Assembly: GCF_013299165.1 (NCBI RefSeq)
Contig: NZ_JAAFKD010000001.1
Coordinates: 186,001-250,000, forward strand
Reading direction: 5' to 3'
Length of the DNA stretch: 64,000 nt
From: Microcoleus sp. bin38.metabat.b11b12b14.051
GTDB lineage: Bacteria > Cyanobacteriota > Cyanobacteriia > Cyanobacteriales > Microcoleaceae
The translations under genes were made by a program, and so were the position numbers. Below are positions 1 through 64,000 of this stretch, in pieces. The notes under the pieces are model-generated. The model did not search any database. It had not been told where the DNA came from and worked only from the letters and a program-made list of their open reading frames with translations. The first letter of the stretch is position 1. Each line of letters starts with the position of its first letter.

Positions 1-76
1 CACTTGGATGTGACAGGCATAAAGGGCGATCGTATCTGATATCATAGAAAAAAGTTCGACACGGAGAACCGAAAAA

Positions 77-625
77 ATGCTAACTTCTACAGTTGTCGCC
101 CCGGCCTCAAAAACCTACTCTCTAGAAGCATGGATGGAAAATCCACCGGATCTTCAAGAGTGGGTTGATGGCGAATTATTGGAGAAAAATGGTATGACTC
201 TCAAGCATAGCAAGGTACAAGGAAACCTTTACTTTTCTTGGAGAAACTACAAAGACTCTAGCGGACAGGGAGGAGAGGTTTATACGGATGTTCCCTGTCG
301 GACAAACCAGCAGGGACGCTATCCTGATGTTGCTTACCTTCCCTCGGAATTAGCCGCACAATTTGGCAATCTCAAAGTGCTGCCGCAAAGCTTTCCTTTA
401 TGTGCTGAAATTGTTTTACCAACTGATTTGGCTGAAGATGTAATCGCTAAAGCTACGGAATATTTAGAATCGGGAAGTGAGGAAGTTTGGCTGGTATATC
501 CAGAAAGCCAATGGATTGTTGTAGTCACAAAACAATTCAGAATCATCTTTATTGCTGGGGAAGTTGTTAGCAGTCAAATTGTTTTGCCTGGTTTTAGCAT
601 TCCCGTCGATGAATTATTAAAATGA
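77..625 (+). CDS. Uma2-family (DUF820) endonuclease-like protein
   Basis: A 182-residue protein with the layout of Uma2/DUF820 proteins, which are extremely numerous in cyanobacteria and adopt a PD-(D/E)XK nuclease-like fold. The PDV motif is at residues 83-85 and an acidic residue follows at E111. The usual VWLV-YP strand is at 137-142 and a hydrophobic GFSIPVDELL tail closes the protein. These fit the family active-site spacing, although the usual EVLSPS motif reads EIVLPT here. The cellular role of the family is not established and no substrate can be inferred. It stands alone, with no partner, and is followed by a degenerate palindromic repeat pair. The start at 77 is supported by a purine-rich stretch (ggagaacc) just upstream. 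Confidence 0.8.
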   Translation: MLTSTVVAPASKTYSLEAWMENPPDLQEWVDGELLEKNGMTLKHSKVQGNLYFSWRNYKDSSGQGGEVYTDVPCRTNQQGRYPDVAYLPSELAAQFGNLKVLPQSFPLCAEIVLPTDLAEDVIAKATEYLESGSEEVWLVYPESQWIVVVTKQFRIIFIAGEVVSSQIVLPGFSIPVDELLK

Positions 626-639
626 GCTATTTTATTCCA

Positions 640-775
640 GTCCGCGCACCATCCGGACTTCGTTTGTGTAGGATCGGTTTCAACCGCCGACTCTTAAAGG
701 TTTATCTTTCTTATTCAGTCCGCGCAGGCGGACTTTGTTTGTATAGTTGCGGTTTCAACCGCCGACTCGAACATC
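640..775. repeat. Two-copy dispersed repeat (AACCGCCGACTC type)
   Basis: Two tandem copies of about 55-60 bases, each starting near ATTCCAGTCCGCGC or ATTCAGTCCGCGC and ending with TTTCAACCGCCGACTC. Each copy contains a short inverted pair around CCGCGCAGGCGG. It lies between the Uma2 gene and the convergent methyltransferase gene, and no coding potential was seen. Confidence 0.7.
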
Positions 776-784
776 GTTTCTAAC

Positions 785-1453
785 TTATAACTTCGATGCT
801 TTAACAAACATTTGCCCGCCCAAAAACCGCCACAAAAAAGGCAATTTCAAATAAACCTTTAACAACAAAGGCGAGGCCGGCCGCCCTTTCGTCGAAAACG
901 GCAAAAACCTCGGTATCATGACATCAATTTTAAATCCCACAGTTTGTAAAAGCTCTTGTAGAGATAAGTGCGTAATGGGTAATTGATGGTCGATAAAATC
1001 GTAGTATTCCTTGTAAGAGTATTTGAAATTAGGCTGAATTACCAAAAGTGAGCCGCTAGGCTTCAGCGCATCAAAGCAAAACGAGATAATTTCGACAAGT
1101 TCCTCTTTGTTGCGGAGGTGTTCAAAAAAGTTAGAGATGAAAATGCGATCGAACTTTTTATTGAAAGCAGTATTATTGTCTAAATTAAGCACATCTATAT
1201 TCAGCACTTTCACATCAGTATTAGCAAATAACTTAGAATCGGGATTGAGGTCAATTAAACATTTTTCTCCCGCCCGAATGTGATTGATAAACTCGCAGTA
1301 GCCCCCGCCAATATCTAAAATCGCTGATTTTGAAGGAACATAATTTTGTAAAAATTCGTCAATCAAAACTTTCCAGAGTGCCACCTTGGCTTGCATTTGT
1401 CGGGAATCAAAGCGGTTGGCATACAATTTTTTGAGATATGTGTCAGTTTTCAT
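785..1453 (-). CDS. Class I SAM-dependent methyltransferase
   Basis: A 222-residue protein with SAM-binding motif I at residues 45-55 (ILDIGGGYCEF), an acidic residue after the second strand (CLIDLNPDS, about 65-73), and a post-motif FDRIFISNFFEH typical of Methyltransf_11/23 proteins. The C-terminal third is basic and hydrophobic. The substrate cannot be read from sequence. Its position divergent to rfbC, with a 22-base gap, and next to several envelope glycan genes suggests methylation of a sugar or lipid in a surface polysaccharide pathway. That is inference from neighbourhood only. Confidence 0.85.
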   Translation of the reverse strand: MKTDTYLKKLYANRFDSRQMQAKVALWKVLIDEFLQNYVPSKSAILDIGGGYCEFINHIRAGEKCLIDLNPDSKLFANTDVKVLNIDVLNLDNNTAFNKKFDRIFISNFFEHLRNKEELVEIISFCFDALKPSGSLLVIQPNFKYSYKEYYDFIDHQLPITHLSLQELLQTVGFKIDVMIPRFLPFSTKGRPASPLLLKVYLKLPFLWRFLGGQMFVKASKL

Positions 1454-1475
1454 AGTAAGATAGCATAGACTAAGT

Positions 1476-2048
1476 ATGAGTTTATCACTGTCACAGCCAA
1501 CTATGAATGTTATATCTACTGAAATACCGGACGTTCTGATTATTGAGCCAAAAATTTTTGGAGACGATCGCGGTTTCTTTTTTGAGAGTTTTAATCACCA
1601 AGCTTTTGTAGAAAAAACGGGCGTGACGGCAGAATTTGTGCAAGACAATCATTCCAAGTCTTCTAAAAATGTGCTGCGCGGTTTGCACTACCAAATGCAG
1701 CAGCCTCAAGGTAAATTGCTGCGGGTTGTTGCAGGGGAAATATATGATGTGGCGGTGGATATTAGAAAAAATTCGCCGACTTTCGGACAGTGGGTGGGCT
1801 GTTTTCTGAGTGCAGAAAATAAGCAGCAACTCTGGGTACCGGCGGGATTTGCTCACGGTTTTTTAGTAGTATCAGACATTGCTGAGGTTTTGTACAAAAC
1901 TACAGACTACTATGCACCGGGACACGAGCGGTGTATTGTATGGAATGATCCTGATTTGGCGATCGCCTGGCCGCTAGATGGTGCCGATCCAATTTTATCA
2001 CCTAAAGACAAAGCTGGACAAACGTTGAAAAGAGCTCAAGTGTTTTAA
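1476..2048 (+). CDS. rfbC: dTDP-4-dehydrorhamnose 3,5-epimerase
   Basis: RmlC/RfbC converts dTDP-4-keto-6-deoxyglucose to dTDP-4-keto-rhamnose, the third step of dTDP-L-rhamnose synthesis in the cytoplasm. The family marks are DDRGFFFESF near residues 30-39 and VLRGLHYQ at 66-73, which carries the catalytic histidine H71. The double-stranded beta-helix core continues to the conserved VPAGFAHGF segment near 127. At 190 residues it matches the usual length. An alternative ATG at 1503 (residue 10) would remove a poorly conserved leader; neither start has a strong ribosome binding site. It is followed 2 bases later by rfbD, so the two are an operon. rfbA and rfbB are not in the window. Confidence 0.95.
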   Translation: MSLSLSQPTMNVISTEIPDVLIIEPKIFGDDRGFFFESFNHQAFVEKTGVTAEFVQDNHSKSSKNVLRGLHYQMQQPQGKLLRVVAGEIYDVAVDIRKNSPTFGQWVGCFLSAENKQQLWVPAGFAHGFLVVSDIAEVLYKTTDYYAPGHERCIVWNDPDLAIAWPLDGADPILSPKDKAGQTLKRAQVF

Positions 2049-2050
2049 TA

Positions 2051-2923
2051 ATGAAAATTTTACTCGCAGGCGGCAGCGGACAGCTAGCTCAAGAATTGCA
2101 GCCCATCTTATTATCTGTGGGAGAGGTCATTGCAGTCGATCGCACTTCCGTAGATTTATCCCAACCCGAAACCATCCGTCAAGCAATGGCTGACATTAAA
2201 CCGGATGTAGTCGTGAATGCCGGCGCTTACACTGCGGTGGACAAAGCTGAAAACGAAGCAGACTTAGCGCACGCAGTCAATGGTATCGCACCGGGAATTC
2301 TCGCACAAGAATGCGACAAACTGGGCGCAAGTTTAATCCACTTTTCCACTGATTACGTATTTGACGGTAGCAGCGGTTCGGCTTATCTCGAAACAGATGC
2401 TACAAATCCCTTGGGAACTTACGGCAAATCCAAGTTAGCTGGGGAGGAAGCAATTAGAAAAGCGGGAAACCGACATATTATTATTAGAACCGCCTGGGTT
2501 TACGGTAACGGCGGAAAAGGCAACTTTGTCAAAACCATGCTGAGGTTGGGAAAGGAAAGGGAAGAAATTCGAGTAGTAGCAGATCAAATCGGAAGTCCAA
2601 CTTGGACGGCAGATTTAGGTGCTGCAACTGCCCAAATCATCCCTGTGCTTGGGCTAGAAAGTTTTGGGACTTACCAGTATACTAACAGCGGTGTTTGTAG
2701 TTGGTACGATTTTGCGATCGCCATTTTTGAAGAAGCAGAGAAACTCGGCTTTCCCCTCAAAATCCAGCGCGTAATTCCCATCACCACCGCCGAATATCCC
2801 ACACCCGCAAAACGTCCCGCTTTTTCTGTCCTCTCAACCACAAAAATATCAGGACTTCTGGGAAGCTATCCTCCCCACTGGCGGCAAGGGCTCAGACAAA
2901 TGCTGGTGAGAGAATTGAAATGA
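2051..2923 (+). CDS. rfbD: dTDP-4-dehydrorhamnose reductase
   Basis: RmlD/RfbD reduces dTDP-4-keto-L-rhamnose to dTDP-L-rhamnose using NAD(P)H. The Rossmann glycine motif GGSGQLAQEL opens the protein (residues 7-16). The STDYVFDG motif and the catalytic YGKSK (Y-x-x-x-K) of extended short-chain dehydrogenases lie near residues 108-133. The length of 290 residues is normal. It starts 2 bases after the rfbC stop (TAATAATG), so translation is probably coupled. The pair supplies activated rhamnose for the glycosyltransferases downstream. Confidence 0.95.
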   Translation: MKILLAGGSGQLAQELQPILLSVGEVIAVDRTSVDLSQPETIRQAMADIKPDVVVNAGAYTAVDKAENEADLAHAVNGIAPGILAQECDKLGASLIHFSTDYVFDGSSGSAYLETDATNPLGTYGKSKLAGEEAIRKAGNRHIIIRTAWVYGNGGKGNFVKTMLRLGKEREEIRVVADQIGSPTWTADLGAATAQIIPVLGLESFGTYQYTNSGVCSWYDFAIAIFEEAEKLGFPLKIQRVIPITTAEYPTPAKRPAFSVLSTTKISGLLGSYPPHWRQGLRQMLVRELK

Positions 2924-2979
2924 AAAATTGAGGAAATATGAGGGCGGGTTTTGTTCGAGATATTGTCTGTTATGTGCTT

Positions 2980-3127
2980 TACTGTGTTTAGTTTGTACCT
3001 TTGGGGTGCTGTTTATTCCCCGGAGATCCCCCTAAATGCCCCTTAAGAAGGGGGACTTTGAAAGCTTTCTTGTTCCCCCCTTTCTTAAGGGGGGTTAGGG
3101 GGGATCGGGCTTAACTAAACCGTATTG
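2980..3127. mobile_element. MITE-like element, family B copy 1 (inverted orientation)
   Basis: The right end carries the inverted terminal motif ending in CCGTATTG. The interior holds the long self-complementary block of C and G runs (CCCCTTAAGAAGGGGGAC and CCCCTTTCTTAAGGGGGG) also found at 4967-5103 and 10847-10983. The left terminal repeat is degenerate (TACTGTGTTTAGTT near 2980), so the left edge is approximate. It contains no reading frame of note. Confidence 0.6.
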
Positions 3128-3169
3128 AGCAAAACCAGCCCGATAGATTAAAAATATCCCCCGGAATAC

Positions 3170-4999
3170 ATGAAAGTCAAGCAACAATCTATTTTAATTG
3201 CAGCATCGGTGTTCGGAATTCTGATACCAGCATCATATATTTTGTACTTGATATCCCAAGCGGGAGACTTGTCTAATTTTGATTATTGGTGGATGACGTG
3301 GAATTTTTATTCAGTAGATGGTTTTGCTACAAATCCTTTTAATTGGATATTTCGGGCTAACGAGCATTTTGTGTTTATTCCGGCGATTATCTATGCCTTG
3401 AATATCATTGTTACCCAAGGTTCAAATATTGGTTTGTGTTTGACTGCTTGGTTTTTGGCTTTGATTCAATGCTACGTATTAATTGCTTTGCTGCCGTTGA
3501 ATCTGAGACGTTTTCCGCTACAATTTATCTCAGTTATTATTTGTATTTCTATTTTCAATTTTACTCCGGCGGCGGCGCACAACTGGATGCGGGGATTCAG
3601 TGGCGTTCACTGGATAATTGCTAATTTATTTGTGATTTGTTCGATATTTTGTTTGCAATCCTATGTGACAATTTTGTTAAATAAGAGAGAGGCTGAGCCT
3701 CTAGATATTGATTCCCAACTGGGGGCGGGCACGGGGGCACCGCCCCTACGGAATGGTTGGGTAATTGGTAGTATTGTTTTTGGCATTTTAGGCTGCATTA
3801 GTTACAGCACTCCTTTGGGTTTGTGGCCGATTTTATGTGGGGCGGCGATTGTCCTGCGGTTTCCTCGGCGGATAACTTATTTGTATTTTGCTGCTTCGAT
3901 TGCGGTGATTGGTCTGTATTTTTTAACTTATAAAACTCCGTCCAATCATCCTTCTTTAACTAAAATTAATCCGCTGAAAACTCTCGAATATATTCCGATT
4001 TATCTCGGTGGGATTTTTAGCGAAAATATTATTATTGCGTCAACTATTGGTATAATTGGCTTGATTGCTGTGACGGGTTTTGTCGGTTATTGGCTATTGG
4101 CAAAAAAGGCTGTGCAGCTTGGCTATCCTGTAGGAAATCGCCCAAATTGGCTGCCTTGGCTGTCCATCCAATTGTACACCCTGCAAACGGCGTTAATGGC
4201 CGCAGTTAGTCGATCGGGATTTGGAGTCGAACAGGCCACCGCTTCCCGCTACGCCACACTCCCAGCCTTGTTTTGGATGAGTACAATTATCCTCATAGTG
4301 CTTGCTGTGCGGGAGTTGCAACCGATACCGAGAATTCAAGGACGCTGGCTGACACCGCTGTTTGCAGTCGTGACAGTCGCCGTCATTTTAATGTACGGGG
4401 TGGGTGGCGAAACTGCAAGGGCGATCGCCCGTAGAGCAACCTATCAACCGTTAGTAGGACTTTCCTTGCAATTAGGTATCACCGACATCACCCTAATTAA
4501 AGAAAGAGTCGGGAACAAACCCGCCGCCTTTGTCGGATTAATCGACGCCTTAAAAACTAACAACTTAGTACCATTCAATCGAGACATCAAAAAACACAAC
4601 TTTTGTGCAGCATTAGATACAAAAATTGATCCAAATTTACTCTGGGCCCCCAAAGATGGAGTACCAGGATATTTTGATACTGTTACCAAACTCGCACCAA
4701 AAGCCGCCCGAGTAATTGGTTGGGTAGGAGACCCCGAAAATCATGTAAAATGTATTGTCATTCTCAACCAAGAAAATGTAGTTCGAGGTTTCGCCATGTC
4801 AGGATTTCCGCGCCCCGACTTAGTTAACTTGTTTGGCGATTCCTACAAATCCGCAGCTTGGAGAGGATACATTCAAACATCGCCAACCGATAAACTATTG
4901 ACAGCTTACGCTTCATTTACCAACCGCGAAAGTTGGGTAGCTTTACGAAATTCCCAAACAATCAATCAAGACGGTTGGGTTAAGACTGATCCCCCCTAG
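3170..4999 (+). CDS. Polytopic membrane protein, GT-C glycosyltransferase-like
   Basis: A 609-residue protein with a dozen or so hydrophobic segments from the N-terminus to about residue 415, followed by a roughly 190-residue soluble tail. The first external loop holds acidic and aromatic residues (NFDYWWMTW, near 36-44), the layout of GT-C lipid-linked sugar transferases, but no family was recognised. It probably acts on a polysaccharide precursor at the inner membrane, judging from the adjacent GT2 enzyme. Two oddities are visible. Residues 185-193 are encoded by a 26-base GC-rich repeat also present twice between genes. The last residues and the stop codon lie inside the terminal repeat of a family B element at 4967-5103, so the original C-terminus may have been replaced. 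Confidence 0.75.
   Translation: MKVKQQSILIAASVFGILIPASYILYLISQAGDLSNFDYWWMTWNFYSVDGFATNPFNWIFRANEHFVFIPAIIYALNIIVTQGSNIGLCLTAWFLALIQCYVLIALLPLNLRRFPLQFISVIICISIFNFTPAAAHNWMRGFSGVHWIIANLFVICSIFCLQSYVTILLNKREAEPLDIDSQLGAGTGAPPLRNGWVIGSIVFGILGCISYSTPLGLWPILCGAAIVLRFPRRITYLYFAASIAVIGLYFLTYKTPSNHPSLTKINPLKTLEYIPIYLGGIFSENIIIASTIGIIGLIAVTGFVGYWLLAKKAVQLGYPVGNRPNWLPWLSIQLYTLQTALMAAVSRSGFGVEQATASRYATLPALFWMSTIILIVLAVRELQPIPRIQGRWLTPLFAVVTVAVILMYGVGGETARAIARRATYQPLVGLSLQLGITDITLIKERVGNKPAAFVGLIDALKTNNLVPFNRDIKKHNFCAALDTKIDPNLLWAPKDGVPGYFDTVTKLAPKAARVIGWVGDPENHVKCIVILNQENVVRGFAMSGFPRPDLVNLFGDSYKSAAWRGYIQTSPTDKLLTAYASFTNRESWVALRNSQTINQDGWVKTDPP
3723..3748. repeat. 26-base GC-rich repeat inside a coding sequence
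   Basis: The reverse complement of the 26-base sequence that begins TAGGGGCGGTGCCCCC at 28361 and 38543. Here it lies in frame within the 3170-4999 membrane protein gene and encodes a Gly/Ala/Pro-rich loop between hydrophobic segments. Confidence 0.85.
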
Positions 5000-5103
5000 C
5001 CCCCCTTAAAAAGGGGGGAACAAGAGAATACTCAAAGTCCCCCTTCTTAAGGGGGATTTAGGGGGATCTCCGGGGCATAAGCAGTCTTAACCCAAGCGTA
5101 TTG
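4967..5103. mobile_element. MITE-like element, family B copy 2
   Basis: A 137-base element with imperfect terminal inverted repeats: the left end CAAGACGGTTGGGTTAAGAC and the right end, reverse-complemented, CAATACGCTTGGGTTAAGAC. Between them lie long C/G-run hairpin arms. It has no reading frame of its own. Its left end overlaps the last 33 bases of the preceding membrane protein gene and provides that gene's stop codon. No convincing target-site duplication was seen at this copy. Confidence 0.75.
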
Positions 5104-5132
5104 AGTTATTAATAACAATTAAAAAATTAGCT

Positions 5133-6107
5133 ATGCAAAAAGACCTCAGCTTCGTAATTCCCGTTCACAATGAAGAAGCAACCCTGAAATTACTGTTTGA
5201 AAAAATTAGCGTCGTCATGTCGAAAAGAGGAATCGCAAGTTACGAAGTGATTTTCATAGACGATGGTAGCCGCGATGATTCTTGGCGAGAAATTACCGAT
5301 TTAGCAAGTCAATTTCCGCAACGAATTAAAGCGATTAAAATGCGCCGCAATTTTGGCAAATCCTCCGCACTTTCCGCGGGATTTCGCAATGCGGCCGGGA
5401 GAATTATATTTACCCTTGATGCCGATTTACAAGACGACCCAGCCGAAATTCCCAAATTTTTAGATCATTTAGAATTAGGATTTGATTTAGTCTCCGGTTG
5501 GCGCAAACAACGGAATGACCCCGTTTCTAAAACCTTACCTTCGCGCCTGTTTAATGCTGTTGCGTGTTTGTTGACAGGGGTAAAAATGCACGATATGAAT
5601 TGTGGTTTTAAGGCTTACCGTCGGGAAGTTTTGCAATCGATTAAATTGTACGGCGAATTGCACCGTTATATTCCGGCCTTAGCGAACAATTTAGGGTTTA
5701 AAATTGGCGAAGTAGTTGTCGAACACCATCCGCGAAAACATGGTAAATCAAATTATGGTTGGGAACGCTACGCGCGGGGATTTATTGATTTGTTGACGGT
5801 GTTGGCGACTACGCAGTATTTGCACAAACCAGGTCATTTGTTTGGCGGATTGGGGTTGTGTTTTGGTTTGGTGGGAACTCTTTCACTGAGTTATTTGATT
5901 GTGATTTGGTTTCTGAATTTAGCGGGGATGCACTTTGGGCCGATTGGGAATCGACCGTTGTTATTTTTCGGAATTTTGTGTACAATTCTGTCGGTACAGT
6001 TGATTTCTTTGGGGATTTTGGCTGAGTTGATTGCGCGGAATGTGGCTGCTGATTATGTGGATAAGCAGATTTGTGAAATTATTGATGATTCTGGTTTTGA
6101 TATTTAA
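5133..6107 (+). CDS. Family 2 glycosyltransferase, DPM1/GtrB-like, with C-terminal membrane segments
   Basis: A 324-residue GT-A fold glycosyltransferase of the polyprenyl-phosphate sugar synthase type. DDGS is at residues 43-46 and the metal-binding DADLQDD at 96-102. The acceptor-side segment MNCGFKAYRREV lies near 155-166. Two hydrophobic segments (about 235-262 and 272-300) anchor the protein. Enzymes of this kind move a sugar from a nucleotide donor to undecaprenyl phosphate, making the lipid-linked donor used by GT-C membrane transferases such as those encoded nearby. The sugar cannot be deduced. Confidence 0.9.
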   Translation: MQKDLSFVIPVHNEEATLKLLFEKISVVMSKRGIASYEVIFIDDGSRDDSWREITDLASQFPQRIKAIKMRRNFGKSSALSAGFRNAAGRIIFTLDADLQDDPAEIPKFLDHLELGFDLVSGWRKQRNDPVSKTLPSRLFNAVACLLTGVKMHDMNCGFKAYRREVLQSIKLYGELHRYIPALANNLGFKIGEVVVEHHPRKHGKSNYGWERYARGFIDLLTVLATTQYLHKPGHLFGGLGLCFGLVGTLSLSYLIVIWFLNLAGMHFGPIGNRPLLFFGILCTILSVQLISLGILAELIARNVAADYVDKQICEIIDDSGFDI

Positions 6108-6129
6108 CGGCAGATATATCATTGATGTT

Positions 6130-6376
6130 TGTAGTAAGGACTTTAGTCCTCTGGTTTTTAAGAAGGACTGAAGTCCTCACTACGAACCTCATTTTTAAGA
6201 AGGACTGAAGTCCTCACTACGAACCTCATTTTTAAGAAGGACTGAAGTCCTCACTACGAACCTCATTTTTAAGAAGGACTGAAGTTCTCACTACGAACCT
6301 CATTTTTAAGAAGGACTGAAGTCCTCACTACGAACCTAATTTTTAAGAAGGACTGAAGTCCTCACTACGAACCTGT
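6130..6376. repeat. Six tandem 37-base hairpin repeats
   Basis: Units beginning GAAGGACTGAAGTCCTCACT start at 6162, 6199, 6236, 6273, 6310 and 6347, an exact 37-base period. A diverged copy of the inverse arm (GTAGTAAGGACTTTAGTCCT) lies at 6131. Each unit contains the palindrome AGGACTNAAGTCCT that recurs through the window. The last unit runs into the 3-prime end of the following minus-strand gene. Confidence 0.9.
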
Positions 6377-8212
6377 TTTATTGGTGATTTTAAAGATTAT
6401 CCATTTGCCTTGTTTATCTACTATTTCTCCGTCAATGTTTGGATGCCAATCGCTGCGTGTCAGGATATAATCGGCTTTATAGTTTCGGGCGACTTTGACT
6501 AAATCTGCACTGCTACGCTGGCTGAATAAGTCGCTTCCTCCCCAAATCATTTGCGAGTTCAATGGAACTCCTAAAATAGCTTCCATGCGGTTTTTCCACT
6601 CTTTGATGCCTTTTTCGGTAAAAGGAAAGTTCTTAAAATTGACTACAATCGCCCTTTTTGAGAAAAACTGGAAGCTGGTAACTGATGGTGGAATTAATAC
6701 CAGGGCGTCGCGGCTGCTAGTTTGCGAAAATCGCACGGCTAAGAGGCTTAATTCGTCTCTCGGAACGGCATTGATATTGACTCTTGTTTGAAATACGTTT
6801 AATATAGGTTTGGGTAGAATTCCTGCAACTCCGCAAACTAAGGTAGCAGTAGTTAGCAAAGCTAATATATGAGTAAAAATTTGTTTGATAGATGTCGCAA
6901 ATGATGTCTGTTGTAGGATAAATGGAAATGCGAGAATTGAAAAAAAGACTGGGATACCCATGATTCTATCGCTGATTATTTCCCAGGAATCAGTCAGCGG
7001 ATAGGTTATGCTAAAAATTACCGTTCCTGCTGCCAAAATCCATAACCAAATATTGTATCGTTTGGGAAATGGATAATTTTTAATTTGCCAAACGGCTAAT
7101 CCTAAGAAAATGATACCTCGAAAAGGCAAAGTTAGAAGAGATAGAACCAGCAAAGTAACAGGTATTTGTTTTTGTTTGTCAATCTCATCTAGGCTGAGAC
7201 AAACAGTGATAAATATAATTAATTGAGTAAATGGTACGGTTCTAGCTAGTTGTAGTTTGGCAATAAACGCCAGCGGGTAAACTTCGACGAATATGTAGTT
7301 TAGCAGCAGTGCAACAATTGATGTGCTAACAATTATGTAAAAATTAACTTTGTCTAATTTTGGCAGTAAGTTTGTATTTTTAATGTACAGCAAACCGCCA
7401 ATGATGAAACAGATAAAGTTCAACCAATTTCCGACAGGCCAATTTGAGGGGAGAATGTGGTGGGGGTTGCGAACTTTGGCGTGAATGAAGACAAACTCGG
7501 CATTGTCGATAGCCTGAGTGCTCGTAGTACCTGTCAATAACATGGGTACATATACTATACTTGCCATTGCTGCTAAAAGTACGATCGCCCAAATCAACTT
7601 TTTGAACTGCCGCTCTCTTACAGATTGTAGCACTAAAACGGGAAGCATCATCAATCCCGGCAACAAGCCTACTAACAATTGCAGCAGACAAGCTAGCCCA
7701 AAACAGAAATATCCCCTCAGCCATTTCTGGCGCAAACTAAAATAAATCCCCCAGATTGCGAAGGCCATCGCGAAGGTACTGGGTACTGATTTTGTGGAAA
7801 ATATCAGCGTGTTACCAATATCTGTAAATGAAGCGGCTATACATAAAAAAGCCATCGCTGCTGCGGACAGTTTGGAATTAGTATAAATATTGATAATTGC
7901 ATAGCAAGCTAGGATAAATGAACCGAAGGCTAGGAATTGATAAATAAAATGCGCTAGGGGAATGCTTGTTCCGAGGTTTGCCAGAATATAGATGATATAG
8001 TAATAGTAGTATCTTGGATTAAATTTCACCATTTCCTGAACGTAATAGTCGTTTTTGTAGAGTTCAGGATTTAGCATGAATTGAATCGGCGGCACTTCTG
8101 GGAAATTCCCGCCAATTGGGAAAATGTAGCCTGTTGCTATCAGGGAACCGATGATGATGAAGGTATAGAGAGATATCTTAAAATACCTGTTTGATTTTTG
8201 ATGTTTCTGCAT
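6365..8212 (-). CDS. Polytopic membrane protein of unknown function (GT-C-like)
   Basis: A 615-residue protein with about eleven hydrophobic segments and a C-terminal soluble domain of about 130 residues (VNINAVPRDELSLLAVRF onward). The first external loop contains NPELYKNDYYVQEM, with acidic and aromatic residues where GT-C enzymes and related DUF6798-like proteins have theirs. The family assignment is tentative. It lies in the polysaccharide region, convergent with the GT2 gene. Its last two residues (GS) and stop codon are encoded by GGTTCGTAG, which is the end of the hairpin repeat at 6347-6376, so the C-terminus has been set by a repeat. Confidence 0.7.
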   Translation of the reverse strand: MQKHQKSNRYFKISLYTFIIIGSLIATGYIFPIGGNFPEVPPIQFMLNPELYKNDYYVQEMVKFNPRYYYYYIIYILANLGTSIPLAHFIYQFLAFGSFILACYAIINIYTNSKLSAAAMAFLCIAASFTDIGNTLIFSTKSVPSTFAMAFAIWGIYFSLRQKWLRGYFCFGLACLLQLLVGLLPGLMMLPVLVLQSVRERQFKKLIWAIVLLAAMASIVYVPMLLTGTTSTQAIDNAEFVFIHAKVRNPHHILPSNWPVGNWLNFICFIIGGLLYIKNTNLLPKLDKVNFYIIVSTSIVALLLNYIFVEVYPLAFIAKLQLARTVPFTQLIIFITVCLSLDEIDKQKQIPVTLLVLSLLTLPFRGIIFLGLAVWQIKNYPFPKRYNIWLWILAAGTVIFSITYPLTDSWEIISDRIMGIPVFFSILAFPFILQQTSFATSIKQIFTHILALLTTATLVCGVAGILPKPILNVFQTRVNINAVPRDELSLLAVRFSQTSSRDALVLIPPSVTSFQFFSKRAIVVNFKNFPFTEKGIKEWKNRMEAILGVPLNSQMIWGGSDLFSQRSSADLVKVARNYKADYILTRSDWHPNIDGEIVDKQGKWIIFKITNKTGS

Positions 8213-8249
8213 TGATGGCTAAACTTGTTCGGGTACACATAAGTAATTG

Positions 8250-8320
8250 GGTTCGTAGCGAGGAATGCTAGTTTTTTATTGATGAAGGAAGAAGGACTAA
8301 AGTCCTCACTACGAACCAAG
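8250..8320. repeat. Single hairpin repeat (GGTTCGTAGTGAGGACTTTAGTCC family)
   Basis: The left arm GGTTCGTAGCGAGGAAT near 8249 and the right arm GGACTAAAGTCCTCACTACGAACC at 8294-8317 form a diverged member of the hairpin family. It separates the two large minus-strand membrane protein genes. Confidence 0.7.
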
Positions 8321-8326
8321 ATGATA

Positions 8327-10624
8327 TTATTTAGGATTGTTGTGTACGGATAGATTATTAATTTCTAGCTTACATTGGTTTGTTAAATTCTGTTTGCCGC
8401 TACTCAATACCTCAAGCAGCAAATATATGGGATTTTTACCACCAACCGATAGATTTAAGTCGATCGCACTTTTTCCAGCATCCGTCATTGTCGCAGAGTC
8501 TATCAACTTACCTTGTTTGTCCCACAAAGTCAAGCGTAGGGCGACTCCTGGACATTGTTGGTCAGCAGAAGCGAGTTTTCCGGTAACTTGTACTTTGTCT
8601 GAAATCGCCCCCAAATACAAAAAATATCGATCGAGCTCTTTGCCGTTTTTAATGGGATGAGTTACAATTTTATATAAGTTACCCGATTTGCGACTGACTG
8701 AATAATTGGCACTTGTGTAGACAGACTGCTCCAAACTAATCCAATCTAACTGCGTACCAGGTCGATCGACTATTTGCCGCTGCATCTTCTCCAAAGTCCT
8801 AACCGCTGTCGGTATAGAAGTCGGCCGTACTCTTTGATAAACGCTGACAGTCACGTTGTTTTCCAGCTTAAACTGTTGAGGTAGCAACTCGAAATCTCGG
8901 GAAATCTCCCAGTTTTGGGTAAAAGCATCGTACACAACTTTAACAACATCTTGCTCGTGCGATCGCAAAACTTGCTCGTCACCCGGTAACACCTGCTGAA
9001 AAGGTGTAGCAACCGCCGCATATTGCGCCTGTAACAACTCCGGTAGCGGGTAAGTATCGCGGGAGTCAATTTGCGGCCTCCCGATAGTATTTAATTTCCA
9101 CCAATCCTCCGGCGGGTCAACTTTGCGGTTGGCTTGCCTGAGTATATTAGCATTAAAACTGTTAGAAGCACCGACAACATAAATCGGTTCCTGATTCTGT
9201 GCTAGCTTTCGCAGAAACCCAACTAATCTTACAACTTCGCCGTAGTCCGATCGCACTAACGGCCCAAAATTACTCACAAACAACCTTGACAAATCAGCCT
9301 TAACAGGAATCAACCCGACAGCGAGATTCACAATCAAGTACAAACCAGCCGCCCCCAGCATCAAATAGCGGACTTTTCCCCGGAGTGTCAGCCAAGTTGT
9401 CCAGAAAAATGTGGATAATCCCAAAAGTGCGATCGGTGTAACATGAATTGTATAGTGCAAGTATCCGTAACGCAACACCAACAGCCACTCAACTAGCGAC
9501 AAAACCCCAAACAACGACAAAAAAACAGCCGCCCCAGGAACCAATATTCGCGTCACAATCCCCGCCGAAAAACCAATCAGTACCAGCAGCCAAGTTCCCA
9601 AACCGTAAAAAGACGCATAACGAATTAAAATATCACTAACAGGCAAACTCCAAGCCGCATACAAATTGCCGTAGTCAACCGTCAAAGCGCTGCGAGTAAA
9701 ATCTCCAGCAACCAACATTAAAACAATCAAGCTAGTTGCAGCAATCAAACCCAACTTGATACCAGATTCAAACAAATTATTCCCAGCTTCGTTGTGAATA
9801 AATTTATCTAGCAATCCTAAAGGATTTGTGGGGTGGGCTGCTAGCCCATCCCGCCCCGAATCAACTTTGTTTTGAATACTTTGAACCCCCAACCCTAAAT
9901 AAATTGTGGGATGGGCTTCTAGCCCGTCCCCATCACAAATTATCACTGACTTGGGATTGTTATATTGTATAATAAACTCAATGATAGCCTGTAAAGTCGC
10001 CGCACCCAAAAATGCGATCGCACTATAAGCAAAATGCCTCCGCAACAGAATCGCCACAGCCAGGAAAAACCCAATTAACGGTATTCTCCACCAAGACTTG
10101 AGATTGACATCCTGCAAATAAACCCAAATCGCCAAAGCTACAAACACGCAGCCCCCAGTATCCAAATATCCCCGCAGAGTCGGTATCCAACTCATCGGAA
10201 CCAACAAACTCAGCAACACCGTTGACCAAAACACCCGGCGCGGATAAACTGGAATTAGCTGTGCAGAAATTGCCCCCAGCAACAAGCGAAACGGCAGCAC
10301 ATAAATCAGCGAAACACTAAGAATATAACTCAGCCGAGACTCACCAAACAACCGAATAAATGGCACTAACGGCAGCGTGATTAACAGGTTTTTTTCCTTA
10401 GATAGTGACTGTATAACTTCCCGCCATGCTTGATTTGGCGAGTCTCGAAATAAATTAGCCGTATTAACTGTAGCGGTGTTGTAGCCCGCATAATCCCACC
10501 AATAAAAAGTATGTTCGCTAGACACGTAAATTGAACTGATCGCAACAGTCGCCAACACCAACAGAAATATAAAAAATCCATCAATCAGAAACTTGCGATG
10601 CAACTTAAAATCAAATAATCTCAT
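8327..10624 (-). CDS. Large GT-C-like membrane glycosyltransferase candidate
   Basis: A 765-residue protein with about twelve hydrophobic segments up to about residue 440 and a soluble, beta-rich C-terminal region of about 320 residues. The first external loop contains YWWDYAGYNT near residues 41-50, placing an aspartate where GT-C mannosyl- and arabinosyltransferase-like enzymes carry the catalytic acid. It probably transfers sugars from lipid carriers on the outer face of the inner membrane. The specific family was not recognised. Between residues 229 and 267 there are two copies of a short block (DGLEAHPTIYLGLG and DGLAAHPTNPLGLL) encoded by an intergenic-type palindromic repeat, an in-frame insertion into a loop. 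Confidence 0.75.
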   Translation of the reverse strand: MRLFDFKLHRKFLIDGFFIFLLVLATVAISSIYVSSEHTFYWWDYAGYNTATVNTANLFRDSPNQAWREVIQSLSKEKNLLITLPLVPFIRLFGESRLSYILSVSLIYVLPFRLLLGAISAQLIPVYPRRVFWSTVLLSLLVPMSWIPTLRGYLDTGGCVFVALAIWVYLQDVNLKSWWRIPLIGFFLAVAILLRRHFAYSAIAFLGAATLQAIIEFIIQYNNPKSVIICDGDGLEAHPTIYLGLGVQSIQNKVDSGRDGLAAHPTNPLGLLDKFIHNEAGNNLFESGIKLGLIAATSLIVLMLVAGDFTRSALTVDYGNLYAAWSLPVSDILIRYASFYGLGTWLLVLIGFSAGIVTRILVPGAAVFLSLFGVLSLVEWLLVLRYGYLHYTIHVTPIALLGLSTFFWTTWLTLRGKVRYLMLGAAGLYLIVNLAVGLIPVKADLSRLFVSNFGPLVRSDYGEVVRLVGFLRKLAQNQEPIYVVGASNSFNANILRQANRKVDPPEDWWKLNTIGRPQIDSRDTYPLPELLQAQYAAVATPFQQVLPGDEQVLRSHEQDVVKVVYDAFTQNWEISRDFELLPQQFKLENNVTVSVYQRVRPTSIPTAVRTLEKMQRQIVDRPGTQLDWISLEQSVYTSANYSVSRKSGNLYKIVTHPIKNGKELDRYFLYLGAISDKVQVTGKLASADQQCPGVALRLTLWDKQGKLIDSATMTDAGKSAIDLNLSVGGKNPIYLLLEVLSSGKQNLTNQCKLEINNLSVHNNPK
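9825..9940. repeat. Two palindromic repeats inside a coding sequence
   Basis: The first copy is at 9825-9858 (TTTGTGGGGTGGGCTGCTAG then CCCATCCCGCCCC), and the second at 9902-9940 (AATTGTGGGATGGGCTTCTA then GCCCGTCCCCATC). Each is a short hairpin around GGGCTNCTAGCCC. Both keep the reading frame of the 8327-10624 gene open and encode the HPT-containing blocks. Confidence 0.85.
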
Positions 10625-10703
10625 CAGTTTAGCAAACCTAAATAACTCCTAAACTTCCTCTTTCTTCCTTCGCGCCCTTAGCGCCTTCGCGGTTCGTTAA
10701 CTC

Positions 10704-10807
10704 ATACCATTTTTCTCAAGATGCAATAGAGATAAACGACCGTTGGACATTATAATTATCTCCTTGACCTTTTCATAAAACTCTATCATAACTTTAAAAA
10801 AATGGTA
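10704..10807. mobile_element. MITE-like element, family A copy 1
   Basis: A 104-base AT-rich element bounded by ATACCATTTTT and AAAAAAATGGTAT, terminal inverted repeats of about 13-19 bases. The same length and internal sequence recur at 11032-11135. It has no reading frame. Confidence 0.75.
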
Positions 10808-10810
10808 TAA

Positions 10811-11016
10811 GGTTCGTAGTGTGGACTTTAGTCCGCTCTTATTCCGCAATACTGTTTACTTAAGGACGATCCCCCCTAACCCCCCTTGAAAAAGGGGGAA
10901 CAAGAAAGCTCTCAAAGTCCCCCTTCTTAAGGGGGATTTAGGGGGATCTCCGGGGCAGAAATAGTCTTAAGTCAACCGTATTGTCTTATTGCGGACTAAA
11001 GTCCACACTACGAACC
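10811..11016. repeat. Hairpin repeat interrupted by a family B element
   Basis: The left arm GGTTCGTAGTGTGGACTTTA (10811-10836 in full) pairs with the right arm (10991-11016) ending GTCCACACTACGAACC. The loop has been split by the family B element at 10847-10983. The bases TCTTATTCCG (10837-10846) and TCTTATTGCG (10984-10993) flank the insertion as a 9-of-10 direct repeat, which looks like a target-site duplication. Confidence 0.8.
10847..10983. mobile_element. MITE-like element, family B copy 3
   Basis: A 137-base element from CAATACTGTTTACTTAAG to the reverse complement of CAATACGGTTGACTTAAGAC. The interior is the same C/G-run hairpin as at 4967-5103. It is inserted in the loop of a hairpin repeat with a 10-base near-perfect flanking duplication. 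It contains no reading frame, so it is non-autonomous. Confidence 0.85.
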
Positions 11017-11031
11017 ATTTTTGTTATGATC

Positions 11032-11135
11032 ATACCATTTTTTAAAGATTTGATAGAGATACAGGGCAATTGGGCTTTGTAATTATTTTATTTACCTTTT
11101 TATGAAAGTTTTTCATAACTTTAAAAAAATGGTAT
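11032..11135. mobile_element. MITE-like element, family A copy 2
   Basis: A 104-base element with ATACCATTTTTTAAAG and AACTTTAAAAAAATGGTAT ends, matching copy 1 in length and layout. Its right end touches the stop codon of the following minus-strand SGNH hydrolase gene. Confidence 0.75.
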
Positions 11136-12157
11136 TACTTCAAAACAGCACCTTGCAAAAAACCATCCAACTTATCCGCATATTGCCGATTCGCCACCGC
11201 ACTCGGATGAATATCGTGAGGCAAATTATTATTTCCTGGTATTTTCAAATCAACCGAAATATCCACCGTAGCAATTCCATCCTGACTCAATTCCTGCAAC
11301 ATCTTAGCAGAACCAGCATTGATTCCCGCCACAACCAACTTAACATTATTAGCCTCAGCCACACGATTAAACTCTTCAATAATTGCCTTAGAAACATCGT
11401 GACTTTTATACAATCTCTCCTCAAATTGATTGTAATTAACCTCCAGAAAATTCACCAATGCCGAAACTCGCATCAGCGGCCACTCGTGATATTCCAGTTT
11501 TGTCATACTGTAGGTAAAATTATTTTTTCCATTCAGCCTCGCATCTGGCTGAAACAGGATGCCGAGTTTATTCCAAGCAGCCATCTGCTTGCTTCTCGCC
11601 CTTAACAAAGTATTGCGCCTATCGTGAAATCCCGCATAAGCAATCACCGCTATTTTTGGTTTATTTCCTTGTTTGAGTGCTTCTTTAAATTGAATAAACG
11701 AGTGCAGTGTGCCGTAGCCGTTAACCCCCAAATTAACTACTTCATACTTGGGTAATTTTTCTTGCAGCAACCACGCATAAGTTTCGCTGTCATTCAATGA
11801 CCAACCGTAGGTAAAAGAACAGCCAAATATCCAAACTTCTGGTTTCTTCGATGATTGATTGTAAGTGTTGAGCGGATGTGTTATTCTTAAACTATTATTG
11901 AGGTGAGTTGCATTAAATGAGTAATTGCCGTTAAGCGTTACCTTGAATTTTCCTGGTAAATGCTTGTATCCGAGTTCCGATTCTTTGGTGAAAAAGTTTC
12001 CTTTCGGTTCTACGGCAATATCCACATTTTCGATTTGCCAGGGTTTGTATCCCGCAACTCGCAAGACAATTTCAGCACTACCGACAGATATAAATATTGG
12101 GAAAATTACATAAGTTATTAATTTGAAAGCAAAATTCTTAGCTCTACCTTTTTTCAT
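11135..12157 (-). CDS. SGNH/GDSL-type hydrolase with N-terminal membrane anchor
   Basis: A 340-residue protein with a hydrophobic N-terminal segment (about 11-33) and a periplasmic SGNH-like domain. The nucleophile block is FGCSFTYGWSLND, with S114. The C-terminal catalytic pair is PHDIHPSA, with D315 and H317 in the D-x-HP arrangement seen in AlgX/AlgJ-like and related envelope esterases. An invariant glycine block (NLGVNGYGT) lies in between. It probably acetylates or deacetylates a surface polysaccharide; the direction of reaction is unknown. The gene overlaps the upstream DUF433 gene by 4 bases (ATGA). A family A repeat element abuts its stop codon. Confidence 0.8.
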   Translation of the reverse strand: MKKGRAKNFAFKLITYVIFPIFISVGSAEIVLRVAGYKPWQIENVDIAVEPKGNFFTKESELGYKHLPGKFKVTLNGNYSFNATHLNNSLRITHPLNTYNQSSKKPEVWIFGCSFTYGWSLNDSETYAWLLQEKLPKYEVVNLGVNGYGTLHSFIQFKEALKQGNKPKIAVIAYAGFHDRRNTLLRARSKQMAAWNKLGILFQPDARLNGKNNFTYSMTKLEYHEWPLMRVSALVNFLEVNYNQFEERLYKSHDVSKAIIEEFNRVAEANNVKLVVAGINAGSAKMLQELSQDGIATVDISVDLKIPGNNNLPHDIHPSAVANRQYADKLDGFLQGAVLK

Positions 12158-12471
12158 TTGATTAGTCTCTGGGCTCGCAGTTTCTTAGCCAAAGCAGATT
12201 CGCCCGCTTCTAAGCGCAACTTTTCGGCATACTCGAACCGGCGCTGCATATCTGCATCCAGCTCTTGTTTGTGATCCCAATAATAAGCAAAAGCAGAATG
12301 AATTTGGCTCATTGTCAAATAGCGGTGGTTGAGGTGCAACTCGGCTGGGCTCCAGCCATAAGCGAGATGAGCTTGTACTAATTCAACAACTTTCATTGTG
12401 GTTCCGGCGATGAGAGGAACGTTCTTCTCGTCTAATTCCACATATTTGTATTCGGTTGCAGTTAGAGTCAC
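12154..12471 (-). CDS. DUF433-family protein
   Basis: A 105-residue protein with the DUF433 pattern: a short beta hairpin, then GTTMKVVELVQAHLAYGWSP and a helical AFAYYWDHKQEL segment, which together form a small winged-helix-like domain. DUF433 proteins are often antitoxins to PIN-like DUF5615 toxins. Here the downstream gene, overlapping by 4 bases, is instead a membrane-anchored SGNH hydrolase, so a toxin-antitoxin role is not supported. A second DUF433 gene at 48718 does have the usual partner. Confidence 0.8.
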   Translation of the reverse strand: MTLTATEYKYVELDEKNVPLIAGTTMKVVELVQAHLAYGWSPAELHLNHRYLTMSQIHSAFAYYWDHKQELDADMQRRFEYAEKLRLEAGESALAKKLRAQRLIK

Positions 12472-12521
12472 GGTTTTTACCTTATCGATCGCACTTTTAT
12501 TATATCTATGAGAGCGATCGC

Positions 12522-12547
12522 CAAAATAAAACCCGCAACAGCGGGTT
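12522..12547 (-). terminator. Rho-independent terminator of the PRC-barrel gene
   Basis: On the minus strand AACCCGC, a TGTT loop and GCGGGTT are followed by TTTATTTT. It lies 29 bases past the stop of the 12576-13592 gene and just before the DUF433 promoter region, so it insulates the two units. Confidence 0.8.
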
Positions 12548-12575
12548 ATTTAACAGTATCTTACATAGATGAATC

Positions 12576-13592
12576 CTAATAACCAGACTCTTCCTCGTAC
12601 TCAGGAGTCTTAGTCTTCTCAGGGATATTCACCCGAGGAGCCTTGTAAGGTTTCGGTGCTTCATCGTCAGCCCAAGCATCCGCCTCCACATCATCCTCGT
12701 ACTCGTACTCAACAACCGATTCCTTCGGGCGAGAAACTTCAGGGCGACTGTACTGCTTCTCTTCTTCGTAATCGTCCTCGTAATCGTCCTCGCCGCCCCA
12801 ATTATCCTCTTCATACTCATCATAATCGTCGATCGGCTCAGGCTGCATCACCCGCATCTGCTGTGGCTGTCGTACAGGCGGCCGGTTCCACTGCGAATCC
12901 TCATCCCAAGGAACTTCCTCCACCACAGGCGCCGCTACCTTGCTACGCATTTCTGGTGCTGGTATCCGCACGCCCGGGCCCAATTGATATTCTGTAGCCA
13001 CAGGTTTCGGATAATAGCCTTGCTCGTCCTCGTCTCTTTCCCAAGGTGCTTGGCCCAAACCGACGCGCTCCAGCAAACCCACGCTAAGCTGCCTCAGCCT
13101 TTCCTCGGAACCTTCAAACACAATCAAGCGGTTGGGGCCGCTGCTGACAACTTCCTCAATCCCCAACTCGTAGGTACTGAGAACTTGGTCTGGGATTTGG
13201 GGGATTCCCAAAGAAGCGATGACGATTGAAACTAACTTACCGTCTTCCGGGTCGAACCGAAAGCCCCGCACTCTCCCCAAAAGTTCGCCGGTTTCGGTGA
13301 TCACTTCGCTGTTAATCAAAATGCTGTAGACATCAACATCAACGTCATCTTCGATCGCACTTTCATCTTCCACCAACAGCACGTCGCCGATTTCGCTAAC
13401 ACTGTTGAGGAACATAAACTTCGGCATTCCAGCGACCGCGAATATATTATCACGCAGACCGATCGCCACAACTTCCCGCCGATCGATGTCTACCCACAAT
13501 TGACTGACTACACCCAAGCGCTTACCTCTGTCGCGGGTGATGACTTGAGTGCCTAGAATATCGGAGCGTTGGCAGATTTGTTCGGATGTCAT
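12576..13592 (-). CDS. PRC-barrel domain protein with acidic C-terminal tail
   Basis: A 338-residue protein with two PRC-barrel-like beta domains. The first covers about residues 5-75 (DILGTQVITRDRGKRLGVVS) and the second about 92-165 (SEVITETGELLGRVRGF). A long acidic, Pro/Tyr-rich, apparently disordered tail follows from about 215 (DDYDEYEEDNWGGEDDYEDD). PRC barrels mediate protein-protein or protein-RNA contacts, for example in photosynthetic reaction-centre H subunits and RimM. The role of this cyanobacterial two-domain form is not known. A monocistronic unit is likely, as a terminator follows and smc, upstream in the same direction, is 203 bases away. Confidence 0.85.
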   Translation of the reverse strand: MTSEQICQRSDILGTQVITRDRGKRLGVVSQLWVDIDRREVVAIGLRDNIFAVAGMPKFMFLNSVSEIGDVLLVEDESAIEDDVDVDVYSILINSEVITETGELLGRVRGFRFDPEDGKLVSIVIASLGIPQIPDQVLSTYELGIEEVVSSGPNRLIVFEGSEERLRQLSVGLLERVGLGQAPWERDEDEQGYYPKPVATEYQLGPGVRIPAPEMRSKVAAPVVEEVPWDEDSQWNRPPVRQPQQMRVMQPEPIDDYDEYEEDNWGGEDDYEDDYEEEKQYSRPEVSRPKESVVEYEYEDDVEADAWADDEAPKPYKAPRVNIPEKTKTPEYEEESGY

Positions 13593-13639
13593 TCTAACTC
13601 TAATCCTGATTTATCAAGTATATATATCACTGAATACCA

Positions 13640-13680
13640 TCAATCGATTTTAGATTTTAGATTTTAGATTTTAGATTTAC
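13640..13680. repeat. Short tandem repeat ATTTTAG (STRR)
   Basis: Several heptameric GATTTTA units in a row between smc and the PRC-barrel gene. The same repeat occurs at 17817-17945, 23597-23638, 30838-30870 and 41790-41840, and in coding form within smc. Confidence 0.85.
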
Positions 13681-13795
13681 TCGTAGCTTTGAATCTGGGA
13701 GATTGAGCTAGGGTCTAAAATTTCGATCTTTCGACGATTTAAGTACGTGGGACTGTATCCGTTTTTGTCTGGGGTCATCGACATATACTCCGGGA

Positions 13796-16700
13796 CTACA
13801 ACTTAAGTCCGATGACTTGAGTATAAGCTCCCCGCGCTTGAGTAACACCAATTGTACGCTCAGCCGATTGAATCATAGGTCGCCGCAAACTCACAACAAT
13901 AAACTGGGCTTGTTCAGACTGTCGTTTTATCATTCTAGCTAATCGCTCCACATTTGCCCCATCCAAGAACATATCCACTTCATCAAAAGCGTAGAACGTA
14001 GACGGGCGGTAGCGTTGCAGAGCAAAAATAAAACTCAGCGCTGTCAGAGATTTTTCGCCTCCCGACATAGAAGCCAGCCGTTGTACGGGTTTCCCCTTCG
14101 GGTGAGCGACCAAATTCAAACCGCTGCTGAACGGGTCTTCTTGGTCATCTAGCTGAAGATACCCGTCACCTTCGGAAAGTTCCGCAAAGATTGTCTGGAA
14201 GTTCTCGTTAACCGCATCAAAAGCTTCTTTAAAAGCGCGCCGCCTGAGTGTGGTAAAATTTTCGATTCTCAACAGCAGTTCAGTGCGTTCTCCGGCTAAT
14301 GTCGTCAACTTTTGACTCAATTCTTGCAAACGTTCTTGAGTGCGGTTGTACTCTTCCAAGGCTAGCATATTGACTGGTTCTAAAGCTTGAATGCGTTTGG
14401 CGATCGCCTTTACTTCTTGCTGCAACTCTGTTAAATTAGCTTTTTCCACATTTTCGGGAATTGATGGCACCGGATCGGGCATTTCTGCCCGCTGTGTTTC
14501 CATGAGAGTACGGACTGCGGCTAATTGTTCGCGGCGTTCTTGCTGAGTTTCGTGCAGTTTCTGCAACTGCCATTGTAACTGTTGTTTTGCCAAATGTTGC
14601 TCTCGCAGTTGAGATTCCGCGCGATCGCGTTCTCCCTTCTCCACCCCCAAACTTTCTTCAATTTCTGCCAGCGCCACCTTAGCTGCGGCAATTTGTCCGT
14701 CGAGTTCTAACTGCTGCGAAACAATGCGATTCACAGCATCAGTTCCCGCATTTTGCTGAACTTGCCATTCCTGCAATCTCTCGCTGCCTTCTTTAATTTT
14801 CTCCTCCAAACGCCCGAATTGATTTTGTAAGTCTCCTTGACGCTGCTGAGCGTTTCTGTGAGCCAATTCGCGCTCTTGCAGTTGCGCTTCCAGAGCGCGC
14901 AAACCCGACTGCATTTGCTGCCATTCGCTGTGACTGTTCGACTCTTCCAACTGCGCCAAAGTTTGGCGATATTCCTGCAATTGAGCTGCTTGCGTCGGCA
15001 ATTCTCTCTCCAGCAACTGCAATCTGGTTTGCGAATCAGTCAATTCCTGAGTATTTTTAGCAATTTGCGATCGCACTTGTGACTGCTGCGCTTGCAAATT
15101 TTTCATTTCCGACTCCAACTGTTCCAAACGTAACTGATTTTCGCGCAAGTTCTGCTTCGCCTCCATCAATTCTTGACTGCGAGTTTTGACAGCAACAGCA
15201 GCGCGATCGATCGCAATTTTGCACCGTTCCAAAATCCGCTCAATTTCCTCAAGACGTTCTTGCAGAGAAGCAATTGTCCGCGCTTCATCCGCAGCATCAC
15301 TACCATCAACCGTGCCAAAATGCAAGCTAGATCTATTACTCGAACTTCCGCCAGTCATCGCGCCGCTAGTTTCCAGAATTTCCCCATCCAAAGTGACAAT
15401 CCGATATTGTCCCAAATAGCGGCGGGCATCGGTAAGGTTGCCAAATACAACCGTACTGCCAAAAACGTAAGCAAAAATCTCCTGATAGCGCGCATCGCAC
15501 TCAATCAAATTCACCGCCGCATCGACAAAACCCGCCGCGCGCCGCAAATTTTCATTCACCGAAAACCGACCGCCTCTAATCTTATTCAAAGGCAAAAACG
15601 TCATCCTTCCCGCCCGTTTTTGCTTCAACAATTCGATCGCAGCAGCCCCCACACTGTCATTTTCCACAACCATATTACCCATGCGGCCGCCCGCCGCAAT
15701 TTCCAGCGCCAACTGAAAGCGCGGTTCCACCCTGCCCAGTTGAGCCACCAAGCCACAAACTCCGCCAATTCCGCTTTGGGCGATAATTTTTGCCGTAAAC
15801 GTGCCGCTCGCTTCTTGCTGCGCTTGAAACTGCACTTCTAGCTTATCTAACCTGCGCTGTCTTTCCCGTTGTTCTTCCAACAAACGAGTTTGAGTTTCCT
15901 GTTGTAGTTGCAATTCTTGTTCGGCGGCGACTAAAATCTGATTCAGCGATTCCACTTGCAAAGCAGCAACTGCTTTGGTTTCCCCCAGAAGAGATTGCTG
16001 AACTTTTTTCGATTCAATTTGCTGTTCCAATACTTGCAGCGATTCGTTGTGTTCTTGAATTTGACTTTGCAGGCGATCGGCTCTTTCACCAATCGTAGCT
16101 TGTTCTGTACGCTGCGGTTCCAAAGTTTGCTGAATTGTTTCGATTTGGCGGTGCAGTTCCGTTTGCTGTTGCACCCAAGCTTCGGCCGTCGAGGCGATCG
16201 CATTTGCAACTTCCCGATTATCAGCTAAACTTTGCTGGGCTACGTCTCGCTGTTCCTGCAAAATTCCTGTTTGAGACTTAACATAAGATATTTCAATCTC
16301 AATTTGCTCCAAACTTTGCCGGAATTGCCGCACTTCTTCCTCAGTTTGTGCTATGTTCGCAGCCATTTGTCCAGCAGTGGTTTCCAAATCCTGTTTGCGG
16401 TTTTGAAGTTGGCGCCGTTCCGCTTCCTGAGTCGCAATCGTCGCTTGCAAAGCCAACAATTCCGACTCACCCAAAGCCTTAACGCGGGCATTTAGCGCGT
16501 CAAGTTCAGCGGTTGCTGCTTGAATTTGGGTAGTAATTGCTTGCAATTGTTCGGTGAGAGATGCCGAATTGCGATCGCCCGTTTCGATTTGTTCGCGCAG
16601 TTTCCATTCTTGTTTTTGCAACTGACGGAACTTGAGGACAATTTCCCACTGCGACTTCTCTTGAAACTCCGCCCGCAGCTTTTGATACTTTTCCGCTTTT

Positions 16701-17677
16701 GTGCGATCCGAAGCAAGTCTATCGCGTTGAGAAATCAGCTCTTTTTCAACAATCCCGCTGCGTTCTTCAACTTCCTTAACTTCATCCAACTTTTGCCTTG
16801 CGAGGGAGATTTTGCGATCGAATTGAGCCACTCCTGCCAATTCATCAATAATTTCGCGGCGTTCCTTAGCATTCATGGAAATAATGCTCGTAACGTCTCC
16901 TTGTAAAACAACGTTATAACCTTCGGGATAAATCCGCAAACGGTTAAGTTGTTCGTGCAGTTGAGTCAACGTGCAAGGTGCGCCATTAATATAATAATTT
17001 GACGTATAAGTTCCTTGACGAGTGACTCGGAGTTTCCGCGTCACACTCCACTCATCCGGTTTTGGAGTTTGGATTTTGGATTTGCGATTGCTAGTAAGTA
17101 GTTGTCCGTTGTTGTCTTGAGTTGTGGCGATTTCAATCTCTTCGACATCTTCAACAGATAAATCTTCCGATTTTGGATTTTCGATTTTGGATTTTAGATT
17201 GGATGATTTTCCGTTCTTGTCTTGAACGTCTATTTCGGGATTTTGGATCTTAGATTTTAGATTAGATGATTGTCCGTTGTTATCTTCAGTTTCAGGAATT
17301 TCGATTGCTTCAACATCTGCAACAGAATTAACAGACAAATCATCCGCTAAATTTTCATCCTGATTTTGAGCATCATCCTCATCTTCATCTTGGTCGAACC
17401 ATTCATCGCCCACATCTTCCAGCGCAAAGGTAGCAGTCACGCTAGCCTCAATCGTACCGCGCTTATTTTGGGCGCTGTTCACCAAATCCGGCAAACGTTC
17501 AGCCCGCATTCCCTTAGAAGTCGAAAGTCCCAGACAAAACAGCAAAGCATCAAGGATGTTAGACTTCCCTGAACCGTTGGGGCCGGAAACCACAGTAAAA
17601 CCGGGCAGCACAGGAATCGAAGTTGTGCCGCCAAAAGACTTAAAGTTAGTTAGTTCGATCCGCTTAATGTGAACCAT
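13796..17677 (-). CDS. smc: Chromosome segregation ATPase SMC with a repeat-encoded insertion
   Basis: SMC forms the ATPase ring of the condensin-like complex with ScpA and ScpB that compacts and segregates the chromosome; scpA is also in this window (30023-30835). Walker A GPNGSGKS is at residues 32-39. Long coiled coils flank a hinge at roughly 640-800 (GVCGLVAQLGRVEP onward). The C-terminal head carries the ABC signature MSGGEKSLTAL and Walker B STFYAFDEVDMFLD. At 1293 residues it is longer than typical bacterial SMC (about 1170-1220). The excess lies around residues 85-212: an acidic stretch and three degenerate tandem blocks with cores SNLKSKIQNP, SNLKSKIENP and NRKSKIQTP. These are translations of the GATTTTA short repeat found between genes. 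The insert is in a head loop before the SVTRKLRV strand and appears tolerated. Confidence 0.95.
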   Translation of the reverse strand: MVHIKRIELTNFKSFGGTTSIPVLPGFTVVSGPNGSGKSNILDALLFCLGLSTSKGMRAERLPDLVNSAQNKRGTIEASVTATFALEDVGDEWFDQDEDEDDAQNQDENLADDLSVNSVADVEAIEIPETEDNNGQSSNLKSKIQNPEIDVQDKNGKSSNLKSKIENPKSEDLSVEDVEEIEIATTQDNNGQLLTSNRKSKIQTPKPDEWSVTRKLRVTRQGTYTSNYYINGAPCTLTQLHEQLNRLRIYPEGYNVVLQGDVTSIISMNAKERREIIDELAGVAQFDRKISLARQKLDEVKEVEERSGIVEKELISQRDRLASDRTKAEKYQKLRAEFQEKSQWEIVLKFRQLQKQEWKLREQIETGDRNSASLTEQLQAITTQIQAATAELDALNARVKALGESELLALQATIATQEAERRQLQNRKQDLETTAGQMAANIAQTEEEVRQFRQSLEQIEIEISYVKSQTGILQEQRDVAQQSLADNREVANAIASTAEAWVQQQTELHRQIETIQQTLEPQRTEQATIGERADRLQSQIQEHNESLQVLEQQIESKKVQQSLLGETKAVAALQVESLNQILVAAEQELQLQQETQTRLLEEQRERQRRLDKLEVQFQAQQEASGTFTAKIIAQSGIGGVCGLVAQLGRVEPRFQLALEIAAGGRMGNMVVENDSVGAAAIELLKQKRAGRMTFLPLNKIRGGRFSVNENLRRAAGFVDAAVNLIECDARYQEIFAYVFGSTVVFGNLTDARRYLGQYRIVTLDGEILETSGAMTGGSSSNRSSLHFGTVDGSDAADEARTIASLQERLEEIERILERCKIAIDRAAVAVKTRSQELMEAKQNLRENQLRLEQLESEMKNLQAQQSQVRSQIAKNTQELTDSQTRLQLLERELPTQAAQLQEYRQTLAQLEESNSHSEWQQMQSGLRALEAQLQERELAHRNAQQRQGDLQNQFGRLEEKIKEGSERLQEWQVQQNAGTDAVNRIVSQQLELDGQIAAAKVALAEIEESLGVEKGERDRAESQLREQHLAKQQLQWQLQKLHETQQERREQLAAVRTLMETQRAEMPDPVPSIPENVEKANLTELQQEVKAIAKRIQALEPVNMLALEEYNRTQERLQELSQKLTTLAGERTELLLRIENFTTLRRRAFKEAFDAVNENFQTIFAELSEGDGYLQLDDQEDPFSSGLNLVAHPKGKPVQRLASMSGGEKSLTALSFIFALQRYRPSTFYAFDEVDMFLDGANVERLARMIKRQSEQAQFIVVSLRRPMIQSAERTIGVTQARGAYTQVIGLKL
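17050..17300. repeat. ATTTTAG-type repeats within smc coding sequence
   Basis: Three clusters (about 17061-17085, 17173-17205 and 17240-17270) of GATTTTGGATTTTAGATT-like sequence are embedded in frame in smc. Each is followed by a similar TTGTCCGTT-type segment, giving three units. Read on the minus strand they encode the LKSKIQNP blocks. Confidence 0.85.
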
Positions 17678-18258
17678 TTGCTAGGACTAACTTTGGCTCT
17701 AGGGTGTTGTCACAGGGTAGCACAGGCACTAGGGCGATCGACAACCTGCGAACTTTTCGGGCATTGTCGATCGAACAGGTATCTGCCACTTTTGTCAACA
17801 ACACAGTCAACCGATTTTAGATTTTAGACTTCGACTTCGCTCAGTCGAACGATTTTAGATTTTAGATTGACCCCACGGATAAATGCGGGGGCTTGAGGAT
17901 TTTAGATTTTAGACTTCGACTTCGCTCTGTCGAACGATTTTGGATTGATTCCACGGATAAATCACGTGGCGGGTACCACCTTTGAAATTCTCAAGCAGCT
18001 TCTACTTCAAAAGCTGCTTGAGAATGGCGCCGCCTCTGCGGCGCGACGGACAGCGGAAAACAAAAGTAAATTTTGATACATATTACTTCATTAAAGTCGA
18101 TCGACAATATTTGTGCGATTGCACCTGAAATCCTCACCCAGCAAGAACTTAGCCCAGATAAAGTCGGAAAGTCCTCAGATTACCCCCTAGACATATCCAA
18201 ACTTTCCGGTAAAATCGAAACCAAAATTAATAATGTATAAAGTAGCGAAGCAAATATT
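17678..18258. other. smc-murA intergenic region with repeats and hairpins
   Basis: A divergent 580-base spacer. It holds ATTTTAG repeats, two copies of a TAGACTTCGACTTCGCTC block (17827 and 17910), two copies of a CCACGGATAAAT block (17873 and 17951), and the strong hairpins at 17987-18044. The promoters of smc and murA must lie here; no confident consensus boxes were found. No coding sequence was seen. Confidence 0.7.
17987..18044. repeat. Two adjacent strong hairpins
   Basis: A perfect 15-base inverted repeat ATTCTCAAGCAGCTT at 17987-18001 pairs with 18011-18025 across a 9-base loop. It is followed at once by GCGCCGC (18027-18033), a CTCT loop and GCGGCGC (18038-18044). No U-run follows, so a simple terminator is not indicated. 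Confidence 0.8.
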
Positions 18259-19650
18259 ATGGAGGGCAAAATCATTACACCAGCTCAAAACTCGTCTAAC
18301 CTGTCAGCTTCACCAGAAAGCGAACAACAAGTATTACAAATTTGGGGCCGCCAGCCCCTGAAAGGAAACGTCAAAATCAGTGGCGCCAAAAACTCAGCCT
18401 TAGTAGTCATGGCCGGAGCTATACTATGTCCTGACGATTGCCACATCCGCAACGTTCCCGCTCTAGTCGATGTCGCCCGCATGGGACAAATTCTCTCGGC
18501 TGTAGGAGTCAAAGTACAACAAAGCGGCGACGTTTTAGACATCAACGCCAGCAACCTGATGGACGCTCAAGCCCCCTACGAATTAGTCAGCCAACTGCGG
18601 GCGAGCTTCTTCATCATCGGGCCGCTGCTGGCGCGTTTGGGATTTGCTAAAGTGCCGTTACCCGGTGGTTGCGCCATCGGCGCCAGGCCCGTCGAGCTCC
18701 ACGTTCGGGGTTTGCAAGCCCTGGGCGCCGAAGTCCACATCGACCACGGTACAGTTAATGCTTATGTCAAAGGGCCGAACCGCCGCTTGAAAGGAGCCAA
18801 AATTTATTTGGACTACCCCAGCGTCGGCGCCACTGAAACTTTGATGATGGCGGCGACTTTGGCGGAAGGAGAAACCGTAATTGAAAACGCTGCTCAAGAG
18901 CCGGAAGTAGTCGATTTGGCGAATTTCTGCCGCGCGATGGGAGCCAAAATTCAAGGCGCGGGCACAAATACGATCGTCATTTCGGGAGTTGAGAAACTCC
19001 ACGCGGTAGACTATGCAATTATTCCCGATCGCATCGAAGCCGGAACATTTTTACTAGCAGGAGCCATAACTCACTCAGAAATCAGTTTGTCGTCAGTAAT
19101 TCCCGACCACCTGACGGCAGTCATTGCCAAATTGCAGACAATGGGTGCGAAAATTATTGTAGAGTCCGACACTGTGCGGATAGTTCCCGGCAAAATTCAC
19201 ACCGCCACAGACATCGAAACTCTGCCTTACCCAGGTTTCTCCACAGATATGCAAGCCCCGTTTATGGCTTTGCTGACGCTGAGCGAGGGAGACAGCATGA
19301 TCAAAGAAACCGTATTTGAGAACCGCTTGCGCCACGTAGCAGAACTCAACCGCATGGGCGCAGACATTCGCGTTAAAGGCAATGTCGCCGTCGTGCGCGG
19401 AGTCCCCATGCTCTCCGGTGCGCCGGTAGTTGCAACAGATTTGCGGGCTTCGGCGGCGTTGGTAATCGCGGGACTTGCAGCCGATGGTGTCACCACAATT
19501 AGCAGTTTGCAGCATTTAGACCGCGGCTACGAGCAGTTAGAGATCAAACTCCAAAAATTGGGAGCTAAGTTGCGACGAGTCAAAGAAGGAACAAACCCGG
19601 CGACGGCTGAGGCTCCTGTCAATTCCGTGCGATCGAGTTTAAACTGTTAA
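18259..19650 (+). CDS. murA: UDP-N-acetylglucosamine 1-carboxyvinyltransferase
   Basis: MurA transfers enolpyruvate from PEP to UDP-GlcNAc, the first committed step of peptidoglycan synthesis, and is the target of fosfomycin. GxxKNSAL is at residues 42-48 and the catalytic loop [12 protein letters not shown] carries C138, the fosfomycin-sensitive cysteine. The EPSP-synthase fold continues through [15 protein letters not shown] and the [14 protein letters not shown] block. There is an N-terminal extension of about 27 residues relative to the enterobacterial enzyme; a later start is possible but no other in-frame ATG precedes the conserved core. The 3-prime flank is a tandem heptamer array. Confidence 0.96.
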
Positions 19651-19830
19651 TTAGTCATTAGTTCAGTAGTCATTAGTCATTAGTCAGCAGTCAGTAGTCA
19701 GCAGTCAGTAGTCAGTAGGAAGAAGAAAAAAACAATCTTTTTTAATGACCAATGACCAATGACCAATGACCAATGACCAATGACCAATGACCAATGACCA
19801 ATGACTAATGACCAATGACTAATGACTAAA
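19650..19830. repeat. Tandem heptamer arrays (GTCATTA / CAATGAC)
   Basis: Heptamers of the AGTCATT/AGTCAGT type (19652-19720) precede about ten copies of CAATGAC (19744-19825). These run directly up to the M48 peptidase gene and create a spurious in-frame ATG at 19822. Confidence 0.9.
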
Positions 19831-20703
19831 ATGTTGAACATCCCCCTCATCGGCTTAAAAGCAGACCAGTTTCGGCACCCGCTAGACTTGGAAGCTACCA
19901 ACACACTCAAACAACTACCCGGCCTGGATTTGATGGTGCGACAGTTGCTGGGACAACTGGGCGAACAGTTTTTCATGCTCGAAAATTTGGCTTCCAGCGT
20001 TCAAGTCGGGGAAAATCAACTGCCACACCTGCATCAATTACTGGTGGAGGCTTGCAAAACTCTGGATTTGGAAGTGCCGCAGCTTTATGTCCGCCAGCAT
20101 CCGATGCCGAATGCTTACACCTTTGCGATGCGCGGAAAACAGCCTTTTGTGGTGATGCACACTTCGCTGATTGATTTGCTCACTGACGAGGAAGTGAAGG
20201 CCGTAATCGCTCACGAGTTGGGACATTTGAAGTGCGAGCACGGAGTTTACCTGACTCTGGCTAATTTAATAGTCTTAGCCGCTGGTCAAATTTCACCTTT
20301 GGGCGCGGTGTTCGCTCAAGGTTTGCAGGCGCAAATGTTGGAATGGTTGCGTTGTGCAGAATTTACGTGCGATCGCGCCGCCCTACTCGCCACCCAAGAC
20401 CCCAGAGTGGTAGCATCGGTGTTGATGAAACTGGCCGGAGGTTCGCCCACGTTAGCACCGAAACTCAATGTTGATGCGTTTTTGGCGCAGGCGCGAGCCT
20501 ATGACGACCTCAGCAGTACAGAACTTGGGGAAATGTTGAAGCAAGCTCAAACCGCTCAGTTATCCCATCCTGTACCAGTATTGCGCGCCAGAGAGATCGA
20601 TCGCTGGGCAAGTTCAAAAAATTATGAATCTTTGCTTGCACAAAGTCGATCGGTATGTTACGATAGTGAAGCCACGAAAAAGGGCGGGTGGCGAAATTGG
20701 TAG
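19831..20703 (+). CDS. M48-family metallopeptidase (HtpX-like)
   Basis: A zinc metallopeptidase with the HEXXH motif in AVIAHELGHLKCEH (H131, E132, H135 if numbered from the upstream ATG at 19822). A third-ligand region follows (EFTCDRAALLAT), which is standard for family M48. The ATG at 19822 belongs to the CAATGAC repeat array, so the start at 19831 (MLNIPLIGLK) is preferred. M48 enzymes degrade or process membrane and envelope proteins, but this one has only short hydrophobic stretches near the active site. The 3-prime end is odd: the final seven codons (GGWRNW and the stop TAG) are read from the 5-prime part of tRNA-Leu, a 22-base same-strand overlap. Confidence 0.9.
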   Translation: MLNIPLIGLKADQFRHPLDLEATNTLKQLPGLDLMVRQLLGQLGEQFFMLENLASSVQVGENQLPHLHQLLVEACKTLDLEVPQLYVRQHPMPNAYTFAMRGKQPFVVMHTSLIDLLTDEEVKAVIAHELGHLKCEHGVYLTLANLIVLAAGQISPLGAVFAQGLQAQMLEWLRCAEFTCDRAALLATQDPRVVASVLMKLAGGSPTLAPKLNVDAFLAQARAYDDLSSTELGEMLKQAQTAQLSHPVPVLRAREIDRWASSKNYESLLAQSRSVCYDSEATKKGGWRNW

Positions 20704-20763
20704 ACGCATCAGACTCAAAATCTGACACCGAAAGGTATGAGAGTTCGATTCTCTCCCCGCCCA
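20682..20763 (+). tRNA. tRNA-Leu(CAA)
   Basis: A class II tRNA. The acceptor stem GGGCGGG pairs with CCCGCCC and the discriminator is A. The D-arm is GCGAAATTGGTAGACGC. The anticodon stem TCAGA/TCTGA encloses loop CTCAAAA with anticodon CAA, which reads UUG. A long variable arm follows, and the T-arm is GAGAG-TTCGATT-CTCTC. The 3-prime CCA is not encoded (ACTACC follows). The first 22 bases overlap the end of the M48 gene on the same strand. Confidence 0.95.
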
Positions 20764-20785
20764 CTACCACAAAAGCTTAATAAAC

Positions 20786-20825
20786 TAGGGTTTCGGATAA
20801 TAAGTCTGGAACCCTAATTTATTTT
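20786..20825 (+). terminator. Likely terminator after tRNA-Leu
   Basis: TAGGGTT at 20786-20792 pairs with AACCCTA at 20810-20816 and is followed by TTTATTTTATTT, 23 bases after the tRNA end. Confidence 0.55.
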
Positions 20826-20860
20826 ATTTCCGAAAGTGCTTCAGGGCGTATCCTACAGGT

Positions 20861-20922
20861 TTGTAGTGAGGACTTTAGTCCGCAAGAAAAATTATAGGAC
20901 TAAAGTCCTCACTACAAACACC
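20861..20922. repeat. Hairpin repeat (GTTTGTAGTGAGGACTTTAGTCC family)
   Basis: The left arm GTTTGTAGTGAGGACTTTAG at 20861 and a right arm ending CCTCACTACAAAC at 20922 form a near-perfect long inverted repeat just before the EamA transporter gene. Confidence 0.85.
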
Positions 20923-20944
20923 TCGATCTAAAATTGAAAATCCA

Positions 20945-21829
20945 ATGAATTTTATCGGTGAAATTGCTGGTTTAGGTGCTGCATTTGTCTGGGCCCTATC
21001 TTCCATAATCTGGCAGCGAGTAGGACAGCAAATCCCCGCAGTTGTACTAAACTTGCTCAAAGGCGCGATCGCCCTGTGCATGATTTTTGCCACAATACTG
21101 ATTTTAGGCAAATCCTTACCAGCAGTCAACCCCAATATCTTAACAATGCTGCTCATCAGCGGCGCCCTAGGAATTGGCATCGGAGACACAGCTTGGTTTA
21201 TCGTCTTAAAATATTTAGGCGCGAGGCGAGCGCTGCTTTTAGAAACCCTATCTCCCCCCTTAACAGCATTATTAGGCTTGATATTTTTACAAGAAAAACT
21301 ATCGCCCATTGCTTGTATAGGCATTCTTTTAACAATCTGCGGCATAGCTTGGGTAATTGCCGAAAGAACCGCCGAAACAACCTTACCATCAAAACATCTT
21401 TGGCAAGGATTAGGCATTAGTTTATTAGGACAAACAGCCCACGCCACCGGAGCTATTTTATCCCGCGCCGCCTTCACTCAAATAGATATCGATCCGCTAT
21501 GGACAGTAGCGTTGCGTTTGAGTGGTGGTATGGTAGTTATGCTGTGCTTTCTCAACCGCAGAAACCTTGACAGTTTCCAACAATTAAAAGTACCCAAAAT
21601 ATTAGGTGCAATAATTGTAGCAGCTTTTCTAGGAACCTATCTCGGAATTTTCCTGCAACAGACTTCCCTGAAATATGCACCCGCCGCTATCGCTCAAGCG
21701 CTCAGTTCTACCAGTCCCCTGTTTGTGCTGCCTTTAGCCGTGCTTGCAGGCGAGAAAGTTAGTCTCCGGGCTGTTGTGGGCGTGGTTTGTGCGATCGCTG
21801 GCATCGCGCTATTATTGGGTTTGAGGTGA
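20945..21829 (+). CDS. EamA-family (DMT) transporter
   Basis: A 294-residue inner-membrane protein with ten predicted hydrophobic segments arranged as two EamA repeats. The second repeat starts near residue 150 (LGISLLGQTAHATGAILSR). The first loop carries the family pattern GAAFVWALSSIIWQRVG. DMT proteins export or import small metabolites such as amino acids and nucleotides; the substrate cannot be read. It stands alone between two hairpin repeats. Confidence 0.88.
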   Translation: MNFIGEIAGLGAAFVWALSSIIWQRVGQQIPAVVLNLLKGAIALCMIFATILILGKSLPAVNPNILTMLLISGALGIGIGDTAWFIVLKYLGARRALLLETLSPPLTALLGLIFLQEKLSPIACIGILLTICGIAWVIAERTAETTLPSKHLWQGLGISLLGQTAHATGAILSRAAFTQIDIDPLWTVALRLSGGMVVMLCFLNRRNLDSFQQLKVPKILGAIIVAAFLGTYLGIFLQQTSLKYAPAAIAQALSSTSPLFVLPLAVLAGEKVSLRAVVGVVCAIAGIALLLGLR

Positions 21830-21869
21830 TTAGATTTGAGAGTTAATATCATTTAAAAAAAACATCACA

Positions 21870-22010
21870 GTGGTTTGATCGTTCGGACTTTAGTCCTCTA
21901 ATGGATGCGGACTAAAGTCCGAACGATCAAACCGATAATAAAGGTTTGATCGTTCGGACTTTAGTCCGCATCCATCTAAAGACTTGCATTCCGAACGATC
22001 AAACTGTCAA
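21870..22010. repeat. Hairpin repeats (TTTGATCGTTCGGACTTTAGTC family)
   Basis: The arms GTTTGATCGTTCGGACTTTA (21873) and GGACTAAAGTCCGAACGATC (about 21911) form one inverted repeat. A second copy of the left arm at 21944 pairs with CCGAACGATCAAAC near 21990. This is a variant of the AGGACTTTAGTCC hairpins elsewhere in the window. Confidence 0.85.
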
Positions 22011-22044
22011 TAACTCCCCCTCAAAAAATTGCTCTCAAAAATAC

Positions 22045-22073
22045 TTGACATTCAAATTATGGAGGTGTACTAT
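22045..22073 (+). promoter_or_regulatory. Consensus-like sigma-70 promoter
   Basis: TTGACA at 22045-22050, a 17-base spacer, and TACTAT at 22068-22073. It is the best consensus promoter noticed in the window. It points to a short transcript ending at the terminator at 22270-22302. Confidence 0.65.
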
Positions 22074-22098
22074 AGAAGTAGTGCACATAATTAAAAAC

Positions 22099-22428
22099 AT
22101 GAGACTAAAAAGTTGGGAGTCTCCCCGCAGCGAGGGCAGAAACTCCAAAGGCAAAGGCGGTTCGGCAAGAGCCAGACAGCTCAAAAAGCAACAGCAAACT
22201 CTCCGAAAACGGTTAAAAGCTCAGCACGATCGACAAAACGATCGCCCAAACCACAAACCAAACAACCAAGGGAAGGAAACCGATAATTCCTTCCCTTTTT
22301 TTGTATATTTGGGGCGTTGCTCAATCCCGCTGAATGTTCGGACAAATCGTCCCAGTAAGGCTCGCGGGCGAGGGTTGCTCTTCCCAGCCGTTGAGAATAC
22401 CTTGCAACTCCCCCTTCAAAGTTTCTAA
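22099..22428 (+). CDS. Small basic hypothetical protein or small RNA
   Basis: An open frame of 109 codons starting at ATG 22099 just downstream of the promoter at 22045. The first 55 or so residues are strongly basic and hydrophilic (RLKSWESPRSEGRNSKGKGG, then ARQLKKQQQTLRKRLKAQ). The frame then runs through a rho-independent terminator at 22270-22302 and into antisense of the MerR gene, which is not how a normal gene ends. Either the transcript is a small RNA of about 220 nucleotides, or only the first part is translated. No family was recognised. Confidence 0.35.
   Translation: MRLKSWESPRSEGRNSKGKGGSARARQLKKQQQTLRKRLKAQHDRQNDRPNHKPNNQGKETDNSFPFFVYLGRCSIPLNVRTNRPSKARGRGLLFPAVENTLQLPLQSF
22270..22302 (+). 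terminator. Rho-independent terminator
   Basis: GGGAAGGAA (22270-22278), a loop, TTCCTTCCC (22287-22295), then seven T. It closes the short transcript from the promoter at 22045. In reverse it has an A-rich start and could also serve the convergent MerR gene weakly. Confidence 0.85.
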
Positions 22429-22749
22429 CGCTGCAATTTGCCCGGAAATTGCCTCTACCTTGGCTGTTAGATGCTGCTTCGCTTCAGAACAAGGCAACTC
22501 TCCCCGATCGCGAACTTGTAAAATATCATTAATCTCCTGAAGGCTCAAACCCAGAGCCTGAGATCGTTTAATAAACACCAACCTGTTGAATACCGCTTCC
22601 CCAAACAACCGATAACCAGCAGGCGAGCGCTTCACCGCCGGAGACAGCAAGCCCATCTCCTCGTAGTAGCGAACAGTTTTTACCGACAAACCGCTACAGG
22701 CAGCTACAGAGCCAATTTTGTATAGTTTCTCGGCAACAGAAATATTCAT
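22321..22749 (-). CDS. MerR-family regulator, metal-responsive type
   Basis: A 142-residue protein with the MerR winged-helix at the N-terminus (YKIGSVAACSGLSVKTVRYY, then EEMGLLSPAVKRSPAGYRLF). The dimerisation coiled coil follows at about 80-115. C87 (LPCSEAK) and C136 (TICPNI) are placed like the metal ligands of the CueR/ZntR group, and the HLTAKVEAI segment also fits that group. It probably senses a thiophilic metal or a similar stress, but the ligand is uncertain. No metal exporter gene is adjacent in the window, so the target is unknown. The gene is convergent with the short transcript at 22045-22302. Confidence 0.88.
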   Translation of the reverse strand: MNISVAEKLYKIGSVAACSGLSVKTVRYYEEMGLLSPAVKRSPAGYRLFGEAVFNRLVFIKRSQALGLSLQEINDILQVRDRGELPCSEAKQHLTAKVEAISGQIAALETLKGELQGILNGWEEQPSPASLTGTICPNIQRD

Positions 22750-22864
22750 AAACCCAGCCTCAAAGATCGAAGCTCGAAAGACTTTTCTGACCCTATCTTT
22801 AATATTGCCTCAGATGCAGGCTGGCGCGATCGCCACATCCCCAGAGTCCCATTCCCCGAGCAAA

Positions 22865-23161
22865 TTAATAAGGAGGATTTTTCTTAGACACGTTGTTGAG
22901 CGTGGGCAACTGAGGGCGAGAAGACTGAGGAGGAAGATAGTATTCGGTAGCAGGGGCGGGCTGTTCGGCTCCAGAGCGGTAACTTTGCCACCAGCGGAGA
23001 CCCATCGCCACTCCAGCAGTACCCAGCCCAAAAGCCAATAAAGAGCCGCTCGCACCAATGCTGCCAATGGCTGCATCGACAACGCCCACTGTGACAACAA
23101 AGCTGGTAATAGGCTCTTTACGGTAAGCTGACTTCAAAAGTCGCGTCCACGAAGCATTCAT
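22865..23161 (-). CDS. Small hypothetical membrane protein
   Basis: A 98-residue protein with a hydrophobic, glycine-rich segment at about 20-52 (SFVVTVGVVDAAIGSIGASG, then SLLAFGLGTAGVAMGL) and a Pro/Ser-rich tail. No family was recognised. The alternative overlapping frame at 22810-23100 has poorer composition and was not chosen. It probably inserts in the thylakoid or plasma membrane. Confidence 0.6.
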   Translation of the reverse strand: MNASWTRLLKSAYRKEPITSFVVTVGVVDAAIGSIGASGSLLAFGLGTAGVAMGLRWWQSYRSGAEQPAPATEYYLPPQSSRPQLPTLNNVSKKNPPY

Positions 23162-23661
23162 GTGGTTTTACTCTGTTCTATATTTATCTACAATCTCTAA
23201 AACTTAGAGTTGGCGGTACGATCGGGATTTCTAGCTTTGAAACTAGCTTCACCTCAATTAATCTTCTCGCCTGTCGGGAATTGTACGGGAGCGAGGTAAA
23301 ATTGCCAAGCTTGTCCAATCAAAATTCGATCCGAGAGCCAAATCCCAAGCTAGCTCTTGCATTTCCTCAACCGATGTTTGTCGATCGACTTGTCGCTGGG
23401 CTTGTTTCTAATTAATATTCTAATCAATTCCTGAATCTGTCGAGTCAATCCTCAAATCGAAAAATGGAAAATCGACGCGAGTGAGAGTCCAGACAAAGCG
23501 TGAGGCTGACCCGCCCCAAAACGGGTACAAGCCCTCAACGCTCGCTTGCGGTCAATCCCCAAATTTTAGACTCCTGTTCCTGTTCCCAGATGAATCTGTG
23601 GCATCAAATCTAAAATCTAAAATCTAAAATCTAAAATCGACTGACCGCGCCGTTGCTAAAA
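23162..23661. other. Intergenic region with ATTTTAG repeat
   Basis: A 500-base stretch without a convincing gene. It contains a GATTTTA/TAAAATC short tandem repeat at 23597-23638 immediately past the hlip stop, and a GAGGCTGACCCGCCCC segment of unknown role near 23503. Nothing else was recognised. Confidence 0.6.
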
Positions 23662-23832
23662 TTAGTTGAGACCTAACCAGGCCAGCAACCCCTGGCCTGT
23701 GACATACTCGATAATTAAAGTTAGGGAAAAACCAATCATCGCGGCTCGACCGTTCAGGCGTTCCGCGTAGCTGTTGAAGCCAAACTTTGGTTGTTCGAGT
23801 TTGGGAGTGACGGTCGGTTGTAGTTGTGTCAT
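23662..23832 (-). CDS. High-light-inducible protein (HLIP, one-helix CAB-like)
   Basis: A 56-residue protein. The chlorophyll a/b-binding signature ERLNGRAAMIGF lies at residues 24-35, with the E-x-x-N-x-R ligands in place. The single transmembrane helix continues to about residue 43, followed by the short TGQGLLAWLGL tail. HLIPs bind chlorophyll and carotenoid in the thylakoid membrane and dissipate excess energy, protecting chlorophyll synthesis and PSII assembly under light stress. The gene is monocistronic. A TATAAT-like box on the minus strand near 23914 and an imperfect HLR1-like sequence at 23884-23902 lie upstream. Confidence 0.92.
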   Translation of the reverse strand: MTQLQPTVTPKLEQPKFGFNSYAERLNGRAAMIGFSLTLIIEYVTGQGLLAWLGLN

Positions 23833-23883
23833 TGCTTTTGATACCTTGCGATCGACGCTATTGAGAGGTGAAATTGAATGTTA

Positions 23884-23902
23884 GTTACAAATCTTAAACA
23901 TT
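23884..23902. promoter_or_regulatory. Possible HLR1-like (RpaB) site upstream of the HLIP gene
   Basis: GTTACAAATCTTAAACATT resembles two TTACA half-sites of the HLR1 motif that binds RpaB before light-responsive genes. The second half-site has two mismatches and the spacing is off by one, so this is only suggestive. Confidence 0.3.
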
Positions 23903-23994
23903 TCTGCTTCCATTATATGGTCAACCGCCATCAACCGTCCGCCCTAAAAAAAACTGCTGCAAATTAAAACCACTCAATTATATGGGCTCAAAAT

Positions 23995-24585
23995 ATGACA
24001 GATCAGTTAGATAACGATAAGCTTCCGGTAGCCGCACAGCGAGTTGCCTTTGCCCTTCGTACAGTAGGCTGGGTGTGCTTCTGGGCGCAGTCAGTGCTGG
24101 CGGTGGTCGCGGCGATCATTTTGCTCTTTGCCATTCCCTTGGCTATTCCCAGCGCCACCGCCCCTGGGAGTTCAACCAGTGCCGGCACCGGCGGGGGCGT
24201 ATTTTTTGCCCTGTGCGGGCTGGGAGTGCTCGGTTACAGCGTATTTCGTGCTTGGAGGTTCACCCGCTTGTCGAGAGAGTTGCGATCGCCCGCCAACACA
24301 GCCCGCCCCAAAAAAGCAGACACCATCAAACAAGTGCAGTTGACACTGATGAGCAACTTATCAGGAATGCTGCTGACTCTGATCGGCGCAGAAGCCATCA
24401 GCGGCACGCTGTTAGCTAAATCCCTAGCTCAGCCACAAGCTTTGTTCGGTGCCGCCGTTGATTTGGGCCGATTTATTCAGCCTTTAGACATATTTGTGGT
24501 GCTAGCCAACACTCACGCCACTGTTGCCCACTTTGTGGGGATTATTGGGAGTTTGTGGTTGCTCGATCGCATCCACAAGCAATAG
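23995..24585 (+). CDS. DUF3611-family membrane protein
   Basis: A 196-residue protein with four hydrophobic segments (about 28-52, 66-84, 113-135 and 160-192). The AFALRTVGWVCFWAQ opening and VVLANTHATVAHFVGIIGS ending are typical of DUF3611, a family conserved in cyanobacteria and plastids. Its function is unknown; thylakoid or envelope location is likely. It is divergent from the HLIP gene. Confidence 0.85.
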   Translation: MTDQLDNDKLPVAAQRVAFALRTVGWVCFWAQSVLAVVAAIILLFAIPLAIPSATAPGSSTSAGTGGGVFFALCGLGVLGYSVFRAWRFTRLSRELRSPANTARPKKADTIKQVQLTLMSNLSGMLLTLIGAEAISGTLLAKSLAQPQALFGAAVDLGRFIQPLDIFVVLANTHATVAHFVGIIGSLWLLDRIHKQ

Positions 24586-24743
24586 AACATCGGGAATCGG
24601 GAATTGGTAATAGGTAACCGCCACTCCCCCACTCTCCCGCGAGCCCTCTCAAACTCCCCACTCTCCCCCTCTCCCCTCCGGAATCAATGCCAAGCAGTCG
24701 AAGAACGTACTCAGATACCTTCTAGCAATACACCACAAACATC

Positions 24744-25889
24744 ATGGCACTGAAACCCGAGGCTTATTTTGGGGTGACAGATCACGCAACTATTGAAGTT
24801 TCTCAAGAAAGTTTTCGTTCTGTCCTCGGTCAAATAGAAGCTGAACTCCTGTGTAGCGACACCTACACCCAAGCTCTAGCTAGCTTGCAAACTATGTTGG
24901 GCTCCGCAGCCTCTGCTGCCGAAATTTTAATTAGAGCAGTTAGCAGAGAAGCCGTAAAGCTCGCATTTGACAGATTTGGCAAACCAAACAAAACGGAAAT
25001 GCAACTCACCCAAGAGAATTTCGCTGCCGCAATGCCCGCTGCAACTTATCTTAAAGAAGTAGAGCCGTCAGTACCTGCTCCTGTTTTCTATTGGCGCAGC
25101 GCTACTTTGGAAGCGCCTCCGACAACCGAACTGGAGACTGAAAATTGCGATCGAGACACTTACATACCAGAAGAAAGCAAACCAGCGCCTCAAACAGAAA
25201 TTGAAGTCGAGTCCGCTGCACCTGCTGCAACTGTTATCGCCCCCGCTAAATCCTTCCCAGGGCTTGGTTTTCCCAAGAAACAGCAAAAACTCACCAAGGA
25301 AGAAGCAGCAGCAATAGCAGTTCAACAGCGAGAAGAATGCCTGCTGGAGTTGGGTAGAGAATTACGCAAAGGGCGGCAAGTTCGATCGCTATCTCTCCAG
25401 CAACTGCACAGTCAAACTCTCGTACCGCTGCACCACATCGAATCGATCGAAAATGGGGAAATTGAGAAACTGCCCCAAGATATTTACGTTAGAGGTTTTA
25501 TCCGCAGATTGGGCGACGCCTTGGGGCTAGACGGCACCGCCATGGCGAATGCTTTGCCCAAACCCGCCCCGAGTCCAATCGTTCCCAGCACGTATTTGTC
25601 TGCTTCCGACTCCGACTCAGGCGAAGGCTTTCAAATGCGTCCCGTGCATTTGTACATCGGCTACACAGCTTTGATGGCTGGGGCGATCGGGGGCGTGGGT
25701 TGGTTGTCGCAGCAACCCGTCGTACCTGGAGCGAATGCTGTAGAGCCACAGGTGAAACCAGCCGCCTCGGTTGCGCCGTCTCCAAAAAGCCAAGAAAAAG
25801 CGCCTCAACCGGGCTTGAAGAAGTCTAAGAGTCACGGGGGCATGATTATGGGGGCTGACATGGCACCTCCGGAGGTGATTTTTGGTTAG
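24744..25889 (+). CDS. RodZ-like protein: cytoplasmic HTH, one membrane segment
   Basis: A 381-residue protein. The HTH_25-type helix-turn-helix of RodZ proteins lies at about residues 195-265 (LGRELRKGRQVRSLSLQQLH, then IENGEIEKLPQDIYVRGFIRRL). It is followed by a transmembrane segment at about 305-325 (VHLYIGYTALMAGAIGGVGW) and a short Pro-rich periplasmic tail. The N-terminal 180 residues are a conserved-looking helical region (residues 1-80) plus an acidic linker. RodZ links MreB filaments to the membrane and cell-wall machinery; mreBCD lies at 40.7 kb. The usual C-terminal DUF4115 domain is absent. Confidence 0.75.
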   Translation: MALKPEAYFGVTDHATIEVSQESFRSVLGQIEAELLCSDTYTQALASLQTMLGSAASAAEILIRAVSREAVKLAFDRFGKPNKTEMQLTQENFAAAMPAATYLKEVEPSVPAPVFYWRSATLEAPPTTELETENCDRDTYIPEESKPAPQTEIEVESAAPAATVIAPAKSFPGLGFPKKQQKLTKEEAAAIAVQQREECLLELGRELRKGRQVRSLSLQQLHSQTLVPLHHIESIENGEIEKLPQDIYVRGFIRRLGDALGLDGTAMANALPKPAPSPIVPSTYLSASDSDSGEGFQMRPVHLYIGYTALMAGAIGGVGWLSQQPVVPGANAVEPQVKPAASVAPSPKSQEKAPQPGLKKSKSHGGMIMGADMAPPEVIFG

Positions 25890-26303
25890 GGTGCAATACG
25901 CGATTTTTAGCGGTTGTCATTGCCAGGAACGAATCAATCGCAGTATCTTTTTTTCACAGGGTTTTGCCGATCGCACTGTCTTATCTAAACTGTATTGGGT
26001 GAGTGTGTCGGGCGATCGATCGTCCGACAACACTCTTAGCCCAGGCGAGCTCGGAAACTGAGTTTCCGAGCTCACCTGTGTGAGATACACAGCTAGAAGA
26101 CATCCGTCGCTCAGAATAATCAATCGTGGTGGCAATTTTAGTTGCATCCCGCACTTTTCATCTATGTATCGAGTCAAATCGAAAAATTTCCGATCTCAAA
26201 TTGCCCCGCGTTGCACCCAAAGTGCATTTTCAACCACATCAGGAAACCCAATATGTGCGATAAACTATCTACTTGACCAGTCCTAAAAGAGATTTCCGAT
26301 AAG
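25890..26303. other. Intergenic region before speA
   Basis: 413 bases with no convincing gene on either strand. It contains the long perfect palindrome at 26042-26078 and probably the speA promoter. Confidence 0.6.
26042..26078. repeat. 37-base near-perfect palindrome
   Basis: GAGCTCGGAAACT (26047-26059) and its exact complement (26061-26073) are separated by one base. The pairing extends outward as CAGG/CCTG with one mismatched pair. No T-run follows. It could be an operator, a cruciform or a protected repeat. Confidence 0.8.
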
Positions 26304-28313
26304 ATGAGTTCCCCAGCCACCGCTGCTTCCTCCGATATCGAGCCGCTATCGACTCAGCCACAAACAGTCACGAGTTTGACTGTATCGCACAGTGCTTTGG
26401 TAGCCGCTTCTCAAGTACCACAAAAATCTTGGACAATAGAAGATAGCGAGAAACTGTACCGCATTCAAGGTTGGGGCGAACCCTATTTTTCGATCAATGC
26501 TGCCGGTCACGTTACCGTGTCTCCCAAGGGCGATCGCGGCGGTTCCCTGGATTTGTGCGAACTGGTAGAATCGCTCAAACAGCGAAATTTGGCTTTGCCG
26601 CTGCTGATTCGATTTTCTGATATTTTGGAAGACCGGATCGATCGCCTCAATTCCTGTTTTGCCAGAGCGATCGCTCGCTACAATTACAAAAATGTTTATC
26701 GCGGTGTTTTTCCAGTCAAATGCAACCAGCACCGACAATTAGTTCAAGATTTGGTGCGTTTCGGTCAACCCCATCACTTCGGACTGGAAGCCGGCTCTAA
26801 ACCAGAATTAATGATCGCTTTAGCGACCTTAAAAACCCCAGGCGCTTTGTTGATTTGTAACGGTTACAAAGACCGCGAATACATAGAAACCGCAATTTTA
26901 GCGCAGCGGCTCGGCAAAACTGCCGTAATTGTGCTGGAGCAAATTGAGGAAGTAGAACTCGCCATCGCCGCTAGCAAAGCATTAGGAATTAAGCCGATTT
27001 TGGGAGTGCGAGCCAAACTTACTACCAAAGGCGTTGGGCGCTGGGGAGGTTCCACGGGCGATCGGGCAAAATTTGGCTTGACAATTCCTGAAATTATCCG
27101 TGCTGTCACCCAACTGGAAAAAGCTGGAATGCTGGATTGCTTGCAATTGCTGCACTTCCATATCGGCTCTCAAATTTCCTCAATTAGCGTCATCAAAGAT
27201 GCCATTCGGGAAGCCAGCCACATCTATGTAGAGTTAGCTAAATTGGGAGCTAATATGAACTACTTGGACGTAGGTGGCGGGCTGGGCGTTGACTACGACG
27301 GCTCTAAAACCAACTTCCACGCTTCCAAAAACTACAATATGCAAAACTACGCAAACGACGTAGTAGCGGGAGTGAAAGATGCCTGCGACGAGCGGAAAAT
27401 TCCTGTACCGATTATCATTAGCGAAAGCGGGCGGGCGATCGCTTCTCACCAATCAGTCTTAGTGTTTGACGTACTCGGGACTAGCGATGTCCCCAGAGAA
27501 GTACCAGAACCAGTAGACGAAAACGCGCACCAAATTCCGCGCAACCTTTACGAAATTTACCAATCTATTACTCCGGAAAATTACCAAGAAGTCTATCACG
27601 ATGCTATCCAATTTAAGGAAGAAGCAGTGAGTTTATTTAACCTAGGCTATCTGGGAATTGAGGAACGGGCAAAAACCGAACAGTTATACTGGGCTTGCTG
27701 CGATAAAATACAGGCCATCGCGCGACAAAAAGACTATGTATCGGAAGATTTGGAAGACTTAGAAAAGGTGATGGCGTCCATTTATTACATCAACTTATCT
27801 GTTTTCCAGTCAGTACCAGACAGTTGGGCAATTAACCAATTGTTTCCAATTATGCCAATAAACCGACTTGACGAAGAACCGACTCAGCGCGGTATTTTAG
27901 CCGATCTCACCTGCGACAGCGACGGCAAAATCGACCAATTTATCGATTTACGAGATGTCAAGTCCGTTCTGGAACTGCATACAATTAAACCTGGAGAACC
28001 TTACTATTTAGCTTTGTTTTTGGGAGGTGCTTATCAAGAAATTATGGGCAACCTTCACAACTTATTCGGCGATGCAAATACAGTTCACATTCAGCTAACG
28101 CCTTCAGGCTATCATATCGAACACGTTGTGAAAGGAGACACGATGAAAGAAGTTCTCAGCTACGTTCAGTATGATGCAGAAAGTTTGGTGGAAAGCATCC
28201 GCCGCCAGACAGAAGCAGCTTTGCAGCAAAATAAAATCACTCTTTCCGAGGCCCAACTTTTACTGCAAAATTACGAGCGGAGTTTGGGCAAATATACTTA
28301 TTTGCAGTCATAA
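26304..28313 (+). CDS. speA: Biosynthetic arginine decarboxylase
   Basis: A 669-residue PLP enzyme that converts arginine to agmatine, the start of polyamine synthesis from arginine. The PLP-lysine segment VFPVKCNQH lies near residue 140. The LQLLHFHIGSQ block and the YLDVGGGLGVDYDG motif of fold-III (alanine racemase-like) decarboxylases follow. The PRGILADLTCDSDGKI-like segment holds the substrate-site cysteine (LADLTCDSDGKIDQF). Length and layout match cyanobacterial SpeA. The first 35 residues are poorly conserved-looking and rich in Ser/Thr. Confidence 0.95.
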   Translation: MSSPATAASSDIEPLSTQPQTVTSLTVSHSALVAASQVPQKSWTIEDSEKLYRIQGWGEPYFSINAAGHVTVSPKGDRGGSLDLCELVESLKQRNLALPLLIRFSDILEDRIDRLNSCFARAIARYNYKNVYRGVFPVKCNQHRQLVQDLVRFGQPHHFGLEAGSKPELMIALATLKTPGALLICNGYKDREYIETAILAQRLGKTAVIVLEQIEEVELAIAASKALGIKPILGVRAKLTTKGVGRWGGSTGDRAKFGLTIPEIIRAVTQLEKAGMLDCLQLLHFHIGSQISSISVIKDAIREASHIYVELAKLGANMNYLDVGGGLGVDYDGSKTNFHASKNYNMQNYANDVVAGVKDACDERKIPVPIIISESGRAIASHQSVLVFDVLGTSDVPREVPEPVDENAHQIPRNLYEIYQSITPENYQEVYHDAIQFKEEAVSLFNLGYLGIEERAKTEQLYWACCDKIQAIARQKDYVSEDLEDLEKVMASIYYINLSVFQSVPDSWAINQLFPIMPINRLDEEPTQRGILADLTCDSDGKIDQFIDLRDVKSVLELHTIKPGEPYYLALFLGGAYQEIMGNLHNLFGDANTVHIQLTPSGYHIEHVVKGDTMKEVLSYVQYDAESLVESIRRQTEAALQQNKITLSEAQLLLQNYERSLGKYTYLQS

Positions 28314-28317
28314 TTAG

Positions 28318-28548
28318 TCAGTAGTCAGTTGTCAGTTGTCAGTTGTCAGTTGTCAGTCAGTAGGGGCGGTGCCCCCGTGCCCGCCCTCAGTTGTCAGTTG
28401 TCAGTTGTCAGTTGTCATTTGTCATTTGTTGAGAAATGATGATGACATAACTGTAAAGGTAGGGTGCAAATGGAGCACCTTACCTTTATCGATTAGCAAT
28501 TATCAATTAGCAATTAGCAATTAGCAATTACCAATTACCAATTACCAA
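28318..28548. repeat. Tandem heptamers (CAGTTGT, CAATTAG) and a 26-base GC-rich repeat
   Basis: AGTTGTC heptamers at 28319-28360 and 28387-28430 flank a TAGGGGCGGTGCCCCC repeat at 28361-28386. A second array of CAATTAG/CAATTAC heptamers fills 28497-28550, running up to the end of the convergent nucleotidyltransferase gene. Confidence 0.9.
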
Positions 28549-29712
28549 TTATTCAGCATGACCGAGAATTTCTGCGATCGCCCGCCGCTCTTCTCCCTGC
28601 TGAGTTGGTAAAACTTGGCGAGCATCAGTAATCAGCCAATCGAGAGCCGCTGCTTGCAAATCGATCGCCGCCCCGGTTTTATCAACGCAGTAGCGTCCGA
28701 ACACCAGTTTGTCAACTAACCGCACTTCCGGGCCTAAACGCGAATACTCAAAAATCACGCTGTTTTCCACAGTCGCCCCGCTGCACACCCAACAATTCGG
28801 GCCGATCATTGTCGGGCCGACAATTTTGGCTCCGTCTTCAATAATCGTCATCCCGCCAATATAAACCGGGCCGGTAATATCAACTTTATCCCAGTTGACA
28901 GCTACATTCAGACCAACGTAAACGCCGGGGCGCACTTCAATTCCGGGAATGGAAACATTTTTAATTTCTCCCAACAGCACGCTCTGAATTGCGCGCCAAT
29001 AGTCAGGAACTTTGCCGATATCCACCCACTCAAAGTCCATGCTAATCCCGTAAAAAGGCGCGCCTGCTTCTACTAGCTTCGGGAATAACTGGGAACCGAT
29101 ATCGTACTCCGTATCAGAAGGAATGTAATTGAATATTTCTGGTTCAAAAATATAAATACCAGTGTTGATGTCGGTACTCAGAGCTTCCTCTACAGAAGGT
29201 TTTTCTTGGAAAGCTTTAATTTTGCCAGACTCGTCTGTAACTACAACACCGTAACTCGAAACTTCTTCCTTGGGAACAGATTTCATTACAATAGTAGCGA
29301 TCGCCCCTTTTTCCCGGTGCCACTTCACAGCAGCAGTCAAGTCCAAGTCAATCAAAGCGTCGCCGCACAGCACCACAAAAGTATCGTCAAAAAACGGGGA
29401 AAAGTCCTGAATCCGTTTCATGCCGCCAGCCGAACCCACGGCATCTCCAATCATTTGTCCGTCTTCAATCCGCCCTTCAAAAGAATAGGCTATTTGTACC
29501 CCAAACTTTTGACCGTCGCGGAAGTAGTTCTCAATCACGTCGGCCAGGTGAGAAACATTGACCATAATCTGGTCAAACCCATGCTGGCGGAGCAATTCAA
29601 CCAAAAATTCCATCACCGGCTTTTGCAGGATCGGGATCATCGGTTTTGGTGTAGTGTGAGTAATGGGACGGACGCGAGTGCCTTTACCAGCCGCCAGAAT
29701 CATCGCTTTCAT
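28549..29712 (-). CDS. Sugar-phosphate nucleotidyltransferase with left-handed beta-helix domain
   Basis: A 387-residue enzyme starting MKAMILAAGKGTRVRP, the nucleotide-binding loop of NDP-sugar pyrophosphorylases. An earlier ATG at 29748 would add 12 residues that do not align with the family, so 29712 is preferred. The N-terminal domain has the GDALIDLD metal-binding motif (LCGDALIDLDL). The C-terminal part is a hexapeptide beta-helix (about 250-340, with VYVGLNV and GATVENSVIF). Such enzymes make GDP-mannose, dTDP- or UDP-glucose; the exact nucleotide and sugar are not determined. It may supply precursors to the polysaccharide genes at the left end. Confidence 0.88.
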   Translation of the reverse strand: MKAMILAAGKGTRVRPITHTTPKPMIPILQKPVMEFLVELLRQHGFDQIMVNVSHLADVIENYFRDGQKFGVQIAYSFEGRIEDGQMIGDAVGSAGGMKRIQDFSPFFDDTFVVLCGDALIDLDLTAAVKWHREKGAIATIVMKSVPKEEVSSYGVVVTDESGKIKAFQEKPSVEEALSTDINTGIYIFEPEIFNYIPSDTEYDIGSQLFPKLVEAGAPFYGISMDFEWVDIGKVPDYWRAIQSVLLGEIKNVSIPGIEVRPGVYVGLNVAVNWDKVDITGPVYIGGMTIIEDGAKIVGPTMIGPNCWVCSGATVENSVIFEYSRLGPEVRLVDKLVFGRYCVDKTGAAIDLQAAALDWLITDARQVLPTQQGEERRAIAEILGHAE

Positions 29713-30022
29713 TCTTAACTTCCTCAACCCTCTGTTAATTGATATCAACTCAACAATTAGATGCTAGCGGTTGCGATCGATTCGATCGCAGCGATATCCT
29801 GACCTGTTTATAGGCGACATCGTACCAGGCTATCGATCGTTTATTCCCAATTCACTTAGATTTCAGAAACCAGGAATCGAGAATCAGCAACAACTTGGCA
29901 CTCCTGCTGTCGGCGTTGTAGACTCAGTGGCACAATACCGGCGAGCGAGGTTGTGCCTGGAATTTTAGCCGACGCAGCAGCACGTTTATTAGTTTCCCCC
30001 GAGAACCTAATGCCCTGCAAGC

Positions 30023-30835
30023 TCAAATCGCCCGGATTTTGAGGTCTTGGTAAAACTCTTCTTGAACCAACTCTACTTTAGACTGAGCCGATAGCAGCAA
30101 CAGCGCCCAAAAAACACCCACACGGTCACGATCGGGTAAGTGGACTTCTCCAGCCGCTGGCGGGGGTTCTGGGTTAACAGAGGTGTGCAAATCGCGATCG
30201 TGCCAAAGTTTTAGCAGTTGTTCCAAGTCGAGCCAACCGTCATCAATTTCAGAGCCGCGTTGTGCCAGAAACCGATCGAGTTCGCTAGCAGTTTCCACGA
30301 GATTTTCTTGGTGAGCCAGCTCAAAGATAGCCTGGGCGGCTTGCGATCGCATTTTTGAAGTCGGGCGGCGTCTGGGAGCAACAGTCTGCTCCATTGCAGC
30401 TTTCATTAACTGCAACTGTTCGATCAGTTCTGGGAGAGTCACCGGGCGTTTTTGTGGCAGTTGAGCGACACCGCGACGGCGCAATTGTCGTTCGAGATGC
30501 TGCGGCAAATGTCGCCCTCCTGAGCGTTCTGCGTCTTCGAGCGCCGCCTCGTCAGCTTCGGGATTCGGCGGGGGTTCTGAGAGGACAATACTTTCTGCTT
30601 TGAGCAACACCAGCATCGAAGCGTACAAAAACGCTTGGCCCGAGTGGGACAAATCGGAGAAATCCTTACTCTGATTGGTATCGCAGGCGTTGGTCAGCTT
30701 GCTCAAACATCGATCGAACACTTCAATGACTTTAACGTCCCAAGGATCGATTTCTCCCCGTTCTGCTAAGTCAATTAAAATTGCGATCCCCTCAGAAATC
30801 GTTTCTAAACCATCTTGGTCTCGGGAAACAACCAT
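30023..30835 (-). CDS. scpA: Segregation and condensation protein A
   Basis: A 270-residue kleisin that bridges the SMC heads in the condensin-like complex. The N-terminal block ISEGIAILIDLAERGEIDPWDVKVIEV is the SMC-neck-binding helix. The C-terminal winged-helix ends WALLLLSAQSKVELVQEEFY. Between them lies a linker rich in Arg and Pro. Its partner SMC is encoded 12 kb to the left; scpB is not in the window. An ATTTTAG repeat begins 2-3 bases upstream of the start codon, so the leader of the mRNA consists of repeat sequence. Confidence 0.92.
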   Translation of the reverse strand: MVVSRDQDGLETISEGIAILIDLAERGEIDPWDVKVIEVFDRCLSKLTNACDTNQSKDFSDLSHSGQAFLYASMLVLLKAESIVLSEPPPNPEADEAALEDAERSGGRHLPQHLERQLRRRGVAQLPQKRPVTLPELIEQLQLMKAAMEQTVAPRRRPTSKMRSQAAQAIFELAHQENLVETASELDRFLAQRGSEIDDGWLDLEQLLKLWHDRDLHTSVNPEPPPAAGEVHLPDRDRVGVFWALLLLSAQSKVELVQEEFYQDLKIRAI

Positions 30836-30837
30836 TC

Positions 30838-30870
30838 GATTTTGGATTTTAGATTTTAGATTTTAGATTT
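30838..30870. repeat. ATTTTAG tandem repeat at the scpA start
   Basis: Four GATTTTA-type heptamers directly abut the scpA start codon, on the upstream side of this minus-strand gene. Confidence 0.85.
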
Positions 30871-31024
30871 AGGACTTGTGCACTCGACCACCCAGAAACC
30901 GGGTACATTAACCGAAATAAAGTATTTTCAGCAAGTTTTTGGGTTAAACAACCAAGGTTATGACCAGCGGTGGGTTCTGGACAGAGATTCGAGATTTCTT
31001 CCAAAAATGAGAGAGTAACTCAAT

Positions 31025-31414
31025 TTAATTAGCAGTCATTTCAGCAGCTTTTACCTCGGTTGTTGCTGTTTCTAAACTTGTCAGTTCTGCACTTTCTAAC
31101 AAAGGTTGTTTTCCTTCTACTTCTGCTTTATAGCGTTCGATATCTTGTTGTAATTCCTGAATTTGCTGCTCTTTTTGGCGAACTTGGCGGAGTTCTTGGC
31201 GGGAGGTGATAGTTCGCTGCATTCTCGACCACAAACTGAACAGCCACGCTAAAATCGCTCCCAATCCGGTCGCTACAATTAGTTCTACGCACAGCGGAGC
31301 TTTAAGTTGGACGCCTTTAATAATTTGAACGGTGGTCTGCTCTGTATTTTCGATGCTGAACAATACTAGAGCCAAGCAAATCAGAAAGATGAAGAAGAAA
31401 TTTAGCGCTCGCAT
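31025..31414 (-). CDS. LapA-domain membrane protein
   Basis: A 129-residue protein with two transmembrane segments (about 5-20 and 44-64) in the LapA/YciS arrangement: LALVLFSIENTEQTTVQII, then ELIVATGLGAILAWLFSLWSRM. A coiled coil (about 70-110) and an acidic Ala/Thr tail follow. In Escherichia coli LapA helps control lipopolysaccharide assembly; in cyanobacteria the role is not known. It is monocistronic. Confidence 0.8.
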   Translation of the reverse strand: MRALNFFFIFLICLALVLFSIENTEQTTVQIIKGVQLKAPLCVELIVATGLGAILAWLFSLWSRMQRTITSRQELRQVRQKEQQIQELQQDIERYKAEVEGKQPLLESAELTSLETATTEVKAAEMTAN

Positions 31415-31533
31415 TTTCTCTGTTCCTAATTCTTAATTCCGGTCATTCAGTTGACAATTGACAGTTGACAGTTGACAGCAAACAGGTTGACTTCGGAGGG
31501 CGACATCTATCTGGAAGGAAGAGGATTGGAGTA

Positions 31534-31725
31534 ATGAATAGTCTGATTTTAATTTCTCCTTACAAGGGTTCCGGCTTTAAACCAATTGTTTCTGGTCAAT
31601 CAAATTGTTTGCCATTTGTCAACTATTTTTTAGCAGATGCTCCCAGTTTTGTTGATCAGATAGAATCTGGTCAATTAACCATAATAGCCCAGGGCGGGTT
31701 TATGGGAACTTTGAAAGTTTATTGA
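31534..31725 (+). CDS. Small hypothetical protein
   Basis: A 63-residue open frame beginning MNSLILISPYKGSGF, preceded by GGAG four bases before the ATG. A longer frame from 31465 has no such site. The protein is neutral and uncharged, with hydrophobic patches but no clear transmembrane helix. No family was recognised, and it may not be expressed. Confidence 0.4.
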   Translation: MNSLILISPYKGSGFKPIVSGQSNCLPFVNYFLADAPSFVDQIESGQLTIIAQGGFMGTLKVY

Positions 31726-31764
31726 AGATAATGGTACGCCCGCCCTAAACCGAAAATATCCTTT

Positions 31765-32592
31765 TTAGGTTTGGCTGATGTTTTGAGTTTTTTTACCGAT
31801 TCCCAGAGCTGGGAATATTTGATATTTCACAGCAGTGCCGGCCGCCACAAATAACGCAATAATCAGCGCCCCAATTCCTACGGGACTGGGAATCCAGAAT
31901 GTAGCCTCCAAATAGTTAACTTCCCCGGGCTTCAGCTTCCAAACTAACTGCTTTCCTTGCTGGTAGCTTTCGGGAACCAGCGCACCGTTGACTGGAGTTT
32001 GAATATTTTCGGCACCCCAAGGCGTGTTCAAGCTAAAGTCTAGCTGCAAAAGTCCCCCCGGACTCAGCAGCGGACTGCCGTTTGAGGAAAGCAGAGAAAG
32101 CGATCGCAAATCCAATTCCAAAGTCAACCGATTTCGCAGCGCCAATAACAAATTATTCTGCTTGACTTTCAGGTGAGATTCAAACTTCGGCAAATCGGTT
32201 TCTAGGGGACTTGCGGCCCGAGATTTGGCGGTGGGTGGGATCGGATTGTAAAATTGGTTAAACTTGTCTTCTAATTCGGCTCCATTATTGAATGGAATCG
32301 TCACTAGAACTTCTCTCTCAGAAAGCCGTTTAGTTTTTCCGTCGAGCAATCTCGCCCTGCTTTCTACGCTTTTCAACCAATCGGCAACAGTTTCGCTGCT
32401 GAAGCTGGTCAACCTTTCCCCTAGTTTAATGTGCTGCACGATTTCGCCGTGAGTTTGACTATCAAAGTTGACTCCGACATCGTACTGAACGCATCCAGTC
32501 ACTAGAGTTAAAAGGCAAAAAACAAAAGGTAAAAGAAAGAAAAACTGCTTTTTCTTCTTCCCAGTTCCATCCTTGACATTTTGCTCTTTCAT
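31765..32592 (-). CDS. DUF3153-family lipoprotein
   Basis: A 275-residue protein with a signal peptide and lipobox LTLVTGC, then a beta-rich domain beginning VQYDVGVNFDSQTHGEIVQH, which is the DUF3153 pattern found in cyanobacteria and plants. A C-terminal hydrophobic segment (about 235-258 of the mature numbering) makes it bitopic. The start at 32592 (MKEQNVK) is preferred over 32622 because it gives a normal short n-region before the signal helix. Function is unknown. Confidence 0.8.
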   Translation of the reverse strand: MKEQNVKDGTGKKKKQFFFLLPFVFCLLTLVTGCVQYDVGVNFDSQTHGEIVQHIKLGERLTSFSSETVADWLKSVESRARLLDGKTKRLSEREVLVTIPFNNGAELEDKFNQFYNPIPPTAKSRAASPLETDLPKFESHLKVKQNNLLLALRNRLTLELDLRSLSLLSSNGSPLLSPGGLLQLDFSLNTPWGAENIQTPVNGALVPESYQQGKQLVWKLKPGEVNYLEATFWIPSPVGIGALIIALFVAAGTAVKYQIFPALGIGKKTQNISQT

Positions 32593-32629
32593 CTTTCTTC
32601 CCCTGTATTTCCCTATTTGCATAAATTAG

Positions 32630-33195
32630 CAAAGCCAGGTTTGTAGTGAGGACTTCAGTCCTTCTTGACTCAACTAGGATAAGAGGACTAAATTCCTCAC
32701 TACAAACCATTTTTATAGCTGTCGATTTGTGACAGAAACAGTTTTTTTGCAAATCCAGGTTTGTAGTGAGGACTTCAGTCCTTCTTAACTCAACTAGGAT
32801 AAGAGGACTAAAGTCCTCACTACAAACCAATTTTATAGCTGTCGATTTATGACAGAAACAGTTTTTTTGCAAATCCAGGTTTGTAGTGAGGACTTCAGTC
32901 CTTCTTCACTCAACTAGGATAAGAGGACTAAAGTCCTCACTACAAACCAATTTTATAGCTGTCGATTTATGACAGAAACAGTTTTTTTGCAAAGCCAGGT
33001 TCGTAGTGAGGACTTCAGTCCTTCTTAACTCAACTAGGATAACAGGACTAAAGTCCTCACTACAAACCAATTTTATAGCTGTCGATTTGTGACAGAAACA
33101 GTTTTTTTTTGCAAAGCCAGGTTCGTAGTGAGGACTTCAGTCCTTCTTGACTCAACTAGGATAAGAGGACTAAAGTCCTCACTACAAACCAAGAC
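32630..33195. repeat. Five tandem copies of a 120-base hairpin repeat
   Basis: Units starting near CCAGGTTTGTAGTGAGGACT recur at about 32635, 32755, 32875, 32995 and 33117, a period of 120 bases with few differences. Each unit contains two facing arms (GTAGTGAGGACTTCAGTCCT and AGGACTAAAGTCCTCACTAC) that form a long hairpin, and then a spacer with ATAGCTGTCGATTTATGACA. No coding sequence was seen. Confidence 0.95.
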
Positions 33196-33260
33196 GTGAG
33201 TCTTAACATTTTGATAGCAGCAGTGTCGGAGTCACCTGAAATTAACCGCACTGAATGAAC

Positions 33261-34565
33261 TTATTGCCTCGAAGCTACACCCAAGTGGTGAAACAGCATA
33301 CTCGGCAAATATGCCCCACCGCCTACCCATTCGGCTTCGCTGCTCAAATCTGCCAAATTTTTAAAGGCTTCAAAAATGCTGCCTGCAACCATTGTATTCT
33401 TGACGCGACCGACAATTTTGCCTTTTTCTACTTTATAGCCTAAGTCTAAATTGACAGAAAATTCGCCAGCTAACTGATTGGACTGACCGGCACCTAAAAC
33501 CTGTTCTATGATAAGACCTTCGTCCATGCTAGCAATCAAGTCTTGGGTGCTGGTATTTCCTGGGGAAATGCAGAAGTTAGTCAAGTCTGGGCCTGGGCGA
33601 GACAATCCGCCACGAAAACCGTTACCGGTCGATCGTACACCAGCGCGGGCCGCCCACCTGCGATCCCAGTAAAATCCGGTGACGGTTCCTTTGTCAATCA
33701 AGGTTTTGCGGGTGGTTGGTGTACCTTCGTCGTCAAAGGGACAAGCGGAAGGGCCTAGGGTGGGGTCTTCAAAAAAGGTGAACCGTTCGTCAAATAAGGT
33801 TTCGCCGATTTTGTCGGCTAGGGGAGAGGCTTTTTGGACTACTGTTTGACCTGAAAGGATGGTATCAAATAGGCTTCCTAATGTGCTGGCGGCGGCTCTG
33901 GGGGTAAATAATACTGGGTAGGAACCGCTGGTGATGGTGGCTGGATGTTCGGCGAGGCGGTATTTTTCGAGGAGGGATTGGAGGATGCTGTTGGTGTCGA
34001 TCGCCCGATCGCGCGCGACATCGTAACTGTATGCTTGCATAAAGTCTTCTCCTTTTACCAAGTTGCCTGCGATCGTCCCGCTGACTATTTGGCTGCACCT
34101 TTCGGCATATACATCTCGCGTCGTGGCAATTTTGACGCGACCTTTACGGACGTGAAAGCCCACATCTACCATAATATCGGGATTGTAGGCGTGGACTTGC
34201 TCGATGAGGTTTTTGCCGGTTTCGACTAATTCTTGGGTTGTGGGCGGAGTGTAGGCGCTTTCCGGGCCTTTGAGATGGAAGTCGGAGGCGAGTTCAAATT
34301 CTGCGGGGTCGCCGATTTCGGCTGTTTGAATCGCTGCATCTACTAAATCATCTATCCGCGTTAAGTCTGTGGAACTAGCAAAGCCGATTTTGCCTTTGTA
34401 AATCAGCCGGAGTGCTACGCCTTGCAGTGCTTTGGTTTGCAGGGATTTGAGGCGATTGTTTTCAAATTCGATCGGGGTGTCTTGACTTGACAGGTAGTAT
34501 ACTTCAGCGGCATCCGCTCGCTGACTTGCCAATTTCAAAATCTGCTCTATGGTGGAATCGCTCAC
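33261..34565 (-). CDS. TldD/PmbA-family metallopeptidase (PmbA-like)
   Basis: A 434-residue protein of the TldD/PmbA fold. In characterised bacteria TldD and PmbA (TldE) form a heterodimeric protease that removes leader peptides from modified peptides and degrades CcdA; TldD holds the zinc site. This protein has the PmbA-like RADAAEVYYLSSQDTPIEFE opening, the central YPVLFTPRAAASTLGSLFD block, and NQLAGEFSVNLDLGYKVEKG. No HExxxH zinc motif was seen, which supports the PmbA partner rather than TldD. The tldD gene is not in the window. It is monocistronic and flanked by repeats. Confidence 0.88.
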   Translation of the reverse strand: MSDSTIEQILKLASQRADAAEVYYLSSQDTPIEFENNRLKSLQTKALQGVALRLIYKGKIGFASSTDLTRIDDLVDAAIQTAEIGDPAEFELASDFHLKGPESAYTPPTTQELVETGKNLIEQVHAYNPDIMVDVGFHVRKGRVKIATTRDVYAERCSQIVSGTIAGNLVKGEDFMQAYSYDVARDRAIDTNSILQSLLEKYRLAEHPATITSGSYPVLFTPRAAASTLGSLFDTILSGQTVVQKASPLADKIGETLFDERFTFFEDPTLGPSACPFDDEGTPTTRKTLIDKGTVTGFYWDRRWAARAGVRSTGNGFRGGLSRPGPDLTNFCISPGNTSTQDLIASMDEGLIIEQVLGAGQSNQLAGEFSVNLDLGYKVEKGKIVGRVKNTMVAGSIFEAFKNLADLSSEAEWVGGGAYLPSMLFHHLGVASRQ

Positions 34566-34616
34566 AATAATTATCGCCTGTTATGTTTGTCTTTTCTAAT
34601 TTTAGCGATTTTGGGT

Positions 34617-34695
34617 GTGGGCAGAAACCGGGTTTTTTCCAAGCATATCGATGCACCGCCCAAAAACTGCGAACAACCCGGTTTCTTTAGTCGAA
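34617..34695. repeat. AGAAACCGGGTTT inverted repeat
   Basis: GCAGAAACCGGGTTTTTTCC and AACAACCCGGTTTCTTTAG are facing arms. The same pair occurs at 43407-43482 and 55374-55442. It lies between the PmbA gene and the end of the CHAT gene. Confidence 0.8.
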
Positions 34696-34786
34696 GTAAG
34701 ACGGCGGTTGAAACCGCATCTACACAAACGATGTCCGAGCTCAGAGGGACTGAAGAAGATGATATATTTTAACCGCCCGGTTTTCT

Positions 34787-37700
34787 TCAACCATCAGCCA
34801 TCTGCTGAACATCAGCAATAATTTCCTTCACTGTCTCCGCGTCGGGCGAGCGCAAATGCTGTAAAATCTCCAAAGATTGCTGTAAATAATTCAAGGCTTG
34901 CTCAAAATCTCCCCGCGATGCTAACAATTGTCCTAACATTGCGAAAGTAGCAGCTTTCCCTTGAACATTGCCAATTTTTTCCTTAAGTTCGAGAGATTGT
35001 TGATAAAGTGCGATCGCCTCATCTACATCCCCTCGATTGGCATAAATTCCTGCAAGACAGTGCAAACTAGCAGCTTTCCCTTGAACATCACCAATTTTTT
35101 CCTTAAGTTCGAGAGATTGTTGATAAAGTGCGATCGCCTCATCTACATCCCCTCGATTGGCATAAATTCCTGCAAGACAGTGCAAACTAGCAGCTTTCCC
35201 TTGAACATTGCCAATTTTTTCCTTAAGTTCGAGAGATTGTTGATAAAGTGCGATCGCCTTTTCTACATCCCCTCGATTCGCATAAATTATTGCAAGATTG
35301 TGCAAACTAGCAGCTTTCCCTTGAACATCGCCAATTTTTTCCTCAAGTTCGAGAGATTGTTGATAAAGTGCGATCGCCTCATCTACATCCCCTCGATTGG
35401 CATAAATTCCTGCAAGACAGTGCAAACTAGCAGCTTTCCCTTGAACATCACCAATTTTTTCCTTAAGTTCGAGAGATTGTTGATAAAGTGCGATCGCCTC
35501 ATCTACATCCCCTCGATTGGCATAAATTCCTGCAAGACAGTGCAAACTAGCAGCTTTCCCTTGAACATTGCCAATTTTTTCCTCAAGTTCGAGAGATTGT
35601 TGATAAAGTGCGATCGCCTTTTCTACATCCCCTCGATTCGCATAAATTATTGCAAGATTGTGCAAACTAGCAGCTTTCCCTTGAACATTGCCAATTTTTT
35701 CGTCAATTTCCAGACATTGTTGATAAAGTGTGATCGCCTCATCTACATCCCCTCGATCGGCATAAATTATTGCAAGTTGGTGCAAACTAGCAGCTTTCCC
35801 TTGAACATCCCCAATTTTTTCGTCAAGTTCGAGAGATTGTTGATAAAGTGCGATCGCCTCTTCTACATCCCCTTGATTGGCATAAATTCCTGCAAGATTG
35901 TGAATAATGGCTGCCTTTACTCTTTCGTCTTCGGGCGGACACTCATCTAATGCTTGTTCGTAATACTTTTTTGCTGCATCAGTGTTGCCCAATTGAGCCT
36001 CAGAACGTGCCAAACTGTGAAAAATCCGATAATCTGGAAAAACCGCTAAAGTGTCCTCGCAAGTTTTCACCGCTTCCCGAAATCGACTTTGATTTTTCCA
36101 CCGACTTGTCACAATATCGGCAATTTTCACCGCAATCTTTTCCACCTTTCCCAGCAGCGCCAACCGATGAATTTCTAACCCTTTTTCCTCCGTAGAATAT
36201 TCCGCTTCTTCCCACCAGAGACGATACAAAAACTCAGCAGCTTCTCGGTGCAAACCTGCGCTTTCCTCCGGCAAATTCAGCGACAAAATTCGCGGTACTC
36301 GCAGCGACGAATCTGGACTAACTTCTAGCAAACCCAAGGCTATGGCCCGATCTATAATTTTTTCAATCTCCACAATACTTGTACAAACAGCCGCGATAGC
36401 CTCCCTCGGTACCGGCAATTGATAAACTAATGCCAACTCCAGCATACTTTTCAATTCCGGCGATATCTGCTTCAACAATTCCTCATTCAAAATATTTTCC
36501 CGAAACTCCGCAGTTTTCTGCTGCATCCGTGCCAAAATCGCACTTACATCCAGCTTTTCGGCTAGCAAAACCAAATCCAGCCGTTCCAACAAGCGAGGAT
36601 TTCCATCTGCCAAATTCTGCGCTTGCAATCTCAACTCTCTATCCACCTGAGATTTCGGTGCAAAAGCCTTAAGCCAACTACATTTTTTCAGCAAATCTGC
36701 ATCTTTAAAACCATCCAAACCCTGCTTGTAAAAATCCCGCAACAGCCGGGAGTCAAAATCGTAACGACAAGTTAAAATTAAACGGTGAGGCGCATTAGTT
36801 TCTTTAATTGCCCAAACCCAAGCATCTAAAATCTTTGCCATTTCCGGCTGCAACACATAGCCACTATTTGGTCGCGATTCTAGATGAGTTTCAAAATCAT
36901 CCAGAACCAACAAAAACGGCTTTAACTCACCCTCCTCCAAAGCCGAAAATAAGTTTCGCAAGCGATATTTTAACTCCTCATCATCATCTCGCTGCAAATG
37001 TTCTCGCTGCGACTGCGATAACTTGTCGCCCAACTTAATCAATAAACTTCTTTCATCAACTTTACCAGACCAAACAATCCTTTCAAAATCAGTCAATCTG
37101 TCGCACAACCTCGACGCCAAACTACTCTTACCCAAACCTCCCATCCCGTGAATCAAAACACCCGATAGATCCGAGGGCAATTTTAATGCCTTCAAACAAG
37201 ATTGAATCTGCCGCCGCCGTCCGACAAAAGCTTCGCGAGTTGGCACTTTCACCTGCTGCCCCGCAGCATCCAAAAACTGTTCTCTAACAGTCGGTTTCGG
37301 TGCGCGTTTCCGCCCGCGAGTCTGCAAAGTTGTCACCAAATTTCCCGGCAAAGTTCCAGCCACATAAAGCCTGAGTAAATGCCAATCCCGCGCCTGATTT
37401 GCAATCAAAGCTTGATAAGTTTTTGCCAAAGCCTCCGTCAATTCATAGCCCGCCGCCAAACTAGAATAAAGTTTCGCAGCCGCCGCCGTGGCATCCTCAT
37501 CTGCCACCTTTTTTCCCCAACCCAAAACCGCCTTAGCCCCGAAACTCAGCAACTCTTCAGCCAAACAAGGAACCGACCCAGCTTTGCCACTTTGTCCCGT
37601 CCGACAACCCGACAAAAATAGTAATTTAGGAATCCGAGATTTAAACGATCTAGCAATATCTTCACCGCTAGCTAGATAAGTTTCACCAGTTTCGGTTTCC

Positions 37701-38374
37701 GTATAAAAACGCGGTTTTCCATCATTAATTGTAGCATGACCGCTTAAATGAAAAGCATCAAAATATCCCTGATCGTGACTATCAATTAAATCTCCCAATT
37801 CCGTCAAACAGCCGCTTTCTTCAACTACCAGCGCCAAAGGTTGCTTCGCCGTTGCTGTCAGAATTAATCCTTCTTCCTTCTCAAAATCCAGCACAGATTT
37901 CGCACCGACGGGCGAAGCTGCCATAAACAAGAGATTCAGCGCTCGATTTTCCGGTTTTGCCTCATCAACCGACAACTTTTTAACACTGTCAGAAGACACC
38001 CAGCGAGTGGGAATAATCGGCTGGCGTTTTGCCACTAAAAAACTGCTGTCATCGTGCAGCAATTCCCAAGGCAAGTGAGCGAGTCTTTCTGCCGCAGAAA
38101 TGGCTAAAATAACGCTTTCCCCAGCCAACTCATGAAGTTTTCGAGAAAACAGGCGTTCCGTGCCATCAAGCCAGTCAAACAAGCATTTTCCAGTAACAGC
38201 ATAGTCTTCTGGCAAAGGCACATAATAATCTCGTTCGACAAGTTGAATTAAATCAGCAATTTCAGTCAGAGACAGCCGCCGCGGGCTATTATAATTATTG
38301 GGATTGTCTAAAAAATAGCGAAATTCGACATAATCACCTTGAACAGTTTTGAGGTCGAGGTGCAAAATTTTCAT
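34787..38374 (-). CDS. CHAT protease - STAND NTPase - TPR repeat protein
   Basis: A 1195-residue protein with three parts. A CHAT (caspase-like) domain spans about 80-340, with the catalytic pair H213 (FHLSGHATIN) and C257 (LLFLSGCRTGQ). An NB-ARC/NACHT-like NTPase follows from about 385, with Walker A GMGGLGKSS at 410-418 and Walker B LLVLDDFE at 488-495. About nine TPRs of 40 residues lie from about 815 to 1150, with core YANRGDVDEAIALYQQSLEL. The TPR DNA is a tandem array of exact 120-base units with very few differences. Proteins of this shape are thought to sense a signal through the repeats, oligomerise by the NTPase and activate the protease; substrate and trigger here are unknown. A defence or programmed-death role is inference. 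A small EACC1-like gene lies beyond an 89-bp repeat array upstream. Confidence 0.92.
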   Translation of the reverse strand: MKILHLDLKTVQGDYVEFRYFLDNPNNYNSPRRLSLTEIADLIQLVERDYYVPLPEDYAVTGKCLFDWLDGTERLFSRKLHELAGESVILAISAAERLAHLPWELLHDDSSFLVAKRQPIIPTRWVSSDSVKKLSVDEAKPENRALNLLFMAASPVGAKSVLDFEKEEGLILTATAKQPLALVVEESGCLTELGDLIDSHDQGYFDAFHLSGHATINDGKPRFYTETETGETYLASGEDIARSFKSRIPKLLFLSGCRTGQSGKAGSVPCLAEELLSFGAKAVLGWGKKVADEDATAAAAKLYSSLAAGYELTEALAKTYQALIANQARDWHLLRLYVAGTLPGNLVTTLQTRGRKRAPKPTVREQFLDAAGQQVKVPTREAFVGRRRQIQSCLKALKLPSDLSGVLIHGMGGLGKSSLASRLCDRLTDFERIVWSGKVDERSLLIKLGDKLSQSQREHLQRDDDEELKYRLRNLFSALEEGELKPFLLVLDDFETHLESRPNSGYVLQPEMAKILDAWVWAIKETNAPHRLILTCRYDFDSRLLRDFYKQGLDGFKDADLLKKCSWLKAFAPKSQVDRELRLQAQNLADGNPRLLERLDLVLLAEKLDVSAILARMQQKTAEFRENILNEELLKQISPELKSMLELALVYQLPVPREAIAAVCTSIVEIEKIIDRAIALGLLEVSPDSSLRVPRILSLNLPEESAGLHREAAEFLYRLWWEEAEYSTEEKGLEIHRLALLGKVEKIAVKIADIVTSRWKNQSRFREAVKTCEDTLAVFPDYRIFHSLARSEAQLGNTDAAKKYYEQALDECPPEDERVKAAIIHNLAGIYANQGDVEEAIALYQQSLELDEKIGDVQGKAASLHQLAIIYADRGDVDEAITLYQQCLEIDEKIGNVQGKAASLHNLAIIYANRGDVEKAIALYQQSLELEEKIGNVQGKAASLHCLAGIYANRGDVDEAIALYQQSLELKEKIGDVQGKAASLHCLAGIYANRGDVDEAIALYQQSLELEEKIGDVQGKAASLHNLAIIYANRGDVEKAIALYQQSLELKEKIGNVQGKAASLHCLAGIYANRGDVDEAIALYQQSLELKEKIGDVQGKAASLHCLAGIYANRGDVDEAIALYQQSLELKEKIGNVQGKAATFAMLGQLLASRGDFEQALNYLQQSLEILQHLRSPDAETVKEIIADVQQMADG
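34921..35930. repeat. 120-base in-frame tandem array encoding TPRs
   Basis: The sequence CATAAATTCCTGCAAGACAG or close variants begins at 35041, 35161, 35281, 35401, 35521, 35641, 35761 and 35881, exactly every 120 bases. Whole pairs of units are identical, for example 35041 with 35161 and with 35401. Each unit carries one GCGATCGC octamer. Confidence 0.97.
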
Positions 38375-38542
38375 AGTTAGGACTTATATAAGGTTAATAG
38401 GTGATGCTTTCCCCGATCGCCGAAAATTTTAACCTATAGTTAAATAAAATATTTTGAATCAGGTTAAAGATGACTTCCCTCTGGTTTTTGTCGTTTCCGG
38501 ATATTTTGCTGATATATTCTGCGTCCAAATCATTTATACAAG

Positions 38543-38568
38543 TAGGGGCGGTGCCCCCGTGCCCGCCC
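38543..38568. repeat. 26-base GC-rich repeat
   Basis: A third exact copy of the sequence starting TAGGGGCGGTGCCCCC, upstream of the CHAT gene. The other copies are at 28361 and, inverted, inside the coding sequence at 3723. Confidence 0.85.
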
Positions 38569-38625
38569 GCCTGATATGTGTAGCGTGTGTCGCCGGCGAT
38601 AAATGCCTATGTGCGATAACTATTT

Positions 38626-39160
38626 TGCAAGGTGCGTCGCTTTGAGATTGTCTATTTCATTGAGAGATTTTGCGTGGCGACACACCCTACAACGGCGGCT
38701 ATCCGTTACTCTTTTGCAAGGTGCGTCGCTTTGAGATTGTTTATTTCATTTAGGGATTTTGCGTGACGACACACCCTACAACGGCGGCTATCCGTTACTC
38801 TTTTGCAAGGTGCGTCGCTTTGAGATTGTTTATTTCATTTAGGGATTTTGCGTGGCGACACACCCTACAACGGCGGCTATCCGTTACTATTTTGCAAGGT
38901 GTGTCGCTTTGAGATTGTCTATTTCATTGAGAGATTTTGCGTAGCGACACACCCTACAACGGCGGCTATCCGTTACTATTTTGCAAGGTGCGTCGCTTTG
39001 AGATTGTCTATTTCATCTAGGGATTTTGCGTGGCGACACACCCTACAACGGCGGCTATCCGTTACTATTTTGCAAGGTGCGTCGCTTTGAGATTGTCTAT
39101 TTCATCTAGGGATTTTGCGTGGCGACACACCCTACAACGGCGGCTATCCGTTACATCCCG
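38626..39160. repeat. Six tandem 89-base repeats
   Basis: GGTGCGTCGCTTTGAGATTG (or the GGTGTG variant) begins at 38631, 38720, 38809, 38898, 38987 and 39076, an exact 89-base period. Each unit contains the facing arms GGTGCGTCGC and GCGACACACC. Together with adjacent sequence, it fills the 812 bases between the CHAT gene and the EACC1-like gene. Open frames through it are repeat artefacts. Confidence 0.97.
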
Positions 39161-39186
39161 TACATTGCTCGTTGCCGAACTTCCTT

Positions 39187-39510
39187 CTATTCGTCTAAAA
39201 TTTGTTTAATTTGGTCGATCGTCGCATTTTCCAACAGCAACCGCCGCCCGTGCCGCCCAACCAGCAAAACTTTCTCAATCTTTTTACCAGATTCACCTTT
39301 TTTGTATTCTTGATACCACTTGCGAATTTGTTCTGCGATCGCCACAGTGCCGCCAACAATACCGACAATAGCACCAATGGTGACTAAAACTCCCTCTTTT
39401 TCATCATCTCCGGCTGTTTCCCAATTTCCCGACAACCCAGAAATCGCAAAGAATTCCTCGGTAGCCGCAACTGCATCTTGTCCTTCGACACTGATTTGAA
39501 TATCTGCCAT
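39187..39510 (-). CDS. Small membrane protein resembling EACC1 (effector-associated constant component 1)
   Basis: A 107-residue protein with three parts. The N-terminal half opens with a strand MADIQISVEG and an acidic region. A glycine-rich transmembrane helix lies at 41-59 (VLVTIGAIVGIVGGTVAIA). The C-terminal domain KIEKVLLVGRHGRRLLLENA, then TIDQIKQILDE, would form a strand-strand-helix unit. This order matches my recollection of the EACC1 family described in NTP-dependent conflict systems that also contain CHAT/caspase effectors. The identification is by layout only. The gene starts 5 bases after the TPR gene ends, so they are co-transcribed. Confidence 0.55.
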   Translation of the reverse strand: MADIQISVEGQDAVAATEEFFAISGLSGNWETAGDDEKEGVLVTIGAIVGIVGGTVAIAEQIRKWYQEYKKGESGKKIEKVLLVGRHGRRLLLENATIDQIKQILDE

Positions 39511-39515
39511 TGCTT

Positions 39516-40058
39516 TTAATAACTAATAAATAAACTACCTAAAATCAAAACGATCGCAATTAATGCCACCCAAATAAACCGATTATCCTTCGTATTAACC
39601 TGACTCAAATCTACAGGTTCTTTTACGGGTGGTTTGGGTTTAGCGTACTTGATATCAGCGTTCGGATTGGCTTGAAAATTAATTGATTTATTTTCATCCA
39701 AAGCTGCTAAATCGGGGATTTTTACCGTCCATTCCTCAGGGATGCTGAGTTTGGGGGCTTCGAGAATGAACAGCAGGCGCTTGGCTTGTTGGCGGGTTTC
39801 TTGGCGGGGATGGCGGGTGAGTTTGCGACAAAGCTCGATCGCCCTTTCGGTATCGCCCGAGGCTTCGTAGGCTGTCACCAGCCACATCTGCACCTCGCCG
39901 CCCAGCCGGGAAGTGCGATCGACCAAACCGCTAGCTGTTTCTAAACTTTGGATAGCTTGAGCGTACAGCCCGCTCTCAAAAGCTGCTCGGCCCGCTTGAT
40001 ACTCGGTTTGAACAATTTCTAACTTTTCTGAACTCACCAGCCGCCACCCAATTGACAA
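39516..40058 (-). CDS. TPR protein with C-terminal membrane anchor
   Basis: A 180-residue protein. The N-terminal two-thirds contain two or three TPR-like helical pairs (EYQAGRAAFESGLYAQAIQS, then LVTAYEASGDTERAIELCRK). A Pro/Lys-rich linker is followed by a hydrophobic tail at about 160-178 (FIWVALIAIVLILGSLFISY), so it is tail-anchored with the TPRs in the cytoplasm. It lies between ssb (26 bases upstream) and the EACC1-like gene (5 bases downstream), apparently in one operon. Confidence 0.75.
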   Translation of the reverse strand: MSIGWRLVSSEKLEIVQTEYQAGRAAFESGLYAQAIQSLETASGLVDRTSRLGGEVQMWLVTAYEASGDTERAIELCRKLTRHPRQETRQQAKRLLFILEAPKLSIPEEWTVKIPDLAALDENKSINFQANPNADIKYAKPKPPVKEPVDLSQVNTKDNRFIWVALIAIVLILGSLFISY

Positions 40059-40084
40059 ATATTATTTTTCCAATTCCGCAAAAA

Positions 40085-40441
40085 CTAGAATTCGCTATTT
40101 TGCGACATACTTGACTCATTGTCGCGCTTGGAGCCTAGCAAGTCTAACTGATCTACTTTAATGACAGGCATCGAGCGATTGGCTCCCGTGCTGCGATCTT
40201 GCCAGCGATCGAACTTCAAAGAGCCTGTTACCCCTATTTGAGAGCCTTTGCGAACGTAGTCAGCGGCGATTTGGGCTGTTTTGCCCCAGATTTCCAGGGT
40301 AAACCAGTCTGGTTCGTCGCTTTTGGTCGATCGCCTTCTGACTGCTAGCGTCAACTTGCACTTAACTGTACCGGATTCAAAATACTTCACGTCCGGGTCG
40401 CCACCGACGCGGCCGACTAAAGTCACAACATTAAGACTCAT
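40085..40441 (-). CDS. ssb: Single-stranded DNA-binding protein, short form
   Basis: A 118-residue OB-fold SSB starting MSLNVVTLVGRVGGDPDVKY. The DNA-binding aromatic residues lie in EPDWFTLEIWGKTAQ and the GSLKFDRWQD strand is present. It ends NESSMSQNSEF and lacks the acidic DDDIPF-type tip that recruits repair and replication partners. It may therefore be an accessory SSB rather than the main replication protein. It is divergent from mreB, separated by 276 bases, and heads the operon with the TPR and EACC1-like genes. Confidence 0.9.
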   Translation of the reverse strand: MSLNVVTLVGRVGGDPDVKYFESGTVKCKLTLAVRRRSTKSDEPDWFTLEIWGKTAQIAADYVRKGSQIGVTGSLKFDRWQDRSTGANRSMPVIKVDQLDLLGSKRDNESSMSQNSEF

Positions 40442-40735
40442 AAACTTTTTCGGGAATGTGTTCGATTGGTGATGTAGTTAAACTCTCCCTGAAGGGCGAT
40501 CGCTTCCAAACTTAACTTGGAACAGCGCAAATCAGGGCTTCATCCTGATTTTACACCCACTGACCAGAACATATTTATTGTGGATGATTGGCGAGCCTGC
40601 GTTCAACTTATGCTCGACAATGTACATTTCTGACTAGACTCAGGATGAAAAACGTAATAGAATCCACCTCGGTTACACTTTTGTAACACCATTATTGCAC
40701 ACATTAGTATTTTAGTTTTGGGGGGGTACAAATCA

Positions 40736-41779
40736 GTGGGTCTTCTCAATCGATTTTCCTTATCTAGAGATATGGGTATCGACCTCGGTACTGCTAACAC
40801 GCTCGTTTATGTATCCGGCAAAGGTATTGTTCTGCAAGAACCGTCCGTAGTGGCGATCGACCAAGACTTGAAAATACCGCTGGCTGTCGGAGAAGATGCT
40901 AAAAAAATGCTCGGGCGCACGCCCGGGAACGTGATAGCACTTCGCCCGCTGCGCGACGGGGTAATCGCCGACTTCGATACAGCCGAGTTGATGCTCAAAA
41001 CTTTTATCCGCAGGGTTCACGAAGGCAAAAGCTTAGTTTCACCGCGGATCATTATTGGCATCCCCAGCGGTGTCACCGGAGTCGAGAGGCGGGCTGTTAT
41101 TGAGGCGGCTACTCAAGCCGGTGCTAGAGAAGTACGGTTAATTGATGAACCTATCGCGGCGGCGATCGGAGCTGGATTGCCTGTAGCTGAGGCAACTGGC
41201 AATATGATTATAGATATCGGTGGGGGTACGACGGAAGTTGCGGTTTTGAGTTTGCAAGGTACGGTGATCAGCGAGTCTGTGCGGGTGGCGGGCGACGAAC
41301 TCAATGAGGCGATCGTCATATACATGAAAAAAGTTCACAATTTGGTCATCGGCGAACGTACTGCTGAAGAAATTAAGATTCAGGTAGGTTCTGCATACCC
41401 AACTACCGAGGATGACGACGCGATCATGGAAGTGCGCGGCTTGCACTTGCTCTCCGGTCTACCGCGAACTGTTACAATCAAAGGCCCAGAAATTCGCGAA
41501 AGTATGTCCGAACCGCTTTCAGTAATCGTGGAAGCTGTCAAACGTACTTTGGAACGCACTCCTCCGGAATTAGCAGCAGATATTATTGACCGGGGAATTA
41601 TGCTCGCCGGCGGTGGCGCACTCATGAAAGGTTTAGATACTCTGATCAGTCACGAAACAGGAATTGTCACTCACGTGGCAGCAGATCCTCTGTGCTGCGT
41701 GGTTTTGGGAACCGGTCGGGTCTTGGAAAACAAACAGTTGGAACGGGTTTTCAGCGGGCAGTCGTCGCGCAATATGTAG
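40736..41779 (+). CDS. mreB: Rod shape-determining actin homologue MreB
   Basis: MreB forms membrane-bound filaments that direct lateral cell-wall synthesis. The actin-fold phosphate-1 motif is MGIDLGTANTLVYV; phosphate-2 is IDIGGGTTEVAVL and the adenosine motif is LAGGGALMKGL. The GTG at 40736 (VGLLNRFSLS) is preferred over the TTG at 40718, because the G-rich stretch at 40718-40727 then serves as the ribosome binding region and the length (347 residues) matches cyanobacterial MreB. mreC and mreD follow, and a RodZ-like protein is encoded at 24744. Confidence 0.95.
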   Translation: MGLLNRFSLSRDMGIDLGTANTLVYVSGKGIVLQEPSVVAIDQDLKIPLAVGEDAKKMLGRTPGNVIALRPLRDGVIADFDTAELMLKTFIRRVHEGKSLVSPRIIIGIPSGVTGVERRAVIEAATQAGAREVRLIDEPIAAAIGAGLPVAEATGNMIIDIGGGTTEVAVLSLQGTVISESVRVAGDELNEAIVIYMKKVHNLVIGERTAEEIKIQVGSAYPTTEDDDAIMEVRGLHLLSGLPRTVTIKGPEIRESMSEPLSVIVEAVKRTLERTPPELAADIIDRGIMLAGGGALMKGLDTLISHETGIVTHVAADPLCCVVLGTGRVLENKQLERVFSGQSSRNM

Positions 41780-41866
41780 TTAACAAATTTGGGATTTTGG
41801 ATTTAGAAATAGGTCTGCCATCTAAAATCTAAAATCCTGACATAACAATTTTACATTACTGAAATT

Positions 41867-42670
41867 ATGCTAAAAAACACAATCCGCAGGTGGTGGGATC
41901 TGCGCCTACAAATCGCTCTTTTAGGTTTAGCTGTAACTGCGGCTTGGGGAGTTAGACAAACACAAGGTGCTGCACTGTTTGAAGTTTACAATTGGGTGTC
42001 TCGTCCATTTCATGCCGACGGTTCAGGACAAGAGAAACTCATCTCGGCTCGCACTCAAGAATTGCAAGCGAAGCTCTTAGAATCAGAGAGTCAAAATCAG
42101 AAACTGAAAGAGCTTTTAGGTTACGTTTCTGCTAAGAAACCTAAAGGGATTGTTGCTCCAATCGTGGGTCGCAGCGCCGATCATTGGTGGCAGCAAGTAA
42201 CTTTGGGGCGCGGCAGTAATGATGGCATCAAAGCAGATTTTACTGTCATGGGCCCCGGCGGTCTGGTAGGTCGGGTTGTCAGCGTGACTCCTAATACTAG
42301 CTTGGTGTTGTTAATCAGTGACCCTACGAGTCAATTGGGTGTGGGAATTACCCGCAGTCGCAACATGGGTTTTATGCGCGGGAAAGGCCCCAATCAGGCT
42401 GTGATGGAATTTTTTGATAATGTTCCTAATGTCAAGCCTGGGGATCTAGTTTCAACTTCTTCTTTCAGTCAGTTGTTCCCTGCTGGTTTGCCTGTGGGAA
42501 AAGTGGTTTCGGTGGATATGAATAAAACTCCTGCTCCCGAAGCTGTTGTTGAGTTCTCTGCACCGATGAATGCTCTGGAGTGGGCGGTTGTTTACCCCCA
42601 CGATAAGCAAGCCGAACTCAAGGCTTCGCAGGCTGAATCTTCTGCACCTTCGGGGGGAGCAAAGCAGTAA
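41867..42670 (+). CDS. mreC: Rod shape-determining protein MreC
   Basis: A 267-residue bitopic protein with one N-terminal transmembrane helix (about 10-28), a coiled coil (about 58-85: LQAKLLESESQNQKLKELLG), and a periplasmic double beta-barrel (VAPIVGRSADHWWQQVTLGR, then LVSTSSFSQLFPAGLPVGKV). MreC couples MreB to the PBP2 elongation complex. Its stop codon overlaps the start of mreD by one base (TAATG). The gap to mreB holds a short ATTTTAG-type repeat. Confidence 0.93.
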   Translation: MLKNTIRRWWDLRLQIALLGLAVTAAWGVRQTQGAALFEVYNWVSRPFHADGSGQEKLISARTQELQAKLLESESQNQKLKELLGYVSAKKPKGIVAPIVGRSADHWWQQVTLGRGSNDGIKADFTVMGPGGLVGRVVSVTPNTSLVLLISDPTSQLGVGITRSRNMGFMRGKGPNQAVMEFFDNVPNVKPGDLVSTSSFSQLFPAGLPVGKVVSVDMNKTPAPEAVVEFSAPMNALEWAVVYPHDKQAELKASQAESSAPSGGAKQ

Positions 42671-43236
42671 TGAAGCGTTTATCTCGGTTGTCTTCGCGAT
42701 GGCGCCAATTTCTCAACTTCGGCGTTACATTTGTTTCTGTGCTGCTGTGTATACTAATATTGCCCACCCGGATGCCAGGAATGGAATTGCTGGGAATTAG
42801 CCCGAACTGGCTGTTGATTTGGTTGGTAGCCTGGAGTATTAAGCGGAAACGTACAGTTTGGGGAGCCGCTAGCATGGGCATGGTTTTGGGCTTTATTCAA
42901 GATGCGATGACGGCTCCCCATCCCACCCACGCTGTGAGTCTAGTTTTTGTAGGTGTCTTAACTGTTGTTTTGCAGAAAAGCTGGTCGATTCCGGCTGATA
43001 TTGTGGAGAGAGATCCGATTCCGATCGCCTTAATTGTGTTTGGGATGGCGGTGGTAGCGGAAACGGTGATGGGGCTGCAATTTTTCGCTATGGGCGATCG
43101 GGCTTTACTGGAAATTTGGAGCTATCACCAGCGAATAGCTTTGTGTTCTGCTATTCTCAGCAGTCTTTGGGCTCCGGTAATTTATTTTCCCCTCAATCGC
43201 TTGTGGGAAATGACCAGGAATTTAGAAAAATCTTAG
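42670..43236 (+). CDS. mreD: Rod shape-determining membrane protein MreD
   Basis: A 188-residue protein with five or six hydrophobic segments and the MreD pattern (ISPNWLLIWLVAWSIKRKRT, GMVLGFIQDAMTA). It completes the elongasome cluster mreBCD, with which it is translationally coupled by a one-base overlap. It is followed at once by a GGGGCAT heptamer array. Confidence 0.9.
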   Translation: MKRLSRLSSRWRQFLNFGVTFVSVLLCILILPTRMPGMELLGISPNWLLIWLVAWSIKRKRTVWGAASMGMVLGFIQDAMTAPHPTHAVSLVFVGVLTVVLQKSWSIPADIVERDPIPIALIVFGMAVVAETVMGLQFFAMGDRALLEIWSYHQRIALCSAILSSLWAPVIYFPLNRLWEMTRNLEKS

Positions 43237-43385
43237 TCATGGGGCATGGGGCATGGGGCATGGGGCATGGGGCATGGGGCATGGGGCATGGGGCATGGGG
43301 CATGGGGCATGGGGCATAGGGCATTGGGCATAGGGCATAGGGCATAGGGCATAGGGCATAGGGCATAGGGCATTAGTTAATAGTT
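43237..43385. repeat. Tandem heptamer array GGGGCAT / AGGGCAT
   Basis: About twelve GGGGCAT units (43240-43318) pass into seven AGGGCAT units (43319-43375). It is one of the longest heptamer arrays in the window. Confidence 0.95.
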
Positions 43386-43406
43386 AACTAATTTGGACTT
43401 ACACGC

Positions 43407-43482
43407 GAGTGGCGAGAAACCGGGTTTGTTACAAAAACACTTAATTTCAGCTCACTAATTCGGTAAAAAACCCGGTTTCTAA
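43407..43482. repeat. AGAAACCGGGTTT inverted repeat
   Basis: GCGAGAAACCGGGTTTGTTA and AAAAACCCGGTTTCTAAAAT are facing arms about 45 bases apart, the same family as at 34617 and 55374. Confidence 0.8.
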
Positions 43483-43508
43483 AATTCGGAGTGCTTGCAA
43501 AATCGTAG

Positions 43509-44300
43509 TCAATCTACTATTACTTGTTGCGCCGAACCTAATAAGTGATGTACGGCAATAATCAAGTCACTGAGAATGAAATTAGGTTGGTGCTTTTGCA
43601 GTTGATGGCGACTGCGAATGCCACAGGTAACGGCAATTGTAGGTATCCCTAATGCTTGTCCCGCGAGGATATCTGCTTCGGTATCTCCAATCATCCAAGC
43701 TGAACCCAGAGATGACTCAAATTCTTCTGCAACTTCAGCCAACAATTCGGTTTTTAAGGCTGTGTAGTTGTGATACGCAGCATCCGCCATCTGAGTGCCG
43801 CGAATGCTGGTAAACAGTCTGGCTAAACCGTAATTTTGCAACAGTTGAACGGCTTGATTTCTCGGCCGCAGGGTGACTAAAATCAGCCGCACGCCGCGGG
43901 AGTGCAAAAGTGCGATCGCCCACTGCACCCCCGGCTGGATGCGATCTAAGTGCAACAAGTCTGGCTGATTGACAATCCGACTCACGCAGCCGAGAAAAAC
44001 GTGAATTTCTTCTCCTGACAAGCCGGAACTTTTTGCTATTTCAGCATCGGGCACTCGGTTTTGTTTCATTTGCCAAAACTGCTGTTTGCTGAGGATTTGG
44101 AGGTTGAGGTTGATTCCCAGGGCCCCGTAGGCTGCTTGAGTGTCGGCTAATCCCTGTTGATATGTGGTGTAGTAGCGATCGGACACATCGACTATGGGCC
44201 CGTCTAAATCGCAAAATACTGTCATCCGGGGGGACGAGTCAGCGTCTGATGGTAGGTTGTACTGAGGGTTTTGAGAGTCCGGGGCGACAGCAGTTAACAT
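43509..44300 (-). CDS. HAD-superfamily hydrolase
   Basis: A 263-residue phosphatase-like protein. Motif I VFCDLDGPIVDVS contains the nucleophile and general acid DxD at residues 31-33. Motif II is in LILVTLRPRN (T) and motif IV in WMIGDTEADILAG. The cap is helical, inserted after motif I, as in the PGP/GPH group. The substrate is unknown. It is convergent with the mreD side and divergent from argB. Confidence 0.85.
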   Translation of the reverse strand: MLTAVAPDSQNPQYNLPSDADSSPRMTVFCDLDGPIVDVSDRYYTTYQQGLADTQAAYGALGINLNLQILSKQQFWQMKQNRVPDAEIAKSSGLSGEEIHVFLGCVSRIVNQPDLLHLDRIQPGVQWAIALLHSRGVRLILVTLRPRNQAVQLLQNYGLARLFTSIRGTQMADAAYHNYTALKTELLAEVAEEFESSLGSAWMIGDTEADILAGQALGIPTIAVTCGIRSRHQLQKHQPNFILSDLIIAVHHLLGSAQQVIVD

Positions 44301-44549
44301 ATAAGGTTAAGTAAATCAAGGGAGTTATACATTTCTTGACTTTAGCAAGATTCTATAAGTTATAATACAAAATTTTCAGTCAGATTATTAAAAAAACCTA
44401 TTAAGATTTTGAGGATTGGTGTGAATAAGGGCGATCGATCCGGCTGGCGCGTCCATAAATTCAACGAAAAAAGTGATTTTGGTGGCTGTTGATATGTGCT
44501 TTAACCATTAAAGTTTAGAATTAAGTTTTTAGTCTTTTGTAAATTACCC

Positions 44550-45461
44550 ATGCTCAAACAAAGCGATTTTGTTAGGAATTCGGACACTAATCGAGTAGAG
44601 GTGCTTTCCGAAGCACTGCCTTACATCCAACACTTTGCAGGTCGCACAATTGTGGTCAAATATGGCGGTGCGGCGATGAAAGATAGCACTCTCAAAGACA
44701 AAGTAGTTCGAGATATTGTACTGCTAGCTTGCGTGGGGATGCGTCCGGTTGTGGTTCACGGCGGCGGCCCAGAAATTAATATTTGGCTGGAAAAACTGGG
44801 AATTGAACCGCAATTTAAGGATGGTTTGCGGGTGACTGATGCGGCGACAATGGAAGTCGTAGAAATGGTTTTGGTAGGGAAGGTAAATAAGGAAATAGTT
44901 TCGTTAATCAACCAAGCTGGCGGCAAAGCAGTGGGATTGTGCGGCAAAGATGCGAATCTAATTCAAGCTCGTCCAGATGGCCGGGAAGGAATTGGGTTTG
45001 TTGGTGAAGTTAGTGGCGTAAAAATCCAGATTTTGGAGTCTTTAGTAAACAGCGGTTATATTCCGGTGGTGTCAAGCGTGGCGGCTGATGAACATGGTCA
45101 ATCTTACAACATTAATGCTGACACAGTTGCCGGAGAAATTGCGGCTGGTTTGGGAGCAGAAAAGTTGATTTTGATGACTGACACTGCGGGAATTTTGGAG
45201 GATTATCACAAGCCGGAAACTCTGATTGCTAAGTTGGATATTCAGGAAGCGAGAGAGTTAGTTGAGTCGGGAGTTGTGTCGGGCGGGATGATTCCGAAGG
45301 TTAATTGTTGCGTGCGGAGTTTGGCTCAGGGTGTGAAGGGCGCTCACATTATTGATGGGCGAATTCCCCATGCTTTGCTGCAAGAAATATTCACGGATGC
45401 GGGGATTGGCTCGATGATTGTTGCTTCTGAGTTTAGCGGGGCGAAGTTAAGGCACAAGTAA
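44550..45461 (+). CDS. argB: Acetylglutamate kinase
   Basis: NAGK phosphorylates N-acetylglutamate, the controlling step of arginine synthesis in cyanobacteria; in this group it is feedback-inhibited by arginine and relieved by PII binding. The glycine loop [11 protein letters not shown] is near residue 37 and the substrate loop [17 protein letters not shown] follows. The ATP site is in [15 protein letters not shown] and GGMIPKV. The length of 303 residues is normal. The arginine made here is also the substrate of SpeA, encoded at 26304. It is monocistronic. Confidence 0.96.
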
Positions 45462-45538
45462 GGCATAAATTTTAGCGTGGGGCGGGTAAGTGAAGCGGTA
45501 AATCGTTGCTTTACCCGTCCTGAGCATCGCTTTGGAGT

Positions 45539-45682
45539 GTGCCAGTAGGATTTGTGAGAACTATTGTTGAAGTGTATGATGCGGAAAAGGACTATCAGTA
45601 TTTAGTGAAATTTGCTGATAGTCAAGGAATTGAATATGTTATGGCTATTTTGAAAGCAGATGAAATTTGGGTTCTGCAATAG
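45539..45682 (+). pseudogene. Truncated DUF4926 gene copy
   Basis: A 47-codon remnant reading VPVGFVRTIVEVYDAEKDYQ, then LVKFADSQGIEYVMAILKAD and a stop. It is a diverged copy of residues 36-80 or so of the intact DUF4926 protein at 50808-51071. The N-terminal third is missing and the match begins abruptly at TGCCAGTAGG. Similarity continues past the stop into the 3-prime flank (TTAGTAATG, then AAAGGCGATCGC), so a DNA segment was duplicated rather than the gene alone. The initiating GTG is incidental. Confidence 0.8.
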
Positions 45683-45724
45683 GATCTCGCATTTGTTTAG
45701 TAATGTCAGGGAAATACAAGTTAG

Positions 45725-45885
45725 ATAAAGGCGATCGCGCTTTTGGCAGGAAAGGGATCTCGCCCGCGTGAGATTTAGGATGGGATAGGGGCGATCGCGC
45801 TTTTGGAATGAAAGGGATCTCGCCCGCGTGAGATTTGGGATGGCATAGGGGCGATCTTTTGGAATGAAAGGGCGATTCATGATCG
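45725..45885. repeat. Degenerate HIP1-bearing repeats (GATTTGGGATGGGA type)
   Basis: Three partial units of GGGCGATCGCGCTTTTGGAA, then a GGGATCTCGCCCGCGTGAGA block and TTTGGGATGG. The family recurs at 47490-47582, 48497-48612, 49352-49435, 51095-51135 and 51660-51705, in every gap of the toxin island. Confidence 0.85.
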
Positions 45886-45934
45886 GGATAGCTACGGCGC
45901 TTACTTTTAGCTGTGTACTGAAATTGCCCATAAT

Positions 45935-46231
45935 TTAACGTGCAGTTTCAGCTTGAATTTCTCGAAGAATAGTTGAGATTTCGTCTGCTGACTCAAGGTG
46001 TCTAGCGAGAACTTGAGCAGTTTTGTCCAGCAAGCGTTCTGAAAAGACTTTCGCTAAGTCTTCCCGTAAACATTGCCCTATATAAAACTTAAGCAATGCT
46101 TCGACAGACATATCTCGATTGGCGGCTATTTTCTCAAGTGATGCTAAAGTATCTATGGGGATGTTTAGCGAGACTGTTTCCGCTGTACGAGGTCGCAATT
46201 GCAATTTTATTTGTTCTTCAGAATTGTTCAT
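45935..46231 (-). CDS. Ribbon-helix-helix type antitoxin candidate
   Basis: A 98-residue protein. An N-terminal strand and helix pair (TVSLNIPIDTLASLEKIAAN, then RDMSVEALLKFYIGQCLRED) is compatible with a CopG/BrnA-like DNA-binding fold, followed by a charged C-terminal helix. It starts inside the last 14 bases of the BrnT-like gene at 46218-46511, the usual order for brnT-brnA modules. Here the antitoxin-like protein is not a close BrnA match. Confidence 0.7.
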   Translation of the reverse strand: MNNSEEQIKLQLRPRTAETVSLNIPIDTLASLEKIAANRDMSVEALLKFYIGQCLREDLAKVFSERLLDKTAQVLARHLESADEISTILREIQAETAR

Positions 46232-46511
46232 ATAATTTCCTTTCTGTGCGGGTAGCAGGACGGGAAGAAATGATGCGTATTCGCAAGCTGCGCTCTACAT
46301 AAACAACCAGTAATAGGCGTTGAGTGTGGGAGTAACCGAGGATAAAGTTACGCTGTTCGTCATTGGCAGTTGCATCTCCCTCTTGATAGAATGGATCGAA
46401 GAAGACTTCTGCGGCTTCTTCAAAGCTAACGCCATGCTTTTCTAGGTTGCTCTGGAATTTGTTTGTGTCCCATTCAAACTCAACGCCTTGCAGTCTGTAC
46501 AGACTATCCAT
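46218..46511 (-). CDS. BrnT-family toxin
   Basis: A 97-residue protein with the BrnT pattern: FEWDTNKFQSNLEKHGVSFE, AAEVFFDP, and the RNase core RNFILGYSHTQRLLLVVYVE, then IRIISSRPATRTERKLYE. BrnT is a RelE-like ribonuclease toxin neutralised by the following antitoxin gene. The WDxxKxxxNxxKHG motif has N in place of the first K (WDTNKFQSN), but the rest is intact, so activity is plausible. It overlaps the antitoxin by 14 bases. Confidence 0.85.
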   Translation of the reverse strand: MDSLYRLQGVEFEWDTNKFQSNLEKHGVSFEEAAEVFFDPFYQEGDATANDEQRNFILGYSHTQRLLLVVYVERSLRIRIISSRPATRTERKLYEQF

Positions 46512-46539
46512 GCTTCGATATTAACATTATTTAAATAAG

Positions 46540-46610
46540 AGCGATTCCCTACGGGATAGCTTCGCTTGCGCGTACTTGTGGAAGGAAAGGGATCTCGTCC
46601 TCGCTGTTTC
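46540..46610. repeat. Dispersed repeat with ATTCCCTACGGGAT core
   Basis: GAGCGATTCCCTACGGGATA and GCTTCGCTTG precede a GGAAAGGGATCTCG tail. The same core is at 50266-50310. It lies upstream of the brnT-like gene. Confidence 0.7.
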
Positions 46611-46658
46611 CTCAAGGCGGCAGCAAAAGTTATAAAATAAAAAGGCATTTTTTACCTT

Positions 46659-47048
46659 TCACTGAAGAGTCTGTACATCAGAATATGCTAGAATTTTAGC
46701 ATCGGCAGTTAGTAACGGACACGAGCAAATCCTCGCCGTTGCCACAATGATTTGATCTGCGGGATCGCGATGAAAACCTGTGAGTTTAGTTGACTCGACA
46801 ATAATCGGAATGGTGAGATCGAGTAGCTGCACTCCTGGATAAGCCAAAGCTTGTGTTAACCACTCATCAACTGTAACGGACAAAGTAAGTCTTCCCATTT
46901 CTACTAATTTAGAAACCTCCCAACAAGAAATGATGCTGACTCCTAAACCTTGAGATTGATATTGTTGTATCCAGTCCCGATGTTTCTGAGTCAGTCGCGG
47001 GTTATCATCAACCCACCAAACCCATATATGAGTATCTAGTACAATCAT
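46659..47048 (-). CDS. PIN-domain ribonuclease toxin (VapC-like)
   Basis: A 129-residue PIN protein from ATG 47048 (MIVLDTHIWVWWVDD). The acidic catalytic residues lie in LDTHIW, in the SCWEVSKLVEMGRL block, and in HRDPADQIIVATA and LLTADAKI. VapC toxins cleave tRNA or rRNA. The earlier start at 47063 would add five residues and is less likely, because the 47048 ATG overlaps the upstream stop by 4 bases (ATGA-like coupling). The partner is the 112-residue gene directly upstream. Confidence 0.88.
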   Translation of the reverse strand: MIVLDTHIWVWWVDDNPRLTQKHRDWIQQYQSQGLGVSIISCWEVSKLVEMGRLTLSVTVDEWLTQALAYPGVQLLDLTIPIIVESTKLTGFHRDPADQIIVATARICSCPLLTADAKILAYSDVQTLQ

Positions 47049-47383
47049 TGTAACACTTCCCAATCTTCCAACGGAACTGCTGGTTCACAGGGGTCATCAT
47101 AGCGAATGACTGTGCCGCGTAAAGGATATAGAAAAGCATTGTTCATGGTTTCATTAACTAAGTTTAGATAGCTAATGAATTCCCGATATCCATCCAATTC
47201 TGTTTGTTCTTCGGAAGTTAGACTTGATGCTTGTTGTTGAGCAGTTAAAGTTTTGATTCTCTCCTGGATTTTGATAGAAGCGCTAAATATTAAAAGTCCG
47301 TTGACTAACTCAATGCGGACAGAACCTTCGCTTGGTAAGCTGTTGGGTAAGTGAGGCAGCTTGAGGGGCAAGTTAGCAATCAT
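47045..47383 (-). CDS. Putative antitoxin of the PIN toxin
   Basis: A 112-residue protein with a beta-rich N-terminus (GSVRIELVNGLLIFSASIKI), a helical middle (ERIKTLTAQQQASSL, then a helix EEQTELDGYREFISYL), and a tail ending PAVPLEDWEVLQ. It is coupled to the PIN gene by a 4-base overlap, so it is probably its antitoxin. No standard VapB fold was recognised. Confidence 0.65.
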   Translation of the reverse strand: MIANLPLKLPHLPNSLPSEGSVRIELVNGLLIFSASIKIQERIKTLTAQQQASSLTSEEQTELDGYREFISYLNLVNETMNNAFLYPLRGTVIRYDDPCEPAVPLEDWEVLQ

Positions 47384-47489
47384 GGCATTAATTGACTGTA
47401 TTTAATATGCTTTGATGTTGATTATTCAATTATACTAATTGCTGGGTGGCGTTTGACAAATATTCTACAGCAGAAATTCTTTGGATGGC

Positions 47490-47582
47490 GCGATCGCACT
47501 TTTGGAAGGCAAGGGATCTCGCCCGCGTGAGATTTGGGATGGGAGACGGGCGATCGCACTTTTGGAATGAAAAGGCGATCGC
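47490..47582. repeat. Degenerate HIP1-bearing repeats
   Basis: Two units of GCGCGATCGCACTTTTGGAA, then a GCCCGCGTGAGATTTGGGAT block in the gap after the PIN module. Confidence 0.8.
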
Positions 47583-47609
47583 CAAGCTTACTGCTGTTTG
47601 ATTTGCACC

Positions 47610-47999
47610 CTAAACAAGAGTGGTTTTCACGTATTCGGTAACAGGTTTCAAATCGATATCGTCATTGGAAGCTAGCGTTTTAAATAGATGGCGCGGGATG
47701 CCGGCCGCCATCAAAGCTTCTAAATCGCGATCGAGCTTTGACAAATCCCCATAAATACCGACAAACTGAGTTACACAAGCTAAAGATGAATCCTTGGGGT
47801 CATTCAAGCCCGTGTATCTGTACTCAATATCAAAACCTGCTTTTTCCCCGATTTCTTCAATATCCCAATCCACAAGATCCATATCCGTCGGTTCAACAGC
47901 TAGGGCCATATGACCGGGCGGTATGGGGTCAAGTGCTTCGCAACACCAACCAAGAGAAGAGTTCCATAGACTCTTACCAACCGATTCTCGAATTTTCAT
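47610..47999 (-). CDS. Hypothetical protein
   Basis: A 129-residue acidic soluble protein (SLGWCCEALDPIPPGHMALA, then LVDWDIEEIGEKAGFDIEYR). No family was recognised. The last codons and 3-prime flank, GCACCCTAAACAAGAGTG on the plus strand, recur at 50331-50348 without the rest of the gene. It lies 9 bases after the 48009-48185 gene ends, so the minus-strand genes from 48412 to 47610 may form one unit. Confidence 0.6.
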   Translation of the reverse strand: MKIRESVGKSLWNSSLGWCCEALDPIPPGHMALAVEPTDMDLVDWDIEEIGEKAGFDIEYRYTGLNDPKDSSLACVTQFVGIYGDLSKLDRDLEALMAAGIPRHLFKTLASNDDIDLKPVTEYVKTTLV

Positions 48000-48008
48000 G
48001 AGTTTCCC

Positions 48009-48185
48009 TCACTCAAAGTAGCAGCGAAACCAGGCTTTTCCTTCACAGCGAACGTCTACAAGAGGCCGTTCGTATTGAGTTGCTAGCTGTTCGCATTTCT
48101 TTTTGGCTTCTTTTAGGTTATACGCTTGTACGGGTTCGTTGATGGGATTGCCAAGTTCTTCTTTTTCGCGCTCTGGATCTCTCAC
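48009..48185 (-). CDS. Small hypothetical protein, coupled to upstream gene
   Basis: A 58-residue protein from GTG 48185, read as VRDPEREKEELGNPINEPVQ, then a KEAKKKCEQLATQYERPLVD segment and RCEGKAWFRCYFE. The GTG overlaps the upstream stop by 4 bases (GTGA), so coupled translation is likely. A longer frame from 48296 runs antiparallel to no signal and overlaps the upstream gene widely, so it was not chosen. No family was recognised. Confidence 0.55.
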   Translation of the reverse strand: MRDPEREKEELGNPINEPVQAYNLKEAKKKCEQLATQYERPLVDVRCEGKAWFRCYFE

Positions 48186-48412
48186 TCGTCCCCCTTTTTG
48201 CTGTTTTTGGCGGCTGAGGGGGCTTGTTGAGCCTTTAACCACATTTCGATCGCCTCTTCCAACCCTAGTCCTATACTTAGCTGCTTCAGAGTACACGCAG
48301 CTTTAAATTGAAGTCCTAGTTGTTTTTGGACATCTCCCGATAGCTGTATGTAATTTGGGTCGTGTCGCTTGGCTAGCACTTCTGTACTGTTTCCCACTCC
48401 TGTTTCCTCCAA
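48182..48412 (-). CDS. Small hypothetical protein, possibly antitoxin-like
   Basis: A 76-residue protein with a strand-helix-helix pattern in RHDPNYIQLSGDVQKQLGLQ, then FKAACTLKQLSIGLGLEEAI, vaguely like ribbon-helix-helix antitoxins. The C-terminus is Lys-rich. It is followed by the 58-residue gene, with which it overlaps. No firm family assignment is possible. Confidence 0.5.
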   Translation of the reverse strand: MEETGVGNSTEVLAKRHDPNYIQLSGDVQKQLGLQFKAACTLKQLSIGLGLEEAIEMWLKAQQAPSAAKNSKKGDE

Positions 48413-48717
48413 TTTCTATATTTTCACGATCGCACATCCTGTTTTGCCAATATGTTATCATGTTAACATTAAGAATATTTGCGGGTGAGTAGAAAAAAGG
48501 GCGATCTTTGAGATTTGGGATGGGAGACGGGCGATCGCGCTTTGGGAATGAAAGGGCGATCGCTCGCGTGAGATTTGGGATGGGATAGGGGCGCACTTTT
48601 GGAAGGAAACGGCGCACTTTGGGATTGGGGATAACCACCGCCCTGACTTTTTCTGAATCTTTTAGCGACTTCTAGCCTAAGCTATAATTAAAGATGGATC
48701 TATTCTGTTAATCTGCG
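48413..48717. other. Divergent spacer with degenerate HIP1 repeats
   Basis: Repeat units GGGCGATCGCGCTTTGGGAA and TTTGGGATGGGA fill 48497-48612. The remaining sequence probably holds promoters for the divergent genes at 48412 and 48718. No gene was seen. Confidence 0.65.
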
Positions 48718-49011
48718 ATGACTACACAATCTGTTTCGCGTTATGTCGCACGTCACCCTGAAATATTGCAAGGCGAACCAGTTATCGCAGAAACGAGAAC
48801 TTCTGTTCGTGCGATCGTAGAATTGTGGCGTTTGGGTATTACTCCTGAAGAAATTCCGATGCACTTACCTCATCTGAAATTAGCTCAAGTTTTTGATGCA
48901 CTGAGCTTTTATTTGGATAATCAGGAAGAAATAAATACTTATATTGAACGCAATCGAATTCCTGAAGAATTGATTCATCCTGCGGTTAAATCGGCAATGG
49001 AAAAACTGTGA
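48718..49011 (+). CDS. DUF433 antitoxin
   Basis: A 97-residue DUF433 protein (HPEILQGEPVIAETRTSVRA, then IVELWRLGITPEEIPMHLPH). The winged-helix domain is complete. It overlaps the downstream DUF5615 gene by 4 bases (GTGA at 49008-49011). DUF433/DUF5615 pairs are a recognised VapBC-like toxin-antitoxin type, so this is the antitoxin. Confidence 0.9.
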   Translation: MTTQSVSRYVARHPEILQGEPVIAETRTSVRAIVELWRLGITPEEIPMHLPHLKLAQVFDALSFYLDNQEEINTYIERNRIPEELIHPAVKSAMEKL

Positions 49012-49352
49012 AATTGTTTGCAACTATCTATACAGATGAAGATGTTTCTAAGCTTGTAGCCACTTTGTTGCGGGCTAGGGGTTTTGATGTGACGACAACG
49101 AGCGAACAAGGAATGCTGACCCAATCGGATAGCAAACAATTAGCTTATGCTGCATCTATTGAACGATGTTTGCTTACTCATAATCGCGTAGATTTTGAGC
49201 GATTACACCTAGAATATATGACAGCAGGACGATCGCATTATGGCATTATTGTGATTCCTCAAAAGAACGCCTATGAGATTGCTCAACGGGTTGGTATTCT
49301 GTTAAATACGCTCACGGCTGATGAAATTGCTAATCAGCTTTTGTATGTGTAA
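49008..49352 (+). CDS. DUF5615 PIN-like toxin
   Basis: A 114-residue PIN-like nuclease starting from GTG (MKLFATIYTDEDVSKLVATL). The aspartates are in TDEDVS, the middle LTQSDSKQLAYAASIERCLL segment, and THNRVDFERL, which is the DUF5615 pattern. It is translationally coupled to the DUF433 antitoxin. The expected action is RNA cleavage, with target unknown. Confidence 0.9.
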   Translation: MKLFATIYTDEDVSKLVATLLRARGFDVTTTSEQGMLTQSDSKQLAYAASIERCLLTHNRVDFERLHLEYMTAGRSHYGIIVIPQKNAYEIAQRVGILLNTLTADEIANQLLYV

Positions 49353-49483
49353 AGCGATCGCTTATTAGAAAAATGGCGATCGCCCGCGTGAGATTTGGGA
49401 CTGGATAGGGGCGCATTTTTGGGAAGAAAAGGGCTATTGTACTGAATTTATTATAATATGAGATGGCTTAAACATTACTTATT

Positions 49484-49846
49484 ATGAACGATGAATTGCG
49501 ACAAGAAATTGCTGAAATAGCTAGTAAATTTAAGCTGTTTGAATGTAAGGCTTGTGCTTTAAGTATCCAAGAGTTTTTAATTCAAAGGGGCATTTCTGGA
49601 AAAAAGGTAAAAATTTACACTGGCAGTGCCAAGGGAAAATATGGTAATATTTACCATGATGACCTCGGACAAAATATTGCTACGAATGGACGGCATGAAG
49701 GGATTGCAGTTAAAATAGATGGGGAGGAATTAATTTTTGATAATATCCATAATGAAGGAATTTCTAAACAAGAGTGGCTGGAAAAGTTTTATTGTTTAGC
49801 GCTCGATCTGGGCGGGGAATTTGAGATTGCGGAAATTGAATTTTAG
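49484..49846 (+). CDS. Papain-fold toxin domain protein
   Basis: A 120-residue protein with the papain-like (Tox-PL-2) toxin pattern. A Cys block FECKACALSIQEFL carries C21 and C24, of which C24 precedes the helix and is the likelier nucleophile. The His motif is NGRHEGIAV (H71), and an Asp/Asn motif IFDNIHNEG (D86) completes a Cys-His-Asp set. Such domains are usually the C-terminal warhead of larger secreted toxins. Here it stands alone without secretion domains, as is common in cyanobacterial genomes. The gene 19 bases downstream is the candidate immunity protein. Confidence 0.8.
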   Translation: MNDELRQEIAEIASKFKLFECKACALSIQEFLIQRGISGKKVKIYTGSAKGKYGNIYHDDLGQNIATNGRHEGIAVKIDGEELIFDNIHNEGISKQEWLEKFYCLALDLGGEFEIAEIEF

Positions 49847-49864
49847 CGAAAAGGAAATAAACAA

Positions 49865-50236
49865 ATGTTAGATTTGTATGATTTGCTAGGGAAAATCAAG
49901 AAAAGATCGTCTTTGTACTTAGGGAAGCAATCACTTAGTCATCTCCATGTTTTCTTAGATGGCTATACTTTTGCCCGCCGTCAACTTGGTATCCCTCTCA
50001 CAGCAGAAGAAAAAAAGTTTGAGGATTTTCAAGAATGGATAGAGATTCGATTTAACCAAGCAGATACTCAATCTTGGAGTCGGATTATTCTTTTCTATTC
50101 AGAGGATGAAGCAGATGCACTGAAGCGCTTTTTTGATTTGTTTGAAGAATTTGTAAGTTGTGAAAAGTTGCCAAAAGATGATGCAACAATAAATTACGAA
50201 ATGTCGGATGAGTTGAGTGTAGCGGGAAATATTTGA
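49865..50236 (+). CDS. Candidate immunity protein for the papain-fold toxin
   Basis: A 123-residue acidic, soluble protein (MLDLYDLLGKIKKRSSLYLG, then a segment with SHLHVFLDGYTFARRQLGIP, and FEDFQEWIEIRFN). It follows the toxin gene by 19 bases with an AAAGGAAATAAAC leader. No other family was recognised. Its size, charge and position are typical of cognate immunity proteins, but this is context inference. Confidence 0.65.
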   Translation: MLDLYDLLGKIKKRSSLYLGKQSLSHLHVFLDGYTFARRQLGIPLTAEEKKFEDFQEWIEIRFNQADTQSWSRIILFYSEDEADALKRFFDLFEEFVSCEKLPKDDATINYEMSDELSVAGNI

Positions 50237-50249
50237 GTTTGATATTGAT

Positions 50250-50360
50250 CGGGAGGGGATAGGGGCGATTCCCTACGGGATAGCTTCGCTTCACGCACTT
50301 TTGGAATGAAGCAGAGAGTGGCTGTTTGATGTGCACCCTAAACAAGAGTGATTTTCACTC
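50250..50360. repeat. Mosaic of island repeats and a 47610-type gene fragment
   Basis: A GGCGATTCCCTACGGGATAG and CTTCGCTTCACGCACTTTTG repeat is followed by GCTGTTTGATGTGCACCCTA and AACAAGAGTGATTTTCAC. The latter matches 47592-47630, the end of the hypothetical gene at 47610 and its flank. It appears to be a recombination scar. Confidence 0.7.
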
Positions 50361-50478
50361 AAATTAGCACTGATAGACTTTGAGTGTTACACTAAACATA
50401 CAGAATTATTCGGTAATAATTGTGTCCTACCCTACTTGCAGCATATTGAGACTACTTAGGGGGTGATGAGGAGTTATA

Positions 50479-50824
50479 ATGAAACTACCCAATGGCAATC
50501 AGGCTGAAGTTTCTCTGCAAAAGCTGGTGGGCTATTGTTTAAATCCAGAACACTAAGAGTGGAAAGCACAAAGCCAGAGTCTTTGCATCGGTTTTGGGAA
50601 TCACGGCTAATAATGCAGAAGTTTTGCGAGAGCTTATTCAAAAAGCAGCCATTGAAGGTGAAGTTGTCCAAGAAAATACTACTGATTTTGGGCAACAGTT
50701 TAAAGTTGATTGGACTGTACCCGATATAGTGGGGATTGAGCTTCGGACAATCTGGGAAATTACTTCGACTAATTCTAACCCTCGTTTGATTTCAGCTTTC
50801 TTAAACCATGATAAAAAACTTTAG
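50479..50824 (+). pseudogene. DUF6883-family gene with frameshift
   Basis: From ATG 50479, preceded by GAGGAG, the frame reads MKLPNGNQAEVSLQKLVGYC then LNPEH and hits a stop at 50554. The expected continuation resumes in the +1 frame at once (KSGKHKARVFASVLGITA, then NNAEVLRELIQKAAIEGEVV and WTVPDIVGIELRTIWEIT) to a stop at 50824. One extra base near 50554 would restore a single DUF6883 protein of about 114 residues. DUF6883 genes usually precede DUF4926 genes, as here, where the downstream gene overlaps by 17 bases. It is either a real lesion or a sequencing error. Confidence 0.85.
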
Positions 50825-51071
50825 ACTTTTGGATTCTGTTGCGATTCTCCAGCCTGTTTCAAGTACGCGATTAACGCTAGTGGAACCGGAATATGAATCT
50901 GTTTCTAGTTTGCCAGTAGGACTTGTGGGAACTATTGTTGAAGTGTATGATACGGGAAAGGAATGTCAGTATTTAGTGGAGTTTGCTGATAGTCAAGGTA
51001 TTGAATATGCTATGGCTATTTTGAAAGCAGATGAAATTTTAGTTCTGCAATATGAACTGGCAGTTGCTTAG
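50808..51071 (+). CDS. DUF4926-family protein
   Basis: An 87-residue SH3-like beta protein (MIKNFRLLDSVAILQPVSST, then LPVGLVGTIVEVYDTGKECQ, then LVEFADSQGIEYAMAILKAD). The family is frequent in cyanobacteria and commonly paired with DUF6883; the function is unknown, but pairing and mobility suggest a toxin-antitoxin or similar addiction role. The upstream DUF6883 partner is frameshifted. A truncated second copy is at 45539-45682. Confidence 0.88.
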   Translation: MIKNFRLLDSVAILQPVSSTRLTLVEPEYESVSSLPVGLVGTIVEVYDTGKECQYLVEFADSQGIEYAMAILKADEILVLQYELAVA

Positions 51072-51159
51072 TAATGTGAGGGCAAGAGAAGTTACATAAA
51101 GGCGATCGCACTTTTGGAATGAAAGGGCGATCGCCCATAACATTATTCCCAGATAGCTA

Positions 51160-51606
51160 TCAATAATCTAGGTCATAATTCATAGTAAAATTGATATTGC
51201 TTTCTCCGGTTCCTAAAGGAGTACGTACAGAACGGGGAAATAGGAACTCAAAACTAGACACTCCATTGCCAAAATCAATGTAATTACCGCCACTTCGACC
51301 CATAATAAGCACAGTCTCTTGCCAATTGCCACCGTTTACTCTATACAGAAACGGCATCGGGCCCGTATAGCCAGCCGTCTGCTCTGCATTGACATAGAAA
51401 CCACCAATCTGTTTAGCGTTTGATACTGTATTATAGGGGCCAAATTTGCATTCAAAGCTAAATTCTGCTCGCGGAATGAAACAAGACCCTCTTCTTTCTG
51501 GTCCAGCCCAGTTGTTTGCTAAAGCCACAAGTGGAACTGACATTAGAGTTGCTAGGATGGATAATGTAGCTCCTAAAATCGTAATTTTTGCAGTGTTTTG
51601 GGACAT
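51160..51606 (-). CDS. Secreted hypothetical protein
   Basis: A 148-residue protein with a signal peptide (ITILGATLSILATLMSVPLV, then ALA and probable cleavage before NNWAGP). The mature part is beta-rich with two cysteines (GSCFIPR and FECKFG) that could form a disulfide. No family was recognised. It lies next to, and in the same direction as, the M23/PA14 protein but is separated by 224 bases. Confidence 0.65.
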   Translation of the reverse strand: MSQNTAKITILGATLSILATLMSVPLVALANNWAGPERRGSCFIPRAEFSFECKFGPYNTVSNAKQIGGFYVNAEQTAGYTGPMPFLYRVNGGNWQETVLIMGRSGGNYIDFGNGVSSFEFLFPRSVRTPLGTGESNINFTMNYDLDY

Positions 51607-51830
51607 TTTTAGACTCTCATTAGATGTGGTTTACACGGACTTTGACGGATTTGCAAGGGATAGGAATAGGAGCGATCGCTCTTTGGGAATGAAAGGGCGA
51701 TCGCTGTTTAATGAAACACCATTCGCTCCGGTTTTTAGGTACAACCTAAAAATACTTTTGGCGGTGAGAATGTTAACTCAAATAAGTGACAGAGCTTTGG
51801 AATAAATCAAAATACTTTTTGGCTCAGCTT

Positions 51831-54419
51831 CTATTTGTAGGTCTTGCTAATAACTCCCGATCCTCGTGCCCTGCCAAGAGTGACTAAGGGATCTTCCGTG
51901 GTATTACTTGTGTTAGTAACTGCTAGATGTGTATGACGACCTGTAGACCAACCTGTACTGCCTTCAATGCCGATAATCTGTCCTGGGTTAACAGATTCCC
52001 CTTGCCTTACATTTACTTGGTTAAAATGAAGATATGTGAAAGATCGTTGAAGATCGGGGTTCCAAATTGTCACACTATTGTTATGATTTGAAGCTGTCAC
52101 CCATTGCCGAGTCAAAGGATTATAACCTGAGTTTGCGTTAGCGTTAACATACTGAAGTTCTACACCATTAGATTTCACAGAAACAACCTGTCCACCTACG
52201 AGCGCTCGGACATTATAAGGAGCTATAGCATCTGTTGAATCGATGGCTCCGTGTGCCGAAAATCCTCTTGATGAAGAACCTGCGCTACCATAAAGTTGTT
52301 GAAAATACTCCTGCTGAGTAAAGGGAGTAGATGGAAGTGAAACCTTCTCCCAGGAAAGGTCAAATCTAGCATCGCCACCCCCTTCATACTGATCGAAGTA
52401 CATATCGTACTGACCAGCCGGCAATTCAGCAGTTACGTCTTTAGCTGAGTAAGATTCTGTCCACTGATTTGGAGAAGTGATATCAAACCACTGACTTGTA
52501 CTTTGATTTCTAGCAAGTAGCCGGAATCCATCATCACCCTCCACCCGGAACTTATAGGAACTGCCATCAAAATTAGCCTGGGTGTATGCTCGCATCGCAA
52601 AAAAGTCATGGGGTAAACGATTTCCATCTCCATTGGGAGCGCCTGTACCCCAGTTTGCCTTGATGCCTTTTTTGCCATCACCGCGGGTATTAGATCCCAA
52701 ATTAATCACGCCGATGGCATTGGGATTGTTGATGTCTCCTTCCCAGAAGTTTGTTGGTGGAGCACTACCTTGGCTGCTATTCCATGAGTACACCGTCGCT
52801 TTCCATTCCTGCGAGGGATTGACAGACTCTTGGAATTTGGTGGCTGGAATAAGGTTAAAGTTTAAAGCCGCACCTCCACCTAGTTCGGAATACTCAACTG
52901 CAATCGGAACAGTCTCGCCGCTTGAGCGGAAATAGCCTGAATTGGTTGCAAATGATTTATAATTCCATTGATCGATCACTTTTTGATTCTTGATACTTAC
53001 TCGAATACCATCATCAGCTTGAGTTTCGATCTTGTACAAACCAGGAGCTAAATAACGCTGAGTCGTTATTCTTGCCGAAAAATTATCTGAGGGAGTATTA
53101 GTAGGAGAACCCGTACCCCAGTTGCGAGAAAAACGTTGAATACCATCTCCCAAATTTTCAACAAATACAGGAGTGCCTGTTAAGTTAGTATTGTTGAAAT
53201 ATTCAGCCTTCCAGTTGTTCGCAGGAACTTGATTTTGTGTAAGGGTGACTCTAGGCGTACCATTACTCAGCCATTCGAGAGTTCCTTTCTCAAAACTTTG
53301 CCGCCAATTGCCACTATTAAGAGGCAATTGTGATTCTTCACTGGTAGGCAAGCCAAGCTGACTATTTTGACCTCCTAAACTATTGAGGTAATGATTGCCC
53401 AGACTACCGCGAACAGAGTAAGTACCATCGGCTGAGTGAAAGATTGCACCATTTTGGAAGTTTTGTCGCCATTTACTAGATACAAATTGGTATTCAGCAC
53501 CCGTAGATTGACCTAACTGATTAGCTATACTTGGATTCCTGTCGTAATAAGCACGAATGCTACCTTGGATCGGAAATGAACTCAACTGTTTCTCTATTAA
53601 ATATTGCTGTCCGTCGATCGCCACAACCTCCCGATCGTCCTCACTCTTCAACGCCTTAAGCTCACCCTGACTCAAATCCTTACCCTGAACAACCGCCGCA
53701 AAAATCGCTCCCTCATCACCCGGTGAATCCGTAACATTCAACCGCGCATCAACAGAGTGCCCGATCTCTTCCAACAGCACATCCGCCACCGCCGCTGGAT
53801 TCGCGCCATTCTGAGCTAAAAATTCCTTCGATAAATAAATCGTATCCGTCGCCGCCGCAAAAGCTCCATTCGCGCCACCAATCTCAGCAGATGAGACAAC
53901 TTTTACCGGCGGGATTGCACTAAAATCGCGATTAAACCATCCTTCAGCTAAGGCTTTCGCGCCCGCAGCATCCCAGTTTTCCCCAAAAGCCACATTCATC
54001 TTAGTCACGAAATCTGGCTCAGCGGCAAACTTACTCAGATCCTCATATACCTCTGACATCGCCTGACCGGTCAGCAAATCGACAGAGCTATCCTGTAAAC
54101 TTGTGCTGGAATCCGTTGTCAGCGCCTTAGCCATCAGAGTCGGCGAAGCGTCAGGCAAAATGATATTGTCGTAGGCGTTTGGCGTTAAAGTTGGGATATT
54201 AACTTCTTGACCGACACCGCCCGTTAGGATGCGGTTAGCATCTAATTTTGGGATAATTCCTGGAGTCGTTTCTAGGCTGGTATTCCAAGGCGCGATCGCA
54301 CTTTCGTTATTAAAATCAGGCGTGAAAAAATTAGACACGTTATTTCCTCGTGTTGAATCGGGACAAGTACAGAGACTTACCGCGTGTTTGCTTGTATTAA
54401 ATAATCGATTTTTTGTCAT
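51831..54419 (-). CDS. Large secreted protein: HEXXH-like region, two PA14 domains, M23 peptidase
   Basis: An 862-residue protein. The N-terminal 280 residues contain the block found in many cyanobacterial secreted proteins (LLEEIGHSVDARLN, an E-x-x-H variant, then REVVAIDGQQYLIE). LGFP-like repeats follow at about 320-390 (GAIFHSADGTYSVRGSLGNH). Two PA14-type carbohydrate-binding domains come next: about 400-535 (KAEYFNNTNLTGTPVFVENL) and 545-690 (WEGDINNPNAIGVINLGSNT). The C-terminal M23 domain has AHGAIDSTD and the HxH site GRHTHLAV, near the end. M23 enzymes cleave peptidoglycan cross-bridges. The first H-x-x-x-D metal site reads HGAID. No signal peptide was seen, so export may be type I or nonclassical. 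Confidence 0.82.
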   Translation of the reverse strand: MTKNRLFNTSKHAVSLCTCPDSTRGNNVSNFFTPDFNNESAIAPWNTSLETTPGIIPKLDANRILTGGVGQEVNIPTLTPNAYDNIILPDASPTLMAKALTTDSSTSLQDSSVDLLTGQAMSEVYEDLSKFAAEPDFVTKMNVAFGENWDAAGAKALAEGWFNRDFSAIPPVKVVSSAEIGGANGAFAAATDTIYLSKEFLAQNGANPAAVADVLLEEIGHSVDARLNVTDSPGDEGAIFAAVVQGKDLSQGELKALKSEDDREVVAIDGQQYLIEKQLSSFPIQGSIRAYYDRNPSIANQLGQSTGAEYQFVSSKWRQNFQNGAIFHSADGTYSVRGSLGNHYLNSLGGQNSQLGLPTSEESQLPLNSGNWRQSFEKGTLEWLSNGTPRVTLTQNQVPANNWKAEYFNNTNLTGTPVFVENLGDGIQRFSRNWGTGSPTNTPSDNFSARITTQRYLAPGLYKIETQADDGIRVSIKNQKVIDQWNYKSFATNSGYFRSSGETVPIAVEYSELGGGAALNFNLIPATKFQESVNPSQEWKATVYSWNSSQGSAPPTNFWEGDINNPNAIGVINLGSNTRGDGKKGIKANWGTGAPNGDGNRLPHDFFAMRAYTQANFDGSSYKFRVEGDDGFRLLARNQSTSQWFDITSPNQWTESYSAKDVTAELPAGQYDMYFDQYEGGGDARFDLSWEKVSLPSTPFTQQEYFQQLYGSAGSSSRGFSAHGAIDSTDAIAPYNVRALVGGQVVSVKSNGVELQYVNANANSGYNPLTRQWVTASNHNNSVTIWNPDLQRSFTYLHFNQVNVRQGESVNPGQIIGIEGSTGWSTGRHTHLAVTNTSNTTEDPLVTLGRARGSGVISKTYK

Positions 54420-54821
54420 AGCCGATCGCCCGTTCAGTCCAGACTCCGAGTAGGTATACTCAAGAGCAAGACAGTCGATCGACCTAAGACACCATGAGCT
54501 CCGATGAACCGCAACAGTAGCGGTACTTCTGAGCTTCTATTTATCTATCGGGCTCAGTCCGCAAGTTTTATGCAAAACACCGTTATTTGTTACAAAACTT
54601 TACATTAGCCTGCCAAACCTTTGCAAATACTAGCTTTGATGTTAGTTGAAACGATCGCGCCCATTACTGACTCTGAGTATTCCTACTCGGCGTCTCACCG
54701 CTTCAACAAACTCAACTATGCCTGATGTATGTAACAATACACTAAGTACCGCTAGCATACAACTAACAAACGTTAGCAATTTCGGTTATGCTAACGTTAG
54801 CCAAATCTCACAACACCGACA
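54420..54821. other. Divergent spacer with operator-like palindromes
   Basis: 402 bases with no gene. Near the right end are the AACGTTAGC repeats described separately. A CTATTTATCTATCGGGCTCA stretch and AT-rich segments may hold the promoters of the two divergent genes. Confidence 0.6.
54769..54801. promoter_or_regulatory. Operator-like AACGTTAGC direct repeats
   Basis: AACGTTAGC at 54769-54777 and again at 54793-54801, 24 bases apart. The second lies inside a perfect 12-base palindrome GCTAACGTTAGC (54790-54801). They sit 20-53 bases before the HTH protein start at 54822, so autoregulation is plausible. Confidence 0.5.
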
Positions 54822-55325
54822 ATGGCACCAAAAGAAGACTTATTTGCCGAAGCAGCCCAAAACTGGGACTTAGAAAGGCTGTACGAAGCTTTCGCAGAAG
54901 CTAAACGGCAAATCTCTCCCCGATCGCGCAGGGGACTTACAGAAACCGAAAAGCTTTATCTCCGAGGACTACTTTCCGGTTGCAGTCCCGCCGAAATAGC
55001 TAAAAAAATGTTTCAGACTCCCAAAAGTGCAGAGGTTTATCTATGTAAAACTTTATACCAATATGTTAAAAAACTCGCAGATTTACCGAACGAATCAGTG
55101 GGAAATTGGAGAAATGTGTGCGATCGACTAGAGGAAGCAGGATTTAAAGTTCAGTCGTCAGCACAATTTAAATTGAATAATTCTTTGCCGACAGAAGCAT
55201 TAATAAAAATAGTTAATATAGGTTGGCTTGAACAAAGTACAATATCGATGGATATCAACATTCAGTTAACATTCCCCTCAACTTCAGAAACTCCGAAAAA
55301 AGAAGACTTAGATAAAAACGGTTAG
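54822..55325 (+). CDS. HTH protein of the type found at the N-terminus of cyanobacterial STAND/conflict proteins
   Basis: A 167-residue protein whose central region GLTETEKLYLRGLLSGCSPA, then EIAKKMFQTPKSAEVYLCKT, then LYQYVKKL, is a LuxR/sigma-region-4-like helix-turn-helix. This domain commonly precedes NTPase and vWA-MoxR-associated (VMAP) effector modules in cyanobacteria. Here it stands alone with a short beta-rich tail (STISMDINIQLTFPST). It may be an autonomous regulator, or a leftover of a longer conflict protein. Palindromic repeats lie just upstream. Confidence 0.65.
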   Translation: MAPKEDLFAEAAQNWDLERLYEAFAEAKRQISPRSRRGLTETEKLYLRGLLSGCSPAEIAKKMFQTPKSAEVYLCKTLYQYVKKLADLPNESVGNWRNVCDRLEEAGFKVQSSAQFKLNNSLPTEALIKIVNIGWLEQSTISMDINIQLTFPSTSETPKKEDLDKNG

Positions 55326-55373
55326 ATGGGCGATTTATGATAAAATATCAGAAGTACACCCGCGCCAGCCTCA

Positions 55374-55442
55374 GAAACCCGGTTTCTTCCTAGATTTCTC
55401 GTTACTCTTCGCAAAAACTCCCAGAAACCGGGTTTCTTGCCC
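55374..55442. repeat. AGAAACCGGGTTT inverted repeat
   Basis: CAGAAACCCGGTTTCTTCCT and CCCAGAAACCGGGTTTCTTG arms, upstream of the lipoprotein gene; related copies are at 34617 and 43407. Confidence 0.8.
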
Positions 55443-55525
55443 ACGATGCGTTATCATCAAAAATCAAAATTAAAACAGTCTCACCCGCTCGGATTTTACC
55501 TGCAACAATTAAATTAGTTAAATCT

Positions 55526-57313
55526 ATGTCTCGATTTAATGTACGATCAAAAAATCAAGCTCTTGGCTTTTTCATTGGTTTATTGATTTTTGTCATTTTC
55601 ATTCCCGGATGTTGGGCTTTAACAACTAAGATTTCTCCAACACCTCAGCAAGCAGATAACAAAGTAGCTGTCCGTGTTGATGTGAAAAATGCCTCAAATT
55701 CTCACTCTTCCTTGGGAATTGGGCTTAGTGGTATAGCTGATTATTCAACACAATTACCCTTTTTAGATGCTTTCAAATCTTCTAGACAATGGATAACTCA
55801 ATGTGTCAGCGGACAACCAAACTGTAAGGGTGAATGGGATACAGAAGAATATAATCTTTTAAATCTTGATGAAAATGGGTGGGTAAAATCTCTCCCATCT
55901 CCCGAAGAGGCTCCTAAATATACGAGGGTAAGCACCCTATTACTTCGGGAAATCCCCAATCGCTATCCTTCAGGGCAATATATTGTTACTTATGACGGTG
56001 AGGGTGCGATCGAATATAACTATGATGCCAAAAAAGATCCGGCTGCGTCTAAGCCCGGGAGGGATATCATTAATGTCGATGCCACACAAGGCGGAGGTAT
56101 AATGATGACAATTACTGCTACCGATCCTAAGAAAACAGGGAACTATATCCGCAATATTAAAGTTGTTCATTCCCAAGACGAACAGCTTGCTAAAAGCGGT
56201 GAAATATTTAACCCGCTGTTTATTGAAAAAATTAAAAAGTTTAGAGTTTTGCGTTTTATGGACTGGATGGGGACAAACGGCTCTGAACAAAAAGAATGGT
56301 CGAACAGACCTAAGCCAGAGAGTGTGTCCTATGCTTACAGAGGCAATATACCCATAGAAATTATGGTGAATTTATCTAATAAACTCCAAGCGGAACCTTG
56401 GGTTAATATGCCGCATCAGGCTACGGATGAATATATGACTAACTTTGCTAAAATGGTCAAAGATAGTTTAGATCCAAAGCTGAAAGTTTATGTAGAGTAT
56501 TCTAATGAGGTTTGGAATTGGTCATTTCCCCAATCCCATTATGCTTTGAAACAAGGTAAAGCTAAGTGGGGAGATAAAGGAGACGCTTTTATGCAATGGC
56601 ACGGAATGCGTACTGCTCAAATGTGCGATATCTGGAAAGGCGTTTTTGCCGATCAAAAGCATCGAGTTGTCTGCGTGTTGGGAACTCAAAGAGCTTGGAG
56701 AGAGTTAGGAGATTATGCTTTAGATTGTCCCTCTTGGGTAGCTGAGGGCAATAAACCTTGTTATCAACACGGTATTGATGCCTATGCTATTGCTGGATAT
56801 TTCAGCGGCAACTTGGGCGGGAAAGAAAGTGTCGGCACTGTAGAGTCTTGGTTGAATGACGCAGATGGTGGCTTTGGTAAAGCTTTTAAGCAATTAAAAG
56901 AGGGTGGGTTGCTGCCTGGATTTAAAGATAGTTTGCCCGATGTTGATAATGATTTTAGGTATTTTTTAGATGTGGCTAAAAAGAAGAATCTCAAGTTGTT
57001 TGTTTATGAGGGCGGTCAACATATTGTTGGTAGTGAAGGAGTAGAGAATAACGAAAAATTGGCGAAGTTTTTTACGGAACTAAATAGGCGTCCAGAAATG
57101 TATGAGATGTACGCGCAATTATTGAATAGTTGGAAACAAGCTGGGGGCAGTCTGTTTATGCACTTTGTGGATGTGAGTACGTTTAGTAAGTGGGGAAGTT
57201 GGGGGGCTTTGGAGTATGTGGAGCAAAAGGAGTCGCCTAAGTATAATGCTTTGATGGATTTTATTGATAAGAATCCTTGCTGGTGGGATGGCTGTGATCT
57301 TGAGGGAAGTTGA
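55526..57313 (+). CDS. Lipoprotein with glycoside-hydrolase-like barrel
   Basis: A 595-residue protein with an N-terminal signal and lipobox (FVIFIPGC, residue 28 or so), an initial beta domain, and then a TIM-barrel-like region with repeating strand-helix units. Two glutamates fit a retaining clan GH-A pair: N327-E328 in YVEYSNEVWNW (acid/base, NE motif) and E495 in FVYEGGQH (nucleophile). A C-terminal segment holds cysteines (NPCWWDGCDLEGS). Known GH-A enzymes cleave polysaccharides such as cellulose or mannan. The substrate is unknown. It is probably anchored in the outer membrane or periplasm. Confidence 0.75.
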   Translation: MSRFNVRSKNQALGFFIGLLIFVIFIPGCWALTTKISPTPQQADNKVAVRVDVKNASNSHSSLGIGLSGIADYSTQLPFLDAFKSSRQWITQCVSGQPNCKGEWDTEEYNLLNLDENGWVKSLPSPEEAPKYTRVSTLLLREIPNRYPSGQYIVTYDGEGAIEYNYDAKKDPAASKPGRDIINVDATQGGGIMMTITATDPKKTGNYIRNIKVVHSQDEQLAKSGEIFNPLFIEKIKKFRVLRFMDWMGTNGSEQKEWSNRPKPESVSYAYRGNIPIEIMVNLSNKLQAEPWVNMPHQATDEYMTNFAKMVKDSLDPKLKVYVEYSNEVWNWSFPQSHYALKQGKAKWGDKGDAFMQWHGMRTAQMCDIWKGVFADQKHRVVCVLGTQRAWRELGDYALDCPSWVAEGNKPCYQHGIDAYAIAGYFSGNLGGKESVGTVESWLNDADGGFGKAFKQLKEGGLLPGFKDSLPDVDNDFRYFLDVAKKKNLKLFVYEGGQHIVGSEGVENNEKLAKFFTELNRRPEMYEMYAQLLNSWKQAGGSLFMHFVDVSTFSKWGSWGALEYVEQKESPKYNALMDFIDKNPCWWDGCDLEGS

Positions 57314-57354
57314 TTGCAATTGGTAGGGTGTGTCACGAAAGGAAAACACGCTTT

Positions 57355-57482
57355 ATATCATCTCCGGTCGATTACTATAACAAAAATGGTTCGTAGTGCG
57401 GACTTAAGTCCGCAGCTATAGAGCGGACTTAAGTCCGCACTACGAACCTTACTTATTGCGGTCAATCGACCGGACATGATAT
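57355..57482. mobile_element. MITE-like element with nested hairpin
   Basis: Outer ends ATATCATCTCCGGTCGATTA (57355) and, in reverse complement, ATATCATGTCCGGTCGATTG (to 57482) form inverted repeats of about 19 bases. Inside lies a GGTTCGTAGTGCGGACTTAA hairpin (57388-57448). The whole is 128 bases with no reading frame. Confidence 0.7.
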
Positions 57483-57529
57483 TATTTGTACGAAGGCAAA
57501 TTTGCAAAAGTATTGCTGTTATGTTTTTT

Positions 57530-57900
57530 TATTCAAATATTGTCGGTTGGTGCGTCGCTAGGAGATTTGCAATTTTTTTGGGGATGGTTGATGGCGACAC
57601 ACCCTACGAATACTATATGTTTTTTTATTCTAATATTGTCGGTTGGTGCGTCGCTCGGAGATTTTCAATTTTTTTGGGGATGGTTGATGGCGACACACCC
57701 TACGAATACTATATGTTTTTTTATTCAAATATTCTCGGTTGGTGCGTCGCTAGGAGATTTGCTATCTTTTTTTGGGGATGGTTGATGGCGACACACCCTA
57801 CGAATACTATATGTTTTTTTATTCAAATATTGTCGGTTGGTGCGTCGCTAGGAGATTTGCAATTTTTTTGGGGATGGTTGATGGCGACACACCCTACAGG
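57530..57900. repeat. Four tandem 96-base repeats
   Basis: TGCGTCGCT begins at 57551, 57647, 57743 and 57841 (period 96, 96, 98). Each unit holds GGTGCGTCGC and GCGACACACC arms, as in the 89-base array at 38626, and a run of T bases with ATGTTTTTTTATTC. Open frames across it are artefacts of the repeat. Confidence 0.95.
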
Positions 57901-57931
57901 GTATTGAGGGACGATCGCGCTTTTGGTACAA

Positions 57932-58513
57932 TCAAGTATCGTTCGATCGCACTTGTTCAAAATCTTCAGCATCCGCCTGCAAACCAGAACCCTCGCCATT
58001 CCTCAACCGTGGCGATTCCCCCTTACCCGCACTCGCAGCGTAACCCCCAGAATACCTGTCATCTAAACCCGAATCCCTCAGCGAAATTGCACCTCTTTGA
58101 CTCTGCGACAATCGATCGCTCGATCGGCGATTTGTCCCAGAAATCGGCGGCTTCCGAGTTAAACTTTTCCAAGCAGCCTTCACCCCACTCACTACGCTGC
58201 GAGTTGTTACCTGCACGTTTTGGGCTTGTTTTTTTGCAGTACCAATACTACGATCGACTTGTTTGACAACCTCCCCCGCACTTTGCACCCCATCGCTGAC
58301 ATCATCCGTCAACTCGCTAATTTCCAACCCCGTCAACCGAATCGCCTCCAAAGTCGGCGGAAACTCGCGAGAAAGCGTGTCAGCCAGCTTTTCCACGCTG
58401 CGCGCCGCCCTTGCTAGCGCTTGCACCGCAGGTATTAAAGTCACTAAAACAGCAGTTAAGCTAACCGCCACTAGCAAAATCGAAAGTCCTAGCCAGAATA
58501 TAGGGTCACTCAC
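57932..58513 (-). CDS. DUF948-family membrane protein
   Basis: A 193-residue protein with one N-terminal transmembrane helix (about 5-28, FWLGLSILLVAVSLTAVLVT) and a following amphipathic helical region (VQALARAARSVEKLADTLSR, then LEISELTDDVSDGVQSAGEV) typical of DUF948. The tail is Arg/Ser/Gly-rich. Function is unknown. It is followed in the same direction by the YtxH-like gene upstream, so the three genes 57932, 58617 and 58994 are a likely envelope cluster. Confidence 0.8.
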   Translation of the reverse strand: MSDPIFWLGLSILLVAVSLTAVLVTLIPAVQALARAARSVEKLADTLSREFPPTLEAIRLTGLEISELTDDVSDGVQSAGEVVKQVDRSIGTAKKQAQNVQVTTRSVVSGVKAAWKSLTRKPPISGTNRRSSDRLSQSQRGAISLRDSGLDDRYSGGYAASAGKGESPRLRNGEGSGLQADAEDFEQVRSNDT

Positions 58514-58616
58514 TTGAATCTCGGATTTGGGGCTGACCTAAGTGTTGCAGTAAATCAAGGATTGCGATCGACTCGCAATGACTAAAATACCTTATTTTTG
58601 CTCGCTTTTGAGCTGG

Positions 58617-58958
58617 TTAGCGGACAGGAGGGCGCGACGGGGGACTGACTTCTACTTCAGTTTCCGAGAGAGTTTGACGTTCCCGCTGAGTCGCTTCTAA
58701 ACCGGCTGCGATCGCCTCCTTCAATCTCACCAAAGTTTCGTCCCAATTGCGGATGGCAGTTTCCGAAAGTCGATCGGCCTGCAATTGCACGCTAGTTGAT
58801 AAATCCTCCGCCAACTCCGGCAAAGCATCGGCTGATTTTTTCAAGATCTGCCGCGTCTCCTTGCCCGTTCGCGGTGCCATCAGCAACCCAGTCACTGCCC
58901 CGATCGCAGAACCCACCAACAGACCGCCAATAAATAATCCAGAACGTTTAGATGACAT
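58617..58958 (-). CDS. YtxH-domain protein
   Basis: A 113-residue protein from ATG 58958 (MSSKRSGLFIGGLLVGSAIG). A Gly-rich membrane-associated segment, AVTGLLMAPRTGKETRQILK, is the YtxH hallmark. The remaining residues are helical and charged. The earlier ATG at 59024 adds 22 residues without similarity to the family. YtxH proteins are associated with membranes and stress; the function is not established. Confidence 0.8.
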   Translation of the reverse strand: MSSKRSGLFIGGLLVGSAIGAVTGLLMAPRTGKETRQILKKSADALPELAEDLSTSVQLQADRLSETAIRNWDETLVRLKEAIAAGLEATQRERQTLSETEVEVSPPSRPPVR

Positions 58959-58993
58959 TTTTATAACTACTCTCCATACGATTTTAGAATAGC

Positions 58994-59299
58994 TTACCTC
59001 ACAGGTCGATCGCGCTTGGGCCAAAGCATCCGCCCCAAACCCAGCAATCCCAAGAGTTGCTGAACCTGTTGCAGTTGCAATTCCAGTTGTTGATAATGCA
59101 CCCGCAATTCGCGAGCACGTTGCTGCCTTTTTGCAAAAAATTTGGGCGATTTGCCGAGAACATTGCTGCTACAGCGCTCGATTGCTGCGATCCGAACTTC
59201 AAAAAGTGCGATCGTCCGCCTGATTTTCCACACTCTCGCAGCGATAGAAAAACAGACAAGAGATATTAGTAGATTGATAATTACAACACCCGTCAGCAT
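58994..59299 (-). CDS. Small membrane protein, cyanobacterial
   Basis: A 101-residue protein beginning MLTGVVIINLLISLVCFSIA. One N-terminal membrane helix is followed by a helical coiled-coil region (RELRVHYQQLELQLQQVQQL) and a basic tail. The ATG at 59326 would add nine residues before a poor hydrophobic start. It is upstream of and in the same direction as YtxH and DUF948. No family was recognised. Confidence 0.65.
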   Translation of the reverse strand: MLTGVVIINLLISLVCFSIAARVWKIRRTIALFEVRIAAIERCSSNVLGKSPKFFAKRQQRARELRVHYQQLELQLQQVQQLLGLLGLGRMLWPKRDRPVR

Positions 59300-59326
59300 T
59301 TCTTTCCTATTTTCAACTACTAACAT

Positions 59327-59759
59327 ATTCCGCTGTTTGTGTGCAGGTTATAAGCCCGCCCCACCAAATATTTTGTAGTGACACAACAATGTTCAGTAGT
59401 GTCAACTTAAGTCTGAAACCTGAGACATCTCGCTTTGCGTCGAGTCCATCACCCCCTAAATCCCCCTTGGTAAGGGGGACTTTGAGCGCTTCCAGTCTCC
59501 CCGGATAGTCGGAGAACTTTTATGGCTTCCGGTTCCCCCCTTACCAAGGGGGGCTAGGGGGTTAGAGGCTTTAATCGTGAGACAGAAGTCTGTGACTACA
59601 TTCTTGGTAAAAGGGACTTTGAGCGCTTCCAGTCCCCCCCTTACCAAGGGGGGTTAGGGGGGTTAGAGGCCTTAATCGTCAGACAGCAGATATAGACTAC
59701 ATAAGACCTTAAATTGACAGCAACGAACAATGTTGTGTCCCATCCAGCGGGATCAAATT
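59327..59759. repeat. Dispersed C/G-run hairpin repeats before msrA
   Basis: A partly duplicated block of CCCCCTTGGTAAGGGGGACT, GAGCGCTTCCAGT and CCCCTTACCAAGGGGGG at 59448-59560, with a shorter second copy at 59607-59665. Each ends with TTAGAGGC-TTAATCGT and AGACAG. It resembles family B interior sequence but lacks the CAATACGGTT ends. The remaining sequence holds no gene. Confidence 0.8.
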
Positions 59760-60413
59760 TCAAGCTTGAGACATAGCAGGCAAACAAACCTTAGTACCGC
59801 CCAAACCGCAATAACCGTTCGGGTTTTTAGCAAGATACTGCTGGTGATAGGCTTCTGCGTAATAAAACTCAGGAGCATCAATAATTTCAGTAGTAATCTT
59901 GCCATAACCAGCGGGCGTCAAAGCTTGCTGGTAAGCATCCCGGGAAGCTTCAGCTAGCTGCTTTTGGCTGGCTGAATAGGTGTAAACGCCCGATCGATAT
60001 TGAGTACCCGAATCATTCCCCTGCTTCATTCCTTGAGTCGGATTGTGACTTTCCCAAAAAACTTTGAGCAGCGTTTCGTAACTAATTACCTTCGGATCGA
60101 ACACAACCAAAACTACTTCATTATGTCCCGTCATCCCGCTGCAAACTTCGTTATAAGTAGCATTCGGAGTAATCCCAGCCGCGTAGCCCACAGCCGTCGA
60201 AAAAACTCCATTTTGCTGCCAAAATTTGCGTTCCGCGCCCCAAAAACAGCCCAGCCCAAACATGGCAATTTCCATGCCGTCTGGAAAAGGAGGCTTGAGG
60301 GGATTGCCGTTAACAAAGTGAGTTGCCGGTACCGGCATCTGCTCTGCCCGTCCCGGCAATGCGTCTTGGGGAGAGGGCAGGCTCGACTTTTTGCCAAATC
60401 CAAATAGCACCAT
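59760..60413 (-). CDS. msrA: Peptide methionine sulfoxide reductase
   Basis: MsrA reduces methionine-S-sulfoxide in proteins and is part of oxidative-stress repair. The catalytic motif [13 protein letters not shown] carries C56. The substrate-binding Glu and Asp lie in the [20 protein letters not shown] and [19 protein letters not shown] blocks. The C-terminal [11 protein letters not shown] holds the resolving cysteines, and the protein ends close after (LPAMSQA). There is an N-terminal extension of about 45 residues before the conserved core, as in other cyanobacteria. It is monocistronic. Confidence 0.95.
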
Positions 60414-60728
60414 AAGCTTGTAAGGGATCTCCGATCGATGTCTTTACCTTACTTAATAATATCAGATATTGACTCAAAAGAGTGGTTCTGTTGAAGGTGG
60501 GCGCTAAAGCAACAATACCGAATTATTTTTCGGATGGTTTTTGGTGATACTGCTCACGGCTAATGCAGTTTTAAATCACATGAGGCAGTGCTATCTGTCA
60601 CTAAAAAAAGCCTAAATTATCACCTATTGTTGAGGTACAAATCACCGGGATCGCAGGCAAAACATCCGATTATTGAAGGTGTGGTGTTGTAGCAGTTATT
60701 TAAGACAATTTATAGGGAGTGTTGAACA
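60414..60728. other. Spacer before the 45-residue gene
   Basis: 315 bases with no gene; the segment just before 60729 (TATAGGGAGTGTTGAACA) gives the ribosome binding region. No repeat family was recognised. Confidence 0.6.
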
Positions 60729-60866
60729 ATGACAGTTAAACCTTGCAGCCAACCTTTAAAATCTAATCCATTTATTACTTACCGCGATCCAATTACAGGT
60801 AAGTGGATTGTGGTCAATCTGAATTTGCCGACTGCACCGGAAAAACAACAGTTAGCAGCAGCTTAA
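60729..60866 (+). CDS. Small conserved-looking protein, 45 residues
   Basis: A 45-residue frame starting MTVKPCSQPLKSNPFITYRD, then PITGKWIVVNLNLPTAPE. The run NPF-TYRDPITGKW resembles small proteins I recall in other cyanobacteria, but no function is known. GGGAG lies 10-14 bases before the start. Short basic/aromatic composition suggests a soluble cytoplasmic peptide. Confidence 0.65.
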   Translation: MTVKPCSQPLKSNPFITYRDPITGKWIVVNLNLPTAPEKQQLAAA

Positions 60867-60899
60867 GCTGTCCTATTAATTATGTTAAAAACTATGTTG

Positions 60900-61004
60900 C
60901 AATACGGCTCATTTAACAATTGTCCGAAGAGAGTAATGAAGCAAACAAGAGTGTCTATTTTTCATCGGGTTTCCCTGTTTTTATTTGTTAAGTGAACCGT
61001 ATTG
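60900..61004. mobile_element. MITE-like element with CAATACGG ends
   Basis: A 105-base element from CAATACGGCTCATTTAACAA to the complement of CAATACGGTTCACTTAACAA. The ends resemble family B ends, CAATACGGTT then a TTAA core, but the interior lacks C/G runs. No target-site duplication was found. Confidence 0.75.
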
Positions 61005-61204
61005 TAATATTTTCTCTATTTTTCTGGTGCTGATAAATGTTTGTAATGGGAATGCAAGTCCTCGGATTTTTGCGGACTAAAGTCCTCACTACAAACCTAT
61101 TTGGGTTTTTTGTTCGATCGGCTCGGATTAGTTTAGTGAGGAATTTTTGCGGACTAAAGTCCTCACTACAAACCTATTTGTTTTATAGCTGGTGCTTTCT
61201 ACTT
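61005..61204. repeat. Two partial hairpin repeat arms
   Basis: GCGGACTAAAGTCCTCACTA, then CAAACC, at about 61074 and again at 61154, members of the AGGACTTTAGTCC hairpin family. The facing left arms are degraded. No gene was seen. Confidence 0.75.
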
Positions 61205-62125
61205 TTAAGGATTACTCATTTCTTTTTTTAGTTCTAAGTACCGATAGAGATATTCGGAAATTATTCCGTGCAAAAACAAGTCGCGTGCTGCATTAAACGG
61301 ACTGTTTGGCGCTAGCGGGTGGCGGTTGACAATTACGTGATTCCAGTCGTAATTTCCGGTAATTTCGCTGACATATACTCCGAAGTTTTCATCAAGCTGA
61401 AGCGACATCACTGCTCGTGCAAATTCGTCGCTAGTCAAACACAGAGAATAAAATACTTTAAACAATTCGATCGCCGATTCTAAATCCAGAATTCTCAACC
61501 ACCTGGAGCTTTCACAATCTATTGCAATTTCTACAGGTTGAATGCTATCATAATTAATTCCCCGTTTTTTGACGAGCTGCAACCAGTTGGGATTTGCCAG
61601 CATTGCTTGGTTGTAATCCCAGACAAAGTTATAGAGAATTAAGTCGTGTTCGAGAAACGCATTGTCAGCTAAATCGCTAACTGTGCGCGGATAAAGTTTT
61701 GACTTTTCAATCTGGGTATCCGGGCCGTTGTCAATCAAAAAATTGATAATGTTGGAGCCGATTGAGATGTGCCGCACAATTAAATAACAAGCTTCGGGCG
61801 AGACAAAGTTATTTAGGAAAAATGCGGCGGATTTGTGCATTAATGTGTAAGCCCGAAATTGAAAGGGTAACAGGCGCTTTGCAGTCATGATTACCGCTAG
61901 CAACAAGTTAGCAATGATTTTGATCGGGATGAGCAAATAATTGCGAGTCCAGTTTTGCAAATCCCTCATCATGTATGCTTTTGCAACTAAATCGACGGGA
62001 ATTGACCGATCGCAAAACAGGACATCCCAAACATTCGGATCTCGGCGGTTGTATGGTTTCGGATCATAGGGGATTGAACGCTCCTCTGGGAGAGTTTCGA
62101 TATCTTGTTTTTGCAGTTTTTGCAT
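61205..62125 (-). CDS. Unrecognised partner protein of the KAS III-HDO fusion
   Basis: A 306-residue protein, mostly helical, with one clear hydrophobic stretch near 80-105 (LLIPIKIIANLLLAVIMTAK) and conserved-looking blocks RRDPNVWDVLFCDRSIPVDL and RHISIGSNIINFLIDNGPDT. No family was recognised. It starts on the base where the upstream fusion gene stops (TAATG, one-base overlap), so the two are translationally coupled and probably act in one pathway. It may be membrane-associated. No catalytic motif can be named with confidence. Confidence 0.7.
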   Translation of the reverse strand: MQKLQKQDIETLPEERSIPYDPKPYNRRDPNVWDVLFCDRSIPVDLVAKAYMMRDLQNWTRNYLLIPIKIIANLLLAVIMTAKRLLPFQFRAYTLMHKSAAFFLNNFVSPEACYLIVRHISIGSNIINFLIDNGPDTQIEKSKLYPRTVSDLADNAFLEHDLILYNFVWDYNQAMLANPNWLQLVKKRGINYDSIQPVEIAIDCESSRWLRILDLESAIELFKVFYSLCLTSDEFARAVMSLQLDENFGVYVSEITGNYDWNHVIVNRHPLAPNSPFNAARDLFLHGIISEYLYRYLELKKEMSNP

Positions 62126-63993
62126 TAGCGAATTTCCTCCAATTGCAGCAAGTATAAACGAGCGGTGACGCTAGCGGTTTTGACAATGCGTCGGGCGATA
62201 TCATCGGTCATCCATTCAGCATTAATCAAATTTTCTAATTTCGCTAAATGCGACTCGTCATTCTCTCCATGATAAGCTAAAAACGATACTTGTTCGTCTT
62301 GCAAACCGAGAGTTTCTTTGATTTGTTCCGCCCACTTTCGTGCTAATTTATTGCCCAATCCTTCGATGATAAACATACTACCAATTAAATCGACTGGATT
62401 TTCTCGCGATGCTTGGTGGAAGATAAAAGCTGATAGGGCTTCGCTGCCGATATTCTTATCATATTCGACAATTTTTGACAAGTCGCCACCGACAGAAACA
62501 TAATTTTGTTCTAGCATTTGATAGTCGCGGTGTTCGTCTTGGGCGTGGCCGATAAAAGTCGATCGCAGGCGAAAGTCAATCATGTTAGAAGCCGCGCGCG
62601 CAATCCAGCGAGCTCCCTCGACAACTTGCGGGCGGAGATTGCACAGCAAAGCTTGATAGTCTTCTATGGTAAACTCTCCCCGGTACAATTTGCGGACGAT
62701 GGGAACGGAACGAATGTCGCGATCGAACTTCAGCCAAATCCAGGCTAACTCCCGCAACAAATAAGCTTGTGGAGAGTTGTGTGCGGAGGGCTTAACCCTT
62801 TCCAGAGGCGAAGTTTCGGAAATCTCAAGCGAGTTATAAATTGGAGAAGTCATAGATTTACTGGTGCTTTCCACAGCAGTTAACATCATGTATCCCGTTG
62901 TAAACCGGCCACTTTCCGGAACAAAACAAAAGATTTTTTGCCCGGGCTGCAACTTGCTTGAATTAAACAAATCCTCTAACATTAAATAAATCGACGCGCA
63001 ACCTGTATTTCCGCGGGTGTACAAGTTGGTAAACCATTTTTCTTCTGGAATCATGCAGCCTGCTTGTTCCAGAAGTTCCACAATTTGTCCTCGGAAAAAG
63101 TGAGAGGAATAATGGCACAGCAGCCAGTCAACTTCCTGCGGACAAACTCTCCCATTTTTTATCAAGCTCAGCCAACCTTCTACCCCTAATTTCATTACAT
63201 TGTCTAGCAAGCGAATATTTTGCCGCAAGTCAAAAGCTCCGGCTGTGGCTGCATCGAGGTAGGTTGAATAATCTAGCCAGCTTTGGGTTGCTGTTTCGTT
63301 TGCTAATCCTGAATACATACAAACTGGATAGGCGTTGGCGTGGGAAATTAGCTCGATCCATTCTATTTTTAAGCTAATTCCTGAGGCGTTGGGATGGTTT
63401 TGGATCAAAAATGCTCCGGCGCCGTCGGAAAGCATCCAGCGCAGAAATTCTGTATCGAAAGGTAGGGGTTTTCCGGCTTTGACTGATGTTTCTGCTTCAA
63501 ATTTGGTGTGTTTGAACAGCCGCGAGGGGAATTCGGAGGCTACGGCGATTGCTGTTTGTTTTTTGCCGAGTTCGAGTTGAGATGTGGCGTAGTTTAAGGC
63601 GGTAACTCCGGCGCAGCAAACTCCTTGCGTTGAAACTATTTCTAGGGGAGATAATTCGGAAAGTTCGCCATGTACTGTGCTGGCAAATCCCGGTACTAAT
63701 AAGTCTGGTAAAGTGGTGGCGCAGGCTAGTAAGTCGATCGCCCCTGGTTCCAAATTTGCCTGGGCGATCGCATCCCGGACGGCAAACGCTGCCATTTGGC
63801 TGTTAGAATAGAGTGTTTGCTGCTGTTTGTCGATCGCGTAGTAGCGCTGTTTAATCCCGTTGCTGTTGAGAATGCGCTGTCTGACTCTCGAAGGGCGATC
63901 GGCAATTTTGCCCAGATACTCCTCCATCTCATCATTATTAATCGGTTTTCCCGGCAAAAATTTTCCAATCCGATTGATATAAGCGCTGTGCAT
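62125..63993 (-). CDS. KAS III-like synthase fused to a heme-oxygenase-like (HDO-type) domain
   Basis: A 622-residue two-domain enzyme. Residues 1-375 are a beta-ketoacyl synthase III/FabH-like thiolase with all three catalytic residues: C127 (STQGVCCAG), H294 (LLCHYSSH) and N329 (TRGNTGCAS). After a linker of about 30 residues, residues 412-622 form a helical heme-oxygenase/TenA-like domain with candidate metal ligands E459 (VVEG), E487/H488 (HAQDEH), E544 (FIIEGL) and D579/H582 (ENDESH). This is the pattern of diiron heme-oxygenase-like oxidases. The reaction is not known; condensing an acyl group and then oxidising or cleaving it is inference. The start MHSAYINRIGKFL is complete. The gene begins only 7 bases before the window end, so upstream operon members may lie outside. 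Confidence 0.85.
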   Translation of the reverse strand: MHSAYINRIGKFLPGKPINNDEMEEYLGKIADRPSRVRQRILNSNGIKQRYYAIDKQQQTLYSNSQMAAFAVRDAIAQANLEPGAIDLLACATTLPDLLVPGFASTVHGELSELSPLEIVSTQGVCCAGVTALNYATSQLELGKKQTAIAVASEFPSRLFKHTKFEAETSVKAGKPLPFDTEFLRWMLSDGAGAFLIQNHPNASGISLKIEWIELISHANAYPVCMYSGLANETATQSWLDYSTYLDAATAGAFDLRQNIRLLDNVMKLGVEGWLSLIKNGRVCPQEVDWLLCHYSSHFFRGQIVELLEQAGCMIPEEKWFTNLYTRGNTGCASIYLMLEDLFNSSKLQPGQKIFCFVPESGRFTTGYMMLTAVESTSKSMTSPIYNSLEISETSPLERVKPSAHNSPQAYLLRELAWIWLKFDRDIRSVPIVRKLYRGEFTIEDYQALLCNLRPQVVEGARWIARAASNMIDFRLRSTFIGHAQDEHRDYQMLEQNYVSVGGDLSKIVEYDKNIGSEALSAFIFHQASRENPVDLIGSMFIIEGLGNKLARKWAEQIKETLGLQDEQVSFLAYHGENDESHLAKLENLINAEWMTDDIARRIVKTASVTARLYLLQLEEIR

Positions 63994-64000
63994 ACCGTCA

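What the first reader, a model, noticed from the sequence alone, without database searches (positions are those of the whole stretch)
61205..63993. Fusion of a KAS III condensing enzyme with a heme-oxygenase-like oxidase, coupled to an unknown protein
Seen: intact Cys-His-Asn triad in the synthase and Glu/His ligands in the oxidase on one chain, with a one-base overlap to the partner gene. Known: diiron heme-oxygenase-like oxidases (UndA and others) carry out decarboxylation and N-oxygenation on small acyl or amino substrates. Inferred: a cyanobacterial pathway that extends an acyl chain and then oxidatively tailors it, for example to an alkene or modified ketone.
Basis: partly seen in the sequence, partly recalled or inferred. 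Interest (0 to 1): 0.7.

Follow-up and report, generated by a model that had tools for sequence, protein, structure and literature searches.

The report
Ring-forming synthase fused to iron oxidase
This cyanobacterial gene joins an enzyme of a type that welds two fatty chains into a ring to an iron-oxidase-like domain, and is almost always paired with a protein of unknown fold; the set probably makes an unknown ring-bearing lipid by a route that does without the usual ring-oxidising enzyme.

Summary
Confirmed: window 62125-63993(-) encodes an intact 622-aa fusion that overlaps by one base the next gene, 61205-62125(-), a DUF6999 protein. But the synthase half is not a chain-extending KAS III: its nearest relatives are the StlD/DarB ketosynthases, which cyclise two acyl chains. 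The other half models as a heme-oxygenase-like oxidase (HDO). Its ligand-type residues are invariant (64/64), but the canonical first His is Asp490 and an invariant His483 stands one turn earlier. DUF6999 models confidently with no fold match in PDB or BFVD and keeps three His and three acidic residues in 64/64.

KS, HDO and DUF6999 occur together, fused or as adjacent genes, in five phyla. In 291 cyanobacterial genomes the 7 with DUF6999 are among the 8 with this HDO. The usual aromatase DarA was not found in 43 of 45 carriers searched. A COQ4-like gene lies beside the operon in 16 of 65 loci and in 0 of 283 non-carriers. Best reading: an O2-dependent route that finishes the carboxylated ring without DarA, giving a resorcinol- or hydroxyquinone-type lipid. 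Reaction and product are inferred.

The parts
62125..63993 (-). KS-HDO fusion gene, 622 aa
   Evidence: ORF; Pfam PF08541 + PF14518; 60 further open fusions among 79 loci
62872..63993 (-). Residues 1-374: StlD/DarB-type ring-forming ketosynthase domain; triad C126 (63616-63618), H294 (63112-63114), N329 (63007-63009)
   Evidence: NF005293 439.7 bits, cut-off 450; StlD 5gk0 1.1e-86; conservation; residues shared with DarB, not FabH
62761..62871 (-). Residues 375-411: linker of variable length (26 to 97 residues, median 37, in 61 fusions)
62128..62760 (-). Residues 412-622: heme-oxygenase-like oxidase (HDO) domain
   Evidence: AlphaFold2 of residues 400-622, pLDDT 90.0; Foldseek 3dde E 3e-7, CtCADD E 2.6e-6 to 9.1e-6, UndA E 9.4e-5
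62248..62547 (-). Putative metal site: H483 (62545-62547), E487 (62533-62535), D490 (62524-62526), E544 (62362-62364), H575 (62269-62271), D579 (62257-62259), H582 (62248-62250)
   Evidence: all invariant in 64 of 64 rows; D490 stands where Citrobacter and Vibrio HDOs have the canonical His; metal binding itself is inferred
61205..62125 (-). DUF6999 partner, 306 aa, one-base overlap with the fusion gene; putative polar site H119, H160, D161, D245, H286, E291
   Evidence: PF22523 1.5e-105; overlap; those residues invariant in 64 of 64 members incl. two divergent ones; model pLDDT 90.4, no fold match at E <= 0.001

Best explanation
The operon encodes a compact lipid pathway. (1) The KS domain, like DarB/StlD, condenses a beta-ketoacyl thioester with a 2-enoyl thioester and closes a 4-carboxy-2,5-dialkylcyclohexane-1,3-dione. 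Shown: family, catalytic residues, residues shared with DarB and StlD. Inferred: the reaction itself and the acyl chains. (2) The tethered HDO domain binds a non-heme dimetal centre and uses O2 to oxidise that carboxylated ring (desaturation/aromatisation or oxidative decarboxylation). It would take over the role of the flavodoxin-like aromatase DarA, which was not found in most carriers. Shown: fold, invariant ligand-type residues, DarA not found in 43 of 45. Inferred: metal, substrate, reaction. (3) DUF6999, encoded with it almost everywhere, is a second obligatory, probably metal-binding, helical lipid-active enzyme or partner of the HDO step. Shown: linkage, conserved His/acidic set, no fold match. 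Inferred: role. (4) Lineage-specific tailoring follows: a COQ4-like protein in some cyanobacteria, a fatty-acid-hydroxylase-family protein in Bacteroidota, a His-rich membrane protein in two split-gene operons. The likely product is a 2,5-dialkylresorcinol, hydroquinone or hydroxyquinone lipid.
For: KS: StlD is the closest PDB entry and the StlD/DarB model the best NCBIfam hit, 439.7 bits, though below its 450 cut-off. R185, S189, C225, M226 and E360 are the same in 11 of 11 StlD/DarB-like rows, the DarA-linked L128 KS included, and differ or are gapped in own FabH (one FabH only). DarB makes 4-carboxy-2,5-dialkylcyclohexane-1,3-diones (passage in PMC5515871). HDO: fold, 64/64 residues. Trio: DUF6999 in 61 of 65 loci L003, L005-L068, and on another contig for two more, L026 and L037. 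In 291 cyanobacteria HDO 8, DUF6999 7, all 7 shared. Separate adjacent genes in Pseudoalteromonas and a Melainabacterium. DUF6999 found in 0 of 7 searched Paenibacillus genomes, of 15 whose KS lacks the HDO. DarA: not found in 43 of 45 carriers (45 of 51 carrier genomes held were given), found in both positive controls and two Flavobacteria. COQ4-like: beside 16 of 65 loci, in 19 of 50 carrier genomes, in 2 of 291 genomes at large, both carriers.
Against: No product, metal or activity is shown. The KS scores just below the StlD/DarB cut-off and far below DarB's (385.7 vs 550). The canonical alpha1 His of HDOs is Asp here, so dimetal binding is not certain. The HDO could act on the acyl chain before ring closure instead. 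The COQ4-like gene was not found in the window's own genome nor in 31 of 50 carriers. The 15 Paenibacillus solo KSs, sister to a fusion, suggest that the KS can serve without HDO and DUF6999. A distant DUF6999-like gene lies next to a solo KS with no HDO in the 14 kb seen (L102). Two carriers do have a DarA homologue. No ACP, ligase or exporter is a constant neighbour.
Confidence: 0.5

Rival explanations
1. One reading: a linear acyl chain is extended by the KAS III domain and then oxidatively decarboxylated or desaturated by an UndA-like HDO to a terminal alkene or modified ketone.
For: The HDO model resembles UndA (4wx0 E 9.4e-5, TM 0.76); UndA is a fatty acid decarboxylase (PMC13108848, abstract start and passages).
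Against: The KS is of the ring-forming type; 3dde and CADD are closer than UndA; UndA works without a condensing enzyme (recalled); the alpha1 ligand set differs.
Confidence: 0.15
2. The KS makes a cyclohexanedione or another 1,3-diketone, but the HDO and DUF6999 tailor an alkyl chain (hydroxylation, desaturation) or a free acyl precursor, not the ring.
For: A fatty-acid-hydroxylase-family gene (PF04116 for the L058 member) lies directly upstream in 8 Bacteroidota loci; 2,5-dialkylcyclohexane-1,3-diones are end products in orchids (PMC5515871, abstract start, passages).
Against: DarA was not found in 43 of 45 carriers, which leaves no known enzyme for the ring; the COQ4-like gene (oxidative decarboxylase family, PMC11495197 passages) points to ring-carboxylate chemistry.
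Confidence: 0.2
3. The HDO domain is not an oxidase: it has lost the canonical His and works like TenA or PqqC without metal, for example as a cyclase, hydrolase or chaperone of the KS product.
For: Canonical alpha1 His replaced by D490; TenA and PqqC structures are among the fold hits; PqqC and TenA need no metal cofactor (PMC11363339 passage).
Against: H-x3-D-x2-H, E544 and E487 are all kept, plus an invariant new His483, 64 of 64, which is not expected without a metal.
Confidence: 0.12
4. DUF6999 is only a scaffold or lipid-binding protein that delivers the membrane lipid to the fusion enzyme.
For: Helix 59-85 of the model is hydrophobic (sequence); no enzyme fold match.
Against: Three His, three acidic residues, K83, R118 and N267 invariant in 64 of 64, including a very divergent member next to a solo KS.
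Confidence: 0.3

Closest known systems
DarA-DarB dialkylresorcinol pathway (flexirubin, arcuflavin, bartoloside)
   Same: Same ketosynthase kind (41% identity to the DarA-linked cyanobacterial KS of L128); expected first product a 4-carboxy-2,5-dialkylcyclohexane-1,3-dione (PMC5515871 passage).
   Different: DarA not found in 43 of 45 carriers; HDO domain fused and DUF6999 added; no larger cluster around it, while L128 has further genes in line that look like a glycosyltransferase and a transporter (read from ORF translations; not scanned).
StlD (stilbene ketosynthase, PDB 5gk0)
   Same: Best PDB sequence match over the whole KS domain, same triad.
   Different: The StlD chain ends where the KS domain ends; different substrates expected; the window KS carries a C-terminal HDO domain.
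Heme-oxygenase-like dimetal oxidases: 3dde (Sden_3740), CADD, UndA, and the HDOs of gammaproteobacterial plasmid operons
   Same: Fold (TM to the model 0.73-0.84 for 3dde, CADD and UndA chains); E544 and H575-x3-D579-x2-H582.
   Different: alpha1 motif H483-x3-E487-x2-D490 instead of E-(x)n-H; fused to a ketosynthase.
COQ4 (coenzyme Q oxidative decarboxylase)
   Same: Neighbouring family in 16 of 65 loci keeps HDxxH-x11-E, with weak Pfam (0.0095) and weak PDB hits to 3msq (a putative ubiquinone biosynthesis protein) and 6e12 (Alr8543; a COQ4 homologue by recall).
   Different: Below Pfam's cut-off; not found in the window's own genome.

Membership tests
StlD/DarB family beta-ketosynthase (NF005293) | Score over the curated cut-off (450 bits) | tested here: not met
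   439.7 bits, best of all models, over 4-374; a Streptomyces plasmid KS beside an ACP gene scores 381.9
StlD/DarB family beta-ketosynthase (NF005293) | Cys-His-Asn triad and residues that set the family apart from FabH (my choice of positions) | tested here: met
StlD/DarB family beta-ketosynthase (NF005293) | Forms a 1,3-cyclohexanedione from two acyl chains | not testable with these tools
   needs enzyme assay
DarB proper (NF053539) | Score over 550 bits; DarA gene beside it | tested here: not met
   385.7 bits; DarA not found in own genome and in 43 of 45 carriers. The DarA-linked KSs of L118 and L119 also miss 550
Heme-oxygenase-like dimetal oxidase (HDO) | Helical HO-like fold | tested here: met
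Heme-oxygenase-like dimetal oxidase (HDO) | E-H-E-H-(D/E)-H ligand motif | tested here: not met
   Here E-D-E-H-D-H with an extra invariant His483; motif definition from PMC11363339 passages. So HDO-like by fold, variant by site
Heme-oxygenase-like dimetal oxidase (HDO) | Binds two metals and activates O2 | not testable with these tools
   needs protein
DUF6999 (PF22523) | Over the Pfam gathering score | tested here: met
   352.6 bits against 27
COQ4 (PF05019), for the neighbouring gene in other loci | Over the Pfam gathering score | tested here: not met
   15.7 and 13.5 against 22.9, two members scanned
COQ4 (PF05019), for the neighbouring gene in other loci | HDxxH-x11-E motif (recalled) | tested here: met
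   H55 D56 H59 E71 invariant in 14 of 14

The most novel reading that the evidence does not exclude
A previously undescribed lipid pathway found in at least five phyla. A ring-forming ketosynthase hands a carboxylated cyclohexanedione to a tethered HDO with a rearranged metal site (His483/Glu487/Asp490 on alpha1) and to DUF6999, a new-fold metalloenzyme. Together they turn the ring into a hydroxylated resorcinol or quinone without any DarA, and in part of the cyanobacteria a COQ4-like protein carries out the oxidative decarboxylation step. It would be a non-isoprenoid counterpart of ubiquinone-head chemistry.
Probability: 0.25. Interest if true: 0.85.

Novelty: new variant of a known kind. Interest (0 to 1): 0.62.

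Why it matters
If the reading holds, it adds a new way of finishing the DarB/StlD ring, an HDO fused to its substrate-making enzyme, an HDO metal site outside the E-H-E-H-(D/E)-H rule, and a function context for DUF6999, for which no paper was found. Because the unit is only two genes, heterologous expression plus lipid MS could settle it. The COQ4-like neighbours would also offer small bacterial systems for a step of coenzyme Q synthesis.

Tried and rejected
Plain KAS III chain extension: rejected because StlD/DarB models and StlD itself far outscore general KAS III models and the residues shared with DarB and StlD are present.

DUF6999 as another HDO or as a COQ4 homologue: profile-profile comparisons gave no relation (probability 0.3%, 0.1%). 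Foldseek put a PolF structure (an HDO) on top but at E 0.68 and TM 0.13, which is meaningless. PDB sequence profile search gave nothing below E 0.28. BFVD gave no match at E <= 0.001. No library of predicted cellular structures was on hand.

DUF6999 tied to the KS alone: not favoured for the main family, since 0 of 7 searched Paenibacillus genomes with solo KS have it. One distant Bacteroidota locus (L102) does have a DUF6999-like gene next to a solo KS, so the tie to the HDO is not absolute; the rest of that genome was not searched for an HDO.

The His-rich membrane protein of L101/L065 as a general component: found in 1 of 45 carrier genomes, L065's own.

Papers on a KS-HDO fusion or DUF6999: searches gave none; on alkylresorcinols with these genera gave only listings of no use. 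The library holds only openly licensed papers. One paper (PMC11965152) was looked into for ligand numbers without result.

VIA-align second look: library not available.
Full report
What is there. The window holds, on the minus strand, a 622-aa ORF (62125-63993) followed with a one-base overlap by a 306-aa ORF (61205-62125). The window is bases 186001-250000 of a 578-kb contig of a 7.07-Mb genome. Read past the window edge, the fusion still begins at the same ATG, so it is not truncated. Upstream and divergent, 373 bases away, lies a 339-aa ORF without a Pfam match, then a PhyH-family gene. Downstream, 791 bases away, lies a 217-aa ORF. I did not scan the other neighbours with family models; as the comparison below shows, none of them is a constant companion.

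The first half is a ring-forming type of ketosynthase. Pfam reports only general KAS III domains, but NCBIfam's best model is 'StlD/DarB family beta-ketosynthase' (439.7 bits over 4-374, slightly under the 450 cut-off) and 'DarB' second (385.7 of 550); general KAS III models reach at most 83 bits. The best PDB match is StlD at 1.1e-86. C126, H294 and N329 are invariant in the 79 rows with letters there, of 82, and align with StlD's. In a 12-row comparison, R185, S189, C225, M226 and E360 are the same in all 11 StlD/DarB-like rows, the DarA-linked KS of L128 included, while the one FabH in it (own genome) has other residues or gaps there. A passage in PMC5515871 states that DarB makes 4-carboxy-2,5-dialkylcyclohexane-1,3-diones from a beta-keto and a 2-enoyl precursor (citing Fuchs 2013, which I did not see).

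The second half is an HDO with an altered site. Residues 400-622 fold with mean pLDDT 90.0. Foldseek finds 3dde (E 3e-7, TM 0.82), CtCADD (E 2.6e-6 to 9.1e-6, TM 0.83-0.84, rmsd 2.3) and UndA (best E 9.4e-5), 52 matches at E <= 0.001, which also include TenA, PqqC and true heme oxygenases. HDOs use an E-H-E-H-(D/E)-H motif with the first E and H on one helix, alpha1, at varying spacing (PMC11363339 passages; PMC13108848 passages). In this family alpha1 reads H483-x3-E487-H488-x-D490, then E544, then H575-x3-D579-x2-H582, and each of these is invariant in 64 of 64 (61 fusions, 3 separate HDO genes). No His follows E487 at +3, +4, +7 or +10 (sequence); H488 is invariant but sits right next to E487, on another face. 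In Citrobacter and Vibrio plasmid HDOs the residue aligned with D490 is His and the one aligned with H483 is Tyr; 3dde also has His at D490's place. So the canonical His is lost and a new invariant His lies one turn earlier. In the seven Bacteroidota fusions of the set two residues are inserted between D579 and H582. That the residues bind metal is inference.

The partner is DUF6999 (1.5e-105). Its model is confident (pLDDT 90.4, pTM 0.88) yet has no match at E <= 0.001 in PDB or BFVD, and its profile finds no PDB sequence below E 0.28. Over 64 members, including the divergent Pseudoalteromonas and L102 proteins, K83, R118, H119, H160, D161, D245, N267, H286 and E291 are invariant among polar residues. 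The L102 protein is so distant that its alignment is less sure (E 1e-4 to the profile; 1.7e-7 to Pfam's model over part of its length). Three His and three acidic residues suggest, but do not prove, a metal site. I could not measure distances, having no coordinates.

Distribution and linkage. They are 60 open fusions of 600 aa or more, 3 sets with separate KS and HDO genes (L065, L066, L068), one broken copy (L067, Microcoleus vaginatus HSN003) and 15 solo KSs, all Paenibacillus. The only gene common to these neighbourhoods is DUF6999, present in 61 of 65 loci L003, L005-L068. Of the four without it, L026 and L037 have it elsewhere in the genome, L039 has none found and L067 is the broken copy. 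In a sample of 291 cyanobacterial genomes (E <= 1e-10) the HDO is in 8 and DUF6999 in 7 of these 8 and nowhere else; the eighth holds an HDO fragment of 137 profile positions. In Bacteroidota 5 of 296 genomes have PF22523, the centre genome of L058 included: four next to a fusion, one (L092/L102) a distant member next to a solo StlD-like KS. Pseudoalteromonas sp. THAF3 carries KS, HDO and DUF6999 as three consecutive genes, as does a Melainabacterium (L065). 0 of 7 searched Paenibacillus genomes with solo KS have DUF6999 (15 such loci exist, 8 were asked for, L078's genome was not held). In the KS tree (72 of 84 rows, 12 near-identical ones dropped) those solos are sister to the Paenibacillus psychroresistens fusion (100/91), which fits joint loss of HDO and DUF6999; several deep rows are long-branched and their places unsure.

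DarA. A DarB-like KS without HDO was found in two of the 291 genomes, next to a flavodoxin-like 311-aa ORF. That ORF is called DarA by position and recall; its Pfam match to a flavodoxin model is below cut-off. Cyanobacterial dialkylresorcinol clusters contain DarA and DarB homologues (PMC8406957 passage). A search with it over 47 genomes (two controls and 45 of the 51 carrier genomes held) found both controls, two Flavobacteria carriers (E about 1e-50) and none of the other 43, the window's own genome included. The Flavobacteria hits show that the search crosses phyla. So the fusion KS mostly works in genomes without a recognisable DarA.

Accessory genes. A COQ4-like subfamily (HDxxH-x11-E invariant in 14 of 14; Pfam COQ4 0.0095 and 0.043, below cut-off; PDB 3msq 0.033 and 6e12 0.045) lies beside the operon in 16 of 65 loci: divergent upstream in 11, downstream in 4, upstream in line in 1. 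It is in 19 of 50 carrier genomes searched, of the 65 loci held, and in 2 of 291 cyanobacteria, both carriers, hence 0 of 283 non-carriers. Fisher's test of 19/50 against 0/283 gives 7e-18, but carriers are related, so that figure overstates the case; the varied gene orders are the better argument. The profile was built from neighbours, so it measures this subfamily only. It was not found in the window's own genome. Human COQ4 replaces a ring carboxylate by hydroxyl (PMC11495197 passages). In Bacteroidota a fatty-acid-hydroxylase-family gene (PF04116 1.9e-21 for L058) directly precedes the fusion in 8 loci; L103 lacks it. In the split-gene operons of L065 and L101 a His-rich membrane protein without Pfam or NCBIfam match takes that place; it is in 1 of 45 carriers, L065's own genome.

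Mechanism proposed. Ring closure by the KS gives a cyclic beta-keto acid carrying a carboxylate; that carboxylate is a natural handle for an HDO. The covalent link could pass on an unstable intermediate before it loses CO2. DUF6999 acts in the same step or the next. In the Paenibacillus genomes searched, HDO and DUF6999 are missing together. The end product is probably a dialkylresorcinol or a hydroxylated, quinone-type lipid. Family, linkage and residue conservation are shown; substrate, metal, reaction order and product are inferred.

Verdict. Observation confirmed; interpretation corrected from chain extension to ring formation. New variant of a known kind: DarB/StlD-type chemistry with a fused, site-altered HDO and DUF6999 and, mostly, without DarA. 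No publication was found in searches of an openly licensed library, which does not exclude papers elsewhere.

Noticed in passing
57520-57897: Tandem array of a 96-base unit, 3.9 copies, 95% matches, over short overlapping ORFs.
   Followed up: no
L093 (own genome contig C12:190879-191523): The own genome also holds a CADD-type protein (TIGR04305, 4.7e-86, over cut-off), the family of self-sacrificing p-aminobenzoate synthases (PMC11965152 abstract start).
   Followed up: partly
L067 (Microcoleus vaginatus HSN003): A broken copy of the fusion with an HDO fragment and no DUF6999 found in the locus; a genome in the survey, G093, shows the same.
   Followed up: partly
L115:2859-7025, L116:2856-7007: Gammaproteobacterial plasmids share an operon of a protein annotated thermostable hemolysin, an AMP-binding protein, an HDO with the canonical motif, an SDR and a hypothetical protein; the one paper search on it listed no study of this operon.
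   Followed up: partly
L102:3320-4399 and the DUF6999-like ORF next to it: A Bacteroidota genome pairs a very divergent DUF6999-like gene with a solo StlD-like KS, without an HDO in the 14 kb seen.
   Followed up: partly
L101:6648-7202 and L065:4641-5234: A His-rich membrane protein family, 45% identical between two phyla, without Pfam or NCBIfam match, directly upstream of KS-HDO-DUF6999.
   Followed up: partly
L112 and L113 (Streptomyces plasmids): StlD/DarB-like KS (44% identity) beside ACP, an unknown protein of about 320 aa, FAD-dependent oxidoreductase, SCP2, FabF, P450 and FabG: a resorcinol-type-looking cluster on linear plasmids, not looked up in the literature.
   Followed up: no
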